From: Leptolyngbya sp. CCY15150
GTDB taxonomy: Bacteria; Cyanobacteriota; Cyanobacteriia; RECH01
Direction: 5' to 3'
Length of the DNA: 64,000 bases
Assembly (NCBI RefSeq): GCF_016888135.1
Contig: NZ_JACSWB010000292.1
Span: forward strand, 1 to 64,000
How positions within the stretch are numbered: position 1 is the first letter of the stretch; the number at the start of each line of letters is the position of its first letter. The notes beneath the pieces are model-generated. The model did no database searches. It saw only the letters and a list, made by a program, of their open reading frames with translations, and was not told where the DNA came from. Position numbers and translations under genes: made by a program. Of this stretch, positions 1-64,000 are shown piece by piece.

Positions 1-104
1 TTGACATGCTAACGACATCAGTCCGGTTACTCATCTACTATCTCAAGCATCGTCAGATTCCAGTATTCACTTAAATCATTCTTGATTGCGCAACGCCTAA
101 AAGA

Positions 105-968
105 CTATGCTTCCTTTCTTGCACGAGCTTCCTCTCTCCATCGTGCCAGTTGAGTACATGTCGGAGTGCCTGAGAACATTTCTCTAGCCCAGTGTTCACA
201 GTTATAGCTTAGCTTATTCCAAATACGCTTCTCTGATTGTCGGGCTAATTTAATACGCTGTTCAACTTGGCTGTAGGGAACCATATCAGGCAGATGTTCC
301 TCCACAATCCAGGATGGCTCATAGGCAACCTCATGAATATACCCAAATCCTTTCTCAACTAAGTTATTTTGAGCCTTTACAGTCGAGCCAGTGAAAAAGT
401 GAGCAACTCGGAAACCCTTAGGACTAGACACTAGCACACCGTAGTGTTCGTAGTCTTGTCCATTTTCATCTTTACATAAAACCGATACAAGATCGCCTAC
501 CTTTACGACTTCACCATTGATATCACAAACATCAGGAACTTTATCTAGTAACGTATAGCAGTCTGACAAAGTGAGTAACTGCCGTTCAGTCGCGGAAAAT
601 GGTGAACTAATCCACTTTGGATCAATGCTGGCTCGCAGATCTACAACCTCATCGAACCTATCCGATGCCCATTTCAAATGATTTTGTAAGTTTTTCAGAG
701 CACTAGCATGTTGCTTGTCATCTAGTCTTGTAAACTCTTTGTCTATTTCTATATCCAAGCATGTCACAATCCGATCGCAAACGGCTAGGATTTCTTGATC
801 TCGTGTATGTTTGACTATTTTATTGATTTCATTACGAATGGTGCCATTATTCATGTGTTCTTGAATATGGGCAAGTAAATGCAATGCTTTGCTAGGGCTT
901 GAATAGGTAGGCATGGTTTTAACATTCGGCAGAAAGACACAGTTTTCGGAAATCCGAATTATGGACAC
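105..968 (-). CDS. LRAT-domain (NlpC/P60-like fold) protein
   Basis: A 287-residue protein with two parts. Residues 1 to about 145 are mostly helical and unlike anything I recognise. Residues about 150-265 look like an LRAT-type permuted papain fold: GDLVSVL begins the domain, EHYGV supplies His175, a second His lies at RVAH190, and the hallmark NCEHW (256-260) supplies the nucleophile Cys257. LRAT relatives act as acyltransferases or thiol hydrolases on lipids or peptides; the substrate here is unknown. No signal peptide or membrane segment is evident. The longest reading starts at GTG (968); an ATG at 914 is an alternative and neither has a clear ribosome site. A small gene lies 83 bp upstream on the same strand. 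Both are AT-rich and lack HIP1, unlike their neighbours, which suggests acquisition by transfer. Confidence 0.8.
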   Translation of the reverse strand: MSIIRISENCVFLPNVKTMPTYSSPSKALHLLAHIQEHMNNGTIRNEINKIVKHTRDQEILAVCDRIVTCLDIEIDKEFTRLDDKQHASALKNLQNHLKWASDRFDEVVDLRASIDPKWISSPFSATERQLLTLSDCYTLLDKVPDVCDINGEVVKVGDLVSVLCKDENGQDYEHYGVLVSSPKGFRVAHFFTGSTVKAQNNLVEKGFGYIHEVAYEPSWIVEEHLPDMVPYSQVEQRIKLARQSEKRIWNKLSYNCEHWAREMFSGTPTCTQLARWREEARARKEA

Positions 969-1051
969 TTATACCAGGTTGATACTTCTTTTCGTATTTC
1001 GCAAGCAGCGCTTTAAAAGCATCAATAATCCGGATTCAAAGGTGTTGAAAA

Positions 1052-1285
1052 TCATCCTTTCTTAGCCTTAGACTGGCGTTCTGCTTTAGACTCTTTCTCC
1101 ATCTCATCAATTAGCTCGTCAGTTACCCTGGGCATTGGTACCTGACTGGATTGTATGTTTACTTGACTTCCATAAATGTTTATGGTTGCATCTTTCACTT
1201 CTATGGGTAAGCTACCTTTAGAGGCTGCTTGTCCAGCAGTCTTTGCGGAGGCTTGAGCTGAGTTATTGCTTGCAGCAGAGGTCAT
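1052..1285 (-). CDS. Small hypothetical protein upstream of the LRAT gene
   Basis: A 77-residue protein I do not recognise. The first 25 residues are rich in Ala, Ser and Asn. The middle (about 28-48) reads as short beta strands, with VKDATINIYGSQVNIQSS. The last 20 residues are charged and Lys/Glu rich, probably a helix. ATG start, with a weak AGG about 12 bases upstream. It precedes the LRAT-type gene in the same direction, so the two may form an operon. The NIYGSQVNIQ stretch loosely recalls short glycine/asparagine repeats that precede domains in bacterial conflict proteins, but this is only an impression. Composition is AT-rich like its partner. Confidence 0.55.
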   Translation of the reverse strand: MTSAASNNSAQASAKTAGQAASKGSLPIEVKDATINIYGSQVNIQSSQVPMPRVTDELIDEMEKESKAERQSKAKKG

Positions 1286-1482
1286 GACTGGTTACCTAAT
1301 CAGATGTTTTTTCGCTTGGATTCTAAACAGGAGTGAAGAAGCTTGGTCATGCTAGGGATACTTCACATTACGATTATTCCCCTAATCATAGGAGAAATAA
1401 CCGAATTGGGCGATCGCCTCCCCCATGGTCTGTGGTTGAATGAAAAGCACAATGTTTCGCAACCATCGTGGGTAAAGCAGGT

Positions 1483-3138
1483 ATGAGCCAGGAATCCAGC
1501 AGCGGGTGGAAATGGCAGACGGGGCCAATGGTATGGGAGGTGAGCCGGGGGGCGTTGATGGCCGCCGCACTGTTTTGGGTGGTGGTGCTGGTCTTGGTGC
1601 TACACCGCCACCATGCCATGTATCCCTCCTACGCCTCCTTCGACCAAGGCATTTTCAACCAAGTGTTTTGGAACAACAGCCACGGTCGCTGGTTCCAAAG
1701 TTCTCTCTCCTCCAGCCTGTCCACCCCCGTTGTCCACGATGGTCAGGTGCCGGATGTGTCCTACCGGCGACTGGGACAACATTTCACCCCGGCCCTGCTG
1801 CTGTGGCTGCCGATCTATGCGATCGCCCCCTCCCCCACCACCCTATTTATCATTCAGGTAACCCTGGTGACCTTGGCGGGTCTAGTGCTCTACAACCTGG
1901 CCCGGTGCTATCTCACGCCGCAGCTCTCCACCCTGATCGCCATTAGCTACTACGGAGCCAATTCCGTCATCGGGCCCAGCTTGGCGAACTTCCACGACAT
2001 TTGCCAACTGCCCTTGTTTTTCTTCAGCCTCTTTCTCGCCCTAGAAAAACGCTGGTGGGCCCTGTTTTGGATCATGGCGGGACTGATTTTGCTGGTGCGG
2101 GAAGATGCGGGGGTGGCGCTGTTTGGCGTTGGCGTCTATCTGCTGGTCAGCCGTCGCTATCCCTGGCTGGGCGCGATTCTCTGTGGTCTTAGCCTGGGCT
2201 ATATGCTGCTGCTGACAAACCTGATCATGCCGCTGTTTTCCGAAGATATTTCTCGGCGATTCATGATTGAGCAATTTGGCCAGTACGTCGAGGGCGATGA
2301 GGCCAGCACCCTAGATGTAATCGGGGGCATGGTCAGCAATCCGGGGCGCTTGCTGCAGGAATTGGTCAATCCCCTGGGGGACAAAATTCGCTACCTGCTG
2401 GGGCATTGGCTGCCGCTGATGTTTATCCCAGCGATCGCTCCCTCTGCTTGGCTTTTGGCAGGCGTGCCCTTACTCAAAACCTTTCTGCGCCAAGACCCCA
2501 TCGCCCTATCGATTAACCTGCGCTATTCCATGAACATTGTGCCGGGCTTATTCTACGGCGCTGTCCTCTGGTGGTCGGTGCATCCCCAGGCGATTCGTCA
2601 GCGCTGGGTGCGGGGCCTGTGGATTGCGGCCATCACCCTATCGATTTTGTTCACCATCACGTCGAATCCCAACCGATCGCTCTCCTTTATCATTCCCGAT
2701 TCCATTCAACCCCAAGTGTACCTACCGGCTCCGCAGCAGTGGCAACATGTGGCCAAGATTCGGGGTTTCATGGCTGAGATTCCCAGAGATGCCAGCGTCT
2801 CAGCCACGTCCCACATCGTGGCCCATCTATCTAGCCGACGGCAGGTGCTGCGCTTTCCAGACCTGAGCCTGCAAAACGATGCTGACGAGGTGGTGGAAAT
2901 GGACTACGTGCTGCTCGATCTAGAGCAACTGGTCACCTATCAAACCGTATTTGCCGACGATCGCCAACGGCTACAGCGCGCCGTGCGCGTGGTGGATCGG
3001 ATTCTGGAGCGCGATCGCTACGGTGTTCAAGGCTTCACCGACGGCATCCTTTTTCTGCGGCGAGCAACGCCCTCCCAGCCCGATGCCTTGGCAGCATGGC
3101 AAGCCTATCGACAAGCGATCGCTGCTGCGGTAGATTGA
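1483..3138 (+). CDS. DUF2079 family polytopic membrane protein
   Basis: A membrane protein of about 551 residues with many hydrophobic segments and the DUF2079 hallmarks FDQGIFNQVFW and GQHFTPALLLWLPIYA near the N-terminus, where Asp, Gln and His residues sit between membrane spans. The family resembles GT-C glycosyltransferase-type membrane proteins, but no reaction is established. The hydrophilic C-terminal 150 residues are probably a soluble domain. I chose the ATG at 1483 over an upstream GTG at 1468. The gene contains several GCGATCGC octamers, so it belongs to the resident chromosome, unlike the two genes before it. It stands alone. Confidence 0.85.
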   Translation: MSQESSSGWKWQTGPMVWEVSRGALMAAALFWVVVLVLVLHRHHAMYPSYASFDQGIFNQVFWNNSHGRWFQSSLSSSLSTPVVHDGQVPDVSYRRLGQHFTPALLLWLPIYAIAPSPTTLFIIQVTLVTLAGLVLYNLARCYLTPQLSTLIAISYYGANSVIGPSLANFHDICQLPLFFFSLFLALEKRWWALFWIMAGLILLVREDAGVALFGVGVYLLVSRRYPWLGAILCGLSLGYMLLLTNLIMPLFSEDISRRFMIEQFGQYVEGDEASTLDVIGGMVSNPGRLLQELVNPLGDKIRYLLGHWLPLMFIPAIAPSAWLLAGVPLLKTFLRQDPIALSINLRYSMNIVPGLFYGAVLWWSVHPQAIRQRWVRGLWIAAITLSILFTITSNPNRSLSFIIPDSIQPQVYLPAPQQWQHVAKIRGFMAEIPRDASVSATSHIVAHLSSRRQVLRFPDLSLQNDADEVVEMDYVLLDLEQLVTYQTVFADDRQRLQRAVRVVDRILERDRYGVQGFTDGILFLRRATPSQPDALAAWQAYRQAIAAAVD

Positions 3139-3312
3139 TGCCCGCCCAAGGAGCCGTAACCGTTAACCGATTCTGGGCATGAGCAATCCATGAACCGGCT
3201 GAAATGCCAGAAATGTTGCGGGATTGAGGGAGAGCGATCGCCCATTGTCTAGCCATCTGAGCTACAGTGTGGAGCAGCATTCCTAAGACCCATCTGTAAC
3301 TATTCTGTAACT

Positions 3313-3876
3313 ATGTCGATGTCAGAGCCGCTTGTGTTTAAAAATCGCCCCAATCAACCCATCGTGGTGGAGGGAAAAACCTACTGGATTAGTCGCAGTG
3401 TCACGGTGGTGCCTGTCTTACTCTTTGCCATCGAACGCCAGCTCTATGTTCCCCTCGGTAAGCGCGGCATCGACATGCCCAATGAGCAGGGCAAGTGGGG
3501 ATTACCCGGTGGCTATCTCGATTTTGATGAAACGACGAGCGAAGCGGTGATCCGCGAAGTCTATGAAGAAACGGGACTGAACCTGCCCTACCTAATGGCC
3601 CATCATCGGGTGGTGGGTGATTTAGAGCATCCCTACCTGATTGAAAGTCGGCCGCTGTATTTACAAAACGTATCGCTGCGCTTTCCGCTGATGATTTTTG
3701 TAGACGACCTGCCCCCGCTGGCTGCCAAGGTGGGGGTGGGGGAAGTGGAAGAATTGCGGTGGGTGCCGGTGGAAGAGGCGATCGCCCAAGACCTAGCCTT
3801 CGAGCACCATCTCCTCATCCAGCATTGCCTAGAGACCTACTTCTGCTGGAATCAAGCAGGCGATCGCACCCTCTAG
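3313..3876 (+). CDS. NUDIX hydrolase
   Basis: A 187-residue protein with a complete Nudix box at residues 67-89: Gly67, Glu73, then REVYEETGL with Arg81, Glu82, Glu85, Glu86 and Gly88, the residues that bind Mg2+ and cleave nucleoside-diphosphate-linked substrates. The approximately 30 N-terminal residues and the insert IDMPNEQGKWGLP are typical of cyanobacterial NUDIX proteins near the ADP-ribose/NADH pyrophosphatase group, but substrate cannot be read from sequence. ATG start at 3313, with a second ATG two codons on. It is monocistronic, about 175 bp after the DUF2079 gene. Confidence 0.88.
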   Translation: MSMSEPLVFKNRPNQPIVVEGKTYWISRSVTVVPVLLFAIERQLYVPLGKRGIDMPNEQGKWGLPGGYLDFDETTSEAVIREVYEETGLNLPYLMAHHRVVGDLEHPYLIESRPLYLQNVSLRFPLMIFVDDLPPLAAKVGVGEVEELRWVPVEEAIAQDLAFEHHLLIQHCLETYFCWNQAGDRTL

Positions 3877-3971
3877 ACACCCTGTAGAATAGATATAGAA
3901 ACCCCTAACGTTGGCAACGGCAGTCTCAAGCGCGATCGCTCAGTTGCACAACACCTAGATTCCAACACCAA

Positions 3972-4056
<85 letters not shown>

Positions 4057-4480
4057 AGCGCTTTTTATTCTAGCGTGAGTCGAGCATTTATCAACGCCAG
4101 AGTTATACGGGTTTTAAATCCGGCATTTGACTAAATCTCGAATCAATGCATCATAGTGATCTAGACATCCATCGGCCGTGCCAGTTTCTGCGGAAGCTGA
4201 GGACGCCCCCAACTCTCGAATTAGCTTTGACGTCAACCTTGAAACCTCTCATCATCTCAACCGTTTGGCAACGGTTTCCGTCAGCCCGCGTCGGTATTGA
4301 ATCAACCTTCAATCAACCGAAGCGATCGCGCCTTCTCCTCGCTAGAGTTGTCCTATACTGACTGGAACACAGGCTCACGCACCCATGGGCAGATCGTATG
4401 CGGATTGTATCTTGACTGCCAGACCTTGTGCTCTCAAATTTTCCAAAATTCTTAACCTTTACTGAGGACGAACATCCTGA
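4057..4480. other. Intergenic stretch before rsfS
   Basis: I see no convincing gene here. Short open frames in several phases lack ribosome sites and recognisable residues. The stretch presumably carries the promoter of tRNA-Ser on the minus strand and that of rsfS on the plus strand. One near-HIP1 site (GCGATCGCG) lies at about 4321. Confidence 0.5.
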
Positions 4481-4939
4481 ATGACTGATCACTCTCCAAC
4501 CACATCCCACCCACCCATCGCCGCGTCACGCTCCGCATCAGATGCGCCAACCCCCTCCAACCCCAGCTATGACCTGGCCCATCGCATTGCCCAAGCCGCA
4601 GACGATCGCAAAGGGGGCGATATTGCCTTACTGAATGTTGAGGATGTCTCCTACCTGGCCGATTACTTTGTGGTGATCACAGGGTTTTCCAATGTCCAAG
4701 TACGGGCGATTTCCCACAGCATTGAAGACACCATCGCCGACGATCTGCAGCGACAGCCCTTGCGCGTCGAGGGGCGCGGCGAAGGTAATTGGGTGTTGAT
4801 GGACTATGGCGAAGTCATCGTTCATATCTTCATGCCCGATGAACGGGAATTTTATGATCTAGAAGCCTTTTGGGGTCATGCCGAACGGGTGCCCTTTGTG
4901 CCCACCTTCACCGATACCCGCATCCGAACCACGCCGTAA
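4481..4939 (+). CDS. rsfS: Ribosome silencing factor RsfS (Iojap)
   Basis: A 152-residue protein. The first 30 residues are a Pro/Ser-rich disordered extension. The RsfS/Iojap domain follows, with KGGDIALLNVEDVSYLADYF, VVITGFSN, VEGRGEGNWVLMDYGEVIVH and the end motif YDLEAFWGHAERV. RsfS binds ribosomal protein L14 on the 50S subunit and blocks joining with 30S, lowering translation when nutrients are short. The domain is full length. A GAGGAC element lies about 18 bases before the ATG, rather far for a ribosome site. No partner gene such as nadD is adjacent. Confidence 0.95.
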   Translation: MTDHSPTTSHPPIAASRSASDAPTPSNPSYDLAHRIAQAADDRKGGDIALLNVEDVSYLADYFVVITGFSNVQVRAISHSIEDTIADDLQRQPLRVEGRGEGNWVLMDYGEVIVHIFMPDEREFYDLEAFWGHAERVPFVPTFTDTRIRTTP

Positions 4940-5077
4940 TTAGGTGCCCCATAGCGGGCGCGCCATCGAGCTATACCTGGTTTCCAGCCAACGTTTGGGG
5001 AGTTTTCCTAGGAAGCTGGTTGTTGCCCCTAGTTTCGTTAAGAAAGCGTTGCATTTTTTGACCCGCCGTCAATTTCT

Positions 5078-5092
5078 GTTACTGTTGGTAAC
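5078..5092. promoter_or_regulatory. Inverted repeat upstream of psb34
   Basis: GTTAC-N5-GTAAC is a perfect inverted repeat ending 17 bases before the psb34 start codon. It could be an operator for a dimeric regulator or a small hairpin in the leader. Similar GTTAC/GTAAC palindromes occur upstream of petB. The regulator is unknown. Confidence 0.35.
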
Positions 5093-5109
5093 CAAACGTG
5101 GAGGAAATT

Positions 5110-5280
5110 ATGCCTTATACAACTGAAGAAGGCGGACGTCTTAATAACTTTGCTAAAGAGCCCAAAGTCTACGTTGCTGAGCCCCCCAACAAAGGTCAAA
5201 AACGCACCTACGTTATTCTGGGTGTGCTAGCCGTTGTGTTGATCGGCGGCTTAATTTCAGTCGCATTCCTCGTCTCCTAA
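5110..5280 (+). CDS. psb34: Photosystem II assembly protein Psb34 (ssl1498 family)
   Basis: A 56-residue protein starting MPYTTEEGGRLNNFAKEP, the conserved N-terminus of the ssl1498/Psb34 family, followed by a single membrane span (about 34-54, VILGVLAVVLIGGLISVAF). In other cyanobacteria Psb34 binds CP47 in photosystem II assembly intermediates through its N-terminal arm and is related to high-light-inducible proteins. The ATG at 5110 is fixed by the strong ribosome site GGAGGAAATT directly upstream; a GTG twelve bases earlier belongs to that site. Transcribed alone between rsfS and ndhO. Confidence 0.9.
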   Translation: MPYTTEEGGRLNNFAKEPKVYVAEPPNKGQKRTYVILGVLAVVLIGGLISVAFLVS

Positions 5281-5438
5281 GCGGATAGAGCGAGGCACGT
5301 CATCTAACAGGCAACAGCCGAGTTTGATACACTAGCCAAGGTGTTGATAACAGCCGCCTGGGTACAATCATTAGACTCAAGGGCGATCGCTGTTGTCCTC
5401 CCTTTTCTCTACCTCTAGGACTGAATACGGCATAGACT

Positions 5439-5654
5439 ATGGCACTCAAAAAAGGTGATGTGGTTCGGGCGCTTCGCGACAAGCTAGACAGCAGCGTCGA
5501 GGCCAGCGCCAGTGATACCCGCTGGCCCCCTTATATTTTTGAAACCAAAGGGGAGATCATGGACACTCGCGATGACTATGCCCTCGTGCAGTTTGGCTAT
5601 GTTCCCACTCCCAATATGTGGCTGCGGCTCGATCAATTAGAAAAGTTTGAATAA
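5439..5654 (+). CDS. ndhO: NAD(P)H-quinone oxidoreductase subunit O
   Basis: A 71-residue protein with the NdhO signature: MALKKGDVVRALRDKL at the start, DTRWPPYIFETKGEI in the middle, and YALVQFGYVPTPNMWLRLDQL at the end. NdhO is an oxygenic-photosynthesis-specific subunit on the cytoplasmic face of the thylakoid NDH-1 complex, which carries out cyclic electron flow and respiration. Length and ends match the family. A rho-independent terminator follows 30 bp after the stop. It lies directly before mdh. Confidence 0.95.
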   Translation: MALKKGDVVRALRDKLDSSVEASASDTRWPPYIFETKGEIMDTRDDYALVQFGYVPTPNMWLRLDQLEKFE

Positions 5655-5684
5655 CATTTCCGGAAAACCTGAACATTTACGGTT

Positions 5685-5713
5685 ATCGTCGTCATTAGGC
5701 GACGATTTTTTTT
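5685..5713 (+). terminator. Rho-independent terminator of ndhO
   Basis: The stem ATCGTCG/CGACGAT encloses an 8-base loop and is followed by eight T residues. The T run ends only four bases before the ATG of mdh at 5718. Confidence 0.85.
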
Positions 5714-5717
5714 GACC

Positions 5718-6680
5718 ATGTCCACCTACCTTTCCGTGACCTGTATTCCCACCCGCGTGTCTGTGATTGGCGCAGGGCACGTTGGCAGTACCCTCGCCCA
5801 GCGCATTGCTGAGAAGAATCTTGCGGATGTGATCCTGCTAGATGTTGAGGCGGGCCGGCCCAAAGGCATTGCCTTGGACTTGATGGAAGCCCGAGGGCTG
5901 GAAGGGCACGATCGCCAAATTATTGGCACCGATGACTACCGCGATACGGCCAATTCCAACATTGTGGTGATTACCGCTGGGCTACCTCGCCGCCCCGGCA
6001 TGACCCGCGATGATCTGCTGCGCACCAATGCCCAGATCGTCATCGAAACCACCCAAAAAGCGATCGCTCACTCCCCGGACGCAGTCCTCGTGATCATCAC
6101 CAATCCCCTCGATGTGATGACCTACCTAGCCTGGAAGGTGAGCGGCTTCCCCAGCTATCGAGTGATGGGCATGGCCGGCATCCTCGACTCCTCTCGCTTC
6201 CAAACGTTCATTGCCATGGAATTGGGCGTCTCCACCGCCGATGTCCATGCCATGGTGCTGGGTGGTCATGGGGATTTGATGGTGCCCTTGCCGCGTTTCT
6301 CCACCGTCAGCGGCATTCCCATCACTGAGCTCATGGATCCAGACACCATCCATCGCTTGGTGGAACGCACCCGCAACGGCGGCGCAGAAATTGTCAACCT
6401 CATGCAAACCGGGGGAGCCTACTTTGCCCCCGCCTCCTCGGCCTACACCATGGTGGAATCCATTCTCTGCAACCAGTCGCGCCTGTTGCCCGTGGCATCC
6501 TACCTATCCGGCGAGTATGGGCTCAACGATATCTTCATGGGCGTGCCGGCCTTCCTCAGTTGTCGCGGTATTGAGCGGGTGTTGGAGCTTGACTTAAAGG
6601 ACGAGGAACGGGATGCGCTGCACCAATCGGCCCAAGCCATTCGCCATACCCTAGATGACGCTCTGAAGATGATGCCTTGA
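5718..6680 (+). CDS. mdh: Malate dehydrogenase
   Basis: About 320 residues. The NAD-binding motif GAGHVGSTLA is followed by Asp at the end of strand 2 (LLDVEAG), the mobile-loop arginines LPRRPGMTRDDLL, the ITNPLDVMTYLA segment and the catalytic His in LGGHGD. The arginine loop marks it as malate rather than lactate dehydrogenase (LDH-like MDH group 3). It interconverts malate and oxaloacetate with NAD. Start ATG at 5718. The upstream bases are the T tract of the ndhO terminator, so there is no Shine-Dalgarno; a promoter inside ndhO or leaderless translation would be needed. It converges with an SDR gene across a hairpin around the palindrome GGGGCGATCGCCCC. Confidence 0.95.
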   Translation: MSTYLSVTCIPTRVSVIGAGHVGSTLAQRIAEKNLADVILLDVEAGRPKGIALDLMEARGLEGHDRQIIGTDDYRDTANSNIVVITAGLPRRPGMTRDDLLRTNAQIVIETTQKAIAHSPDAVLVIITNPLDVMTYLAWKVSGFPSYRVMGMAGILDSSRFQTFIAMELGVSTADVHAMVLGGHGDLMVPLPRFSTVSGIPITELMDPDTIHRLVERTRNGGAEIVNLMQTGGAYFAPASSAYTMVESILCNQSRLLPVASYLSGEYGLNDIFMGVPAFLSCRGIERVLELDLKDEERDALHQSAQAIRHTLDDALKMMP

Positions 6681-6755
6681 TCTGGTGCTAGCGATCGGGT
6701 AGATGAGGGGCGATCGCCCCCCATTCCCCCATCACTCACCATTCAACCGGAAAAC

Positions 6756-7571
6756 TCAGGTAGACGAAGGACGCCCTAATCGCGCCATGCCCCACTGCAC
6801 CAGGCCCGGCAAAAGTCGGTAAGCTTCCGTAGCGATCGCCGTGGCCCCCACCCCCACCTCCGTCTTCCCATCGGTTGCCGCCTCCCAGATAGCCTGGGCC
6901 ACATCCTCCGGCCGACTCGCCCAGCTTTGCGTCATCGCCTGGGCCATTTGCTGCCGCTGCTGCTCCGCCGCCGCCGTAGACGCACCACGAAACTGGGCCC
7001 GCTCCAAAAACTGACTGTTGATCAACCCTGGATTCACCAACCCCACATGAATTCCCTGGGGGGCCAGTTCTAGGCGCAGGGTATCTGTCAAACCGGTCAC
7101 GGCATATTTACTGGTGCAGTAGGCGGTCATGTGGGTGAGGGGCATCTTGCCGCCAAAGGAACCCACATTGACGATCGCTCCCTGCTGCCGCTCGATAAAC
7201 TGGGGTAATAGCGCATGGATGGTGTGAATATAGCCCCACAGGTTGGTATTCAGAATTTGCTGCCAGTCTTCTAAGCTGGTGTGCTCCATGGTGCCCGTCC
7301 GGCAAATGCCCGCATTGTTCACCAAAACATCGACGCTGCCGAAACGATCCAGCGCCTGATGCGCCAGTTGAGCTACCGCACCAGCATCCCCCACGTCCGT
7401 CGGCACCGCTAGGGCTTGGCATCCCGTCTGGTTGATCTCCTGAGCGATCGCCTCCAGCCGTTCCGCCTGCCGCGCTGCCAGCACCAGGTTATACCCACGC
7501 TGGGCAAACAGGTGGGCCGTGGCTCGCCCAGTTCCCTGGGAGGCTCCTGTAATCAACACCGTTGGCGGCAT
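6756..7571 (-). CDS. Short-chain dehydrogenase/reductase
   Basis: About 271 residues of a classical SDR: TGASQGTG nucleotide-binding turn, NNAG, catalytic Ser in VNVGSFGG, and YCTSK with catalytic Tyr and Lys. The first strand is followed by LAARQAERL, with Arg after the Ala pair, favouring NADP(H). The C-terminal part (GRPSST end, LLPGLVQWGMARLG) resembles the SDR group often annotated as SDR family oxidoreductase or DltE-like; substrate unknown. The ATG at 7571 has GAGGA ten bases upstream and is preferred over a TTG at 7586. It runs downstream of the ACT-domain gene with a 24 bp gap, so the two are probably cotranscribed. Confidence 0.92.
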   Translation of the reverse strand: MPPTVLITGASQGTGRATAHLFAQRGYNLVLAARQAERLEAIAQEINQTGCQALAVPTDVGDAGAVAQLAHQALDRFGSVDVLVNNAGICRTGTMEHTSLEDWQQILNTNLWGYIHTIHALLPQFIERQQGAIVNVGSFGGKMPLTHMTAYCTSKYAVTGLTDTLRLELAPQGIHVGLVNPGLINSQFLERAQFRGASTAAAEQQRQQMAQAMTQSWASRPEDVAQAIWEAATDGKTEVGVGATAIATEAYRLLPGLVQWGMARLGRPSST

Positions 7572-7595
7572 GGAATCTATCCTCAAACAACAAGA

Positions 7596-8321
7596 CTAAA
7601 AACGGCTGCCCAACAGGCGTTGCCGCACACCCTCAGCAATTTTTTGACCCAAATATTCTGGAATCACACTCTCATTGGGGCCCAACAAATAGAGAATCAG
7701 CCGGGTGCGCCCGCGCCACACCAGAAGGTTAGCATTCACCACCAGCAGATCTTCCTGCCAGATGGCATACATCACCTTATAGAACAACCCTGGTTGGTTG
7801 TCTGCCTCAATCAGCAGCGCCGGTAGGTGAAACACTGGGTCAACATAGAACTCGGTTTCCACCTGCTCTAGCCCAGCATCGAGGTTGAATTCCACCGCCA
7901 GCATTTCTTCAACCTCAAACCGTCCCGCCAGCGCCTCGCGAATGGCCCGCCGCACATTATCGGCCGTTTTGTCCGTCAAGACCTTGCCACCCCGCGACAC
8001 AATCAGCTTGATGAACACCAGCATCGGCGGATAAATTTGCCCATACAGACTGAGGCTATGGATCGTGAGCCCATAGGCCGCCAAGACGCCAAAAATGTCG
8101 CTGAGCAAAAACGATTGGTTGCGATAGGCGAAATGCAGGGCGCTCTTCGTCCCCTCCGGCTTAAGATCAATCACGACCTGCCGACTCTTATAGAGTTGAT
8201 ACGCCAGCTTCAGGTTTTGAATCTGAATCTCGCTGCTAACAAACTGTTCATAGAATTGTGGAAACGCACGATTGAACCGTTTCAACAATTCCAGCGTTGA
8301 TTGTTTCAAACCCGAAGCCAT
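7596..8321 (-). CDS. ACT-domain protein resembling the GlnD C-terminus
   Basis: About 241 residues from the ATG at 8321, with in-frame starts also at 8378 and 8399. Two ACT-like units are visible: one around HFAYRNQSFLLSDIFGVLAAYGLTIHSL, the other around LLIEADNQPGLFYKVMYAIWQ, the second with the classical ligand-loop pattern D.PGLF. The pair resembles the tandem ACT modules at the end of GlnD uridylyltransferases, but no nucleotidyltransferase or HD domain is present. It may sense an amino acid such as glutamine. The family is widespread in cyanobacteria without assigned function. It is the first gene of a likely two-gene unit with the SDR. Confidence 0.8.
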   Translation of the reverse strand: MASGLKQSTLELLKRFNRAFPQFYEQFVSSEIQIQNLKLAYQLYKSRQVVIDLKPEGTKSALHFAYRNQSFLLSDIFGVLAAYGLTIHSLSLYGQIYPPMLVFIKLIVSRGGKVLTDKTADNVRRAIREALAGRFEVEEMLAVEFNLDAGLEQVETEFYVDPVFHLPALLIEADNQPGLFYKVMYAIWQEDLLVVNANLLVWRGRTRLILYLLGPNESVIPEYLGQKIAEGVRQRLLGSRF

Positions 8322-10080
<1,759 letters not shown>

Positions 10081-10158
10081 CTGCCAAAAAGATCGTTACT
10101 GATCAGCATAGTCCACCGGCTGTCCCTTGACTATTCTTCTCGATCCTCGGGATCAGCG

Positions 10159-11328
10159 CTAATCAATAGGAAGCACCGATGCAGAAAGACCCTGGCTAGA
10201 GAGCGATCGCTGTAGTTGATCCGCCGCCGTCCGGTCTTCAAACAAACCTGCCTGCATGACGGTGCGCCCGTTAAGATTGGTACGGAACGCATCAGGGACA
10301 AGCGATCGCACCTGCGCTTCCTGCTGAGAGGAGGTGGTGTTGACAATCACCCGGTAATTAAAGCCCAGAGCTGCCGCTTGGGGCGACGGGGCCGCTACGG
10401 CCACATTGGGCATCAGGGTTGTATTCCCCAAAGGCGGCGTCATATTGGGAACGGGTTCCAGCGGTGTAGGCGGCGGCAACACCGGCGGTGCTCCTTGTGC
10501 CACCGGAGGAGGTGTAGGGGTAGGAGTGGGCGGCTGAGGCGGCGCTGCCCCTAGTTGCGTGGGAGTTTGACCAAACTCAATCCAGCCGTCGGTAGCCGGT
10601 TGCGTGGGTGCGGCGGGCGGCGCAACAGTGACGGGAGCAGGCACCAAGGCAGGAGGCTCCACCACGTCTGGCTCATCTGGCTCAAGGTCTGGTGTAGAAA
10701 AGTCTGGACGGACTACAGGCTCTGCAGACGGCGGCAGGGTCACCGATAGTTCTCGCTGAGGTGCTGCTGCGATGGTGGAGCGCAGATCCTGTTCATGGGT
10801 GAGGTAGAAATGGCCTAGGGTTTGCCCATCATAGGCTCGTTGGGAAATATACCAGCTTGGATACAGGTAGATTTTGGCAAAACCCGTGGTGATGCGGTTG
10901 GTTTGACCAAGGGCGAAACTGGGGGCAGAGCGATCGCGATCGGGCACCGCCATGAGCACCAAGCTATCGCTCGATCGCATCAAGCGCAGGCTGTAGTCCA
11001 TGCCGAGATCTTGACCTGCCATGCGAACAGAATAGCCATTGCTATCGGTGCTGCGGCCACAGATGCCGGTGAAGTCAAATGAGGTGAGCAGCAGATCAAC
11101 CACGCCATTTTGCTCACTCCAGCAGGCGCGTTCACTCGACAGTTGCCGCAACAGCAGCAGTTGGTGGTTCTCCCCCACTGGAGTAGCCACCAAAATGAAG
11201 TCCTCTGCCGGGACGCTCTGCTGCTCAAACTCAACGGCGATCGCCGGAGCACTTGCACCCACACCAGCCACCATCAAGCCCATACTTAGCAGCAGCGATC
11301 GCATCTTCCCAACGCTTCGACTCACCAT
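10159..11328 (-). CDS. Secreted DUF3747 protein with C-terminal SPOR-like domain
   Basis: About 389 residues from the ATG at 11328 (GTG 11361 and ATG 11355 lie in frame upstream). A signal peptide, MRSLLLSMGLMVAGVGA...APAIA, is followed by the DUF3747 domain (about 30-190) with paired cysteines in RACWSEQNG and TGICGRS. A 120-residue Pro/Thr/Val-rich linker comes next. The last 75 residues (YRVIVNTTSSQQEAQVRSL, VMQAGLFEDRTAADQLQRSL) look like a SPOR peptidoglycan-binding domain. That suggests an envelope protein tethered near septal or denuded peptidoglycan. GAAGAAG precedes the ATG. Monocistronic. Confidence 0.85.
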   Translation of the reverse strand: MVSRSVGKMRSLLLSMGLMVAGVGASAPAIAVEFEQQSVPAEDFILVATPVGENHQLLLLRQLSSERACWSEQNGVVDLLLTSFDFTGICGRSTDSNGYSVRMAGQDLGMDYSLRLMRSSDSLVLMAVPDRDRSAPSFALGQTNRITTGFAKIYLYPSWYISQRAYDGQTLGHFYLTHEQDLRSTIAAAPQRELSVTLPPSAEPVVRPDFSTPDLEPDEPDVVEPPALVPAPVTVAPPAAPTQPATDGWIEFGQTPTQLGAAPPQPPTPTPTPPPVAQGAPPVLPPPTPLEPVPNMTPPLGNTTLMPNVAVAAPSPQAAALGFNYRVIVNTTSSQQEAQVRSLVPDAFRTNLNGRTVMQAGLFEDRTAADQLQRSLSSQGLSASVLPID

Positions 11329-11813
11329 AGCTTCTTCATTCCTTCGCTTCACCATGCCCACATGTATTCATGGATAACAACTCGTCCACAGGACTACTGA
11401 CCCGAACCACGTTGCACCCAACCATCTTAATGAAGAGATCGTCTTTTTTGATCCGTGTTGTCAAATCTGGAACCGAGGGGCATCACGATCGAACCTTGGG
11501 GAGTTTGGCCGTTGGGGAGCTACAGCCCTATCCTGGTTCCTAATCTTCGTCAATTCTCGACGCTCACTTCAGCAGACCAGCTCGTTGCTGTATGAATTAG
11601 CCCTAAGTGTAGCGAAGAAGTGCAAACTTTGATCGCGGATCATCCCCAAATCTGGCCCAACGGCAACCCCTAATAACACCCCCTAACAACAACAAAGAGG
11701 GGTATTGCTCCCCTCTTTGCTGCACGTATGCACAATATTCAAATGGCGATCGCCCCTTGATCAAGCTAAAGCACCCTAAAGCAGGTTGCTATCACGAAAG
11801 CGATCGCAGCAGC
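11329..11813. other. Intergenic stretch between psbO and the DUF3747 gene
   Basis: No gene is seen. It holds the psbO terminator hairpin (11693-11719) and the promoter region of the DUF3747 gene. A short AT-rich element CTTTTTTGATC lies at about 11443. Confidence 0.5.
11693..11719 (-). terminator. Hairpin downstream of psbO
   Basis: CAAAGAGGGG and CCCCTCTTTG form a perfect 10-bp stem with a 7-base loop. On the minus strand it is followed by TTGTTGTT rather than a pure T run. It lies about 95 bases after the psbO stop. Confidence 0.7.
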
Positions 11814-12644
11814 CTAAGCTTCCGATGGTTCAACCCGAGCGTAGAACAAGCCACGGATTTTGACGTCTAGAGCTTCGTCGGTTCCCATATCGGTATCCGA
11901 AGGTTGCTCACTCTCAAACGTTCCAGCAATTTCGCCCGTGTAGCCATCTACCTTGGCGACCTGCAGGGAAATGTGACCTTCGCCCGTTTCAAAGCTCTTG
12001 ACATTTTCCCGACGGATTTCTTCGCTGTCTGCCCGAGCTGGCAAAGCAACGGCGTTGTCATACCCAGTCGTCAAACCCCGACCTTTTGGATCAAGGAAGT
12101 TGGACGTACGGTAGGACGGAACTCGGAAGGTACCTTCTAGGTCACTGGACGTGTTGATGGCACCCAAGCCCGGCTGGCTCTTAGCTACTAAACCCTTGAT
12201 GGTGAACAGGAAGGGTACCTGTTCGCCGCCCGGCAGGAGAACGGTGATGGCTTGGAAGTCAAAACCACCTTCTTCAACAAACGTGACCGACCCATCGGGT
12301 TCAGCCTTGAGCTTGCCGCTTACTTGGTCAATGGTTGATGTACGACGAGTCAGCGCCTTACCCGCAATGAAGCGAGATTCTTGGCGCTTATTGGTCGATT
12401 CTTCCTTAACAAAGTAGGACGTTGGCTCTAGACAAAGCTCGCGAATGACAAAGGATCCATCACCCTCAATAGGAATGGCTCCTCGGCTGACTTCACCAAG
12501 CTGAGGGCATTTGTTGGCTAGCCCGGTGCCACGAATTTGTTCGTAGGTGAGTGGGCCGTCCGCCGCATCTGGAGCCTCACTACACGCAGTTAAAAAGCCT
12601 AAACATAATGCCAGGAATGCGGCAACGAAAGCGCGATACCTCAT
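11814..12644 (-). CDS. psbO: Photosystem II manganese-stabilizing protein
   Basis: A 276-residue PsbO of full length. The N-terminal signal has a lipobox-like end, FLTAC, as in other cyanobacterial PsbO precursors. The mature part opens with LTYEQIRGTGLANKCPQL; the Cys there and that in LCLEPT form the conserved disulfide. GGFDFQAITVLLPGGEQVPF, FRVPSYRTSNFLDPKGRG and the C-terminal IRGLFYARVEP complete the barrel. PsbO sits on the lumenal face of photosystem II and stabilises the Mn4CaO5 cluster. AGAGGTTAATC is its ribosome site. It is divergent from the TnpB element, whose left hairpin lies about 280 bp upstream of the psbO start. Confidence 0.97.
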   Translation of the reverse strand: MRYRAFVAAFLALCLGFLTACSEAPDAADGPLTYEQIRGTGLANKCPQLGEVSRGAIPIEGDGSFVIRELCLEPTSYFVKEESTNKRQESRFIAGKALTRRTSTIDQVSGKLKAEPDGSVTFVEEGGFDFQAITVLLPGGEQVPFLFTIKGLVAKSQPGLGAINTSSDLEGTFRVPSYRTSNFLDPKGRGLTTGYDNAVALPARADSEEIRRENVKSFETGEGHISLQVAKVDGYTGEIAGTFESEQPSDTDMGTDEALDVKIRGLFYARVEPSEA

Positions 12645-12970
12645 GATTAACCTCTATGTGAATGCAAAATCCCCACCAATATTCCGAATGCGTATAACCG
12701 GCTTCTGACGCGCAGGCGCAGGACGTCAGATGCGTTGTGCAACTGCTAGGGCGTGCTTTGCAATCACAAGGCGATCGCAAACTCCGTTGTCCTAGTCACC
12801 GAGACAAGCCTAGTCATCTAAACCAGCTCGGGTTCAATAAACTCTGCGCGAAACGCAAGCGATTAGAAGCCTAAAGTGGTTCTCGTATAAGTCTCATAGA
12901 GCATGTTACCAAAGAACTGGATCTAAAGCCTTGTCCTTCTGAGACGGCTTTTTATGTTGCATAATACGAC
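12645..12970. other. psbO upstream region and left flank of the TnpB element
   Basis: No gene. The proximal 250 bases should carry the psbO promoter on the minus strand. The distal part holds the left-end hairpin of the transposable element. Confidence 0.5.
12925..12951 (+). repeat. Left-end imperfect hairpin of the TnpB element
   Basis: AAAGCC at 12925-12930 pairs with GGCTTT at 12946-12951. Inside, TTGTC faces GAGAC with two mismatches around a CTTCT loop. Bulged hairpins of this kind are recognition structures at IS200/IS605 ends. It also looks like a terminator because TTTTT follows, which could protect psbO-side transcripts from entering the element. Confidence 0.6.
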
Positions 12971-14119
12971 ATGACGATGATTGTGCTTGAGTTCAAAGCC
13001 TACGGTAAATCTCAGCAAGACCGGGCGATCAGCGACGCGATCCGGACTGTTCAATTCATTCGTAACCAGTCCATCCGATATTGGATGGACAACCGGGGCA
13101 CTGACCAGAATGATCTGCAAAAGCTTTGCGCCAGACTTGCTAAAGAATTTCCTTTTGCGGCAGACCTCAACAGCATGGCTCGGCAGGCCAGCGCAGAACG
13201 AGCATGGCGTGCAATCTGTCGGTTCTATGAAAACTGCAAAAAAGCCATCCCTGGAAAAAAGGGGTTCCCCTTGTTCCAGAAGGATAATCGTTCGGTGGAA
13301 TACAAGACCTCTGGGTGGAAGCTTGCAGAGAACCGTAAGGCTATCACCTTCACCGACAAAAAGGGAATCGGCACCTTGAAGCTCAAGGGTACCCGCGACC
13401 TACACTCATACTCAATCGATCAGATCAAACGGGTTCGAATCGTCAGGAGAGCAGATGGGTACTACATCCAATTTTGTATTCGGGTAGAGCGTACTGAGTC
13501 CGTAGAGCCGTCTGGTCGAGCTATCGGTCTGGACGTTGGACTGAGGGAGTTCTACACCGATAGCAATGGTGAAGTAGTCGCAAATCCCCGGTATCTCAGG
13601 AAGGGTGAAGAACGTCTAAAACAGGCGCAACGCATTGTTTCAAGGAGGGTTAAGGGGGGGCAAAACCGGGCAAAAGCAAGGGCAGTTTTGGGTAAGCGCC
13701 ATCTCAAAATAAGTAGGCAACGTAAAGATTTTGCTGTGAAGTTAGCAAGATGCGTCATCCAGTCTAACGACTTGGTGGTCTACGAAGACTTGAGGATCAA
13801 GAATATGGTGCAAAATCACCACCTTGCCAAGTCGATTAGCGACGCTTCTTGGTATCAGTTTCGAGTGTGGTTGACCTATTTTGGCAAGGTGTTTGGCAAG
13901 GTCATCATCGCCGTTCCACCTCACAGAACTAGCCAGGAATGCTCTGGTTGCGGTGCGATTGTCCAGAAAACGCTATCCACTCGGACTCATGTGTGTCGGT
14001 GTGGATGCGTCCTAGATAGAGATCACAACGCAGCGAGAAACATCCTCAGTCGGGGATTGAGTACGGTAGGGCATACCGGAACTTTTGCGCTAGACGCAAG
14101 CAACGCTTCAGGAGAATGA
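12971..14119 (+). CDS. tnpB: RNA-guided endonuclease TnpB
   Basis: A 382-residue TnpB. An N-terminal helix-turn region (FIRNQSIRYWMD) and a wedge/beta-barrel part precede the RuvC-like nuclease. Asp188 in GLDVG, Glu272 in YEDL and Asp351 in DRDHNAARN form a complete catalytic triad. A zinc finger sits between the last two RuvC motifs (CSGCG at 324-328, CRCGC at 342-346). Members cut double-stranded DNA guided by an RNA made from the element's 3' end and so keep the element in place after excision. The sequence shows no truncation, so the protein may be active. ATG at 12971, with another two codons on. It sits between psbO and a hypothetical gene. Confidence 0.95.
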   Translation: MTMIVLEFKAYGKSQQDRAISDAIRTVQFIRNQSIRYWMDNRGTDQNDLQKLCARLAKEFPFAADLNSMARQASAERAWRAICRFYENCKKAIPGKKGFPLFQKDNRSVEYKTSGWKLAENRKAITFTDKKGIGTLKLKGTRDLHSYSIDQIKRVRIVRRADGYYIQFCIRVERTESVEPSGRAIGLDVGLREFYTDSNGEVVANPRYLRKGEERLKQAQRIVSRRVKGGQNRAKARAVLGKRHLKISRQRKDFAVKLARCVIQSNDLVVYEDLRIKNMVQNHHLAKSISDASWYQFRVWLTYFGKVFGKVIIAVPPHRTSQECSGCGAIVQKTLSTRTHVCRCGCVLDRDHNAARNILSRGLSTVGHTGTFALDASNASGE

Positions 14120-14206
14120 GCCTCTACCTTGGTTGGAGCCATCCTGTCAAGGCAAGCTGATTCGTTGAGTGAAGAATCCCCACGCCTTTAGGCTAGGGAG
14201 TGTCAA
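13960..14206 (+). ncRNA. Candidate omega (guide) RNA region of TnpB
   Basis: In this family the guide RNA overlaps the 3' end of tnpB and runs through the right end; the bases just outside the element act as the guide. Here the right end carries a hairpin with stem CCC/GGG plus GCCT/AGGC (14178-14198) after GAAGAAT, then GAGTGTCAA. That layout matches the RNA scaffold end of characterised TnpB elements. The 5' limit is a guess. The guide would begin near 14207. This is inferred from family knowledge and hairpin position. Confidence 0.5.
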
Positions 14207-14342
14207 AAGACCTTGTCGCCTTATTTTGGCGCAAGTCCGCAAATTCAAGCAGCGCAAAGACCCACAAGACAAAATCGGGTGCGTCTCGGGATGAGAGCAG
14301 CTACGATGATGAAACCCACTCCTGAGATACAACAGGCTACTT

Positions 14343-14702
14343 ATGAATCAACGTGTTCCCTCGACCAATCCAACATCATTGCCAGGAAAACTGTCCGTCG
14401 ATCCCAGCACCTACCCAGAAGATTTACAGGCGATCGCCACCTTGGTTCAAGATGCAGCCATCGGCCGCAAAGACGACTGTTTGAGCCTGCTGTCGTTGCT
14501 GCGGCTATTGGAAGCGCTCCACCGCGATATCCGCGAGCATCTTTTTCAAGACACCCTGCCTAGAAATCGGCAAAATCTCTACGCCCTACTACGAGACATT
14601 GAAGCCAATGGCGGTTGGCCCTACATTCATCGCATGAAAATTCGTCGATTGCTCGATAACGTGCCGATGCCCGATGACTCGGATTCATCTCCCCTAGCCT
14701 AA
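14343..14702 (+). CDS. Hypothetical cyanobacterial protein
   Basis: A 119-residue protein that I do not recognise. After about 20 polar residues it is predominantly helical: PEDLQAIATLVQDAAIG, then LLSLLRLLEALHRDIREHLF, then LYALLRDIEANGGWPYIHRM and KIRRLLDNV. No signal, membrane span or metal motif is evident. HIP1-related sites and codon use match the resident chromosome, so it was there before the TnpB element. It precedes clpP in the same direction by about 95 bp and may share its transcript. Confidence 0.75.
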   Translation: MNQRVPSTNPTSLPGKLSVDPSTYPEDLQAIATLVQDAAIGRKDDCLSLLSLLRLLEALHRDIREHLFQDTLPRNRQNLYALLRDIEANGGWPYIHRMKIRRLLDNVPMPDDSDSSPLA

Positions 14703-14798
14703 GCACCGAGTATCTTCAGTGGCGTTGATTGAGCGATCGCCCCCGACGATCCAAGCAAATCGGTAGAATAGGGCAAAGACCTGTTAGCAGTAAGCTCC

Positions 14799-15407
14799 AT
14801 GATTCCTACAGTTATTGAACAATCTGGTCGTGGCGAACGCGCCTTTGACATTTACTCCCGTCTCCTGCGCGAGCGGATCATCTTCTTGGGGCAAAAAGTT
14901 GACTCTGACCTAGCCAACCTCATTGTGGCCCAGATGCTGTACCTCGAATCGGAAGACTCCGAGAAGGATATTTACCTCTATATCAACTCTCCCGGTGGGT
15001 CTGTGATGGCAGGTCTGGGTATTTTTGACACCATGAACCACATCCGCCCCGATGTTTGCACCATCTGCGTAGGTTTGGCGGCCAGCATGGGAGCCTTCTT
15101 GCTCAGCGCCGGCAAAAAAGGCAAGCGCATGAGTCTACCCCACTCTCGGATTATGATCCACCAACCCATTGGGGGAGCCCAGGGGCAAGCCGCTGATATT
15201 GAAATTCAAGCCAAAGAAATTTTGTACCACAAGCGCCGACTCAACGAGTGGCTGGCCAATCACACCGGCCAACCCCTAGAGCGCATCGAGGAAGACACCG
15301 AACGGGACTTCTTCATGTCTGCCCACGAAGCGATGGAGTATGGACTGGTGGATCAGGTCATTGATAACCAATCCGTCGGTAGCCGTCCTCTGTCTATGGA
15401 TCAATAG
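14799..15407 (+). CDS. clpP: ATP-dependent Clp protease proteolytic subunit
   Basis: A 202-residue ClpP of normal length. The Ser-His-Asp triad is complete: Ser96 in GLAASMGAF, His121 in IMIHQP and Asp170 in [14 protein letters not shown] is the substrate-binding strand. ClpP forms tetradecamers that degrade unfolded protein with ClpC or ClpX. Cyanobacteria carry several clpP genes plus the inactive clpR; the intact triad makes this a catalytic one. No clpX or clpR is adjacent. A 30-bp perfect palindrome downstream probably terminates it. Confidence 0.97.
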
Positions 15408-15461
15408 GGTCAGAACTCAAGAGGGTCAGGACTCCCTAGATTCACACCTCAAAAGAGTCAG

Positions 15462-15491
15462 CTCTGCTAGAAGCGATCGCTTCTAGCAGAG
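15462..15491 (+). terminator. 30-bp perfect palindrome after clpP, centred on HIP1
   Basis: CTCTGCTAGAA, GCGATCGC and TTCTAGCAGAG read identically on both strands. It lies between clpP and the convergent gene at 15521-16180. On the plus strand GTTTCCC follows, a weak T tract. It probably acts as a bidirectional terminator. Confidence 0.65.
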
Positions 15492-15520
15492 TTTCCCATG
15501 CCTAAACCCCAGCCCAAACC

Positions 15521-16180
15521 CTACTGCGCTTCTAGAAAACCGAGGAAGTCCATCAGTTCCGAGTCGGTCAATTCTTGGCGGGTTTCTTTGCCATAGGTTC
15601 TCCGCAAATGGTCTCGCCCTTGGGATTTTGACCATCCCAACCGCCGCATTTCCACCAAAATTTTTGCAATATCATCCGATCGATCCACATTCCCTAGAGG
15701 CACATCAGCGGGTGGAGATTCTGCTGGATAGGGGGTAGGAAAACTAGACAATGGCTGCGATCGCTCCTCTGGCAGGGTCGGATGATCCCATGACTCCGAT
15801 CGCGGTCTGGGAGCGCTGACACCCACCGGCTCCGGCATGACCGGTTGACGAGGTTCTGGAGAGGTTGACCGAGATTCAAGGGAAAACTCAGGCGGTAAGG
15901 ATGGCGGCGTTGTGCTGGCAACCGACTGGGGTATGGGAGGAGCGGCTGGAGACGTCCACAACCCCAGCGATCGCAGCGCCCGTCCCTGAGCCCGATCTTC
16001 GGCCTGCTCGATCTGCGGATCGGCCGACAGCCCCGAAGCAGTGATGGTTTCCCCCAATTGCACATAGGCCCGCACCACATAAACGCCATCGTGCATAGCG
16101 AGAAGCTCGGTGATGAGACTGGCCGTGGGGTAATGGTCTCGAAATTGGGCAATGAGAGCAGGCAGCGTGGTGGAATCCAT
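15521..16180 (-). CDS. Hypothetical protein with ERF/Rad52-like N-terminal pattern
   Basis: A 219-residue protein in three parts. Residues 1-75 form a small alpha/beta domain. Its segments VYVVRAYVQLGETITASGLS and IEQAEDRAQGRALRSLG recall the beta-strand then E-AE--A-GRAL pattern seen in single-strand annealing proteins of the ERF/Rad52-like type. Residues about 76-165 are Pro/Ser/Arg rich and probably disordered. Residues about 166-219 form a conserved helical end, DIAKILVEMRRLGWSKSQGRDHL...ELMDFLGFLEAQ. A role in single-stranded DNA handling is a guess from pattern only. Convergent with clpP. Confidence 0.7.
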   Translation of the reverse strand: MDSTTLPALIAQFRDHYPTASLITELLAMHDGVYVVRAYVQLGETITASGLSADPQIEQAEDRAQGRALRSLGLWTSPAAPPIPQSVASTTPPSLPPEFSLESRSTSPEPRQPVMPEPVGVSAPRPRSESWDHPTLPEERSQPLSSFPTPYPAESPPADVPLGNVDRSDDIAKILVEMRRLGWSKSQGRDHLRRTYGKETRQELTDSELMDFLGFLEAQ

Positions 16181-16768
16181 GGGTTGGTATCAGGGTGGAC
16201 GTCAAAACAATGGGGTGAGTCGAGCTGGAGGCAGGCGCGATCGCTCGTTGGTCGTGAACAAGCTAGGGGGACATGGCAGCCGAGCTGGCACCCTGTCCGC
16301 CGCGATCGCCGGCTCCTCCGCAGCATAGCGTCTATGATTCACCAGCGAGGCACCAAAGAAGATGCACCGACGAAGCATGGTAGGGCGATCGCTCCCGACC
16401 AGAGTTTCTTCGACGACCTCCAAAATTCCCGAGGATAACGTTAAGCTAAATCAAGAACGTTCTCATGTTCGCTAGAAAACTGCCTGTTCGGTGCAGGTAG
16501 GAGGTATACAGCTAAGATTCCACGAGATCTAAGAACAATGGCATGGACTAGAGCTTGGCATGGCTCCCAAGAGGCTCCAAGAGGTCAAAGAGCTTGGGCC
16601 TAATCCATTCAGGCGGCTTCCCAGACACCTGAGTCATCCATCATTAGGATCGTACATATTAGAAGTTAGCATTTTGATCCATCAACCGTTGAGGTTCATG
16701 GATCAACACCTCTTTAGAGACGCCCCCAGCGTCAACCGTTTTGGCTCAGACTCGCATTTTTTAGGCTG
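16181..16768. other. Long leader region upstream of terC
   Basis: 588 bases without a credible gene. A 69-codon plus-strand frame at 16560 has no family features. The region includes the strong hairpin at 16674-16706, a second small hairpin GACGC/GCGTC at about 16720-16734, and the terC start. I looked for the Mn-sensing yybP-ykoY consensus often found before terC/alx genes and did not find it. Confidence 0.5.
16674..16706 (+). promoter_or_regulatory. Strong hairpin in the terC leader
   Basis: TTGATCCAT pairs perfectly with ATGGATCAA. After one C-C mismatch AACC pairs with GGTT around a GTTGA loop. No T tract follows. It lies 63 bases before the terC ATG, so it would be in the mRNA leader or act as an operator. 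Confidence 0.5.
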
Positions 16769-17536
16769 ATGTTAGACAAACTGCTCGAACTTTCACCCAA
16801 TGTTGGACTGGATACTCTCCTGCTGCTGCTGGTGCTCATTGCCCTAGAGGCAGTGCTATCGGCGGATAATGCGATCGCCCTCGCTGCGATCGCTCAGGGA
16901 TTAGGTAGCGCTGAACAGCAGCGCAAAGCGTTGAATATTGGGCTGGTTGCAGCGTTTACGCTCCGGGTCGTGCTCATTTTAACGGCGACGTGGGTCGTTC
17001 AGTTTTGGCAGTTTGAGCTGTTGGGAGCCGCCTATTTGCTTTGGCTCGTCTTCCAGTATTTTCGCTCGGATGACGATGGCAGCGCCCACCATCACCACGG
17101 GCCACGCTTCGCCTCGCTGTGGCAGGCTATCCCGATGATTGCCGTCACCGACCTAGCCTTTTCCTTAGACAGCGTGACCACGGCGATCGCCATTTCTCAA
17201 GAACGCTGGCTGGTGTTGACGGGGGGAGCGATCGGCGTGCTCACCCTCCGCTTCATGGCAGGTCTGTTCATTCGCTGGCTGGATGAGTTTGTCTACTTGG
17301 AAGATGCGGGATTTGTCACGGTGGGATTGGTGGGTGTGCGGCTGTTGCTGCGGGTGATCAATCCAGATTTTGTGCCTCCCGAATGGATCATGGTGATGCT
17401 GATTACCGCCCTGTTTGCCTGGGGCTTTTCGAAGCGTACAGAGCCGGCAGAGCCAGGGCGATCGCTGGAAAGTCCTACCCTGCCACCTATTCCAGAATCG
17501 GTCAAGGAGCCCCAAGAAGTCTCCATCGACGGATAG
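16769..17536 (+). CDS. TerC/Alx family integral membrane protein
   Basis: A 255-residue membrane protein with about seven spans. The family motifs are ALEAVLSADNAIALA in the first span, an acidic pair within the membrane, and TDLAFSLDSVTTAIAIS later. A His-rich loop, HHHHGPR, lies between them. A hydrophilic Pro/Glu-rich tail (about 220-255) follows the last span. TerC/Alx proteins export or handle metal ions, notably manganese; the plant relative is a thylakoid protein needed for membrane insertion. In a cyanobacterium a role in manganese supply to photosystem II is plausible. ATG follows the structured leader. Confidence 0.9.
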   Translation: MLDKLLELSPNVGLDTLLLLLVLIALEAVLSADNAIALAAIAQGLGSAEQQRKALNIGLVAAFTLRVVLILTATWVVQFWQFELLGAAYLLWLVFQYFRSDDDGSAHHHHGPRFASLWQAIPMIAVTDLAFSLDSVTTAIAISQERWLVLTGGAIGVLTLRFMAGLFIRWLDEFVYLEDAGFVTVGLVGVRLLLRVINPDFVPPEWIMVMLITALFAWGFSKRTEPAEPGRSLESPTLPPIPESVKEPQEVSIDG

Positions 17537-17629
17537 CGTGAGAGACCTGGCTGCACCAGCCGTAACCTGTCGGTGCTGTGGCACGCTGTGGCACAATGAA
17601 TGCGATATGGCTAGACCCATCTTTCCTGA

Positions 17630-19354
<1,725 letters not shown>

Positions 19355-19394
19355 GCGGTTGCCGATAGGCGAGCGGAGCCAACGGGCGTGAATT

Positions 19395-20777
19395 CTACGC
19401 CACCTCTGGCAGCCATACTACTAAAACTGTGCCGTGGGACGTTAGGGGCAGCAGAGGAGCCTGATCCCCTTGGGGTTGCCATGCCGCTAGGGGACTGTAG
19501 ACCTCTAGCTTGCCCCCCATCTGGATGATCAGATCACGAGCGATCGCCAGACCTAGCCCCGTGCCGGGAATACCGGTGTGGGCCTGGACACCGCGATAGT
19601 GGCGTTCAAAAATATGCTCTAAATCGTCAGGGGGAATACCTGGCCCCGTGTCCGCAATGGTCACAGCCTGCAGGGTGCCGGTGGGGGTTTCCTGGCGATC
19701 GCCCACCCACACCCACACCTGTTCTTGGGCTGGTGTATATTTCAGGGCATTGTCTAGCAGGTTATTCAGCACCTCCCGCAGGGCTTGGCGATCGGTCAGG
19801 ACAGCGGGCAGATCATCGGCTAGTTCTACATTGAGCTGAATCTGTCGATCTTGGGCGATCGCACCAGCGCTGGATAATAGGGGCGCTAACACATCGGTGA
19901 TGGCACAACCCTCTAGGACAAGCTGCTGCCCGGTGAGAGCGTTCTGGCTAGGCAAACGAGCGGTTTCCAGCAGCCCTGCTGTCAACCATGGCCCGGTCGA
20001 GTCATCCGTATCCTCCCAATCCAACACCTGCCCCTGATCCATCACCTGATCAAACTGCTTGAGCAACTCCTCCAGGCGCTGGCTCTCTTGGACGATGCTG
20101 TTCGCCAAACTGCGGTTTTTATCCTCCGGCAGTAGCCTACGCCAGAGCAGCTTACCAAAGGTGCGCATAGCCGTAAGTGGATTGCGAAACTGGTGCAGCA
20201 GGTTGCCCAGCATCTCCCGCTGCTGGGCCTGGATCTGGCGCTGGCGTTGGAACTGCTGGGTCATCCACTGGGAGCGCTGATCCAGCAGGCGAGCGATCGC
20301 TAACGTTCGGGCAATATGCTCTACTTGGGTGCGTTCTGCCGGTTTCCAAGGGCGATCGCCCCGAGCCACCACCAGCGCCCCAAATACCACATTGTTGTGT
20401 CCTAGGGGCAAAATAACCTGGTGAGAAGGCTGTTTTAAGGGCTCTGGGGTCGGTAGGTCGCCATCGTTCATCGTCGAGCCTAACCGCAGAACGGGGCGAT
20501 CGCTGCTGCCATCCCCCCCACCTCGGGACGGCAAAGCCAAGCGGGGCGGCTCCCCCGCCTCATGGCCACTCTCCGTCAACCAGGTGAGTAAGCGCTCCGC
20601 CGACCAATCGCGCACAGCCTCGGGCATCGCCACAATCGGCCGGAGATTGGCGATGGCATTGTTGGCCATGTCTTCGGTGAGATAGACCACGCTGAGGGTG
20701 GCCCCCAGGCCTTGGCGAATCAGGGCCATTTGGGTCTCACACAACCTCACATATTCATCGCTTGCCGAGATCACCAT
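19395..20777 (-). CDS. hik2: GAF sensor histidine kinase, Hik2/CSK-like
   Basis: A 460-residue cytosolic kinase. An N-terminal GAF-type sensor (about 1-165) carries Cys13 in YVRLCETQM, the position of the redox-active cysteine in Hik2 and chloroplast sensor kinase. The phosphorylated His195 lies in LLHQFRNPLTAM, a form of the H box typical of this group. The ATPase domain follows, with N-box REVLNNLLDNALKYTP, DTGPGIPPDD and GTGLGLAIA. Hik2 senses plastoquinone redox state or salt and phosphorylates Rre1 or RppA. No response regulator is adjacent, as is usual for this gene. The assignment to Hik2 rests on the GAF start and the H box. Confidence 0.8.
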   Translation of the reverse strand: MVISASDEYVRLCETQMALIRQGLGATLSVVYLTEDMANNAIANLRPIVAMPEAVRDWSAERLLTWLTESGHEAGEPPRLALPSRGGGDGSSDRPVLRLGSTMNDGDLPTPEPLKQPSHQVILPLGHNNVVFGALVVARGDRPWKPAERTQVEHIARTLAIARLLDQRSQWMTQQFQRQRQIQAQQREMLGNLLHQFRNPLTAMRTFGKLLWRRLLPEDKNRSLANSIVQESQRLEELLKQFDQVMDQGQVLDWEDTDDSTGPWLTAGLLETARLPSQNALTGQQLVLEGCAITDVLAPLLSSAGAIAQDRQIQLNVELADDLPAVLTDRQALREVLNNLLDNALKYTPAQEQVWVWVGDRQETPTGTLQAVTIADTGPGIPPDDLEHIFERHYRGVQAHTGIPGTGLGLAIARDLIIQMGGKLEVYSPLAAWQPQGDQAPLLPLTSHGTVLVVWLPEVA

Positions 20778-21148
20778 TCACAATCCCTAACCCTTAGGAC
20801 AGGAGCTAGCCCCATCTGCATCGCTGAGCGATCGCTCCTAAAAAAAATCCTAGCGCGCAGTCCGAATACAGCACCACTCAATCCTGTTTGTTCCGCCTAA
20901 AAGCTGATGACAAGGGCACAAAACTACGCAGGTATACCCAGCTACTTAACAGTTCGTTACGTTAATCAAGCGGGGGTGCGATCCACAGAACGGTTGATAA
21001 GTCTAGATAGCTTAGGATATTGAATAAATGAAATGTGTAAAACCTTTAAATAAAGTTGAAATTTTAAACTCAAGTCGATATACTTTGCACGGTTTTTCTA
21101 TTTTGTAGTGACGATTACACCTGTCGATCGAAAGAGGAGGTAGAAAGC
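20778..21148. other. Divergent intergenic region between hik2-like gene and DUF3155 gene
   Basis: No gene. The half nearer the DUF3155 gene is AT-rich (about 21000-21110) and should hold its promoter, including TATACTTTGCAC near 21078. The other half belongs to the kinase gene's leader. Confidence 0.5.
21135..21140 (+). promoter_or_regulatory. Ribosome binding site fixing a TTG start
   Basis: AGGAGG, a full Shine-Dalgarno, lies eight bases before the TTG codon at 21149, supporting the rare start codon of the DUF3155 gene. Confidence 0.75.
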
Positions 21149-21463
21149 TTGGCCAGAAGACGCAAGCGCAAGAGCCGTCGTCGCCAGGAGGGACGGAGAA
21201 TTCTAGATTTAGTGCCCCAGTATAGCATTGAAAGCGGCGAGGACAAACCTGTTACGGCTGCTCGCAAGTTTATTCAGTCTGAAGGCATTTTGCCCCCAGC
21301 ATTGCTGTTGGTAAAGCGAAATGAACACACCACCGACCGGTACTTTTGGGCTGAGAAAGGTTTATTTGGGGCTCAGTACGTCGAAGAAAACCATTTTCTG
21401 TTTCCTAGCCTGCGCGATCCCGAAGATGAGGAGGAGATTCCTGCCATGGTCGGGCATGGGTAG
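21149..21463 (+). CDS. DUF3155 domain protein
   Basis: A 104-residue protein with the DUF3155 layout: a basic start ARRRKRKSRRRQEGRRILDLV, then VPQYSIESGEDKPVTAARKFI, LPPALLLVKRNEHTTDRYFW and a Glu/Asp-rich end. The family is found only in cyanobacteria and has no assigned function; the basic start suggests nucleic-acid or ribosome contact. The start is a TTG at 21149. It is selected because AGGAGG ends eight bases upstream and the family begins there. The next methionine is far inside the domain. Confidence 0.88.
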   Translation: MARRRKRKSRRRQEGRRILDLVPQYSIESGEDKPVTAARKFIQSEGILPPALLLVKRNEHTTDRYFWAEKGLFGAQYVEENHFLFPSLRDPEDEEEIPAMVGHG

Positions 21464-21796
21464 TCTAGGCTACTGGTCTCCACTAGGTTTTGCAGTCGCC
21501 TCCCCCCTAATGGCGTGCGTAGATCAGCCCATGTAGACCGTCGTTTAGGTTTCGTACGAGGTCATTCAGAAATCCTAGCTGTTGGTGTGAAGGAGCACGT
21601 TAGGCATTTCCGGGTTTAACCACCGCACCTCCCTGAATCAAGCGGCATCGACCACAGCAATGCCCCGCCCTTTGAGTGTGGACTATCCATTCTGTGACGT
21701 CCTAGGACTGCCTGCCCCAACCGTCTTGCTTTGGTTATGAAGCTTGGCGGTTCAAGGATCAGGAACGTCTATGATGTAAAACCAAATCCTGCTGCT

Positions 21797-21835
21797 AATC
21801 GCACCTAACGTTCTCAACAGCCTAGGTGCGATTTT
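21797..21835 (+). terminator. Rho-independent terminator in the DUF3155-tetR interval
   Basis: AATCGCACCTA and TAGGTGCGATT form a perfect 11-bp stem with a 15-base loop, followed by a short T run (ATTTTG). Confidence 0.75.
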
Positions 21836-22120
21836 GCATGGGTAGCACTCGTTGAATCAGCACAAGAATAGGGGATGGGCTGCGACCAGCTCAGCCCGGA
21901 CGGTATCTATCCCATCCCAAACACTTGGGGTTGCTGGAGCCATAACGCTTGGAATCTCCCCTTGTGTAGGGAATCATTAAGGAGATGCTTGCCCGCAAAA
22001 AATTAACGTTAAGCTGAGCCTAGGCGGTGCCGTTATCCCTTCAATCGTTACACATGCATCTCACTCGTCGGCATCCTAAGACAGCGCTCTACGACGTAGG
22101 TATCACCCACGTCACACTAA

Positions 22121-22146
22121 TTTGATTTCTGACTTTTGATTTCTGA
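22121..22146 (+). repeat. Direct repeat immediately before the TetR start
   Basis: TTTGATTTCTGA occurs twice with a 14-base period (22121-22132 and 22135-22146), ending seven bases before the ATG of the TetR-type regulator. It could be an operator or simply a local duplication. Confidence 0.6.
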
Positions 22147-22153
22147 TGTAGCC

Positions 22154-22777
22154 ATGCACGTTTCCCATCGCCACACGTCCCCCGAACTAGAAACGCAGAC
22201 TCGAATTCTGAACGCTGCTCAGCGGCTATTTGCCCGGCGCGGCTACGATGGCACCACCACTCGCGATCTCGCCCAAGCGGCGGGGGTGGCAGAAGGTACC
22301 CTATTTCGCCATTTTGAAAACAAAAAAGCAATTCTAGTCGAAGTAGCCACTCGGGGCTGGGTTGATATTCTCACCGATTTACTCACCGAACTCAGCGAGA
22401 TGGGCAGCTATAAAGCGATCGCCCAAGTGATGCGGCGGCGAATGCTGCATATGCATGAAAACGCCGATATTCTGCGGGTATGCTTCATGGAAGCGCAGTT
22501 TCACCCAGATTTGCGAGAGCGCATCCAAACCGACGTGATTGAAAAAATGACCGACGTTGCCGAGGCCTTCTTTCAAACTGCCATGGAACGCGGCACCTAT
22601 CGCCCGATGAATCCCCGCATTGTGGCTCAGGTTTTCCTGGGGATGTTCACCGTTGCCGGGTTCAGTCAAGATAGCGTCATGAAAAATGGCTCGTCTCCCG
22701 CCGCCATGAAAGAAATGGCTGAGGGCATTGCCGATATTTTTCTCAATGGTGTTCTGGCCCCCAGCGATGCTCAGTAA
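22154..22777 (+). CDS. TetR/AcrR family transcriptional regulator
   Basis: A 207-residue repressor. The N-terminal helix-turn-helix is standard: ILNAAQRLFARRGYDGTTTR, then DLAQAAGVAEGTLFRHFENK. The all-helical ligand domain follows and contains FMEAQFHPDLRERIQTDVI. I chose the ATG at 22154; a TTG at 22136 in frame falls within the upstream direct repeat. The target and ligand are unknown. The gene after it, in the same direction 79 bp on, encodes an aminopeptidase, which is not a usual TetR target. Confidence 0.92.
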   Translation: MHVSHRHTSPELETQTRILNAAQRLFARRGYDGTTTRDLAQAAGVAEGTLFRHFENKKAILVEVATRGWVDILTDLLTELSEMGSYKAIAQVMRRRMLHMHENADILRVCFMEAQFHPDLRERIQTDVIEKMTDVAEAFFQTAMERGTYRPMNPRIVAQVFLGMFTVAGFSQDSVMKNGSSPAAMKEMAEGIADIFLNGVLAPSDAQ

Positions 22778-22856
22778 TGCTCTCCCGACTGCTTCCCCCA
22801 GCACCCGCCTGCGCTAGCATAGGCACCAGAAGCTCTCGTCCCCTCTCTTCTGCACC

Positions 22857-24236
22857 ATGCAAGCTATTGATACATCTTCTGGGCGATCGCCCCTGACCTT
22901 GTCCCATCATCTCAAGCAGCGCCGCCAGCGCCTTGCCGATCGGCTCGATCAGCCCGTGGTGCTCTGGTCTGGGCAGCGGATGTCCCGCAACTTTCCGGCC
23001 AATAGCTATCCCTTTCGGGCCAGCAGCCACTTCCTCTACTTTGCCGGCCAGTCTATCGAAAGGGCAGCGATTCACCTCGATGGTGGACGACTCACGCTGT
23101 TTCTAGACGATCCTGCCCCCAGCGCTGCCCTGTGGCATGGCCCCACCCCCAGCCGAGACCAGTGGGCCGAGGCGATCGCTGCCGATGCTGCCTATCCCTA
23201 CAGCCAGCTTGCCGACTTTCTAGATGGCGCGCTCACCCTGCCGGTGCAAGACCCCAGCAGCCAACAGCAGCAACAGCACCTCCTCCAGCGATCCTTCTCC
23301 CCCACAGGAGCCGATGCCGACTTGGTGCAAGCGATCGTCAGCCTGCGCTTACAGCATGATGCCGCGGCCCTGGCTGAACTAGAGCAGGCAGCTCAGGTGA
23401 CGGTGCGAGCCCACCAAGCTGGGATGCGAGCCATCGGCAGCACTGAAGCTCAGGTGCGGGCCGCCATGGAACAGGTGATTGTCGCCGCCAATATGACCTG
23501 TGCCTACAACAGCATTGTGACGGTGCATGGGGAAGTGTTACACAACGAGGTCTACCACCATCCCCTGCAGCCGGGAGACCTGCTGCTCGCCGACGTAGGA
23601 GCCGAGACCGCGGGGGGCTGGGCGGCAGATATTACCCGTACCTGGCCCGTATCGGGCACCTTTTCCAGCAGCCAGCGATCGCTCTACGAAGTGGTGCTAG
23701 CGGCCCATGATGCCTGTATTGCCGCGATCCAGCCCGGGGTAGAGTATCGCTCGATTCACTTGTTAGGAGCAGCAACCCTGGCCGCCGGTCTAGTCGATCT
23801 AGGCATTCTGCGGGGTGCGGTAGACGACCTTGTTGACCAGGATGTGCATGCGCTCTTCTTTCCCCACGGCATCGGTCACCTGCTCGGGCTCGATGTGCAT
23901 GACATGGAAGACCTAGGAGATTTTGCCGGCTATGCCCCCGGCCGCCAGCGCAGCGATCGCTTTGGCTTGGGCTACCTGCGGCTGGATCGGCCCCTGCTGC
24001 CGGGCATGGTGGTGACCATTGAGCCAGGGTTCTATCAGGTGCCGGCCCTGTTGAACGATCCAGACAGGCGATCGCGTTATGCCCCTTGGGTGAACTGGGA
24101 GCGATTAGCCCACTTTGCTGATGTGCGCGGCATTCGCATTGAAGATGACGTACTGGTGACCGATCAAGGCCATCGCGTCCTGACAGCCGACCTACCCACC
24201 TCAGTCGCCGACCTGGAAGACTGGATGGCGGGCTGA
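22857..24236 (+). CDS. pepP: Xaa-Pro aminopeptidase (aminopeptidase P family)
   Basis: A 459-residue M24 metallopeptidase. The N-terminal creatinase-like domain includes QRMSRNFPANSYPFRASSHF and YFAGQSIERA. The pita-bread catalytic domain supplies the five metal ligands: Asp in LLADVGAET, Asp in WAADITRTWP, His in FPHGIGHLLGLDVHD, Glu in TIEPGFY and Glu in GIRIEDDVLV. It removes N-terminal residues ahead of proline using Mn2+. The stop codon lies in the first unit of a 12-bp tandem repeat. Confidence 0.93.
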   Translation: MQAIDTSSGRSPLTLSHHLKQRRQRLADRLDQPVVLWSGQRMSRNFPANSYPFRASSHFLYFAGQSIERAAIHLDGGRLTLFLDDPAPSAALWHGPTPSRDQWAEAIAADAAYPYSQLADFLDGALTLPVQDPSSQQQQQHLLQRSFSPTGADADLVQAIVSLRLQHDAAALAELEQAAQVTVRAHQAGMRAIGSTEAQVRAAMEQVIVAANMTCAYNSIVTVHGEVLHNEVYHHPLQPGDLLLADVGAETAGGWAADITRTWPVSGTFSSSQRSLYEVVLAAHDACIAAIQPGVEYRSIHLLGAATLAAGLVDLGILRGAVDDLVDQDVHALFFPHGIGHLLGLDVHDMEDLGDFAGYAPGRQRSDRFGLGYLRLDRPLLPGMVVTIEPGFYQVPALLNDPDRRSRYAPWVNWERLAHFADVRGIRIEDDVLVTDQGHRVLTADLPTSVADLEDWMAG

Positions 24237-24294
24237 TCCCCCAAAGGATCCCCAAGAGGATCCCCAAGAAGATCCCCCAGAGGATCTTCCAAGA
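24235..24294 (+). repeat. Five-unit 12-bp tandem repeat at the pepP stop
   Basis: Five consecutive 12-mers of the form GATCCCCAAGAG, each starting GATC, run from 24235 to 24294, with one to four changes between units. The pepP TGA ends inside the first unit. In another frame the units read Ile-Pro-Lys-Arg repeatedly until a TAG. Confidence 0.85.
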
Positions 24295-24413
24295 CTAGCC
24301 AACCAGCCGACAATCTAGAAGCCCTATGATAGGCTTAGCCTGATCTCCGCCGGCGATCGCTGGTCTGGGGAGAGCATCGCCGGTTCCGATCCTTACACTG
24401 CCGTTTGACCCCC

Positions 24414-26933
24414 ATGGCCCGCCGACCCCAACCATCCCAGGTTCCTCGCCGCCGTCCGGCCGCTGCACAGGAGCGGCGATCGCGACCCAAACCTGCCTAT
24501 CTCACCCTGCCAGAATATCCCTGCTGTCGCCTCCCCAACCAGCCGCCCCAATATCCCTACTGTCCCTTACCAGAAGCAGCTCCGCGATCGCAGCCTCCCC
24601 GGCGTCCCTTTTCTTGGCGATCCCTAGGGCTGAATGTCTTAGTTTTGCTCTTGTTGTCCGGTATGGTGGCCGGCGTTGGGGGCGGTCTCTGGCTAGCGGC
24701 CGCCCTAATGTTTCATCCAGACTCGGTGACCTCGCGGGACTGGCTGAGGCGGTGGCTGCCGGAATCGGGCATGAATACCCACTCTCCTCAATCGGTGGCT
24801 GACATTGATGCGGATCTGCGCCAAGGCAATCGCTTCCTAGGCACGCCCTTAATGCTGCCGGCGGCCGATGGAGAGCCTGCGCCCTGGCTGGTGCCGGTCA
24901 CCATTCCCCTGCCCCACTGCCAAAACCAAGGGAACCTGACCCTGACAGACTTAGGAGAGTCAGCGCTCCTGACCCGCGCCTGGCCCGACATCAATCGCTT
25001 GTCGCCCGACTGTCAACAGGTGGTTGAGTTGCGGCTCTACCGATCCCTGCCCACTGCTCCGGGGCGATCGCCTCGCTATGAGCTGCTGGATCAACTCTCC
25101 CTCGGCGGCACGCCGGAATTTCGAGTCGCGGAATTCTATCGACACTCGGCCCGCAGCACAGGATCCAATTCGGCACTGCCCTTCACCCAAGTCGAGTTTT
25201 TAGGCAACCGTCCCTTGGAGCCGACAGAAGCAGTTTGGTTGACCGTTCACGGCACTTGGTCGCGGGGCAGCAACCAAGCCAATCATGGGCAGGTGATTCA
25301 ATACCTCCCCGATCGCCAAGAGTTGCAGACGTCCGTCTCTTGGGTCAGCCCTGAGATGAATCAACCCGAATGGCAGGATATTACGGGGGATGGCCGAGCC
25401 GAATTGGTGGTGAACAAAACCGTGGGCTTGGAGCCAGCCTTTGAGGTGTTTCGTCTCTTGCCGGGGCCCCAACTGCAAGCTGTTTCACTCCTAGACACCG
25501 CCTCCGACCATCCCGCCTACGAAAAGGCGATCGCCCTCGCCCAGGCCAAACTTTGGTCGCCGGCCTTAAACCAAATGCGGGTGGCTCAAACCGCAGAATC
25601 ATCCCAAGGCACCTGGTCTAACGCCGCCCAAATCCAGCTTGAGGTGATCGATCTCCATGCCCAAGCTGCCCAAGCCCAGGCCAATCAAGTCTGGTCGAAT
25701 GCGGGACAACAGTTAACCGCCCATCTGATCGACGGACAGTGGGCGATCGCCCTTGAGTTTTTGGATCAACAGGTCGCCGATCAGCGTTCTGATTTGCGAC
25801 AGGCTCTAGCCGCCGGGGCGCTGTGGCAGCGGATCAATGCCGCTCTGCGCATTACCCCCGAGGATAACGATCTCCAGGTTTGGGCGGCTTTAACCCTAGC
25901 CGTACGCAGCGATCGCACGGCTGCCGTGACCTGGTGGCGCAGCCAAACCACCACCGAGCCTGTGGCTGCACCCGTTACTCCCGCCATGCTGCAAACCTTA
26001 GAAGCGGCTTTACCAACCGATCTGCGTCAGCGCCTCGATGCTCTCGATCGCCCCGCTCCCGCCATCACCCCTGCCGCTCCCACCACCACACCTGCACCCA
26101 CTGCACCGCCATCGGCGACCCCTCGCCCCCAGCCCCAGTCATTGTTGGGTATAGCCCGTCCTATACTTCTGTCAGAGTGGGGTAGTGCCGTCCAGAGCTC
26201 TACGGGCGGTCAGACCTATGAAGTCGAGATCACTGCGATCCAGGCTGATCAGCAATGGCAGCGATCGCCCCTGAGTTTCCTCGATCTCTCCTCCGAGCAA
26301 TGGCGCAGCCAGCTCGGTCTCCAAACCGCCCAATCTCTGCAGCTCCTGCATTGGAACAGCCCCACCTCCCTCAACAGCTTGTTTCAAGCACCCCAAACCA
26401 GTAGCGCCCAAGTGCTGGATGCCGTTGTGAGGGGCGATCGCCTCCTAGCCCTCATCGAGGGTAGCGGATCGTCTCGCACCTATGCCCTAGCAACCACGGC
26501 CCGCCTGCGTCCAGCTTCGGCTGAGATCTTGACTTGGAGCCAGGTACAGCAAACCCCCCAGGACAGCGATCGCCTCCGACAGGCACTGCAAACCCTCCTA
26601 GAGCAAGAAGGCTGGAGTGGGAATGGAGATAGCCTAGACAATGTTCTTGACCAGGGAGCGATCGCTCGGGTGACCCTAGATGACCAAACCAACGCCATGG
26701 TCTTGCGCTTGACGGCCAGCAACGTTAGCACCCTCCAGCCGCCGCTGACGGTGCCGGCCACCTATACGCTCATGGTGTCTGAGACGGATGTTTTGCTGTA
26801 CCAAGAAGTGAGCGGCAAAACCCGAGAGATGCTGGTGGCGATCGCCCAGTTGGATGACGGTTCTCCAGTACTCGTGATTGACACCGGCCGTGACTATCAA
26901 CTCCGCTTCTGGAACACCGAGTTTTTTAACTAA
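24414..26933 (+). CDS. Large single-span hypothetical protein
   Basis: About 839 residues, not recognised beyond being a cyanobacterial conserved type. The N-terminal 65 residues are basic and proline rich, with PxYPCCRLPNQPPQYPYCPLP. One membrane span follows (about 72-97, LGLNVLVLLLLSGMVAGVGGG). The long remainder would then be outside the cytoplasmic membrane or in the lumen. It includes an Ala/Gln-rich helical middle that looks like tetratricopeptide-type repeats (about 370-545), a Pro/Thr linker (about 548-575) and a beta-rich end. ATG at 24414 is preferred over TTG at 24405. It stands alone between pepP and an aldo/keto reductase. Confidence 0.8.
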   Translation: MARRPQPSQVPRRRPAAAQERRSRPKPAYLTLPEYPCCRLPNQPPQYPYCPLPEAAPRSQPPRRPFSWRSLGLNVLVLLLLSGMVAGVGGGLWLAAALMFHPDSVTSRDWLRRWLPESGMNTHSPQSVADIDADLRQGNRFLGTPLMLPAADGEPAPWLVPVTIPLPHCQNQGNLTLTDLGESALLTRAWPDINRLSPDCQQVVELRLYRSLPTAPGRSPRYELLDQLSLGGTPEFRVAEFYRHSARSTGSNSALPFTQVEFLGNRPLEPTEAVWLTVHGTWSRGSNQANHGQVIQYLPDRQELQTSVSWVSPEMNQPEWQDITGDGRAELVVNKTVGLEPAFEVFRLLPGPQLQAVSLLDTASDHPAYEKAIALAQAKLWSPALNQMRVAQTAESSQGTWSNAAQIQLEVIDLHAQAAQAQANQVWSNAGQQLTAHLIDGQWAIALEFLDQQVADQRSDLRQALAAGALWQRINAALRITPEDNDLQVWAALTLAVRSDRTAAVTWWRSQTTTEPVAAPVTPAMLQTLEAALPTDLRQRLDALDRPAPAITPAAPTTTPAPTAPPSATPRPQPQSLLGIARPILLSEWGSAVQSSTGGQTYEVEITAIQADQQWQRSPLSFLDLSSEQWRSQLGLQTAQSLQLLHWNSPTSLNSLFQAPQTSSAQVLDAVVRGDRLLALIEGSGSSRTYALATTARLRPASAEILTWSQVQQTPQDSDRLRQALQTLLEQEGWSGNGDSLDNVLDQGAIARVTLDDQTNAMVLRLTASNVSTLQPPLTVPATYTLMVSETDVLLYQEVSGKTREMLVAIAQLDDGSPVLVIDTGRDYQLRFWNTEFFN

Positions 26934-27015
26934 TGTTAAGTTTTAAGGAGTTGTCCTCGACGGCCCTAGATGGGATAGCGCTGTCAGGCGGTGGTTCACC
27001 TTCGTTACCTTCGAC

Positions 27016-28200
27016 ATGATGCAATATCGGCGTTTTGGACGGACAAACCTGCAAATTCCGGTGTTTTCCTGTGGCGGGATGCGCTACCAGCATTCGTGGA
27101 AAGACGTGCCCGCGTTCACCATTCCCCGCGATCGCCAAGACAACCTAGAAGCAACCATTCGGCGATCGCTGGAGGTGGGCATTCATCACATCGAAACCGC
27201 TCGGGGCTATGGCACTTCAGAAATCCAGCTTGGACGCATTCTGCCCACGTTTCCGCGCCAGGATTTAATCGTACAAACCAAGGTATCGCCCACCAAGGAT
27301 CCCAAGGAGTTTCGCCGCACCGTGGAAACGTCGTTGGCCAACCTCAAGCTCGATCATGTAGATCTGCTGGGCCTGCATGGCATTAATACCGCCGAGTTGT
27401 TAGACCACAGCATTCGTCCTGGCGGCTGCCTAGAGGTCGCCCAGCAGCTTCAGCGCGAGGGCAAGGTACGCTTCATCGGTTTTTCAACCCATGCGCCCCT
27501 GCCGGTGATCCTCACGGCGATCGAGACCGGACAGTTTGACTATGTCAACCTGCATTGGTACTACATCAACCAGTTCAACTGGCCGGCCATTGAAGCCGCG
27601 ACCCGCCACGATATGGGCGTTTTTATCATTAGCCCATCTAATAAAGGCGGCAACCTCTACAGTCCGCCCCAAAAGCTGGTGGATCTCTGCCAACCCCTGA
27701 GTCCAATGGTCTTCAACGATCTCTTCTGCCTCAACCATCCCCAAGTGCATACCCTCAGCATTGGCGCTGCCCGCCCAGGCGATTTTGATGAACACCTGAA
27801 AACCTTGGACTACCTGCACCGTGCCGATGAGGTGCTGCCCCCCATTCTGGAGCGATTGGAACAAGAAGCGATCGCTCAACTTGGAGAATCTTGGTACCGC
27901 ACTTGGCACGAGGGGTTACCAGATCCAAGTGAAACCCCCGGGGGCATCAATATTCCCGTGATCCTTTGGCTGCGCAACCTAGCGATCGCCTACGACATGG
28001 TGGAGTATGGGCAAATGCGCTATAACCTCCTAGGCAACGGCGGGCATTGGTTTCCCGGAGCAAGAGCGGAACAGGTTGATCGCTTGGACTTCCGGACATG
28101 CCTAGCCAACAGCCACCATGCCGATCGCATTCCTGACGCCCTCAAAGATGCCCATCGACGCTTGGGCGGCAAAACCGTCCAGCGGCTTTCCCAAAGTTAG
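27016..28200 (+). CDS. Aldo/keto reductase
   Basis: A 394-residue protein. The AKR barrel opens MQYRRFGRTNLQIPVFSCGG. The usual catalytic set is recognisable: HIETARGYGTSE with Tyr (the customary Asp is Glu here), Lys in LIVQTKVSP and His in LLGLHG. The last 110 residues extend beyond a simple AKR and belong to a group of larger bacterial AKR proteins, some of which carry a C-terminal Fe-S domain. Here I do not see the CxxCxxC cluster motif, so that domain appears degenerate or replaced. Two ATGs in tandem at 27016 and 27019. Substrate unknown. Confidence 0.88.
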   Translation: MMQYRRFGRTNLQIPVFSCGGMRYQHSWKDVPAFTIPRDRQDNLEATIRRSLEVGIHHIETARGYGTSEIQLGRILPTFPRQDLIVQTKVSPTKDPKEFRRTVETSLANLKLDHVDLLGLHGINTAELLDHSIRPGGCLEVAQQLQREGKVRFIGFSTHAPLPVILTAIETGQFDYVNLHWYYINQFNWPAIEAATRHDMGVFIISPSNKGGNLYSPPQKLVDLCQPLSPMVFNDLFCLNHPQVHTLSIGAARPGDFDEHLKTLDYLHRADEVLPPILERLEQEAIAQLGESWYRTWHEGLPDPSETPGGINIPVILWLRNLAIAYDMVEYGQMRYNLLGNGGHWFPGARAEQVDRLDFRTCLANSHHADRIPDALKDAHRRLGGKTVQRLSQS

Positions 28201-28353
28201 AACCAGCGTTCAAGCTCTCGCTCCATGTCATTTTCCGATATACTACTGAACTTAATCCGCCGGGATGAAGCCAGGGCGATCGCTGGTCGTGAGTTCGATG
28301 ACACTATGGCTCCAGTAGCCTCTAGAGTCGTAGGTGTAGAGTAGGCAATTTAG

Positions 28354-28370
28354 GGTGGGCAATGCCCACC
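28354..28370. repeat. Short interspersed palindrome GGTGGGC-AAT-GCCCACC
   Basis: A perfect 7-bp stem with a three-base loop lies just before the start region of the binding-protein gene. A related core (GGGCATTGCCC) occurs at about 36521. Such units are common dispersed repeats in cyanobacterial genomes. Confidence 0.6.
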
Positions 28371-28449
28371 TCCTAGAATGTCCAGTCCTAGCCCTAATCC
28401 TAATCTCTCCAGATTCTCTATCAGTAGTACCAACAGTAGTACCAAAATT

Positions 28450-30096
28450 ATGATGAACGGTCTCGGTTCCTTGCGTCGGGGTGGGCGATCGCTCGCTCAG
28501 TTGATTGGATTATTCTGTCTGTGCCTGTTTCTCACCGTAAGCTGCGGAGGCGGTTCCTCCACCGATTCTGCCGCCACTGACAGCAGCGCTAACGGACGCC
28601 TCACCCTAGGCACAACCCTCACAGTACGCACGGTGGATCCAGCCGATACCTACGAAATTTTTCCCGGCATCTTGCTTTATAACTTGGGCGATCGCCTTTA
28701 TGCCTACGAGCCAGGCACCACCGACCTCGTGCCCCAACTGGCTACCGAGATGCCCCAAATTAGCGACGATGGGCTCACCTACACCATTCCCCTGCGCGAC
28801 GACGTCACCTTTCATGACGGCAGCCCCTTCAATGCCGAGGCCATGGTCTTTTCCATCCAGCGGTTTATGGAGAATGGCGGTCGCCCTGCCTACCTGTTGT
28901 CCGATAAAATTGCCTCTGTGGAAGCCAGCGGCGACTACGAGATCACCATTCAACTCTCGGCCCCCTTTGCCGGCTTTCCCTCCCTCCTAGCCTTCTCTGG
29001 CGTCACCCCTGTGCCCCCCAGCGCCTACGAGATTGGCCCCGGCTCCTTTCAGCCCACCTCCTTCATCGGCACCGGCCCCTACAAGCTCAGCCAGATAGGA
29101 GCCGACCTGGTGCGCCTTGATGTGAATGAAGACTACTGGGGCGAGGCACCGGCCAATAACGGGTTAGACATTCAGATTTTCTCCAGCCCTGCCAACTTAT
29201 TCAACGCCTTTAGAACCAACACCGTTGATATTGCTTACCAAACCCTGGATCCTGATCAAATCAGCAGCTTGGTGCGCGAGGCAGAAACCAACAACTGGCA
29301 GGTGGAAGAGGCGGGCAGCACCGTGATCAACTATCTGGTGCTCAACCAAAAGATGGAGCCCTACGATAATCTGGATGTGAGAAAGGCGATCGCCTCCTTG
29401 ATTGACCGGCCCCTGTTGAACGAACGGGTTTTCCAAGGGCAGGCAGAACCGCTCTACAGCATTTTGCCCACCAGCTTCTCGGAATATGAGCCCGTGTTTC
29501 AAGAGGCCTATGGCGATGGCGACGCTGAGAAAGCCAAAGCTTTTCTAGAATCCGCTGGATTTTCCGAAGCCAATCCCCTACCGCTAGAAATTTGGTACAT
29601 TTCCACCTCCACCACCGACGGCTTGGCCGCCAGCACCCTAGAGGCATCCATTGAACAACAGGTGCCCGGTCTGGTGGACGTGACCCTCCAGGGCGTAGAA
29701 TCTGCCACCGCATTTGAAAATCTCGGGGATGGCATCTATCCCACCTTTATCCTCAACTGGTACCCCGACTTCTACGACGTCGATACCTTCATTCATCCCT
29801 TCCTCCACTGTGATGAAGGTTCGCCAGAAACCGGCTGTACCTCAGGACAAACCCAGGCAGGCGGCTCGTTCTACTACAGCGATCGCGTCATTGACTTGGT
29901 CAATCAGCAGCGCCTAGAGTCGGATGTGGACGCTCGCCGGGCGATTATTGCCGAGCTACAGCAGAGCCTGATCGAGGATGTTCCCTATGTGCCGCTGTGG
30001 CAGAAAAAGGACTATGCCTTCAGCCAGCCTAGTGTGGATGGATTTTCCATTCAGCCCACACAACAGGTGCTATTCTGGCAACTTAGTAAGTCTTAG
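28450..30096 (+). CDS. ABC transporter substrate-binding lipoprotein (peptide/nickel family 5)
   Basis: About 548 residues from the ATG at 28450; an ATG at 28378 would add 24 polar residues before the signal. A type II signal ends FLTVSC at Cys32, so the protein is lipid-anchored. The family 5 (DppA/OppA/NikA) fold is shown by GDRLYAYEPGTTDLVPQLA, DDVTFHDGSPFNAEAMVFSI, FIGTGPYKL and VRKAIASLIDRPLLNE. It would bind an oligopeptide or similar solute in the periplasm and deliver it to the permease encoded 9 bp downstream. No GCGATCGC-free island or foreign signature is seen. Confidence 0.92.
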   Translation: MMNGLGSLRRGGRSLAQLIGLFCLCLFLTVSCGGGSSTDSAATDSSANGRLTLGTTLTVRTVDPADTYEIFPGILLYNLGDRLYAYEPGTTDLVPQLATEMPQISDDGLTYTIPLRDDVTFHDGSPFNAEAMVFSIQRFMENGGRPAYLLSDKIASVEASGDYEITIQLSAPFAGFPSLLAFSGVTPVPPSAYEIGPGSFQPTSFIGTGPYKLSQIGADLVRLDVNEDYWGEAPANNGLDIQIFSSPANLFNAFRTNTVDIAYQTLDPDQISSLVREAETNNWQVEEAGSTVINYLVLNQKMEPYDNLDVRKAIASLIDRPLLNERVFQGQAEPLYSILPTSFSEYEPVFQEAYGDGDAEKAKAFLESAGFSEANPLPLEIWYISTSTTDGLAASTLEASIEQQVPGLVDVTLQGVESATAFENLGDGIYPTFILNWYPDFYDVDTFIHPFLHCDEGSPETGCTSGQTQAGGSFYYSDRVIDLVNQQRLESDVDARRAIIAELQQSLIEDVPYVPLWQKKDYAFSQPSVDGFSIQPTQQVLFWQLSKS

Positions 30097-30105
30097 GAAG
30101 AGACA

Positions 30106-31128
30106 ATGTCCCGCTCTAGCGCCCTACGGTACTACGTTCTATCTCGGTTGCTCTTAGCGCCCCTGATGCTGTGGACGGTGATCACCATTGTGTTTTTGCT
30201 GCTGCGGGTCAGCGGCAATCCCGTTGATGCCACCCTCGGCCCCCGTGCGCCAGAAAGCGCCAAGGAAGCACTGCGGATAGAGCTGGGCCTAGATGCGCCC
30301 CTGTGGCTGCAATATGTGCGATATCTGGGTGCTTTGCTCCAGCTTGATCTGGGCACTTCTATTGTCAATCGGGGGCAAACCGTTTGGCAGATCATCCGTG
30401 ACTACTTTCCCGCCACGGTGGAGCTAACGCTGTTGAGTATGCTGGTGTCGGTGGTGGTCGGGGTGGCGATCGGATCCCTGGCCGCCTCCCGGCCCAACAC
30501 GGCGGTCGATGCCGGGGGGCGGCTGTTTGGCATCATCACCTATGCTGTGCCCATGTACTGGTTTGGCATGGTGCTGCAGCTTGTGTTTGGCGTGTGGCTG
30601 GGCTGGTTTCCTACCAGCTTGCGCTACACCCCCGGTCTTAGCCCTGCCCCTGGCTTCACGGGGCTTTACGTCATCGATAGTTTAGTCCAAGGACGATTTG
30701 ACCAACTGGGCATCGCCCTGCATCACCTAGCCCTGCCTAGTTTGACCCTAGGAATCTTACTCAGCGGCATTTTTGAACGCATGGTGCGGATTAACCTCAA
30801 GCAAACCCTGCGGTCAGACTACGTGGAAGCGGCGCGGGCCAGGGGCATTCCCGAATATCGGGTTGTGCTCATCCATGCCCTGCGCAATGCCTTAATTCCA
30901 GTGGTCACGGTCTTGGGGCTAACCATTGCCTCCCTCCTCGGGGGAGCCATTCTCACCGAAGCCACCTTTTCCTGGCCAGGACTAGCCTTCCGGTTATACG
31001 AGGCGATCCGGATGCGCGATTACCCGGTTGTACAAGGAATCATGGTATTTTTTGGAGCCATTGTAGCGATCGCCAGCATTGCGATTGATATTCTCAACGC
31101 CTACATCGATCCACGCATCCGCTATTAG
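30106..31128 (+). CDS. ABC transporter permease (DppB/OppB type)
   Basis: A 340-residue permease with six membrane spans and the BPD_transp_1 signature. The EAA loop reads DYVEAARARGIPEYRVVLIHALRNALIP (split as DYVEAARARGI and HALRNALIPVV). It pairs with the preceding lipoprotein in one operon with a 9 bp gap. The partner permease (DppC type) and the ATPases are absent downstream, so the full importer must use subunits encoded elsewhere, as is frequent in cyanobacteria. Confidence 0.93.
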   Translation: MSRSSALRYYVLSRLLLAPLMLWTVITIVFLLLRVSGNPVDATLGPRAPESAKEALRIELGLDAPLWLQYVRYLGALLQLDLGTSIVNRGQTVWQIIRDYFPATVELTLLSMLVSVVVGVAIGSLAASRPNTAVDAGGRLFGIITYAVPMYWFGMVLQLVFGVWLGWFPTSLRYTPGLSPAPGFTGLYVIDSLVQGRFDQLGIALHHLALPSLTLGILLSGIFERMVRINLKQTLRSDYVEAARARGIPEYRVVLIHALRNALIPVVTVLGLTIASLLGGAILTEATFSWPGLAFRLYEAIRMRDYPVVQGIMVFFGAIVAIASIAIDILNAYIDPRIRY

Positions 31129-31268
31129 CGATCGCTTCCTCCATGCATCAGGATTGTTTTCCTTGATGGCTATCTGATCCCACTGCCGGAAATCAGAGCT
31201 ATCCTATGGGAGATGTTGGGTGACTACCCAGTTGTATTATCAGCCCTAAACTTTTTTGGGACACCGGG

Positions 31269-32051
31269 ATGTCGATCATGAAAAAACTGCCATTGCCTTC
31301 AGCACTGTCAACCGGTTGGTTTGCAGGGGCGATCGCCCTGACCTTATTCGGGGCCAGTTGTGCATCCGAGACTCCCACGGCTAGCGAAAGCGCGGTGCCC
31401 GTTCCCCCTGCGCCCACCGAACTGCCCCTGCAAGAGGATGATATGGATCCCCTGCCGACACCAGGCGTTACGGATCCTGACCTAGTTGACAGCGAAGCGG
31501 CGGCCAACGCGCCCCTGCCCGTGCCCACCCTGATTCCTCCCACAACCTCCGCTGGGCAAGTCGCCCGCATCCAATCAGGACGCAGCAATCCCTTTGCCCC
31601 CCTAGAACCCCATAGCGTTGTAATTAGCCGGCCAGCGTCCCCCACCCCAACGGCACAGCCCGCCACAGTCGCCGCCACCCTGCCCACTCCCCAAACCATT
31701 AGCACCGTACCTGTGGATCCTACGCCCATGCCTGTGGTGCAGCCCGGCGAGCCAACTCTCAGTGATGCGATCGCTGCTGCTCCCGGCACCTCGGTAGCGC
31801 CCACCACGCCATCGGCTCGCCTTGCTGACCTGATCGAGATTACCGGCGTCGTGGAAGTGGGCGGCCAGGTGAGTATTATTCTGCGAGCGCCCAATGAACA
31901 TACGAGTCGCTATGTACGGGTAGGAGACTATTTGGCCAACGGTCAAGTCTTGGTCAAGCGGGTGGATATGCAAGCTGGGGGTGAGCCTCTGGTAATTTTG
32001 GAGCAGGATGGTGTTGAAGTGCCCCGTTATGTAGGTAGTGGTGCTGCCTAG
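31269..32051 (+). CDS. Lipoprotein with PilP/GspC-like C-terminal domain
   Basis: A 260-residue protein. The N-terminal signal ends TLFGASC at Cys31, a good lipobox. Residues 32 to about 190 are Pro/Thr/Ala rich, except for GRSNPFAPL (about 105), which resembles the RDPF/NPF motif of PilP. The last 75 residues, ITGVVEVGGQVSIILRAP and VGDYLANGQVLVKRV, read like the beta-barrel of PilP or the homology region of GspC. These link pilus inner-membrane parts to the secretin. Function as a type IV pilus alignment protein is inferred. ATG 31269 or 31278. Confidence 0.75.
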   Translation: MSIMKKLPLPSALSTGWFAGAIALTLFGASCASETPTASESAVPVPPAPTELPLQEDDMDPLPTPGVTDPDLVDSEAAANAPLPVPTLIPPTTSAGQVARIQSGRSNPFAPLEPHSVVISRPASPTPTAQPATVAATLPTPQTISTVPVDPTPMPVVQPGEPTLSDAIAAAPGTSVAPTTPSARLADLIEITGVVEVGGQVSIILRAPNEHTSRYVRVGDYLANGQVLVKRVDMQAGGEPLVILEQDGVEVPRYVGSGAA

Positions 32052-32338
32052 TTCTCTGAGACGGACGTAACCCGCCTAGTTGCTAAGGCGGGAAGCCTTG
32101 CGCATCTTGGAAGTCCTTTTCGTTTTTCTGTCTTCGTTCGTCTGTCTTGCGGTCTTGGATCGTGTCAGCGCTCTGTTACCAAGAATGAATAAGTCCGGCA
32201 GAAACTAGGGCGATCGCGATAAGCTTTTGACTATGAGCAACTGATCCTCAACGGGTTCTCAATGGCGAGGGCGAGGTCTCTTGCTGTACCATGGTCAGCG
32301 TTCCTGTGATTTCTTCATCATCCTTGCGAGATGCGCCT

Positions 32339-32884
32339 ATGACGGAGTCTAGCCCCAACCGCATCAACCCCTTTGCGGCCGCCCAGCGGGCCCACAAGCT
32401 GCCCTATAGCCTTACCGATCAAGGCAGCTATCTATGTCCGGCCTGTCGCCATGGGCAAGTTCAGCAAATGGTGTTGATGGACACCTTTGCCTGCAATTTT
32501 TGCCGTCATATTTTCACCGCCAATCTTGCCGAGCAGACCCTACACATTGCAGATAGCTCCCAGCCTATGGCTTGGAAATGGAGCGGTCGGCGCTGGCAGT
32601 CCATCTATCCCCAAGGGGCTACCCTCAGCCCCATCGTGTGGATTATCGGACTGATCGTTGTCATCATGCCTTCGTCCCTTATCTGGCTGTCGTCCTATAT
32701 TTTTCCGCCCCTATCCGGCAGTCGCTGGTCTTGGTTTCCCATCCTGTGGGCAGGAATGACCCTAGCGTTTCACTTAATGATGGTGGGATGGCTGGTTGCC
32801 GAATACTATCAGCTACCGCTGTATGTATCCAGCAAAATTAAGCTGCGCCAGGCGGGTGAATTTCTCACCCGAATGCATCTCTAG
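32339..32884 (+). CDS. Membrane protein with N-terminal zinc ribbon
   Basis: About 181 residues. CPACRHG and CNFCRHIF, some 20 residues apart, form a four-cysteine zinc ribbon in the N-terminal third. Two membrane spans follow (IVWIIGLIVVIMPSSLIWL and FPILWAGMTLAFHLMMVGWLV). The family occurs in cyanobacteria with unknown role. The ATG at 32339 is preferred over one at 32291, as the extra 16 residues are poor. It converges with the ABC exporter with a 20 bp gap. Confidence 0.75.
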   Translation: MTESSPNRINPFAAAQRAHKLPYSLTDQGSYLCPACRHGQVQQMVLMDTFACNFCRHIFTANLAEQTLHIADSSQPMAWKWSGRRWQSIYPQGATLSPIVWIIGLIVVIMPSSLIWLSSYIFPPLSGSRWSWFPILWAGMTLAFHLMMVGWLVAEYYQLPLYVSSKIKLRQAGEFLTRMHL

Positions 32885-32904
32885 GCTGCATCTCTAACGA
32901 GCTT

Positions 32905-34653
32905 TTACTGCAGCACTTCTTCCAGTTTGTGTTGCTCCCATAGTTTCAGATACAGACCACCCTGCTGTAGCAATTCAGTATGGGTACCGGATTGCAGGAT
33001 AGTCCCCCGATCCATCACCAAGATGCGATCGGCTAGGGCTGCCGCTGACATTTGATGAGAGATAAAGATAACCGTCTTGCGCCGAGTCCCTTCAGATAGG
33101 TTTTGCAGGATTTGAGTGGCGGTTTGGTTATCTACGCTAGAAAGGGAGTCATCTAAAATCAAAATTGGCGCATCGACCAACAGGGCACGGGCTAGGGCTG
33201 TACGCTGACGCTGCCCTCCAGATAGGGTAATACCTCGCTCACCCACCAACGTCTTGTATTGCTGAGGAAAGTTCAAAATCTCGGGATGGATTTGCGCTGT
33301 TTTCGCCGCATACTCAACGTCCATCGCTTCACTCAGCGGATCGCCGTAGCGGATATTGTTGGTGATGCTGGTGCTAAATAGAAAACTATCTTGGGGAACG
33401 TAGGCGATCGCTCTCCGTAGATCAGCGAGCTGCAGATGGGTAATATCCTGACCATCCAGAAAAAGCTGACCGTCGGGAATATCCAACAGCCGAGGTAAGG
33501 CGCTGGCCAAGGTGGACTTACCTGAGCCAATCGGCCCGACGATCGCCACGGTTTCACCTGGCTCAATCACAAAATTGACGTCCTGCAGGGCTGGCACCAG
33601 CGTATCGGGATAGGCATAGCTGAGGTGTCGAGCTTCAATTCGCCCCTGCACATGGTTGACATCAAGGGCGATCGCCCCTGGTTCGGTATAGATCTTGGGC
33701 GTTGAGGTGAGGATATATTCAACGCGATCGATACTCACCTCTCCCCGCTGATAGGCCGTAATGGTGAAGCCTAGAATAGCGGTGGGGAAAACAAGCCGCT
33801 CAACGTAGAGCAGAAGAGCAATGAAGTCACCAATGCTGAGCAACCCACTCTGAATTGCTCCCGACCCTGCCCAAAGCACCATCAACAGGCTAATACTCGC
33901 CAATCCTCCCAGCATGGGGAATAAAATATTGCGGGTTTTCGCCAGCTTTAAGTTGGCACCCAGTAGCCGCTGGTTGAGCTGATGAAAGGCTCGGCGTTCA
34001 TTGTCTTCTTGCCCATAGATCTTAATCAGGGCCATGCCGTTCATGTCTTCCTGAATGAGCTCACTGATCCGTGACGTTTCTTCTTGAACATCCCGCTGTT
34101 CATCCCGCAGGCGATCGCTAAATAAATGCACGATCAAAAACAGGATGGGATAAACCGCGATCGCCAAGAGCGTAATTCTCCAGCTAATCGCCAGCATAAA
34201 CGGTAGCGTGAGCGCATAGGCAAAAACCGTATTGGCTAAACTCAATACCGCAAAGCCTACCAAACGTCGGATATTATCAACATCACTGGTGGAACGGCTG
34301 ATCAGATCGCCGGCCGGATTGCGAGAAAAATAGCTGGGCTCTAGGGTGAGTAGATGATTGAAAATACGCTGCTTCAGATCAAATTCCACCTGCCGACCCA
34401 CGCCAAACAGGGTGATGCGCGACACCATCCGCACCCCCCACATAAAGGTGGCTAGCACGAGCGTTAGGACAGCGTAAAAGACGACGCGATCGAAACTAAA
34501 GGTGACCTGTAATTCATCAATGCCATTTTTAATGAGCTGGGGAATATAGGCCCCAATCGCATTGACGATGAATAATGCTCCTACACCCAAGGCTGATTTT
34601 TGCCAATAGGGGTGCAGATAGGCACCAAGCTGTCTGAGTTTTGAAGTTGCCAT
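32905..34653 (-). CDS. ABC exporter (fused membrane and ATPase domains)
   Basis: A 582-residue half-transporter. The N-terminal domain has six membrane spans; the ATPase has Walker A GPIGSGKST, signature LSGGQRQR, Walker B LILDDSLSSVD and switch His in ISHQMS. The residue after the Walker B Asp is Asp rather than the catalytic Glu. That is the pattern of the degenerate half in heterodimeric exporters such as YheI/BmrC, so it may need a partner or hydrolyse ATP slowly. No partner is adjacent. It likely exports drugs or lipids. The ATG codes MATSKLRQLGAYLHPYW, usual for the group. Confidence 0.92.
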   Translation of the reverse strand: MATSKLRQLGAYLHPYWQKSALGVGALFIVNAIGAYIPQLIKNGIDELQVTFSFDRVVFYAVLTLVLATFMWGVRMVSRITLFGVGRQVEFDLKQRIFNHLLTLEPSYFSRNPAGDLISRSTSDVDNIRRLVGFAVLSLANTVFAYALTLPFMLAISWRITLLAIAVYPILFLIVHLFSDRLRDEQRDVQEETSRISELIQEDMNGMALIKIYGQEDNERRAFHQLNQRLLGANLKLAKTRNILFPMLGGLASISLLMVLWAGSGAIQSGLLSIGDFIALLLYVERLVFPTAILGFTITAYQRGEVSIDRVEYILTSTPKIYTEPGAIALDVNHVQGRIEARHLSYAYPDTLVPALQDVNFVIEPGETVAIVGPIGSGKSTLASALPRLLDIPDGQLFLDGQDITHLQLADLRRAIAYVPQDSFLFSTSITNNIRYGDPLSEAMDVEYAAKTAQIHPEILNFPQQYKTLVGERGITLSGGQRQRTALARALLVDAPILILDDSLSSVDNQTATQILQNLSEGTRRKTVIFISHQMSAAALADRILVMDRGTILQSGTHTELLQQGGLYLKLWEQHKLEEVLQ

Positions 34654-34760
34654 ACCAGGGGGACGTTAAGCTAGCGGAGAAAGGTAGTCCAATTGTTCCA
34701 TCCTAAACGACATCCTCAGCAAGGGTCGTAGAACTGCCCAGAAACCAGATAAATCGGGAC

Positions 34761-34786
34761 AAAAAAACCTACCGGGCTGGGTAGGT
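34761..34786 (-). terminator. Rho-independent terminator of sigA
   Basis: On the minus strand ACCTACC pairs with GGTAGGT around a six-base loop, followed by a run of seven T residues. It lies about 55 bases after the sigA stop. Confidence 0.88.
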
Positions 34787-34838
34787 CAATCTGGGATCCG
34801 AGAGGAAGCCTAGCTTCCCCTCGTCCAGTCATGGATGA

Positions 34839-35957
34839 CTAACGGATATATTCCTTCAAGACGCTGTTGCGATTGGGGTGGCGGAGTTTCCGCAGGGCCT
34901 TCGCCTCGATTTGGCGAATGCGCTCCCGAGTTACGTTGAAGATTTGACCGATTTCCTCTAGGGTCTTCATTCGGCCATCATCCAGCCCATAGCGAAGACG
35001 CAGCACATCGCGCTCCCGAGGGCTGAGGGTACCCAAAACACCCTCTAGATCTTCCCGCAGGAGACTCTTGGAAACCTGATCCTCTGGGGTCTCACCATCA
35101 GACTCAATAAAGTCACCCAAACGAGAGTCTTCTTCCTTACCAATGGGTGTTTCCAAAGAGATGGGAAGCTGAGCAGACTTGGCAATAAACCGCAGCTTCT
35201 CGATGGTCATTTCCATGCGAGTGGCGATCTCTTCCTCCGTTGGCTTGCGTCCCATTTCCTGAGACAGCAGCTTCGTGGTTTTCTTTATGCGAGAAATGGT
35301 CTCGTATAGGTGAACAGGAAGACGAATGGTTCTCGACTGATCCGCGATCGCCCTTGTGATCGCCTGCCGAATCCACCAAGTGGCATAGGTCGAGAATTTG
35401 TATCCCTTTTCGTGATCAAACTTCTCAGCGGCCCGAATCAACCCCAAGCTACCTTCTTGGATCAGATCCTGAAATGATAGGCCTCGGTTCATATATTTCT
35501 TGGCGATCGACACCACGAGTCGTAGGTTCGATTGCACCATCTTGTCCTTGGCACGTCGTCCAAGGTGTAGCCGGTAGCGGAACTTGGGAAGTTCCATGTT
35601 AACCGCTTCTGCCCATTCAGCATCAGCCGGTTCGCGAGCTAGCTCATCGGTCAGCTTTTCGCGAATACGCTCTAGCTCTAGCAGGTCAGCAATTTTACGT
35701 GCCAACTCAATTTCTTCATCAGCCCGCAGTAGACGAATGCGTCCAATTTCTTGCAGATACAGCCGAATCGAGTCTTCGGTGTAGTGCTTTTTCTTAGACT
35801 GGGTGCGACGACGAGTGGTCTTACCCTTGGCGACCTTCGTATCCTCCTCGTCTGGTTCGTCATACATGCCATCGCTTTCTTGCTCTCCACCCAGTAGGAG
35901 ATCTAGCTCATTGGCTGGCTGTTCAATCGTTTCAAGTACGTTGTTAGCCTGAGTCAT
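34839..35957 (-). CDS. sigA: Principal RNA polymerase sigma factor SigA (RpoD1)
   Basis: A 372-residue group 1 sigma factor. A short acidic and basic N-terminal part is followed by region 1.2 ([16 protein letters not shown]), region 2 with [16 protein letters not shown] and [19 protein letters not shown] (core binding and -10 recognition), region 3 and region 4 with [10 protein letters not shown] and [19 protein letters not shown] for the -35 element. It directs most housekeeping transcription. Length and ends match cyanobacterial SigA. Preceded by a long leader and followed by a terminator, so it is monocistronic. Confidence 0.97.
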
Positions 35958-36796
35958 GCCGTGCTCCTCATGCTCCTTAAATCAAAACTATCAGCGTTAA
36001 TTCTGAACGTAAATCGCTTATCGTCAATTAAAAATCGTGCATTTCACTGGACTGACCCATGGGCCAGACTCAGATCGAGGCGATCGCCTCTCTTTGCGCC
36101 AACAGAGTCTATATCGTTATCCGCTCTTGCATTCTCAATGCCACGATCGATAACTGTGGCTGAGGTGTAGACCCTTTATAAAGTCGGTCAATTCACGCTT
36201 CAGGAACACGGACTAAACCGATTCTAGCGCTGCCGACGCTCTATGGCCGTTAACCTCACCCACCAGCGTAGCAAATCTAATCATGAAAATTGCTTTTCCG
36301 AGCGGGAAGACTATGCAAACTATCGAAACAGACTAGGGTTGAGCATGATGCGATCGCCGACATAATGCTTGCCGACATCTATCACGCAATCTCAACATCC
36401 ATGGTAATCCCATCTGCTTGAAGGGAGTTGACTTGGTGAGTGACGACGGGATGACAGGTAGACTTCACAGGTTCCCAATCTAGCTTGCCCCAAATCAGAT
36501 CTTGGAGCTAGAGGGGAGGGCGGGCATTGCCCATGAAGACTGTTCAGGAATGGTCTCTCCACCTTAGCGACCAATAGAGCAGAAGCGTTGCATCAAGTCT
36601 ATGATTTTATTCAGCCATGTTGCTGATCTTTATATCCCCTTTTTATGGATATTGCCGCTGTCAATCCGCATGATCGCGTAATCTAGGATCGCTGTCGCGA
36701 AGGGCGATCGCCCATGCTGTCTTCGATCGAGCGGTTGTATAGCCCTCTATCCCAGGGGCTAGAGGACTCTCTCCTGACGTTTCGCTTTCTATCATG
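35958..36796. other. Gene-free region upstream of sigA
   Basis: Some 840 bases without a credible protein gene on either strand. It should hold the sigA promoter on the minus strand (35958-36200). Elements seen: a near-palindrome GGCGGGCATTGCCC-type repeat at about 36519, a HIP1 inside GGGCGATCGCCCATG at about 36703, and several AT-rich runs near 36600-36650. A non-coding RNA cannot be excluded. Confidence 0.45.
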
Positions 36797-36827
36797 AAAA
36801 ATGGACAAACCCGGCCAGGTTTGCCCA
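36797..36827 (-). terminator. Rho-independent terminator of the Spy-like gene
   Basis: On the minus strand TGGGCAAACC pairs along ten positions with GGTTTGTCCA (one G-T), followed by TTTTTC. It lies about 70 bases after the stop of the Spy/CpxP-like gene. Confidence 0.82.
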
Positions 36828-36895
36828 TAGATTCAGATTCGCTTCAAATTTAGAGTTGCTTCAGATCAAGATGCGATCGCGCTCAGCCTCGACGT

Positions 36896-37435
36896 TTATT
36901 GGCCCATTTGACTGCTTTGATTGCGCGGCCGTCCTTCACCCTCTGAGCAGGATCCATCACGATGGCGATCGCGACGCTGCCCTTGATGATTGCCCATGCG
37001 ATCGCGCATCATCGTGCGCAATTCATCCCGTTGAGCATCCGTGAGGATAGTGGACGCCTGATCATGGGCTGCCCCCATAATGGATCGAAGCTGATCCCGC
37101 TGGTCGGCATCTAAATCCAGATCGCGAAGGACGCCAAAAACTTCACCGCTATCAAATGCTGTGCTCAGTTGTGTTTGTTGATCAGGTGTGAGCACGGCTT
37201 CCACTTGGGTGCGCACTTGAGAGCGCAGGGCCTCAATATCAGCCTGCTGATCGGCAGATAGATCTAACTGCTCTACAACCTCAGCATGATAAGGACTCAG
37301 GAGTCCTGGCCCACCTCCATGTCCCATACCATCACCTGGGCCACCACCTGGGCGCTGAGCGATCGCCGCCGTGCCCCCTAGCCCGACCACACCGATTAAA
37401 CTAGCAATTATCCATACTTTGGGACGAATCATCAT
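36896..37435 (-). CDS. Spy/CpxP-like periplasmic protein
   Basis: About 179 residues from the ATG at 37435, with AGAAGGATG just upstream; the longer open frame adds residues without sense. A signal peptide (MIRPKVWIIASLIGVVGLGGTAAIAQ) is followed by a Gly/Pro/His-rich stretch and two Spy-type helical repeats, LDLSADQQADIEALRSQV...VLTPDQQTQL and LDLDADQRDQLRSIM...ILTDAQRDEL. The LTxxQ motif appears in diverged form. Such proteins are ATP-independent periplasmic chaperones or stress sensors. The end is Arg/His rich. It diverges from a two-component pair, which suggests coregulation. Confidence 0.82.
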   Translation of the reverse strand: MMIRPKVWIIASLIGVVGLGGTAAIAQRPGGGPGDGMGHGGGPGLLSPYHAEVVEQLDLSADQQADIEALRSQVRTQVEAVLTPDQQTQLSTAFDSGEVFGVLRDLDLDADQRDQLRSIMGAAHDQASTILTDAQRDELRTMMRDRMGNHQGQRRDRHRDGSCSEGEGRPRNQSSQMGQ

Positions 37436-37713
37436 CCTTCTCCAAATGCTTACACTATTGAAAATCACAACCCTGTCTAGCTGAGATACCTTGATCTTAA
37501 AAACTCCCCTGGCAAACCGTCGTCTGTCCAACGTCACGATCGCACTAGGAAAAACGTCATAGATCCTAGCGGCAAACCTACGCTACACCTGAGATCAAGG
37601 ATTGGTCAGAACAATGCGCTGTGACCGATCCAGAAGGATGGCTCCGGGAATACCCAGTTGTCTACGTCTAGGAGTCTCCTTGTCTACCCTCAGCTAAGCT
37701 GCCTTAATCTCAG

Positions 37714-38946
37714 ATGTCGCAAGCCATTCACCTCCGCAACCATCCGTTCCGCTTTTTGTTGTTCCTAGAGTGGGGATTAGTGGCGATCGCCCTTTTCAGC
37801 CAGATGGCCCCATCCCATGGGCACGGGCACGGATCACCGTCTCTCCTAGGTTTAGTCAGCACTTTGATATTTGGCCTAATGGGGATTCGCTTGCCCGCCC
37901 GTCCTTGGGTAAAAATTGCCTATACCGCCCTTGAATTTGGTCTGATCCTGCTCACACCCAGCATGAGTTTCCATCGAATGCGGCTGTTTCCGCTGCTCTA
38001 CCTGGTGGTGATCATCCGCAGTTGCTTGATGTTTTCCATTCAAGGACGGTTGATCGTCAGTGGTCTGGCCTACGGGTTATTTGCAGCCCTGTTGCATCTG
38101 CGTTTAGGACAACTAGATTTGCCCTTGCGGGGGCAAGAACGGATTCGTGGTTTGCTGGGCACGGCATCTCTGACGATCATGGTGCTCTTTGCCCTGGTGC
38201 TACTCTTTGTCTTGCTGATGGTGAATGCTCTCTTGGCCGAGCGCCACAGTCGAGAACAGTTGGTGCTTGCTAATCAACGCCTGCGAGACTATGCCCTGCA
38301 GGTGGAAGATCTGGCCATGACCCAGGAACGCAATCGCATCGCTCGGGATATCCACGACTCCCTAGGGCATTCCCTCACCGCTCTGAATATTCAGCTCGAA
38401 GGAGCCATTAAGCTCTGGCAGCGCGATCCGCCCCAAGCCCAACAGTTCTTACAGGAGGCCAAGCGCCTCGGTTCCACCAGCCTGCAGGATGTTCGTCAAT
38501 CGGTGGCAGCCATTCGCCGCGATCCCCTAGCTCAGCAGTCGTTGGAGGAGGCGATCGCCGCCCTGCTCAAAACAACGCAGCAAACGGTGGGCATTCAACC
38601 CACCTTCCAGATGCAGCTTGATGCGCCTATTCCTGCACCTGTTCAGACTGTCCTGTATCGCATTGCCCAAGAAGCACTAACCAATGTGTGGAAACATGCT
38701 CAAGCCTCAGCGATCGCCCTCGACCTCCGCAGTACCTCTACGAACGTGACCCTGCAAATTCGCGACAATGGTCAAGGCTTTGATCCTGACTACAACCAAA
38801 CCGGCTTTGGCCTTCAAGGTATGCGGGAGCGATCCCTAGCCCTAGACGGCACCTTTGTGATCACCAGTGCTCCCCAGCAAGGATGCTGCATTACCGTTCA
38901 GATTCCCTACGGTCTCCCAGGGCAAGGGGCATCTTCAAAGGCTTGA
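37714..38946 (+). CDS. Sensor histidine kinase (NarL-type, HisKA_3)
   Basis: A 410-residue membrane kinase. Six or so hydrophobic segments occupy residues 15-175, with an HGHGHG motif in the first loop, which could bind metal. The dimerisation box ERNRIARDIHDSLGHSL carries the phosphorylated His. The ATPase domain ends with RIAQEALTNVWKHAQ and DNGQGFDPD...GFGLQGMRERS. It forms a pair with the response regulator 37 bp downstream. The membrane part has no known sensor domain. The divergent Spy-like gene makes envelope or metal stress a reasonable but unproved signal. Confidence 0.93.
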   Translation: MSQAIHLRNHPFRFLLFLEWGLVAIALFSQMAPSHGHGHGSPSLLGLVSTLIFGLMGIRLPARPWVKIAYTALEFGLILLTPSMSFHRMRLFPLLYLVVIIRSCLMFSIQGRLIVSGLAYGLFAALLHLRLGQLDLPLRGQERIRGLLGTASLTIMVLFALVLLFVLLMVNALLAERHSREQLVLANQRLRDYALQVEDLAMTQERNRIARDIHDSLGHSLTALNIQLEGAIKLWQRDPPQAQQFLQEAKRLGSTSLQDVRQSVAAIRRDPLAQQSLEEAIAALLKTTQQTVGIQPTFQMQLDAPIPAPVQTVLYRIAQEALTNVWKHAQASAIALDLRSTSTNVTLQIRDNGQGFDPDYNQTGFGLQGMRERSLALDGTFVITSAPQQGCCITVQIPYGLPGQGASSKA

Positions 38947-38983
38947 TGGTCGCGAGAAGCATTGCTACCCCTTCAGATTCACC

Positions 38984-39652
38984 ATGAACAAAATTTGTAT
39001 TCTCTTAGCTGATGATCAACCCCTCCTGCGCCAAGGGCTCAAGGTTTTGCTGGAGCTAGAGCCCGATCTCGTCATTGTGGGCGAAGCGGCCACAGGGCAG
39101 GCAGCCGTCCAGCAAGCCCTATATCTCAAGCCGGATGTGGTGCTCATGGATATTCGAATGCCGGTGATGGATGGGGTGGCAGCAACGGCCCAGATCCATC
39201 ACCAGCTACCTACGACCAAGGTCTTGGTACTCACAACCTTTGATGACGATCAATATGTCACCGCAGCCATCCAAAACGGAGCGGTGGGCTATTTGCTCAA
39301 AGATACGCCATCAGAAGAGCTGGCGATCGCCATTCGAGCCATCCACAAAGGCTATAGCCAGTTCAGTCCTGGTATTTTGCAAAAAATGATGGCCGATTTA
39401 ACCTCGCCTGCTCCCAAATCCCCAGATCTCCCCCCAGGTTTTCAAGATCTCACCCACCGAGAGCGGGATGTGTTGCGGCTGATTGCCCAGGGAGCAAGCA
39501 ACCGAGAAATTGCCCAGCAGCTCTATATTTCGGAAGGCACGGTCAAAAATCACGTCACCCATATCCTGTCACGCCTGGAGCTTCGCGATCGCACCCAAGC
39601 TGCCCTCTTTGCCCAATCGGTTTTAGATCGCCTCACCGAGGAACTTCCATAA
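38984..39652 (+). CDS. NarL/FixJ-family response regulator
   Basis: A 222-residue regulator. The receiver domain starts MNKICILLADDQ and has the phosphoacceptor Asp in PDVVLMDIRMPVMDG, Thr in VLVLTTFDDD and Lys in GYLLKDTPSEE. The LuxR-type helix-turn-helix at the end has [22 protein letters not shown] (split as [12 protein letters not shown] and GASNREIA) and GTVKNHVTHILSRL. It should be phosphorylated by the kinase just upstream. Start at the ATG 38984; the frame is open further upstream inside the kinase gene but family alignment and spacing favour this ATG. Confidence 0.95.
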   Translation: MNKICILLADDQPLLRQGLKVLLELEPDLVIVGEAATGQAAVQQALYLKPDVVLMDIRMPVMDGVAATAQIHHQLPTTKVLVLTTFDDDQYVTAAIQNGAVGYLLKDTPSEELAIAIRAIHKGYSQFSPGILQKMMADLTSPAPKSPDLPPGFQDLTHRERDVLRLIAQGASNREIAQQLYISEGTVKNHVTHILSRLELRDRTQAALFAQSVLDRLTEELP

Positions 39653-39711
39653 TTGATCTGCAGGGTTGTCGATCGGGTCTAGTTCCTCAGGTTGTGGACA
39701 GCAGCGATCGC

Positions 39712-39760
39712 AAAAAAAATACCCGACTGACCACTCCAAAGAGACGATCAGCCGAGTATT
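39712..39760 (-). terminator. Rho-independent terminator of rps1
   Basis: On the minus strand AATACTCGGCTGA pairs along 13 positions (two G-T) with TCAGTCGGGTATT, followed by a run of T. It is 80 bases after the rps1 stop and also separates it from the convergent response regulator. Confidence 0.85.
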
Positions 39761-39839
39761 CAGATGAATCATGGTGCAAATAGCCCAATGGGGATGGAAG
39801 AGCGATCGCGCCCTTCGATACCATCCCTGCGGCTATAGC

Positions 39840-40829
39840 TTAGTCTTCAACGGCGAGAGCAGGCTCTTCTTCAACCGCAACGGGCTCAGTGGCCACGTCT
39901 TCTTCCTCGACGACGGGTTCTTCTGCACTAGGTTGTCCTAGACCCATCACCTGTTCACGGTAGCGAGCAGCCATCTCTTCTGCCTTGTCATAGACGAGAG
40001 ACGGATTCTTCACCATATCACCGGGATCTGGCTCAAGCTGCTTGGTGGACAGAGAAATCCGACCGCGCTCAGCATCTAGGTCAATGATCATGACCTTAAT
40101 TTCATCGTTCACATTGAAGACACTATGGGGAGTATCAATGTGATCGTGGGAAATTTCAGAGATGTGGAGTAGTCCGCTGACGCCGCCAATATCAATAAAG
40201 GCACCGTAGGGTTTCAAGCCACGAACTGTACCGATGACAACTTCGCCAACTTCGAGGCGGTTCATCTTGCGCTCAACTAAGGCGCGACGATGACTGAGCA
40301 CAAGGCGGTTGCGATCTTCATCAACCTCTAAGAACTTCAGCGGCAATTCTTCCGCCACCAAGTCTTCCTTCGGCTTACGAGTGCTGATGTGAGAGCCTGG
40401 AATAAATCCGCGCAGACCTTCGATGCGAACCAGCGCACCCCCTCGGTTGGTTGCAAAGACACTGGAGCGTACTGTGGCATCTTCCGCTTGAAGCTGACGA
40501 ACCCGCTCCCAGGCTCGCATGTATTCAATACGTCGGATCGACAGTGTTAGCTGACCGTCTTCATTTTCATCCGTCAAAATGAAGAATTCGCGAGTTTCAT
40601 TCGATTGCAACACCTCTTCAGGGGTTTCAATGCGATTGATTGACATCTCTTGAATCGGAATATAGGCCGCTGTTTTAGCACCAATGTCAATCAGAGCACC
40701 TCTTGGCTCTAGGCTGAAAACCGTTCCAGCCACAATATCGCCGGGGCTGAAATGATAGTCATACTTATCAAGGAGTGCCGCAAAATCTTCGTGTGTAAAA
40801 CCGATATCTGGTGTTTTCTGATTGACCAT
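39840..40829 (-). CDS. rpsA: 30S ribosomal protein S1 (short cyanobacterial form)
   Basis: About 329 residues with three S1 domains, as in cyanobacteria, versus six in enterobacteria. Domain 1: FSPGDIVAGTVFSLEPRGALIDIGAKTAAYIP (G-D and IDIGAKTAA seen). Domain 2 carries FATNRGGALVRIEGLRGFIPGSHIS (in short form GLRGFIPGSHIS). Domain 3: LEVGEVVIGTVRGLKPYGAF...GVSGLLHISEIS. A Glu/Ala/Val-rich tail follows. S1 binds mRNA on the small subunit and helps initiation. The start MVNQKTPDIGFTHEDFAALL matches the family, so the ATG at 40829 is chosen; 39 further in-frame codons upstream are leader. Confidence 0.95.
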   Translation of the reverse strand: MVNQKTPDIGFTHEDFAALLDKYDYHFSPGDIVAGTVFSLEPRGALIDIGAKTAAYIPIQEMSINRIETPEEVLQSNETREFFILTDENEDGQLTLSIRRIEYMRAWERVRQLQAEDATVRSSVFATNRGGALVRIEGLRGFIPGSHISTRKPKEDLVAEELPLKFLEVDEDRNRLVLSHRRALVERKMNRLEVGEVVIGTVRGLKPYGAFIDIGGVSGLLHISEISHDHIDTPHSVFNVNDEIKVMIIDLDAERGRISLSTKQLEPDPGDMVKNPSLVYDKAEEMAARYREQVMGLGQPSAEEPVVEEEDVATEPVAVEEEPALAVED

Positions 40830-41084
40830 GCTAGTTTTATCCCAGTGTTTTTCTCCGTAAACGATAGGGTCAAAGTCTTGAACAGTGCATCCACGGTTTG
40901 CCGTCCTTGCATTCGTTTCATGCAAGGTCATGGCCAAGACAGACATTCAGTCTAGTGAGCAACCCAGCCCTAGGAAGACTATGATAACCCACTAGACTGC
41001 AATCGCGAAACTGATTTTCCAAATCTCATTCAGTTGTTAGCCAAATGTGGGCGATCGCCACAGGTACGCTTTTCCCTATCCAAG

Positions 41085-42158
41085 CTAAACGTATAGCAAT
41101 TCTGGACTAAGTTGGTACCAAGCTTGGTGATCATCGGAAGCAATTTGCTCAATCAGGCTAGCAAGACGCAGGGCCTTGAGGGCCTGTTGCCCGCCCACCG
41201 AGGGCTGATCGCCGCCGCGCACACAGGTGACAAAATGTTCTAGCTCGGCATGGAGCGGCTCGATATTGCTGGTATGAACTTTCTCAATTAAGCCATCTTG
41301 CCGATAGAGCACTTGCCCATAGTCCGTTGAGCAATTAGCCGTAGTCTGCCGATGAATGAGGATGGCATTGTTGAGAAAATCGGCTTCGGTGAGGGAGTGC
41401 TGGCAGTGAGCGGCAATCTGACGAATCTTGCGATGGGTGACTTTGCTGGCTGTGAGGGTGGCAACAACGCCATTAGCAAAGCCTAGGGTGGCGGTGACAT
41501 AGTCTAAGTGGTGGGAGTTGGTGGTACGGCTACCGGTTGCCGTGAGTTTTTCCACCGGGGCTCCAGCTAGTTCTAGCAAAAGATCGATATCGTGAATCAT
41601 CAGATCGAGCACCACCGAGACATCATTGGCTCGATGGGAATAGGGGCTCATGCGATGGGCTTCTAGGGCCAAAATTCTGTCGGTTTTTAGAACCTTGCTG
41701 AGTTCTTGAAAGGCAGGATTAAAGCGCTCAATATGTCCTACCTGCAAAATCGCCCGGGCTTCAGCAGCGGCATTGACTAAAGATTCAGCCTCAGCAATAT
41801 TGGCGGCGATCGGTTTTTCAATCAGCACATGCACCCCTGCTTGGAGGCAAGCCATGCCCACCGCATGGTGTAGACGGGTGGGAACAGCGATACAAACCGC
41901 ATCTACATGCTCTAACAGGTCTTGATAATGTTCAAAAAACCGTACCCGGTATTTGCTGGCGGTATCAATGCCGCGCTCGACATCAATATCTGAAATCCCC
42001 GCTAGCGTCACATCTTTCAACAAGCTGAGCACACGGGTATGGTGTTGCCCCATGTTGCCAACCCCAATCACGCCAACCCTGATGGGATCAGCGGATTGCC
42101 CTCGTTGTGGCGACGCAGATTCATAGCAAAGGGAGCCATTGGCTGTAGGGTCTTGCAC
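41085..42158 (-). CDS. Gfo/Idh/MocA family dehydrogenase
   Basis: A 357-residue oxidoreductase. A Rossmann start, VGVIGVGNMGQHHTRVL, is followed by VCIAVPTRLHHAVGMACLQAG and the family hallmark HVLIEKPIA, whose Lys is catalytic. The second domain includes GHIERFNPAFQEL, DVVLDLMIHDIDLLLELAG with the likely catalytic His in MIHDID, and a nucleotide-sugar or inositol-type ending. Members reduce or oxidise nucleotide sugars, inositols or similar sugars. This cyanobacterial version is long known in genome annotations but its substrate cannot be told. Upstream of rps1 with a 255 bp gap. Confidence 0.9.
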   Translation of the reverse strand: MQDPTANGSLCYESASPQRGQSADPIRVGVIGVGNMGQHHTRVLSLLKDVTLAGISDIDVERGIDTASKYRVRFFEHYQDLLEHVDAVCIAVPTRLHHAVGMACLQAGVHVLIEKPIAANIAEAESLVNAAAEARAILQVGHIERFNPAFQELSKVLKTDRILALEAHRMSPYSHRANDVSVVLDLMIHDIDLLLELAGAPVEKLTATGSRTTNSHHLDYVTATLGFANGVVATLTASKVTHRKIRQIAAHCQHSLTEADFLNNAILIHRQTTANCSTDYGQVLYRQDGLIEKVHTSNIEPLHAELEHFVTCVRGGDQPSVGGQQALKALRLASLIEQIASDDHQAWYQLSPELLYV

Positions 42159-42575
42159 TCCTGTCTTCTCCTAGGGCATTGGGGTCAAGGGCGATCGCAC
42201 AAGTCAGGGATAGTTCACAACAAGGAGCAATTCTAGGGGCTGATGATGGGGCTTCGGTCGTGGGCAAAGGGACAAGGAGGATGACCAGAGCCCGAGGAAA
42301 GACGCCACTCCATGGCATAGGCCTTACGTATGAATGACCGCTGATTGTATCGATGCTTCCCTCAGATAGTATCACGGGGCTTTCAGGAGTGAAGATTTGC
42401 CGCCATCCCAACTATCTGCCTTGAGACGCTAGGCTCAACTCCGCCCAGATTGCGATGGGACAGGCGATCGCTGCCTTGATTATGGAGGAGCGATCACCCT
42501 CTGTTGACGACCATGTGGCAGTCAAAAAATCGTCCTAAGGGCTTCAGGGAAGAGTGATGTAGATCACATGAATTC
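42159..42575. other. Intergenic stretch between dehydrogenase and pseudopilin genes
   Basis: About 415 bases with no credible gene. Two HIP1 sites occur (about 42190 and 42463). The promoter of the dehydrogenase gene should lie here on the minus strand. Confidence 0.45.
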
Positions 42576-43154
42576 CTAGGGAGTGAGCCGGGCAGGAGAA
42601 CAAGTGCGATCGCTGCTAGACCGTTCAATATTTTTGCGCAGGACACCCAACAGCGTAGACACCACCACACAGCGCCTCATGCGACTGCCATCCTGCCGCA
42701 TCAAGGTTAGCCGCCCCAATTGTCCATTCACATTCCCTTTGTGGTTGAACTGCACCCGGTATACTCCTTGGCTGCGCAGCAGCGTAGTGCGGGTGGGATC
42801 GATCGCCACCTGCGATGACAGGGGCTGCCACTGGGCTTGGGCAGGCAAGGTATGGATGGGATGCACCGCCGCTTGCACGGTACCATTCACTTCACGAAAA
42901 CTAGCCTGCCAACGTCCTCGGTTGCGCGTGGCTTCCTGCTGAGCTTGGCGCATCATCAAAAACGCCTGATCCTGAGACTTGGCGAGCACAAGATTTTGCT
43001 GAAAGGCTACCCAACCGGGGAGAGCGATCGCGGACACCAAGCCCATGACGAGTAGAATCACCATGATTTCTAACAGGGTGAAGCCTTGGCTGGCAGTCAG
43101 CCGTGATGCTGGACAGACCCGAGCAGGCCGACCGCAATGATGTCGATAAAACAT
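42576..43154 (-). CDS. Type IV pilin-like protein (GspH/FimT pseudopilin)
   Basis: About 192 residues. The prepilin cleavage site is clear: SQGFTLLEIMVILLVMGLVSAIALPGWV, in which Gly is followed by methylated Phe and Glu at +5, then the hydrophobic helix (only the first 20 residues are needed for the match). The preceding leader of about 24 residues is basic. The GspH/FimT domain follows with AFLMMRQAQQEATRNRGRWQ. Minor pseudopilins prime pilus assembly for twitching and DNA uptake. The ATG at 43154 (MFYRHHCG) gives a sensible leader; a longer frame adds 18 residues. No pilus gene neighbours. Confidence 0.85.
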   Translation of the reverse strand: MFYRHHCGRPARVCPASRLTASQGFTLLEIMVILLVMGLVSAIALPGWVAFQQNLVLAKSQDQAFLMMRQAQQEATRNRGRWQASFREVNGTVQAAVHPIHTLPAQAQWQPLSSQVAIDPTRTTLLRSQGVYRVQFNHKGNVNGQLGRLTLMRQDGSRMRRCVVVSTLLGVLRKNIERSSSDRTCSPARLTP

Positions 43155-43322
43155 GAGGTAGATGCAATCCTGAGCAACAAACGATTGCTCCGATTGTCTA
43201 CAACACACCTACCCTTGAGCCTCTTGGAAAAAACGGAATCTTGCCCCCAACCCAGCCAACTTACTGAGAAATATTCAGCACATATAAGCTTGACATTTTC
43301 TCCGCATTAGCCGTTCATCCGG

Positions 43323-44231
43323 CTATGGGATGGCCACCGTTTCGACTAAGCGTTGAACAATGGCCTTGGCATGACGACCACTGGTAGGGATCAGACGATG
43401 AGCTAGCACATAAGGAGCCAAAAGCTTGACATCATCAGGGGTAGCGTAGTCTCGTCCATCTAGGTAGGCGAGGGTTTGTGCTGTCCGATGGAGCGCCACG
43501 CTGCCACGGGGACTCACCCCAAGACGAATTTCTTCATCTTGGCGCGTGGCCCGGACGAGTTCCAAAATATACTTCTGCAACGGCAGCTCTACTCGCACTT
43601 GCTGACAGAGCGATCGCAACTCCTCAATCTCCTCCAGCGAGAAACAGGGGCGCAGGTCATCCAAGGTTTTACCCCCCTGAAGACGCTGCAGCATCTGGAG
43701 TTCTTCGTCTTCGTCAGGATACCCCAAGCTCAGAGAGACCATGAAGCGATCCATCTGGGCCTCGGGCAGCGGAAATGTGCCCTGATATTCCACGGGATTT
43801 TGAGTAGCGATCACAAAAAATGGGCGAAGCACCTGCCGCGATCGCCCATCAAGGGTCACCTGTTGTTCTTCCATCACCTCTAGCAAGGCCGACTGGGTGC
43901 GGGGCGTTGCTCGGTTAATTTCGTCTACCAACAAAACATTGGAAAACACGGGCCCTGGCAAAAATTCAAACTCTTCGCTGCGCCGGTTCCAAATGTTAAT
44001 CCCCGTCACATCAGACGGCAGTAGATCCGGCGTGCATTGAATGCGCTGAAATTTGCCGTCAATCGATCGGGCTAAGGATTTAGCCAGCAGCGTCTTGCCA
44101 ACCCCTGGGACATCTTCCAATAGGGCATGACCGCCAGAAAATAAGGCCACCAACACCAAACGGATGGCGGTTGTTTTACCGACGATCGTTTGCCCTAGGT
44201 TTTGCGTAAGTCGTTCGATACTATCTCGCAT
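43323..44231 (-). CDS. MoxR family AAA+ ATPase
   Basis: A 302-residue ATPase with Walker A in LEDVPGVGKTLLAKSLA (about 39-55), Walker B NVLLVDEINRATPRTQ with sensor 1 in FFVIATQNPVEYQGTFPLPE, and the C-terminal lid with SPRGSVALHRTAQTLA. MoxR proteins act as chaperones that insert cofactors or mature complexes, usually with a von Willebrand-factor A protein from the same operon. No such partner is adjacent: downstream on this strand is the pseudopilin gene, 168 bp away. The ATG starts MRDSIERLTQNLGQTIVGK, normal for the family. Confidence 0.93.
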   Translation of the reverse strand: MRDSIERLTQNLGQTIVGKTTAIRLVLVALFSGGHALLEDVPGVGKTLLAKSLARSIDGKFQRIQCTPDLLPSDVTGINIWNRRSEEFEFLPGPVFSNVLLVDEINRATPRTQSALLEVMEEQQVTLDGRSRQVLRPFFVIATQNPVEYQGTFPLPEAQMDRFMVSLSLGYPDEDEELQMLQRLQGGKTLDDLRPCFSLEEIEELRSLCQQVRVELPLQKYILELVRATRQDEEIRLGVSPRGSVALHRTAQTLAYLDGRDYATPDDVKLLAPYVLAHRLIPTSGRHAKAIVQRLVETVAIP

Positions 44232-44956
44232 AACTGCCTGCTAAGGAACCTCTTGTCCATTCTGTCTGTTCCAACAAAAGGTTGCCAATGATTTCACCCT
44301 AGTTGGGGGGCGATCGCTGGCGTTTCAGACATCAACCTTGCTTCACCTTATGGGACAGGAGAACAGGCGATCGCCCCCAGCCACCCCCTAGCCATCCGAG
44401 ACGTTGATGAATTTTTCTAGCTTCTGCTCCCCCAAAGCGTAATTTTTATTACTTTTCCCTAATCGTTACAATTCTTATTGATTACAGCATTTTTTCCCAA
44501 GGAAGTCCAAAGTTTTCCACAGGGTTGCCAAAAGTTTTCCACAAAGCTTATGCTGTTTTCCACAGGGTGTAACGGCATACCAAGCGATTGCGAATTTAGG
44601 CGGGGATCCAGGGCTGGCTGGAACATGCCTGAGAACCCCAGGGCTATTTGTAAAGCAATGTAACAAAAAAGTCCCTCAAACCCGCATTCCTTTGTAGAGC
44701 CTCCTGAGCGCCATCTCGATCCGTGGGCATCTGCAACATTGACAACCCCACCCCCTCCTAGCGCACAATGATGCCTACCTTGATGAATGCGCTCTGGCTT
44801 GATTGTCTGATTCTCCGGGCTACCTTGGGTAAGCTGCGGAGAGGGGATAGGCACTGAAGCTAGTTTGGCGCGGCTTTTAGCTGTCATCACGATCGCCGCT
44901 GAAAGCAGATCTAGTCTCGTCCAATCGTTCACCACCATGAAAGAGTAGAGGTTCTC
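44232..44956. other. Long intergenic region holding the DnaA-box array
   Basis: 725 bases between divergent genes (MoxR on minus, DUF2811 on plus). A minus-strand open frame across most of it has no protein-like residues and runs into the array. It contains an AT-rich tract and the DnaA boxes described separately, and no HIP1 between about 44380 and 45510. Confidence 0.6.
44438..44564 (+). other. Candidate replication origin: AT-rich tract and DnaA boxes
   Basis: Three exact copies of TTTTCCACA, the cyanobacterial DnaA-box form, lie on the same strand at 44513-44521, 44535-44543 and 44556-44564, spaced 22 and 21 bases, two helical turns. A degenerate copy TTTTCCCAA sits in phase 21 bases earlier (44492), and TTTTCCCTA lies at 44453. 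Next to them, 44438-44495 is strongly AT-rich, a possible unwinding element. The flanking genes point away from it. No dnaA or dnaN is within the window. An origin or another DnaA-titrating or regulatory site are both possible. Confidence 0.55.
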
Positions 44957-45181
44957 ATGAACGCAAGCGTCAGCATCTTGGCAGAAATCCCTGAAGATCT
45001 GCACGAGTCTCTTCAAGGCTATCTAGACAACCATCCAGAATGGGATCAAGATCGAGTGTTTTCCGCTGCTCTATCGCTGTTTTTGTTGCAGAATAGCCAG
45101 ACCACTACTCCCGACGCCACGCGCTCCTATCGGCGGGCTGCCCGAGTTTACCTCGATACCCTCTTCAAGCACGCCGTTTAG
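44957..45181 (+). CDS. DUF2811 domain protein
   Basis: A 74-residue protein matching the small cyanobacterial family DUF2811: MNASVSILAEIPEDLHESL, then YLDNHPEWDQDRVFSAALSLFLLQN and an end RVYLDTLF. Its middle resembles a ribbon-helix-helix or CopG-like fold with LxxYLDxHPxWDxDxVFxxALxLFL, suggesting DNA or protein contact; function is unassigned. The ATG follows AGAGGTTCTC, a fair ribosome site. It is the first gene to the right of the DnaA-box array. Confidence 0.85.
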   Translation: MNASVSILAEIPEDLHESLQGYLDNHPEWDQDRVFSAALSLFLLQNSQTTTPDATRSYRRAARVYLDTLFKHAV

Positions 45182-45552
45182 GGCTCCTGAGGTTCCTAGC
45201 TGGCATCTGAATCCCCAAAGAAGCTGGGGGCTGCTGACGCGATGACCTGCCGATTTAGCATCAGCCTGTCAGAGATCACCGATTTAGCTAACGCCACCAT
45301 CCATCGATACAAACGCCCACCATCTTAGCTCCAGAGCCATCAGCACCGCTCCAGTTGACACTGCCCAAGCGCAGGGTGACGAGAGCTTGTCATCCTACAG
45401 TGAAAGCCATCATCCTTACCCCATCAGCAACATCACCCATTGAGATTCACCCATTGAGATTCACCATCCATCCCCATCTAGCCTGGGAAACGATATCCTA
45501 GACCATGAGACGCGATCGCGCTCCTGTGGTTCTGGCATAAGGATGGCAGAGT
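45182..45552. other. Intergenic stretch with a 14-bp tandem repeat
   Basis: No gene. At 45433-45467 the unit TCACCCATTGAGAT occurs twice and then partially. A HIP1-like GCGATCGCG lies at about 45514 just ahead of the NUDIX gene. Confidence 0.6.
45433..45467 (+). repeat. 14-bp tandem repeat (two and a half copies)
   Basis: TCACCCATTGAGAT is present at 45433-45446 and 45447-45460, followed by TCACCAT. A recent slippage duplication. Confidence 0.75.
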
Positions 45553-46002
45553 ATGGCTAGGCATCCTGTTCAAGTGGCGGTGGCAATTTTACATCAAGAC
45601 GGACAGTATTTGATGCAGCTCCGGGACGATACACCGGGTATTCTCTATCCCAAATGCTGGGCCTTTTTTGGCGGGCATCTAGAGGGCACAGAAGATCCAG
45701 AAACGGGGCTACGGCGAGAACTCATGGAAGAAATTGGCTATGCGCCCCCCGAGGTCACCTTATTTCGACAATGGGGGGATGAGCAGGTGCATCGATTTGT
45801 TTATCATGGGCCATTGACAGTGCCCCTAGAAGCACTTCAACTCAATGAAGGCTGGGATCTAGGTTTGCTCTCACCAGAGGATATTCGCCGAGGCGATCGC
45901 TATTCGGCCGTGGCCCAACAAACCTGTTCCCTGGGCGAGGTTCACCAAAAGCTTCTCTTAGATTTTTTAGAGATCCATCCCCATCTAGGAATCCCCACCT
46001 AG
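45553..46002 (+). CDS. NUDIX hydrolase
   Basis: A 149-residue protein. The Nudix box at 41-62 reads GHLEGTEDPETGLRRELMEEIG, with Gly41, Glu47, Arg55, Glu56, Glu59, Glu60 and Gly62 all in place (part shown is GHLEGTEDPETGL and RRELMEEIG). The N-terminal AVAILHQDGQYLMQLRDD resembles the MutT/dGTPase-like or UDP-sugar group, but substrate is not decidable. The ATG has a GGCAGAG stretch upstream. Unrelated in sequence to the NUDIX gene at 3.3 kb. Confidence 0.9.
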   Translation: MARHPVQVAVAILHQDGQYLMQLRDDTPGILYPKCWAFFGGHLEGTEDPETGLRRELMEEIGYAPPEVTLFRQWGDEQVHRFVYHGPLTVPLEALQLNEGWDLGLLSPEDIRRGDRYSAVAQQTCSLGEVHQKLLLDFLEIHPHLGIPT

Positions 46003-46065
46003 GATAGAGACAGCCAAGACTATGGGACATCTAATCATCATGCATCCTTCGTCTACGCCGGTTCT

Positions 46066-46782
46066 ATGACGTTAACGTCCTACCAAATTCGTGAGAGCCG
46101 CCGCGCTAAGTACGTCAACATTAAGGTATCTCCCCATGGCAGTGTGGAGGTCGTTGTGCCACCCAACTTTGACCGTCACCACCTGTCTGAGATTTTGGCA
46201 AAGCGACAGGGTTGGATCACCAAAACTCTCAATCGGCTGCAGGCAGAACGCCTAGCTCTGTCCCTAGAATCCGATGATCCTTGTCCCACAGAGATTCATT
46301 TTCGGTCGGTTGATCACCATTGGTCTGTCCAATACTGCCATCAAGCCAGTCATGCCATCACCCTGACGATGACCGGCGATCGCATCCTCACCCTCACGGG
46401 GCCCGTCGATGATGTGGCCATCTGCCAGCAGGCTTTACGGGCATGGCTGCGTCAGCAGGCGAAGGCTATCCTCATTCCCTGGCTCCTTCGGATCAGCCAA
46501 GAGCAAGATCTACCAATTCAAACTATATCCGTGCGACGGCAAAAGACTCGATGGGGCAGTTGCTCTAGCCAGCGCAACATAAGCCTCAACGATAAGCTCT
46601 TGTTCTTGCCGCCGCAGTTAGTAGGCTCTGTGTTGATCCATGAGCTTTGCCATACGCTGGAGATGAATCATTCCGCCGCATTTTGGTCCCTTGTGGCTGA
46701 GCGTGACCCCCACCATGCCGAGAGCGATCGCCTGTTAGACACAGCTTGGCGCTACATTCCCAACTGGGTTGAACCTCATTAG
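46066..46782 (+). CDS. M48-like metallopeptidase (YgjP/DUF45 family)
   Basis: A 238-residue protein. The N-terminal strand-rich part, RAKYVNIKVSPHGSVEVVVP, and ILAKRQGWITKTLNRL are typical of DUF45. The peptidase core has RRQKTRWGSCSSQRNISLN and the zinc motif HELCH at 192-196, with a downstream acidic ligand region. Family members are SprT/YgjP-like zinc peptidases, found next to restriction systems in some genomes. No such neighbours here. It lies 63 bp downstream of the NUDIX gene in the same direction. Confidence 0.9.
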   Translation: MTLTSYQIRESRRAKYVNIKVSPHGSVEVVVPPNFDRHHLSEILAKRQGWITKTLNRLQAERLALSLESDDPCPTEIHFRSVDHHWSVQYCHQASHAITLTMTGDRILTLTGPVDDVAICQQALRAWLRQQAKAILIPWLLRISQEQDLPIQTISVRRQKTRWGSCSSQRNISLNDKLLFLPPQLVGSVLIHELCHTLEMNHSAAFWSLVAERDPHHAESDRLLDTAWRYIPNWVEPH

Positions 46783-46817
46783 TCCGCTGCAGTGGAATCA
46801 TAGTTGGGCTCTGGCTT

Positions 46818-46850
46818 TCTCCCTTCGGGAGACGTTTCACACGGCTTCGC
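46818..46850. repeat. Dispersed palindromic repeat (TCTCCC-TTC-GGGAGA type)
   Basis: TCTCCC and GGGAGA form a six-bp stem, followed by CGTTTCACACGGCTTCGCTCGG. This resembles a short repeat family present in many cyanobacterial intergenic regions. It lies just after the metallopeptidase gene. Confidence 0.5.
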
Positions 46851-46902
46851 TCGGCCAGCGTAGTCCCTGGAACTGACCTGTCTCCATAGCAAGTCCATCT
46901 CC

Positions 46903-46944
46903 AAAGAAAAACCCCTCTCCGAAATAGAAGCAGGGAGAGGGGTT
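46903..46944 (-). terminator. Rho-independent terminator of the secreted-protein gene
   Basis: AACCCCTCTCC and GGAGAGGGGTT form a perfect 11-bp stem. On the minus strand it is followed by TTTCTTT. It can also stop plus-strand transcription from the metallopeptidase gene. Confidence 0.75.
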
Positions 46945-47060
46945 GCTGGTCATTCAAAATGGGTTCCTGTCTAGCAGATGTAACGTAGGGAACTATCTAG
47001 AACAGGAACAAGTTTTATGATGAGCGGTGTCGAGCGCCTTGGTGGACATCACCTTGGTCG

Positions 47061-47477
47061 CTACGGAGCAATAGTAAGTTCGTAGGTGTAGCTGCCAGGG
47101 TTGCGGTTGCCCACGTAGACATTGTAGGCTCCTGCATCCCATACACCCGGTAGGCTAATGAGCCCATCGGAAAAGCTATCTGCAAATAGACATTGGTTTT
47201 GACCGTTGCCGGTAATCCACAAGGTTGCGTTGCGATCGCTATCTACAGTGAACTGCAAAGAGGCAAAGGGTTCAGTGACCCGAATCACCTCAACCGGTTG
47301 ATCTGAAACAAGGCCACAGGCTCCAGACTGTGCGCCGTTGGCGTTCACCGTGACGTTACCGCTACGGGTGACCGGGCTGCTGAGGGGCGTGGCCACGTCT
47401 GCTTGGGCAGAGGGAGCGATCGCGCCGACCAAGACGGCCAGCGTTGGCATAATCATCCAATTCATCCAGCGTTTCAT
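47061..47477 (-). CDS. Secreted hypothetical protein
   Basis: A 138-residue protein that I do not recognise. A signal peptide MKRWMNWMIMPTLAVLVGAIAPSAQA is followed by a beta-rich, mostly polar domain with two Cys (SGACGLV and QNQCLFAD) that probably form a disulfide, and strands VEVIRVTEPFASLQFTVDS, ATLWITGNGQ, WDAGAYNVYVGN and SYTYELTIAP. The pattern recalls small beta-sandwich binding domains of the PPC type. It should reside in the periplasm or outside. AGGAGGTGCTAAC sits just before the ATG. Confidence 0.75.
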   Translation of the reverse strand: MKRWMNWMIMPTLAVLVGAIAPSAQADVATPLSSPVTRSGNVTVNANGAQSGACGLVSDQPVEVIRVTEPFASLQFTVDSDRNATLWITGNGQNQCLFADSFSDGLISLPGVWDAGAYNVYVGNRNPGSYTYELTIAP

Positions 47478-47635
47478 GAGTTAGCACCTCCTACCCAAAT
47501 GTCGCAGGTCTTGTTGTTCGTTCAACAGCTACGTTGAGTTGTTGGGTTGAACTACATTGATCCTACGGTGACTACCTTTATAGACGGGGGGGGGCTGTGC
47601 CAGTTCCTGAAGGGGCACGTTCCACGGCAGGAGTT

Positions 47636-49537
47636 CTAGACCTGGGGCGGATTCTGAGACATGAGGGTGGGCAAGTAGTCATAGCCGTCTACGCCAATGA
47701 CCGCGATGAGCTTAGAGCGCTGTTGTTCTAAAACTGCCTTCACCGGCCCTTCCCCTAGCTTGCCTTGAATGATCTGCAACAGCCCAGCCGGTTGCCGCCA
47801 GCTTGAGGAGGCCATTTGGTGCAGCAGATACATGCCCAGGGCCCCCGCATACACAGCCGCTTCTAGATGATGGAGCTGGTAATGGGCTTCCGCGAGGTAG
47901 GCCAAGTTGGTGCCTTGTAAAAAGAGATCCCCCGTAAATTGAGAGGCATGGATACCGCCTTCCAAAAATGCGATCGCTTGCTGGGGCGCTTCGATCACCA
48001 CATGGGCAATACCCAAACTACTCAAGCAAAGAGCCTGGCTTTGGCGATCGCCCAACCGTTCTGCTAGCTGCAATCCCTGCTGCAGGCGATCGATAGCCGA
48101 TTCGTAGTAGTCGGGGTCGGCTTCTTCCCGCTGCTGGGCTTCAAAGACTTCACTAAACCCAAGATTGGCCAAGGCATTGGCTTCACCGGGGCGATCGCCG
48201 GCTTCCCGGCTGAGGATCAAGGCCCGCTGGGCACGTCCAATGGCTGGGCCATACTGCTGGTTACCCACATCGAGACGGCTGAGGTGATTGAGGACGGCAA
48301 TTTGGCAGGGGCGATCGCCGGCCGCTTGGGCAATTTCTAGGGCTTGATTGTAGAACCCAAGGGCGCGATCGCGCTGCCCCAACACGAGGGACGAATAGCC
48401 CAACAGGGTGAGGATGCGGGCCTTTTCCTGGGTGCCTTCCGCCTGCTGCAGCGGCAGGTCGAGATAGCTGAGGGTGTCGGCTAAATATTGCCCCGAAAAG
48501 GACACAAAAATGCCGCCGTAGAGCGGGAAATAATCCCGTTGGGCAAAGGCTCGAAGGATCTGTAGCCCTGCCTGCAGACAGGTTTTGGCAAACATCTGGC
48601 TGAGGGTAGGATGCACCGTTTGCCGCTGCAGACCCATGGCTAACTGGGCCCAGACCAACGCAAACACCAGGTAGGTTGAACGGGATAGCTTCGCCCCCAC
48701 CTTCGAGTCGTACACCAGTTTGTCAAACCAGGTGACCAGACCCTGCTGCAAACAACGCAGCAAAATCGCCAGTTCTATCCAGTCGGCCGCCTGGATCTCT
48801 AGACTCTGCCCCGTGGTCTGGGTGGGATGTTCTGCCCATTCCGAGAGCGATCGCCCTAGGGATAAGGCTTCAAATAACGCTTGGGGGATCGGTCGTTTGA
48901 CCTGCTGACTCCACAGCACCCATGGCCCGCGCTGCCCTGCTCCTTCAAAGCCAATCGAGCGACCTTGGTCGTAGATCCAACTGACTAAATGGGGTTCAAT
49001 GCGTTGCCAAGAGGCAATTCCCTGGTGAATGCCTTGGGCCAGAGCCGTCAAGGAAACCGCTGGATCCAGAGCATCTGCGTCCGAGGTCTCAGCCTGGGCC
49101 ACTAACCGCCGAGCCAAATCTTGCCATTGCCCCATGCGTAGAGGCTGCGGCTGGTTGGGATCAAGAGCCATTAACAGCGCCATCAGCCGATCGCCCTCGG
49201 CCAGCAAAATAGACTGCACTGCCGCCTCCAGGGTGCGATCGGCCTGATGGTCTTGCTGCCATCGATCCCACTCACCTTGAATCGTCTTCAGGGCGCGTAG
49301 ACTGCGGAGGGCTTTGGCGTGCTGGAGTTCATCGGTTTGGGTTTCGGTTTGCCGCTTCATGCCTGCCAAGCGATCGCCCAGGCAACGGTCAAAAAGTTCA
49401 CCGGTTCCCCCCTCGACGCCATCGTTGAGAAGCTGATACACCTGTTCTTTGGAGCGAATTTTGCCCTTGAGCGTCAGGTTGGTAATATGGTCAATCAATT
49501 CACAGTAGCGATCGCGGAGGGAAGAAGCATCCGACAT
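47636..49537 (-). CDS. TPR-repeat protein
   Basis: A 633-residue cytosolic protein. The first 360 residues are helical and without a known domain. From about 375 to 590 they are tetratricopeptide repeats, such as ARILTLLGYSSLVLGQRDRALGFYNQALEIA, AVLNHLSRLDVGNQQYGPAI, ANALANLGFSEVFEAQQR and ALCLSSLGIAHVVIEAPQQA (each shown in part). Such scaffolds hold partner proteins; function is not known. The ATG encodes MSDASSLRDRYCELIDHITN. It lies in the same direction upstream of the secreted-protein gene but is separated by 158 bp. Confidence 0.85.
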   Translation of the reverse strand: MSDASSLRDRYCELIDHITNLTLKGKIRSKEQVYQLLNDGVEGGTGELFDRCLGDRLAGMKRQTETQTDELQHAKALRSLRALKTIQGEWDRWQQDHQADRTLEAAVQSILLAEGDRLMALLMALDPNQPQPLRMGQWQDLARRLVAQAETSDADALDPAVSLTALAQGIHQGIASWQRIEPHLVSWIYDQGRSIGFEGAGQRGPWVLWSQQVKRPIPQALFEALSLGRSLSEWAEHPTQTTGQSLEIQAADWIELAILLRCLQQGLVTWFDKLVYDSKVGAKLSRSTYLVFALVWAQLAMGLQRQTVHPTLSQMFAKTCLQAGLQILRAFAQRDYFPLYGGIFVSFSGQYLADTLSYLDLPLQQAEGTQEKARILTLLGYSSLVLGQRDRALGFYNQALEIAQAAGDRPCQIAVLNHLSRLDVGNQQYGPAIGRAQRALILSREAGDRPGEANALANLGFSEVFEAQQREEADPDYYESAIDRLQQGLQLAERLGDRQSQALCLSSLGIAHVVIEAPQQAIAFLEGGIHASQFTGDLFLQGTNLAYLAEAHYQLHHLEAAVYAGALGMYLLHQMASSSWRQPAGLLQIIQGKLGEGPVKAVLEQQRSKLIAVIGVDGYDYLPTLMSQNPPQV

Positions 49538-49793
49538 GATTCAGTGCAATGAAACAACAGGCCTAACTTGTCTTTTAGAAACCCTAGCCTTATCCTAGCG
49601 AGGAATTTCCCAAATCCTTGCAGATTTTGATCCGCAAGGCTGTTGTTTCAAGCGATCGTCCTTTAGGCTAGTTAAGGATGCTACGGCTAGACGCCCAGCG
49701 GTGGACACCCACGCGCTTCTAGTACAGGCAAGTCACAAGGGCCCCTGGCCCACACCTACTCCCATTCGTTTCGGCTTTATCCATCCGAGCTAG

Positions 49794-50822
49794 ATGCTAC
49801 CTATGTCTAATCCATCTCCTTCTGACCTCCCTCAGCCTACCCCCACCCCCGAGGCGATCGCCCCTGAGTCTACCGGCAGCGGTAAGGCACGGCAACTGCT
49901 GGGCATGAAAGGAGCTGACGCGGGTGAAACCTCCATTTGGAAGATCCGCCTGCAGTTGATGAAGCCTATCACGTGGATTCCCCTGATCTGGGGGGTGGTC
50001 TGCGGAGCGGCTTCCTCCGGTGGCTATGTGTGGAGTCTAGAGCATGTGCTGGTGGCAGCGGCCTGTATGCTCATGTCTGGCCCGTTGCTGGCTGGTTATA
50101 CGCAGACTATCAACGATTTCTACGATCGCGACATTGACGCCATCAATGAACCCTACCGCCCCATTCCCTCCGGTGCCATTTCCATTCCCCAGGTGCTTAC
50201 CCAGGTCTGGGTGCTGCTGATTGCCGGGATTGCTGTTTCCTATGCCCTAGATCTGTGGGCAGGTCACACCTTCCCTATCCTGACAGCGCTGGCAGCGGGC
50301 GGCTCATTTTTGTCCTATATCTATTCCGCACCGCCCCTAAAGCTGAAGAAAAATGGCTGGCTGGGCAACTACGCCCTAGGCGCAAGCTACATTGCCCTAC
50401 CCTGGTGCGCAGGTCACGCCCTGTTTGGTACCCTGACGCCCACGATTGTGGTACTCACCCTGTTCTACAGTCTTTCAGGGCTAGGTATTGCTATTGTCAA
50501 TGATTTCAAGAGCGTGGAGGGCGATCGCCAACTAGGGCTGCAATCTCTGCCAGTGATGTTTGGTGTCACCACAGCCGCTTGGATCTGCGTCTTGATGATC
50601 GACATCTTCCAGCTAGGTGTCGCGGCCTACTTGGTTAGCATTCACCAAAATCTCTATGCCACGCTGCTGGTCTTGCTGATCATTCCCCAAATCACCTTCC
50701 AGGATATGTATTTCCTGCGGGCTCCCCTGGAAAACGACGTGAAATACCAAGCTAGCGCCCAACCCTTTTTGGTGTTTGGCATGTTGGTCACAGGGCTGGC
50801 TCTAGGGCATGTTGCGCTTTGA
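49794..50822 (+). CDS. chlG: Chlorophyll a synthase
   Basis: A 342-residue membrane prenyltransferase of the UbiA superfamily with about nine spans. The first Asp-rich motif is NDFYDRDIDAINEP and the second is NDFKSVEGDRQLG. It also has the ChlG-specific stretch RQLLGMKGADAG...WKIRLQLMKPITWIPL (in part). It attaches phytyl or geranylgeranyl diphosphate to chlorophyllide at the thylakoid membrane. ATGs at 49794 and 49803 are both possible. The neighbours, TPR protein and mnmG, are not part of the pathway. Confidence 0.96.
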   Translation: MLPMSNPSPSDLPQPTPTPEAIAPESTGSGKARQLLGMKGADAGETSIWKIRLQLMKPITWIPLIWGVVCGAASSGGYVWSLEHVLVAAACMLMSGPLLAGYTQTINDFYDRDIDAINEPYRPIPSGAISIPQVLTQVWVLLIAGIAVSYALDLWAGHTFPILTALAAGGSFLSYIYSAPPLKLKKNGWLGNYALGASYIALPWCAGHALFGTLTPTIVVLTLFYSLSGLGIAIVNDFKSVEGDRQLGLQSLPVMFGVTTAAWICVLMIDIFQLGVAAYLVSIHQNLYATLLVLLIIPQITFQDMYFLRAPLENDVKYQASAQPFLVFGMLVTGLALGHVAL

Positions 50823-51060
50823 GCCGGTTCGCCCTCGATCTCGATCCTGCTTACAATATAAAGACGTGTAGTTATCCCATCTTGATCAAGGCGCAGCTCT
50901 TAGTGATCCCTAGTCGGTTCATCAGTGAGTCAGCCCTAGATGATGTCTGATTAGATCGGCGGACATGGTGGGTTGCGCGGAGCTTACCCCAACGACATGG
51001 GGTACCGGCTCTAGATTATCGATGGGTAGGGCACGTAGTGGTCTAAGTCTGGGTTGAATT

Positions 51061-53007
51061 ATGGTTACGCCTGCGTCTGCGGTTGAATTTTTGGATACGT
51101 TTGAAGTGGTGGTGGTGGGGGCTGGTCACGCGGGTTGTGAGGCGGCCCTAGCGTCCGCTCGTCTGGGCTGTAAAACCCTCTTGCTCACCCTCAACCTAGA
51201 TCGGATTGCCTGGCAGCCCTGCAACCCCGCTGTGGGTGGCCCGGCCAAGTCTCAGTTGGCCCACGAGGTGGATGCCCTGGGAGGTGAAATTGGCAAAATG
51301 GCCGATCGCACCTATCTCCAGAAACGGGTGCTGAACTCCTCCCGAGGCCCAGCGGTCTGGGCGCTGCGGGCCCAGACCGACAAGCGCGAATATGCGGCGG
51401 TGATGAAGACCATTGTGGAGAATCAGGACAACCTGACGATCCGGGAAAGTATGGTCACGGACTTGGTGATCGGGGACAACGATGAGGTGATCGGGGTTCA
51501 AACCTATTTTGGCGTTGCCTTTCAGTGCAAGGCGGTAATTTTGACCACCGGCACCTTCCTGGGTGGCGTGATTTGGGTAGGCAACAAGTCTATGCCCGCC
51601 GGACGAGCAGGGGAATTTGCCGCGACGGGGCTCACCGAAACGCTGAATCAACTGGGGTTTGAAACTGGCCGCCTGAAAACCGGCACGCCGGCCAGGGTCG
51701 ATCGCCGCACCATCCATGTGGATCGCCTAGAACCCCAGCCGGGCGACGATGATGTGCGCTGGTTTAGCTTTGACCCTGAGGCCTGGGTAGCACGGGAGCA
51801 AATGTGCTGCTACCTAACCCGTACCACGGCGGAAACCCATCGTTTAATTCGCGAAAACCTACACCTGTCGCCCGTCTATGGCGGTTGGGTGGATGCAAAA
51901 GGGCCGCGCTATTGCCCCAGCATTGAAGACAAAATTGTTCGCTTTGCCGATAAAGACTCCCACCAAATTTTCATCGAACCGGAAGGGCGCAATACTCCAG
52001 AGCTGTATATCCAAGGCTTTTCCACGGGGTTGCCGGAAGCCCTACAGCTGCAAATGCTGCGATCGCTCCCCGGTCTAGAAGATTGCGCCATGCTGCGTCC
52101 TGCCTACGCGGTGGAATACGACTACCTGCCCGCCACCCAGTGCTACCCCACCTTGATGACCAAAACCATCGAGGGGCTGTTCTGCGCAGGCCAGATCAAC
52201 GGCACCACCGGCTATGAAGAAGCCGCTGCCCAGGGCATTGTGGCAGGTATCAATGCCGCTCGCTTGGTGCGTGGCCAAGAGCTGGTGATCTTCCCTCGGG
52301 AGCAAAGCTATTTGGGGACTCTCATGGATGATCTTTGCACCAAAGATCTGCGAGAACCCTACCGCATGCTCACCTCGCGATCGGAATATCGGCTGATTTT
52401 GCGATCGGATAATGCCGACCAGCGTCTGACTCCCCTGGGCCGCGATTTGGGGCTGGTGAGCGATCGCCGCTGGGAGCATTTCACCCGTAAGCAAGCCAAT
52501 ATTGCCGCAGAGAAAGAGCGCCTGCACGCCACGCGGCTGAAAGAACATGACCCGGTCGGTCAAGCGATTTGTGAAGCTCAGCGCCAAGCCAACGCTACTG
52601 ACCAATGGACGATTAAAGGATCCATCACTCTGTCCGACCTGCTGCGCCGTCCTAAGTTCCACTATGGCGACTTAGAGCAATACGCCTTGGGCAACCCCGA
52701 CCTCAGCCTAGAGGAAAAGGAAGGGGTAGAAATTGATATCAAATATGCGGGCTATATCCAGCGGCAGCAGCAGCAAATTGACCAAGTATCTCGCCAGGCC
52801 CAGCGCCCCCTGCCTCAGGATTTGAACTACTTTGATATCCAAACCCTATCCATGGAAGCAAGGGAAAAGCTGGCCAAGGTGCAGCCTCTGACGATCGGCC
52901 AAGCCTCGCGGATTGGTGGTGTCAACCCCGCCGATATTAATGCCCTGTTGGTGTACCTAGAGATGCGATCGCGTTCTGGTGCAGCCCCGGCCTCCTCCTC
53001 GGTTTGA
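51061..53007 (+). CDS. mnmG: tRNA uridine-34 modification enzyme MnmG (GidA)
   Basis: A 648-residue FAD protein. The dinucleotide fold is [15 protein letters not shown]. Conserved segments are [45 protein letters not shown], and the C-terminal helical domain with [18 protein letters not shown] and LSMEAREKL. With MnmE it forms carboxymethylaminomethyl-uridine at position 34 of certain tRNAs, using methylene-tetrahydrofolate. Full length. The start encodes [20 protein letters not shown]. Confidence 0.97.
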
Positions 53008-53038
53008 CGTCAACAACCTGCGCTACACAATACGCTAC

Positions 53039-53072
53039 AAAAAAAGTCCCTTAGCGGGTGAGCTAGGGGACT
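53039..53072 (-). terminator. Rho-independent terminator of sigC
   Basis: On the minus strand AGTCCCCTAGC pairs with GCTAAGGGACT (one C-A mismatch) and is followed by six T residues. It also separates sigC from the convergent mnmG. Confidence 0.85.
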
Positions 53073-53097
53073 CAAGCAAGTTGCTCAGAATCGAGAC

Positions 53098-54348
53098 TTA
53101 GGTGAGAGACTCCAAATAATCACGAATGCGATTGCGGCGCTTGGGCTGGCGCAGTTTTTGTAGGGCCTTGGCTTCAATCTGCCGTACCCGTTCGCGGGAT
53201 AGATCTAGCGCCCGACCAATTTCTGCCAGGGAATAGGGATGATCATTGCCCAAACCGTAGCGCATCCGAATTACGTCCCGCTCCCGGTTGGTGAGGTCAG
53301 CGAGGAGCTGCTGCAGATCGCGGTGTAGCGACTCCCGCATCAGCAATTCTTCCGGCGAAATGCAGTCGGTTTCTAGGAGTTCGCCCAGTTCCGTATCCCG
53401 CTCCTTGCCTACCTTGGTTTCGAGAGAAACAGCACGGGGCACCCGCAACAGCACTTCTCGCACCTGATCCGGCGACATATCTAGCTCTGCTGCAATGTCA
53501 TCCACCCCCGGCGTGCGTCCCTTTTCTTGGGAAATTTTGCGCTGGGCTTTTTTAATTTTGTTCAGCTTTTCGGTGATATGAACCGGCAGGCGAATCGTGC
53601 GGCTCTGGGTGGCGATCGCTCGGGTAATGCCCTGACGAATCCACCAGTAGGCATAGGTGCTAAACCGATATCCCTTCGTCGGATCAAACTTTTCCACTGC
53701 CCGCTCTAGGCCGAGGGTGCCCTCTTGAATCAGATCCAGCAGCTCTAGCCCACGGTTTTGATATTTCTTCGCCACCGACACCACTAGGCGCAGGTTGGCC
53801 TTGATCATGTGATCCTTAGCGCGGGTGCCGTCTGTCCGAGCTTGATCGAGAGCTTCCACCGTCAAGTCAGCGAGTTCGGCCCAGCGGTGCTTACCTGCGG
53901 TCAAACTCGGCTTGAGATCTTCTAGGGGAATCCCCGTGGTCAGCGCCCAGCGCTCTAGGGACGGACGATGCCCGAGGTGGGAGGTGAGGCGATCGCGATC
54001 GCTGATCAGCTTGACATAGGTTTGCAAGACAGGGTCTTTCTTGGCCGAAGCATGGCAGAGGGCCAGCAGCTTCATATAGCGCTGCACCTTTTGGGCTTCT
54101 GATACTTCCTCATCGCGACCGAGAAGGCGCACGCGTCCAATTTCTTGAAGATAGAGACGGACCAGGTCAGTCGTGCGGCGCACCGTTCCCTTCCGCAGCG
54201 GTAGAGAAACAGCAGCATCCTGCTCCAGGTCAGTCAGTTCGCGTTCAAGCTGTTCAGCATCCAAGTCTACGTCTCCCTCGACCTCAAAGGCTGTCGATTC
54301 GGCAGGCTCGTCATATTGCGTATCAGCGTAGAAAGATTCTGCTGGCAT
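53098..54348 (-). CDS. sigC: Group 2 RNA polymerase sigma factor SigC
   Basis: A 416-residue sigma-70 factor. The acidic N-terminus (VEGDVDLDAEQLERELTDLE) and a longer insert before region 2 (about 120-175) distinguish it from SigA and match SigC. Region 1.2 is [21 protein letters not shown]. Region 2 has NLRLVVSVAKKYQNRGLELL and YRFSTYAYWWIRQGITRAI. Region 4 has IRMRYGLGNDHPYSLAEIGR and [19 protein letters not shown]. SigC is dispensable and is used in stationary phase, heat and nitrogen or carbon adaptation. Terminator downstream. ATG chosen: MPAESFYADTQ. Confidence 0.93.
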   Translation of the reverse strand: MPAESFYADTQYDEPAESTAFEVEGDVDLDAEQLERELTDLEQDAAVSLPLRKGTVRRTTDLVRLYLQEIGRVRLLGRDEEVSEAQKVQRYMKLLALCHASAKKDPVLQTYVKLISDRDRLTSHLGHRPSLERWALTTGIPLEDLKPSLTAGKHRWAELADLTVEALDQARTDGTRAKDHMIKANLRLVVSVAKKYQNRGLELLDLIQEGTLGLERAVEKFDPTKGYRFSTYAYWWIRQGITRAIATQSRTIRLPVHITEKLNKIKKAQRKISQEKGRTPGVDDIAAELDMSPDQVREVLLRVPRAVSLETKVGKERDTELGELLETDCISPEELLMRESLHRDLQQLLADLTNRERDVIRMRYGLGNDHPYSLAEIGRALDLSRERVRQIEAKALQKLRQPKRRNRIRDYLESLT

Positions 54349-55101
54349 AGTGATCGTCTCAGTAGCTCCAGGTAGTAACGGGGCTGGCAGTTGTCATCGG
54401 CAGACAGAGCCTAAGGGTGGTGCTCTGGGAGGCGCGATCGCCCACTGGCGTGAACGACATGGAATGGTTCCGCTCACCCAACCTGCCTTTACCGCTTACG
54501 TTGAGTATTCCCTTAATTCAGGATTAAGTAACAACACCGAAGGTTCCAGATTAGGATTAATGCTATGCAAAGGTTAAGAAAACCAGACAGACGATCTAGC
54601 TGTTGATTCTAGTACATGCATCCAGCGTCCCCATGAAGCTTCAATCCCTTCTATAAGTCTGAAAAATTGGGTGACTATTACGCAGCCGTCTTCATCTCAT
54701 GACGATTTTGGAGCGGCTTTGACCCCAAGGGCGTATAAAACTCTACAGAAGAGCCAAGGGTGATTCCTGACATTTTTCGGGACAGATCGGTCTTAAGGTA
54801 AGACTGATCGATACGACCATCCTTTAGAGCACCGATAGAGGCGTCATTGACTTTGCCTAAGAGTTTGCTGATCAGACATTCTGAAATCCCGCCGGGGCAT
54901 CCTCTTCGCTTGAGCGCGGGAGTGATTAACGAGGAGAATATCGCTGAGACCATTGCCCAGAACACCGCTGAGAAGAATGCTAGGAAGAGTGGCCTAAATT
55001 GTTCGGATGGGGTTCCAATAGGCTGGCATAATCACACTAGCGGGCTTCAGCGGACAGAGTATGGATGACGCTAAGCCACTATGATTCCTGAGAGGCTCCC
55101 C
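54349..55101. other. Intergenic region between sigC and the TsaC-family gene
   Basis: About 750 bases, holding the sigC promoter and one uncertain small gene on the minus strand (54678-54953). HIP1 is absent from about 54440 to 56300. Confidence 0.5.
54678..54953 (-). CDS. Possible small hypothetical protein
   Basis: A 91-codon frame beginning ATG at 54953 with ordered codons but no family resemblance. It begins with a short hydrophobic stretch (MVSAIFSSLITPAL), then KRRGCPGGISECLISKLLG and a strand-like end SGITLGSSVEFYTPLG. No ribosome site is evident. The surrounding DNA lacks HIP1. Equally it may be a chance frame or a remnant. Confidence 0.3.
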   Translation of the reverse strand: MVSAIFSSLITPALKRRGCPGGISECLISKLLGKVNDASIGALKDGRIDQSYLKTDLSRKMSGITLGSSVEFYTPLGSKPLQNRHEMKTAA

Positions 55102-55743
55102 ATGGCAACCATCTACGAAATTCATCCGGATACACCCCAAACTCGACGGATAGAGAGCATTAGGGATGCGTTGAAACGTGGGGCTGTGATGCTATATCCA
55201 ACAGATACGGTCTATGCGATCGGGTGTGATCTGAATGTAAAGTCTGCTGTGGCAAGAGTTCGCCAGCTTAAGCAACTGTCGAATGAGAAGCCGCTCACCT
55301 TTTTATGTCCGTCGTTATCCAACATTTCTGATTACGCTTGGGTCAGTGATCATGCCTATCGCATCATCAAACGGCTAATTCCTGGGCCCTACACGTTCTT
55401 GCTCCCAGCGACAAAACTTGTCCCGAAGCTGGTGATGAACCCCAAACGAAAGACAACCGGGATTCGAGTGCCCAATAACTCAATTTGTCAGGCACTGATT
55501 GCGGCGCTCGACAACCCAGTGGTGTCTACATCTGCGCTCAGTGCGTTCAGTTCCGACGATCGCATCCTTTCTCAGGCCGAACTCTTTGACCATCTCGATC
55601 GGTTAGTGGACATCATCATTGATGATGGCGGTGATATGAGCTACAAGGTCTCCACCGTCTTAGACCTAACCGATGAGCCGACGGTAGTTCGCAAAGGGCT
55701 CGGTTGGGAGGCTGCGTCTAGCTGGGTTTCAGATGTGACGTAG
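55102..55743 (+). CDS. TsaC/YciO/YrdC-family protein (threonylcarbamoyl-AMP synthase type)
   Basis: A 213-residue protein with the YrdC fold. GAVMLYPTDTVYAIGCDL is the nucleotide-binding start, VRQLKQLSNEKPLTFLCPSL contains the conserved KxxxKP-type helix, and IPGPYTFLLPATK, KTTGIRVPN and PVVSTSAL follow. TsaC makes threonylcarbamoyl-AMP for tRNA t6A37; the YciO subgroup does this weakly and its role is uncertain. The layout without a Sua5 C-terminal domain and the phrase IGCDLNVKSAVARVRQLK favour YciO. ATG at 55102 is preferred, with AGAGG upstream; an ATG at 55081 also exists. The gene and flanks lack HIP1. Confidence 0.9.
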   Translation: MATIYEIHPDTPQTRRIESIRDALKRGAVMLYPTDTVYAIGCDLNVKSAVARVRQLKQLSNEKPLTFLCPSLSNISDYAWVSDHAYRIIKRLIPGPYTFLLPATKLVPKLVMNPKRKTTGIRVPNNSICQALIAALDNPVVSTSALSAFSSDDRILSQAELFDHLDRLVDIIIDDGGDMSYKVSTVLDLTDEPTVVRKGLGWEAASSWVSDVT

Positions 55744-56204
55744 TGGCAGACGTGGAGTACATCGATGGTCTAGAACGTGAGCAAAGGATGGACACAATCC
55801 ATGCTCCCGATCCACCTATCCCTGTATCCCATACGTCAGCCATGGATGAATTCAAGCTGGCTTCACCTCAGAGGGCTGGGAATCCGCAAACCCTGACCAG
55901 TTCTTTGATTGTCCTATAGAAAAATCGTCCCCATCAGGTTTTAACCAGAGGTGATTATGTGGCTCCAAACAGCCCCCCAATCGTTGCTCTCACCTGGGTT
56001 CAATGACTTGCTATCTCTACCTCGGTAGGGATACGTCATCGTGCATAGGTCGTTCTCTCTCAAAGAGTGCCACATGCTGCTCCCTGAGATGAGGTCTGAA
56101 TCGATACAGTCAGGATATAGTCAATCGACCTTCAACTGCTTCTGTCATTGAAGAGAGGGATAGACCTCTGTCCTGCTCTTTGTGCATCACCAAAAGGTTA
56201 AGCC
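55744..56204. other. Leader region upstream of the hetZ-like gene
   Basis: About 460 bases with no credible gene. Small inverted repeats occur, such as CTACC/GGTAG at about 56016. AAAAGG lies just before the ATG at 56205. Confidence 0.45.
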
Positions 56205-57485
56205 ATGAACGTTAAATCTACCGAATTTCGTGCCTCTCTACCGCCTAACTCTGACGGTTCTTCTACCTCTCCCTCGCCAACGCCCGTTCAGTCTACCCGC
56301 GATCGCCAACTTACCCCTGACGCTACCTCATCTGCCCCCAGTGCCGCCCCCGTAGACCACAATCACACAGAGTTTGTACAACTCCTCATTCAAGAACTTC
56401 AGGCAGAAACCGGAGGAGTTTCCAAAAGCTTGCGAGATGTGGCGCAACGCATTGCTGTGGAAGTTGAACGCATTTGTGAAAAGAGCGATCGCATTCAACA
56501 GTCTGGACAGGTGCGATCGTGGCAACTCACCCTTGCCCGCCACCGCATTCAAAAGTGCTTGGCGTATCACAAACTCGGATCTCGCCGAGGTCGGGTGGAA
56601 CTCCATAGCCACCTGAGCGCGATGGTCTATCGGCACATTGCTCCCGCTCGCACCCACATGGGTTTCCAGGGTCGCTACACGCTCATTGAAGACTTTCTAC
56701 AAAATTTCTACATCGAGGTGCTCAAGGCCTTTCGCCGCGAGAACCAGCTCTCTGCTGAGTACAGCCCCCGTACTCGCATTGAATTAGCGGAATACATGGC
56801 GTTTACGGAACAATATGCCAAGCGCCGCATTAACTTACCAGGACGGCGGAATCAGCAATTGGTGGTGTTGCGAGCCCAGGGCTTTGCCAACCGCCAGCCC
56901 CTCGAAACCTCCGTGGATATGGAAGCTGCCATTGAATCGGGTCGTAGTGAAGAAGCGGAAGCCTACAGCCGCTCTCCGGTGGTGCAGCAGGTGCGGGAAC
57001 AGATGGTAGCTGAAACCACCGATCCGTCGGACTCTGTCCTCCGCGATCGCATCATTGCCGAACTGGTGGAATACCTAGAATCCCAAGGGCAGTCGGAATG
57101 CGTAGACTACCTGGTGCTCAAACTGCAAGACCTCTCCGCCCCCGAAATTGATGAGGTGCTGCAGCTCTCCCCCCGTCAGCGGGACTATCTACAACAGCGG
57201 TTTAAGTATCACGTCGAGAAATTTGCCCGCTCTCACCGCTGGCAGCTCGTCCACCAGTGGCTGGGTGCAGATTTGGATCAAAATCTCGGTATGGCGCAGC
57301 AGAACTGGGATGCGTTCGTTGATACCCTCACCCCCGATCAGCAGCATCTTCTACGGCTGAAACAGCTCAAGACCCCGGATCAAGCGATCGCTCAAACCCT
57401 GAAATGTACTACCAAACAGGTGCATAAGCGCTGGGTGAAGCTCCTTGATCTAGCGTGGCAAGCTCGCAATGAAGCAAAGTCCTAG
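56205..57485 (+). CDS. hetZ: HetZ-family protein
   Basis: A 426-residue protein. The first 55 residues are Ser/Pro/Thr rich. The conserved body has LRDVAQRIAVEVERICEKSD, LGSRRGRVELHSHLSAMVYR, YTLIEDFLQNFYIEVLKAF, ELAEYMAFTEQYAKRRINLP and LSPRQRDYLQQRFKYHVEKF, ending with a helix-turn-helix-like KTPDQAIAQTLKCTTKQVHK. HetZ controls early heterocyst differentiation in Nostoc/Anabaena with HetR; relatives exist in filamentous strains without heterocysts and affect other processes. PatU3, the usual hetZ neighbour, is not present downstream. Orthology to HetZ itself versus a HetZ-related paralogue is not settled here. Confidence 0.8.
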   Translation: MNVKSTEFRASLPPNSDGSSTSPSPTPVQSTRDRQLTPDATSSAPSAAPVDHNHTEFVQLLIQELQAETGGVSKSLRDVAQRIAVEVERICEKSDRIQQSGQVRSWQLTLARHRIQKCLAYHKLGSRRGRVELHSHLSAMVYRHIAPARTHMGFQGRYTLIEDFLQNFYIEVLKAFRRENQLSAEYSPRTRIELAEYMAFTEQYAKRRINLPGRRNQQLVVLRAQGFANRQPLETSVDMEAAIESGRSEEAEAYSRSPVVQQVREQMVAETTDPSDSVLRDRIIAELVEYLESQGQSECVDYLVLKLQDLSAPEIDEVLQLSPRQRDYLQQRFKYHVEKFARSHRWQLVHQWLGADLDQNLGMAQQNWDAFVDTLTPDQQHLLRLKQLKTPDQAIAQTLKCTTKQVHKRWVKLLDLAWQARNEAKS

Positions 57486-57657
57486 GGATGGGCAGGGCTG
57501 GTTCAGGTGCTGCTGCTAACAGGTGCGATCGCCACCCAGATCGACCCCATCTACACAGCTTGACCTCATCAACCCCCAGCCATCCTAGGCCTTCCTGCCA
57601 CCATGCGTGAGCCACCCTATGACCATCAGGAGTCGTTGTGAATAGTCAACCTCAGGC

Positions 57658-57699
57658 AACACCACAGGTCATCGAAGTCGTCTCCGAACCTGTGGTGTT
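57658..57699. terminator. Strong hairpin downstream of the hetZ-like gene
   Basis: AACACCACAGGT and ACCTGTGGTGTT form a perfect 12-bp stem with an 18-base loop. No T tract follows on either strand, so this could be a terminator with weak tail, a processing site or an operator. Confidence 0.5.
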
Positions 57700-57818
57700 A
57701 TCCATCTCCCTGGGCTGCTCGATGTTCTTGGGATACTTGATGTCCTGAGAGCTGTTCCCAGATAGACACCCACGCCAAGGATGGTCACGAACAACCAGAA
57801 TGAGGCTGTTCAGGATTG

Positions 57819-57852
57819 ACCGCTATCCCAACCGATAACCGCTATCCCAACC
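57819..57852. repeat. 15-bp direct repeat, 19-base period
   Basis: ACCGCTATCCCAACC occurs at 57819-57833 and again at 57838-57852, ending four bases from the stop codon of the DUF561 gene. Confidence 0.75.
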
Positions 57853-57856
57853 AACG

Positions 57857-58606
57857 TTAGGACAACCGCGACACAGAGGTCGCCGCTTTCAGAGCATCAG
57901 CAAGGCTACGAACAACGGCAATCATCGCTACGTCACTATTGAGTTGATTGACCGCAGAGCCAACTCCAATCCCCGACGCACCGGCAGCGATCGCCATGGG
58001 AGCCGTGACGTTGGATAGACCCGACGCACACATCACCGGCACCGACACCGCCCGAGAAATTTCATAGGCCGCTGCTAGGGTAGGAGCAGCTTTTTCAATC
58101 AAGCCCAACGTTCCAGGATGGCTAGGTTGGCTGCTGGTACCGCCCTCAGTTTGAATGATATCTGCGCCAGCTTGCACCAAGTCTTCCGCAAGCTGTACCT
58201 GGTGATCGAGGGTGAGAATATGGGGCACCGTCACTGACAGGGTCACCGTGGGCAAGAGCGATCGCGTTTGCCGAGTCAGTTCCAATACTTCCGCCGCTTC
58301 AAACCGTCGTCCTTGGGCATAGAAAGCGTCGAAGTTACCAATTTCGATTACATCAGCCCCGGCCGCAACGGCCTGCGCCAAGACCTCTGCATCCACCGCC
58401 GACACGCAGATAGGTAGCGCTGTCGTTTGCTTCGCCAACCGGATCAAAGCTGGATCGGCAGCAATGTCTACAAAATCAGCCCCGCCTTGGTCGGCAGCGC
58501 GCACAACGGCCTGCACCCGTGATGCATCGAAGTTCATCAATCCGCTGATAATCTTTAGCGCACGGCGATCGCTAAAGGCAGCTTGCAGCCTAGGATGAAT
58601 ACTCAT
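57857..58606 (-). CDS. ycf23: DUF561/Ycf23 family protein
   Basis: A 249-residue protein with a TIM-barrel-like pattern: KIISGLMNFDASRVQAVVRA, GADFVDIAADPALI, LPICVSAVDAEVLAQAVAAG, ADVIEIGNFDAFYAQGR, ADIIQTEGGTSSQP and MAIAAGASGIGVGSAVNQL. It matches DUF561, the plastid-encoded Ycf23 family. Several phosphate-binding-type Gly turns suggest binding of a phosphorylated metabolite, but no reaction is known. Transcribed alone. Confidence 0.9.
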   Translation of the reverse strand: MSIHPRLQAAFSDRRALKIISGLMNFDASRVQAVVRAADQGGADFVDIAADPALIRLAKQTTALPICVSAVDAEVLAQAVAAGADVIEIGNFDAFYAQGRRFEAAEVLELTRQTRSLLPTVTLSVTVPHILTLDHQVQLAEDLVQAGADIIQTEGGTSSQPSHPGTLGLIEKAAPTLAAAYEISRAVSVPVMCASGLSNVTAPMAIAAGASGIGVGSAVNQLNSDVAMIAVVRSLADALKAATSVSRLS

Positions 58607-58837
58607 GGTTGTCTCGACTTACGAAAAATAGCATGGTCTATTGTCCCACCCCTAGCGGTGATTCATCAAACCTAGGCGCTAATTCCTCATGCCAACATAA
58701 GTTTGATGACGTTAGGGCTCCAGTAATCCTTCTGGTTAGACACAGCGAAGCCCGTGAACAGGCTGAGTCTATCAAGATCTCAACCCATACACGGGCTATT
58801 TAACGGTGAGCTAGCCTAACCAGACTTCAACGACAGA

Positions 58838-59320
58838 TTAGAACAGGCCCAGCGTCAACGAAGTGTCGATGGGGAAGGTTGCGCCGATACCCAACCACAG
58901 GGTGACCACAGTACCAAACAAGAATACGGTGGTTGCCAAAGGACGACGGAAGGGGTTTTGGAACTTGTTCACGTTTTCAATGAACGGAATCAACATCAAG
59001 CCCACAGGAATCGCAGTTTGAAGGGCGATACCCAAGAGCTTGTTGGGGACAACCCGCAGGATTTGAAACGCGGGATAGAGGTACCATTCGGGCAAAATTT
59101 CGAGGGGGGTGGCGAAGGGATCGGCCGGCTCACCCACGAGTGCTGGATCTAGCACACCGAGAGCAACACAGCAGGCGATGGTTCCCAAGATCACCACCGG
59201 GAAGGTGTAAAGAAGGTCATTCGGCCAGGCAGGCTCACCGTAGTAGTTGTGCCCCATGCCTTGCTTCAGCATCTCGCGTAACTTGGGATCACTGAGATCC
59301 GGTTTTTTGAGAATTGACAT
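58838..59320 (-). CDS. petD: Cytochrome b6-f complex subunit IV
   Basis: A 160-residue membrane protein with three spans and the family start [19 protein letters not shown]. The quinone-site motif PEWYL occurs as [17 protein letters not shown], matched by the conserved [16 protein letters not shown] and [17 protein letters not shown]. It forms with PetB the split cytochrome b of the thylakoid complex that passes electrons from plastoquinol to plastocyanin. Downstream of petB with a 141 bp gap, as in other cyanobacteria. No HIP1 in petBD. Confidence 0.98.
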
Positions 59321-59461
59321 GATTCTGCAGGGTTCTCCTTAAATCTCTGGAATAAAAGGCTATAGGAAGGATATGAAGACCAATGTATCGTTAAGTTTCA
59401 GTCTATCAGACCAGTTGATAGAGGGTTGCCTAACGTTAGCAAAGCCTAACAGAGGCTGACC

Positions 59462-60130
59462 TTACAACGGGCCCGAAATCCCCTGCTTGCGGATCATCAA
59501 GAAGTGCAGCAGCATGAACACCGCAATCAACCAAGGCAGAACAAAGGTATGCAGGCTGTAGAAGCGGGTGAGCGTCGGTTGACCCACGCTTGCACCACCC
59601 CGCAGGAATTCCACCATGGTGGTACCCACGATAGGAATAGCTTCCGGTACGCCAGACACGATTTTTACGGCCCAGTAGCCCACCTGATCCCAAGGAAGCG
59701 AGTAGCCCGTTACCCCAAAGGTCACGGTGATCACCGCCAAAATCACGCCGGTCACCCAGGTTAGCTCACGGGGCTTTTTGAAACCACCGGTGAGATAGAC
59801 CCGAAACACGTGCAGAATCATCATCAGCACCATCATGCTGGCAGACCAGCGGTGGATGGAGCGAATCAACCAACCAAAATTCACGTCGGTCATCAGGTAT
59901 TGCACGGATGCAAAGGCCTCAGTGACGGTTGGTTTATAGTAAAACGTCATTGCGAATCCAGTAGCGAACTGGATAACGAAGCAAGTCAGCGTGATGCCGC
60001 CCAAGCAATAAAAGATGTTGACGTGGGGCGGGACATACTTGCTGCTGATGTCATCCGCGAGGGCTTGAATTTCAAGCCGCTCATTAAACCACTGGTAAAC
60101 TTTTGAGTCAGTTACCTGTTTAGTAAACAT
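59462..60130 (-). CDS. petB: Cytochrome b6
   Basis: A 222-residue membrane protein with four spans. His ligands for two b hemes lie in [30 protein letters not shown] and [15 protein letters not shown]. The Cys in [10 protein letters not shown] attaches the extra heme covalently on the stromal side. The start is [19 protein letters not shown]. The gene is followed by petD in one unit. It diverges from ctpA across an interval with GTTAC-type palindromes. Confidence 0.98.
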
Positions 60131-60525
60131 GAAGCCAGAGTTCCAAACAAAGCATTGTTACTAAAAAATGTAACATAGCACTCATGCAAATCTACAGGCT
60201 CGGCCACTGAATCCTGGCTTTTCCAGGCCATAGCTCACTGCAATTGTTACATTTCATAACAACTTATTCCATTTATACCCTTCACTGGTTCCTAATATTA
60301 AAAAAAAGTGGGAACTTAGTGAGCCTGCACAAACCAGAAGCAGCGATCGCTCCAGGGTTGTGCATCAGCCTTGCCAGCAGTCCCTAAGCCCCCTACCCAT
60401 CTTGGGTTTGCCCCGGTTCTGCCCTCTCCTCCCCAACCCATAGATGTAGCCCAGATCTAGGCATCTGGGGTCACTTCTCGTTGAGCCCTAGCCAATCTTT
60501 TTCGATCAAGGCTAAGATTTGATAT
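60131..60525. promoter_or_regulatory. Divergent petB-ctpA promoter region
   Basis: Two related inverted repeats lie in this 395-base interval: TGTTAC-N8-GTAACA at 60156-60175, 26 bases upstream of the petB start, and TTGTTA-N7-TAACAA at 60244-60262. Both contain GTTACATT on one strand, a half-site similar to the HLR1 element bound by RpaB. An A8 run lies at 60301-60308. Confidence 0.5.
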
Positions 60526-61761
60526 ATGAGAAACCGCCTTTTTCAAATTAGCCTTTCTTTCATCGTGATGCTGGGTGTGGTTCTTGGACTTGCTGTTCCA
60601 GGAAGCTATGCCTTTAGTGATGAACAGCAGCTTTTAAGTGAGGTGTGGCGCATTGTCGATCGCACCTATGTGGATGACACCTTTAATCATCAAAATTGGT
60701 GGTTTGTGCGGCAGCGATCGCTCCGTCAACCCCTGCCCGATCGCGATGCCACCTATGATGCCATCCAGCAGATGTTGGCTAGCTTGGATGACCCATTCAC
60801 GCGGCTGCTGAAGCCCGATCAATACCGGAGTCTGCGCACCAACACCTCGGGTGAGCTGACCGGCGTGGGCCTACAAATTGCTAAGGATCTGGAAACCGGC
60901 GACCTGCAGGTGATTGCTCCCATTGAAGCGTCGCCAGCAGACCAGGCAGGCATTCAGCCCCGCGATCGCATCATGCAAATCGACGGTAGACCGACTCGGG
61001 ATCTCACCCTGGATGAGGCGGCAGACCAAATGCGCGGGGTGATTGGCAGCCCGGTCACGCTGACCATTGCTCGGGACGAAGAGCCAGCCTTTGACCTGAC
61101 CTTGGTGCGCGATCGCATCACCCTCAACCCGGTCTATGCAGACCTGCGCATTCAGTCGGACGGCTCGCAGATTGGCTACATTCGCCTAAAACAGTTCAAT
61201 GCCAACGCGGCGGTCACGGTAGCCGATGCGATCGCTGAATTTGAAGCGGCACCGGTGGACGGCTACATCCTCGACCTGCGCAACAATCCTGGCGGACTGC
61301 TGCAGGCTGGCATTGAAGTGGCCCAACTGTGGCTCGACGAAGGGCCGATTGTCTACACCGTGAATCGTCAAGGCGTGCTCGATACCGTAGAGGCCAACGG
61401 CGAATCGCTCACTGACGCGCCCCTGGCCGTCTTGGTCAACCAAGGTACGGCTAGTGCTAGCGAAATTTTAGCGGGAGCCCTACAGGATCAGCAGCGGGCC
61501 AAGCTGGTGGGCGAGCGCACCTTTGGGAAAGGGCTGATTCAGTCTTTGTTCAACCTGTCGGATGGATCGGGGCTAGCCGTCACCATCGCCAAGTATGAAA
61601 CCCCCGACCACCACGACATTAACCGTCAGGGCATTCAACCCGATCTGGTTGTGCAGCCCATCGCCCTCAACCGCGAAGACTTTGGCACCGATCGCGATCC
61701 GCAATATCGAGCAGCGGTAGACCTGCTGACCAACCATGCCGTCGTGGCCAACGCTGCCTAA
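60526..61761 (+). CDS. ctpA: Carboxyl-terminal processing peptidase (S41), CtpA-like
   Basis: A 411-residue protease. A signal peptide (1-30, ending PGSYAF) directs it to the lumen or periplasm. A PDZ domain (about 108-200, TGVGLQIAKDLETGDLQVIAP) precedes the S41 core with catalytic Ser310 in GTASASEIL and Lys335 in RTFGKGLIQS. CtpA removes the C-terminal extension of the photosystem II D1 protein so the Mn cluster can assemble. Divergent from petB, a neighbour seen in other cyanobacteria. Overlaps the next gene by 26 bp. Cyanobacteria have up to three Ctp proteins; CtpA is chosen from length and context. Confidence 0.9.
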   Translation: MRNRLFQISLSFIVMLGVVLGLAVPGSYAFSDEQQLLSEVWRIVDRTYVDDTFNHQNWWFVRQRSLRQPLPDRDATYDAIQQMLASLDDPFTRLLKPDQYRSLRTNTSGELTGVGLQIAKDLETGDLQVIAPIEASPADQAGIQPRDRIMQIDGRPTRDLTLDEAADQMRGVIGSPVTLTIARDEEPAFDLTLVRDRITLNPVYADLRIQSDGSQIGYIRLKQFNANAAVTVADAIAEFEAAPVDGYILDLRNNPGGLLQAGIEVAQLWLDEGPIVYTVNRQGVLDTVEANGESLTDAPLAVLVNQGTASASEILAGALQDQQRAKLVGERTFGKGLIQSLFNLSDGSGLAVTIAKYETPDHHDINRQGIQPDLVVQPIALNREDFGTDRDPQYRAAVDLLTNHAVVANAA

Positions 61762-63007
61762 CCTCAGTCGCACCTATCACGACCCCCTGCACGGGGCGAT
61801 CGCCCTCGATCGCAGTGACCCAGTGGAGTGGTTGTTGATTCAGCTCATTGATACCCCGGCCCTGCAGCGGCTGCGGCGCATTCGCCAACTGGGCCCCGCC
61901 AGCCTCACCTTTCATGGGGCAGAGTCATCCCGGTTTACTCATTCCTTGGGCGTGATGGCGATCGCTCGTCGGGCCTTCGATCACCTAGCCAACCGCTATC
62001 ATGAGCTGCGTCCCCATCGCGCAGCCGTCCTCTGTGCGGCCCTGCTGCATGACGTGGGCCATGGCCCCTTTAGCCACACCAGCGAAGAGATCTTTGGCTG
62101 CCACCACGAAGCATGGACGCTGCGGATTTTGAACGAATCCCCGTCGGTGCGCCACCTGTTGGATGCCTTTGATCCAACCTTGATCCAGCAACTGGAGCAG
62201 ATTTACAGCAAAGAGCATCCCATCCCCTGCATTTGGCAACTGGTATCGAGCCAGCTCGACTGCGATCGCCTCGATTACCTGATGCGCGACAGCTACATGA
62301 CCGGGGCCTCCTACGGCAGCTTGGACCTCGATCGCATCCTGCTGGCCCTAGACTACGATCCAGTCAGTCAGCAACTGATCGTACAGCGCAAGGGCATGGC
62401 GGCTATTGAGCATTACCTGATCGTGCGCTACTTCATGTATGCCCAGGTCTATAACCATCCCAAAAACCTAGCCGCCACCTGGGTGCTTCAGCAAGCGATG
62501 GATCGGGCCCGCCAGCAATCGTCCCTGACCGCCGATGACACCGTCACCGCCTGGCTCCATCACGTGGATCACCTGACCCTAGAGCAATATCTAGCCGCGG
62601 ACGATGGCGTTTTTCTCTACCATCTGCAGCGCTGGCAGCAGCATTCTGACCCCGTGTTGGCAGATTTATGCCGACGGTTTATCCATCGAGATCTGCTCAA
62701 AACCCAAGACCTCACCGCTTACAGTCCTGGTGAACAGCAGACCATCCTCGCCGCCGTTCACCAGCAGCTAGAGCAAGCCGGCTGGGCCAGCCAATGCTAC
62801 GCCGGGTTACGCACCACCGTCAGCCGTGGCTATACACTCTACCAACGCGGCATCCAAATCCAGACCGCCGATGGTCTCAGGGACATTAGCGACCTATCTC
62901 CCTTGGTCACCACCCTAGCCCAGGCCATCCCTCGGCACTGGCTGATCTATCCCCGCGAAGTGGATATCACCCCATCGGTTGCCGCAGCCCGCTGCACCTC
63001 CATCTAA
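61736..63007 (+). CDS. HD-domain phosphohydrolase
   Basis: A 423-residue protein of the SAMHD1/dGTPase-like type. YHDPLHGAIAL, TPALQRLRRIRQLG and SSRFTHSLGVMAIA precede the metal-binding HD in CAALLHDVGHGPFSH. The Asp in QLDCDRLDYLMRDSY is the last metal ligand. Members hydrolyse (d)NTPs; substrate is not determined. The ATG at 61736 overlaps the end of ctpA, so the genes are translationally linked. Confidence 0.9.
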   Translation: MPSWPTLPNLSRTYHDPLHGAIALDRSDPVEWLLIQLIDTPALQRLRRIRQLGPASLTFHGAESSRFTHSLGVMAIARRAFDHLANRYHELRPHRAAVLCAALLHDVGHGPFSHTSEEIFGCHHEAWTLRILNESPSVRHLLDAFDPTLIQQLEQIYSKEHPIPCIWQLVSSQLDCDRLDYLMRDSYMTGASYGSLDLDRILLALDYDPVSQQLIVQRKGMAAIEHYLIVRYFMYAQVYNHPKNLAATWVLQQAMDRARQQSSLTADDTVTAWLHHVDHLTLEQYLAADDGVFLYHLQRWQQHSDPVLADLCRRFIHRDLLKTQDLTAYSPGEQQTILAAVHQQLEQAGWASQCYAGLRTTVSRGYTLYQRGIQIQTADGLRDISDLSPLVTTLAQAIPRHWLIYPREVDITPSVAAARCTSI

Positions 63008-63159
63008 ATCCCAAATCTAAATGCCAGATCTCAACCCCAAATCTGAATCTTTGTAAGCAGAGGAGGGCGATCGCCTGGGAATCTGGGTAGAGTAGCAGCA
63101 GGAGTGGGAGCTATGCCCTATCCTTAAATGTTCGTTCAGGTATCCATCCGCTTGAATCT

Positions 63160-63456
63160 ATGCAAAGTCAAGACAGTGTTACCCAACTAACCGTCTACTA
63201 TCTAGACGGCAGCAGTGAATCCTTCAATATTTTTGACGCGATCGCCGGCCTCGACGCCGAGGAGCAAGATCCAGCGATCGACCTAGAACAGCTTCTTCAG
63301 CAGCCCCTCTGGGTATTGCACCTACCCGACCAAACCGTCATGATTCGGTCTGAAACGGTGTTGAAAGTTGAAGTGAAGCCACCTTTATTGCACATCCAAG
63401 GGGCCGGCGTGATCAACAACAGCGATCGCGTCACGGCCCTTACCCGTATGAGATAG
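63160..63456 (+). CDS. Small hypothetical cyanobacterial protein
   Basis: A 98-residue protein that I do not recognise. A short beta-rich opening, VTQLTVYYLDGSSESFNIFD, an acidic patch, LEQLLQQPLWVLHLPDQTVMI, and ETVLKVEVKPPLLHIQGAGV, then a short polar end. No signal or membrane span. Resident HIP1 sites are present. It lies after the HD gene in the same direction. Confidence 0.75.
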   Translation: MQSQDSVTQLTVYYLDGSSESFNIFDAIAGLDAEEQDPAIDLEQLLQQPLWVLHLPDQTVMIRSETVLKVEVKPPLLHIQGAGVINNSDRVTALTRMR

Positions 63457-63464
63457 CCGGCTTC

Positions 63465-63483
63465 GGGCGGGCCAGCCCCGCCC
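63465..63483. terminator. Hairpin between convergent genes
   Basis: GGGCGGG and CCCGCCC form a perfect seven-bp stem with a CCAGC loop. It lies 9 bases after the small hypothetical gene and 32 bases before the end of cysC, so it may stop transcription from both sides. No long T tract. Confidence 0.5.
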
Positions 63484-63514
63484 AATAGGTTGATCTAGAG
63501 CAATCTAGTTCCAA

Positions 63515-64000
63515 TCACTCGTTCAAATAGCCGAGGGATTTTAGCCCAGCTAGCACCTTCTCCGTGCTTTCCTCTAGGGTTTCCAGATCCGTACGGCATT
63601 CAATATCTGGGTTGAGAGGAGCTTCATAGGGATCATCAATCCCCGTGAACTGCTTAATTTCACCAGCACGGGCCCGCTTATACAGTCCCTTCACATCGCG
63701 ATCTTCGCAGACCGCTAGGGGAGCATTCACAAAGATTTCTACAAAATCACCAATCTTTTGACGCACCTCATCACGAATGTTGCGGTAGGGAGAGATGGCA
63801 GAGACCAAAACAATCACACCATTGCGCGTGAGCAGATGGGACACAAAACCAATACGGCGGATGTTTTCGTCACGGTCTTCCTTGCTGAAGCCTAGCCCTT
63901 TGGTGAGGTTCTCGCGCACAATATCCCCATCTAACACTTCTAGGGCATAGTTTTGCGCTCTCAGTTTTTCCTCAACCGCCATACGAATCGTTGTTTTGCC
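63515..64000 (-). CDS. cysC: Adenylylsulfate kinase, N-terminus beyond window
   Basis: The last 162 codons of an APS kinase. At the window edge the frame reads GKTTIRMAVEEKL, the end of the P-loop, so about 15 residues are missing. YALEVLDGDIVRENL, GLGFSKEDRDENIRRIGFVS, ISPYRNIRDEVRQ and IFVNAPLAVCEDRDVKGLYK follow. It phosphorylates adenylylsulfate to PAPS in sulfate assimilation. An ATG inside (63982) would start too late, after the P-loop, and is not the true start. Confidence 0.95.
   Translation of the reverse strand, partial: GKTTIRMAVEEKLRAQNYALEVLDGDIVRENLTKGLGFSKEDRDENIRRIGFVSHLLTRNGVIVLVSAISPYRNIRDEVRQKIGDFVEIFVNAPLAVCEDRDVKGLYKRARAGEIKQFTGIDDPYEAPLNPDIECRTDLETLEESTEKVLAGLKSLGYLNE

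Follow-up and report, generated by a model that had tools for sequence, protein, structure and literature searches.

Several DnaA-box clusters outside oriC are found on the chromosome of Bacillus subtilis. In cyanobacteria, which are often polyploid, replication is controlled in relation to light; Synechocystis PCC 6803 replicates independently of DnaA, in contrast to DnaA-dependent strains. Escherichia coli possesses the non-origin DnaA-box clusters datA, DARS1 and DARS2, which have fixed box spacing, and it carries DnaA boxes upstream of genes at the dnaA and mioC promoters; those of the mioC promoter number five and differ in affinity (PMC4585315). The oriC boxes of cyanobacteria have the sequence TTTTCCACA, and in most cyanobacteria oriC is located next to dnaN (PMC4674748). 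Published ChIP of cyanobacterial DnaA was found in the form of qPCR at oriC (PMC6478999, PMC7198777), and free-living cyanobacteria without dnaA exist (PMC7198777). None of the papers searched described a dedicated cyanobacterial DnaA regulator.

The locus described here was found in a window of 64 kb, the whole stretch of DNA that was analysed, which belongs to a draft genome of 5.75 Mb in 304 contigs. It occupies a gap of 725 bases between diverging genes, a MoxR-type AAA ATPase gene (43323–44231, minus strand, start at 44231) and a DUF2811 gene (44957–45181, plus strand, 74 aa and a stop codon; PF10929, E = 1.1e-27). Three exact TTTTCCACA boxes could be re-found on the plus strand at 44513–44521, 44535–44543 and 44556–44564, spaced 22 and 21 bp apart as an earlier sequence-only reading had described, and an exact scan of the window revealed no further copy. 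The fourth box of that reading (44492–44500, plus strand) is indeed degenerate, with the sequence TTTTCCCAA and two mismatches. Beside the boxes lies an AT-rich tract of 58 bases (44438–44495) with 76% A+T compared with 46% window-wide. The assignment of TTTTCCACA as the DnaA box of cyanobacterial oriCs agrees with the published record (PMC4674748). A genome-wide count, which had been proposed as a check, revealed enrichment of the word, with 76 exact copies compared with 35 of the reversed control word. At the observed box density, a same-strand triple within 52 bp is expected by chance about 3e-6 times per genome.

The sequence-only reading had presented the array as a candidate oriC. The array does form a cluster of TTTTCCACA boxes (three exact boxes and degenerate slots), and its boxes share one orientation and adjoin an AT-rich tract, which speaks for an origin, be it the principal oriC or an additional one in occasional use. 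Against this, a larger cluster of six exact boxes in both orientations was found directly upstream of dnaN (C145:27677–28229), the kind of dnaA- or dnaN-linked cluster that the sequence-only reading had itself named as evidence against an origin here. The absence of dnaN near the array could also be confirmed, as dnaN sits with this cluster on contig C145 and the array is flanked by moxR and DUF2811. GC skew was evaluated in the 64-kb window of the draft genome and, by sampling, in a complete relative (G020). No sign change could be observed at the array, the skew being negative throughout the window on both sides. In G020, a DnaA-box cluster at about 1.7 kb adjoins dnaA, and the sampled skew was for the most part positive between this cluster and about 2.2 Mb and for the most part negative beyond, with switches near 0 and 2.3 Mb. 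The orthologous DUF2811 array of G020, at 3.75 Mb, lies within one arm, and no switch of the sampled skew was seen there. The AT element, moreover, is still 94% identical in a dnaA-less genome from which the boxes are gone, a further point against an origin. An origin at this position is thus hardly credible, and the fallback given by the sequence-only reading, a non-origin DnaA site, is supported. In cyanobacteria, an AT-rich tract beside a DnaA-box cluster does not by itself mark an origin. A plasmid search using the region produced, among the matches listed, only matches within the moxR part of the query.

A search for three boxes with short gaps was conducted in 59 relatives, and matches were obtained in 33 genomes, while the reversed control pattern produced zero triads in the 59 genomes. 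Outside oriC and oriC-like clusters, almost all triads occurred either 3' of guaA or 5' of DUF2811, and exact triads 5' of DUF2811 were present in 14 genomes of eight families. When one mismatch was allowed and only loci with at least 700 bp of upstream sequence were counted, at least two boxes on the gene strand within 900 bp upstream could be found at 106 of the 107 DUF2811 loci, which represent many cyanobacterial families. A box pair phased at 20–23 bp was present at 102 of the 107. The background per locus was 0.19 for inverted boxes upstream, and 0.22 and 0.14 for boxes downstream. The sole locus without boxes within 900 bp, that of Baaleninema simplex PCC 7105 (L177), has a four-box array farther upstream, displaced by an inserted transposase-like (TnpB-like) ORF (L177:1284–2396, minus strand) between the array and DUF2811. 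Boxes were also present upstream of DUF2811 in the very small genomes (1.7–2.3 Mb) of family f2. The MoxR-type ATPase gene is not conserved beside the array; elsewhere its place is taken by ispE-DUF3082 or by different genes. Several genomes (families f2, f12 and f15) carry two to five copies of DUF2811; L252 and L258 are second copies in their genomes and have no boxes.

The triad 3' of guaA is likewise exact and non-origin, has a spacing of 20–22 bp and consists of boxes that point back to guaA. In the present draft genome it lies at C278:89415–89513 (around 9915–10015 of L034), where six boxes occur in 100 bases downstream of guaA, and it was also found at L037, L043-L046, L048, L059, L099, L101, L102 and L104-L107. 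About half of the relatives tested had exact boxes at this site, and the others lacked them. This triad is a candidate datA-like site. An exact triad away from oriC, guaA and DUF2811 was seen in G007, G029 and G003 (L036, L040 and L058), and it is possibly a relocated element of the guaA type. In family f26 (L112, L113 and L114), dense oriC-like clusters had no dnaN within about 2.5 kb, and the gene context of oriC seems to differ in this family.

Comparison of 77 non-redundant arrays upstream of DUF2811 revealed a common geometry. Counted from the last box (position 0, 44556–44564 in the window), the slots are TTTTCCCCA at −64, TTCCACA at about −53, TTTCCACA at about −43, and TTTTCCACA at −21 and 0. 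The exact boxes at 44513 and 44535 occupy the −43 and −21 slots of the present array, and the degenerate box at 44492 occupies the −64 slot, which has the consensus TTTTCCCCA in most relatives. In most of the 77 arrays the boxes are spaced by multiples of about 10.5 bp and lie on one helix face, so that consensus boxes stand in helical phase, as is expected of an array of DnaA sites. An inverted box, exact or with one mismatch, is present at +44/+45 in many relatives; here the slot at about +44 is strongly degenerate (GGCGGGGATCC, 44599–44609, minus strand). Directly 5' of the array, relatives possess a conserved AT element with the consensus TTTGcAATTCTTATC, matched in the window by the core TTACAATTCTTAT of the AT-rich tract at 44466–44478. 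The AATTCTTAT element at these positions is conserved 5' of the array and survives the loss of dnaA; it could be an opposite-strand promoter element or a site for another protein.

Two further blocks follow downstream. At about +91, the sequence TTTTGTAAAGnTATGTAACAAAA represents the reverse complement of HLR1 (KTTACAWWnnKTTACAWW; PMC13421787), which is the motif of RpaB, a light/redox regulator. It was found with no more than two mismatches at 52 of the 77 loci compared with 1 of 77 shuffled sequences, and in the window it reads TTTGTAAAGCAATGTAAC (44647–44664, minus strand). The motif keeps a nearly fixed distance and falls outside the positions described for regulation by RpaB (PMC13421787). 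Its reading as an ordinary site of RpaB activation was rejected, since position and orientation break the published rule; the motif is hence termed only HLR1-like. At about +181, a block of CATTGACAACCCCACCCCC...CACAAT was found with no more than four mismatches at 53 of the 77 loci, compared with 0 of 77 shuffled sequences. This block may be read as the −35 and −10 elements of a predicted promoter, which in the window would extend over 44739–44769 on the plus strand, with TTGACA at 44739–44744, a 19-nt spacer and a −10-like CACAAT at 44764–44769. The predicted start site would fall near 44776, with the array about 210–265 bp ahead of it. The fixed relation of boxes to promoter that is expected of a DnaA-regulated promoter could be observed in most loci for the predicted promoter, with TTGACA at about +181 counted from the last box. 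The distance from the promoter to the ATG, in turn, varies from less than 100 to more than 400 bases across loci. The module thus has a rigid part, from array to promoter, and a leader of free length, an arrangement that indicates gene control.

In nature dnaA has been lost repeatedly, and these losses offer an evolutionary control for the role of the boxes. In a sample of 291 genomes with at least 97% completeness, in which dnaA was scored by the DnaA C-terminal domain, the domain was present in 280 genomes and absent from 11. A Pfam search revealed DUF2811 in 278 of the 280 dnaA-positive genomes compared with 2 of the 11 dnaA-less genomes; the Synechococcus elongatus genome, included as a control, carries both dnaA and DUF2811. 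The Fisher P value of this association, 8e-14, is uncorrected for kinship and overstates independence, as there are only a few dnaA-less genomes and some of them are related, five belonging to one family. A separate protein search used a consensus query rather than a real protein, and the Pfam search confirms its result independently. The two dnaA-positive genomes without DUF2811, G002 and G142 (460 contigs), are both drafts, and a contig of G002 (L067) ends within the very intergenic region considered here. The control gene DUF3082 was retained in 10 of the 11 dnaA-less genomes. Losses of dnaA occur in f35, f41 and g81 and in three genera that also have dnaA-positive members (g78, g128 and g83); they probably number at least four.

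Two dnaA-less genomes display what became of the locus. G285 has a DUF2811 pseudogene with stop codons and only remnants of the boxes. DUF2811 is intact in G141; compared with its dnaA-positive congener G267, identity was 34% in the array, 85% in the core promoter and 94% in the AT element, and no box with one mismatch or fewer could be found in the array region of G141. Conservation of the boxes thus appears to depend on dnaA, as they are erased in G141 and reduced to remnants in G285. The contrast between G141 and G267 is the strongest evidence for a reading of the boxes by DnaA and for a different use of the remaining promoter region. The AT element is not itself DnaA-dependent, because it is 94% identical between the dnaA-positive and dnaA-less sisters. 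A different state was seen at L304 and L305 (G070 and G201; family f31, genus g44), where dnaA is present, the array has decayed to TCCCCA-type boxes and the promoter region is kept; this lineage possibly has DnaA-independent replication.

The same losses bear on the idea that another protein binds the boxes, or that the transcript driven by the array is an unannotated small RNA and not DUF2811. Conservation and unusual length of the stretch that separates array and gene speak for this idea, as does the resemblance of the AT element to a possible opposite-strand promoter. The erasure of the boxes after dnaA loss nevertheless indicates DnaA, most dnaA-less genomes are without DUF2811 itself, and an Rfam scan of the intergenic region revealed no matching family. 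This explanation is very unlikely.

The main rival is a locus that titrates DnaA or switches its activity, of the datA/DARS or B. subtilis cluster type, in which the array would act in cis on DnaA itself and DUF2811 would adjoin it as part of the process. Such a site would suit the mixture of high- and low-affinity boxes, their constant helical phasing and their erasure with the loss of dnaA, as well as the second exact triad 3' of guaA in about half of the relatives tested; the cores of DARS1 and DARS2 have three boxes and datA has five (PMC4585315). The array, however, tracks the gene and not the map position. From the dnaN- or dnaA-linked cluster it is separated by about 0.40, 0.53 and 0.69 of half a chromosome in the three complete genomes G020, G007 and G006, so that the conserved oriC distance known for datA and DARS in E. 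coli (PMC4585315) was not found in these genomes. The constant spacing to a conserved core promoter also suits gene regulation. A titration-type site is accordingly considered unlikely, with a real but minor share of the probability.

The DUF2811 protein was assigned with a Pfam score of 96.5 bits against a curated cut-off of 26.6. A PDB sequence search produced no match with E < 0.001, and the predicted structure is of low confidence (mean pLDDT 67). The sequence pattern hinted at a ribbon-helix-helix protein, a candidate fold that gained no support from Pfam, PDB sequence, AlphaFold or Foldseek. In Pfam, no ribbon-helix-helix family appeared up to E = 10 and no other family was convincing. 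No mention of DUF2811 was found in the open-access papers searched.

The explanation favoured here, and considered reasonably probable, is that the array is a conserved non-origin DnaA-binding site that makes up the distal portion of the DUF2811 promoter region and places under DnaA-dependent control a protein acting in DnaA-dependent replication. DnaA would bind the same-face, same-orientation boxes (about 10.5, 21 and 22 bp apart) cooperatively, and the bound DnaA would tune transcription, upward or downward, at the TTGACA promoter about 175 bp downstream. RpaB-type light/redox input probably joins DnaA in this control. Two positions speak against this explanation: the array is farther from the predicted start than the boxes at mioC (PMC4585315), and the HLR1-like motif falls outside the published RpaB range. 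DUF2811 would in turn serve DnaA-dependent replication, most likely as an initiation regulator or accessory factor, and the outcome would be a loop between DnaA and DUF2811. A bolder proposal, which is tentative and falls somewhat short of being probable, is that DUF2811 is the missing cyanobacterial DnaA regulator or partner. Array, RpaB-like site, promoter and DUF2811 would then form a conserved feedback module that ties initiation to the DnaA level and the photosynthetic state, and array and gene would both decay or disappear once replication becomes DnaA-independent. The array predicts a specific non-origin DnaA target and a specific candidate protein, DUF2811.

In comparison with known systems, the array shares the box sequence TTTTCCACA and an AT-rich neighbour with cyanobacterial oriC; unlike oriC, it has no dnaN, has one dominant orientation, is followed by a conserved promoter and coexists with a dnaN-linked cluster in one genome. 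It resembles E. coli datA, DARS1 and DARS2 as a non-origin DnaA-box cluster of fixed spacing. Those sites hold their relative oriC distance, and datA and DARS2 use IHF/Fis (PMC4585315), whereas the array follows a gene and its promoter at variable map positions. Like the E. coli dnaA and mioC promoters, it places DnaA boxes upstream of a gene; there, however, the boxes sit inside the promoter or near it (PMC4585315), while those of the array stand about 210–265 bp ahead of the predicted start, and an RpaB-like site intervenes. The clusters of B. subtilis are also located outside oriC, but the array differs from them in being tied to one gene across the class and in the loss of that gene together with dnaA.
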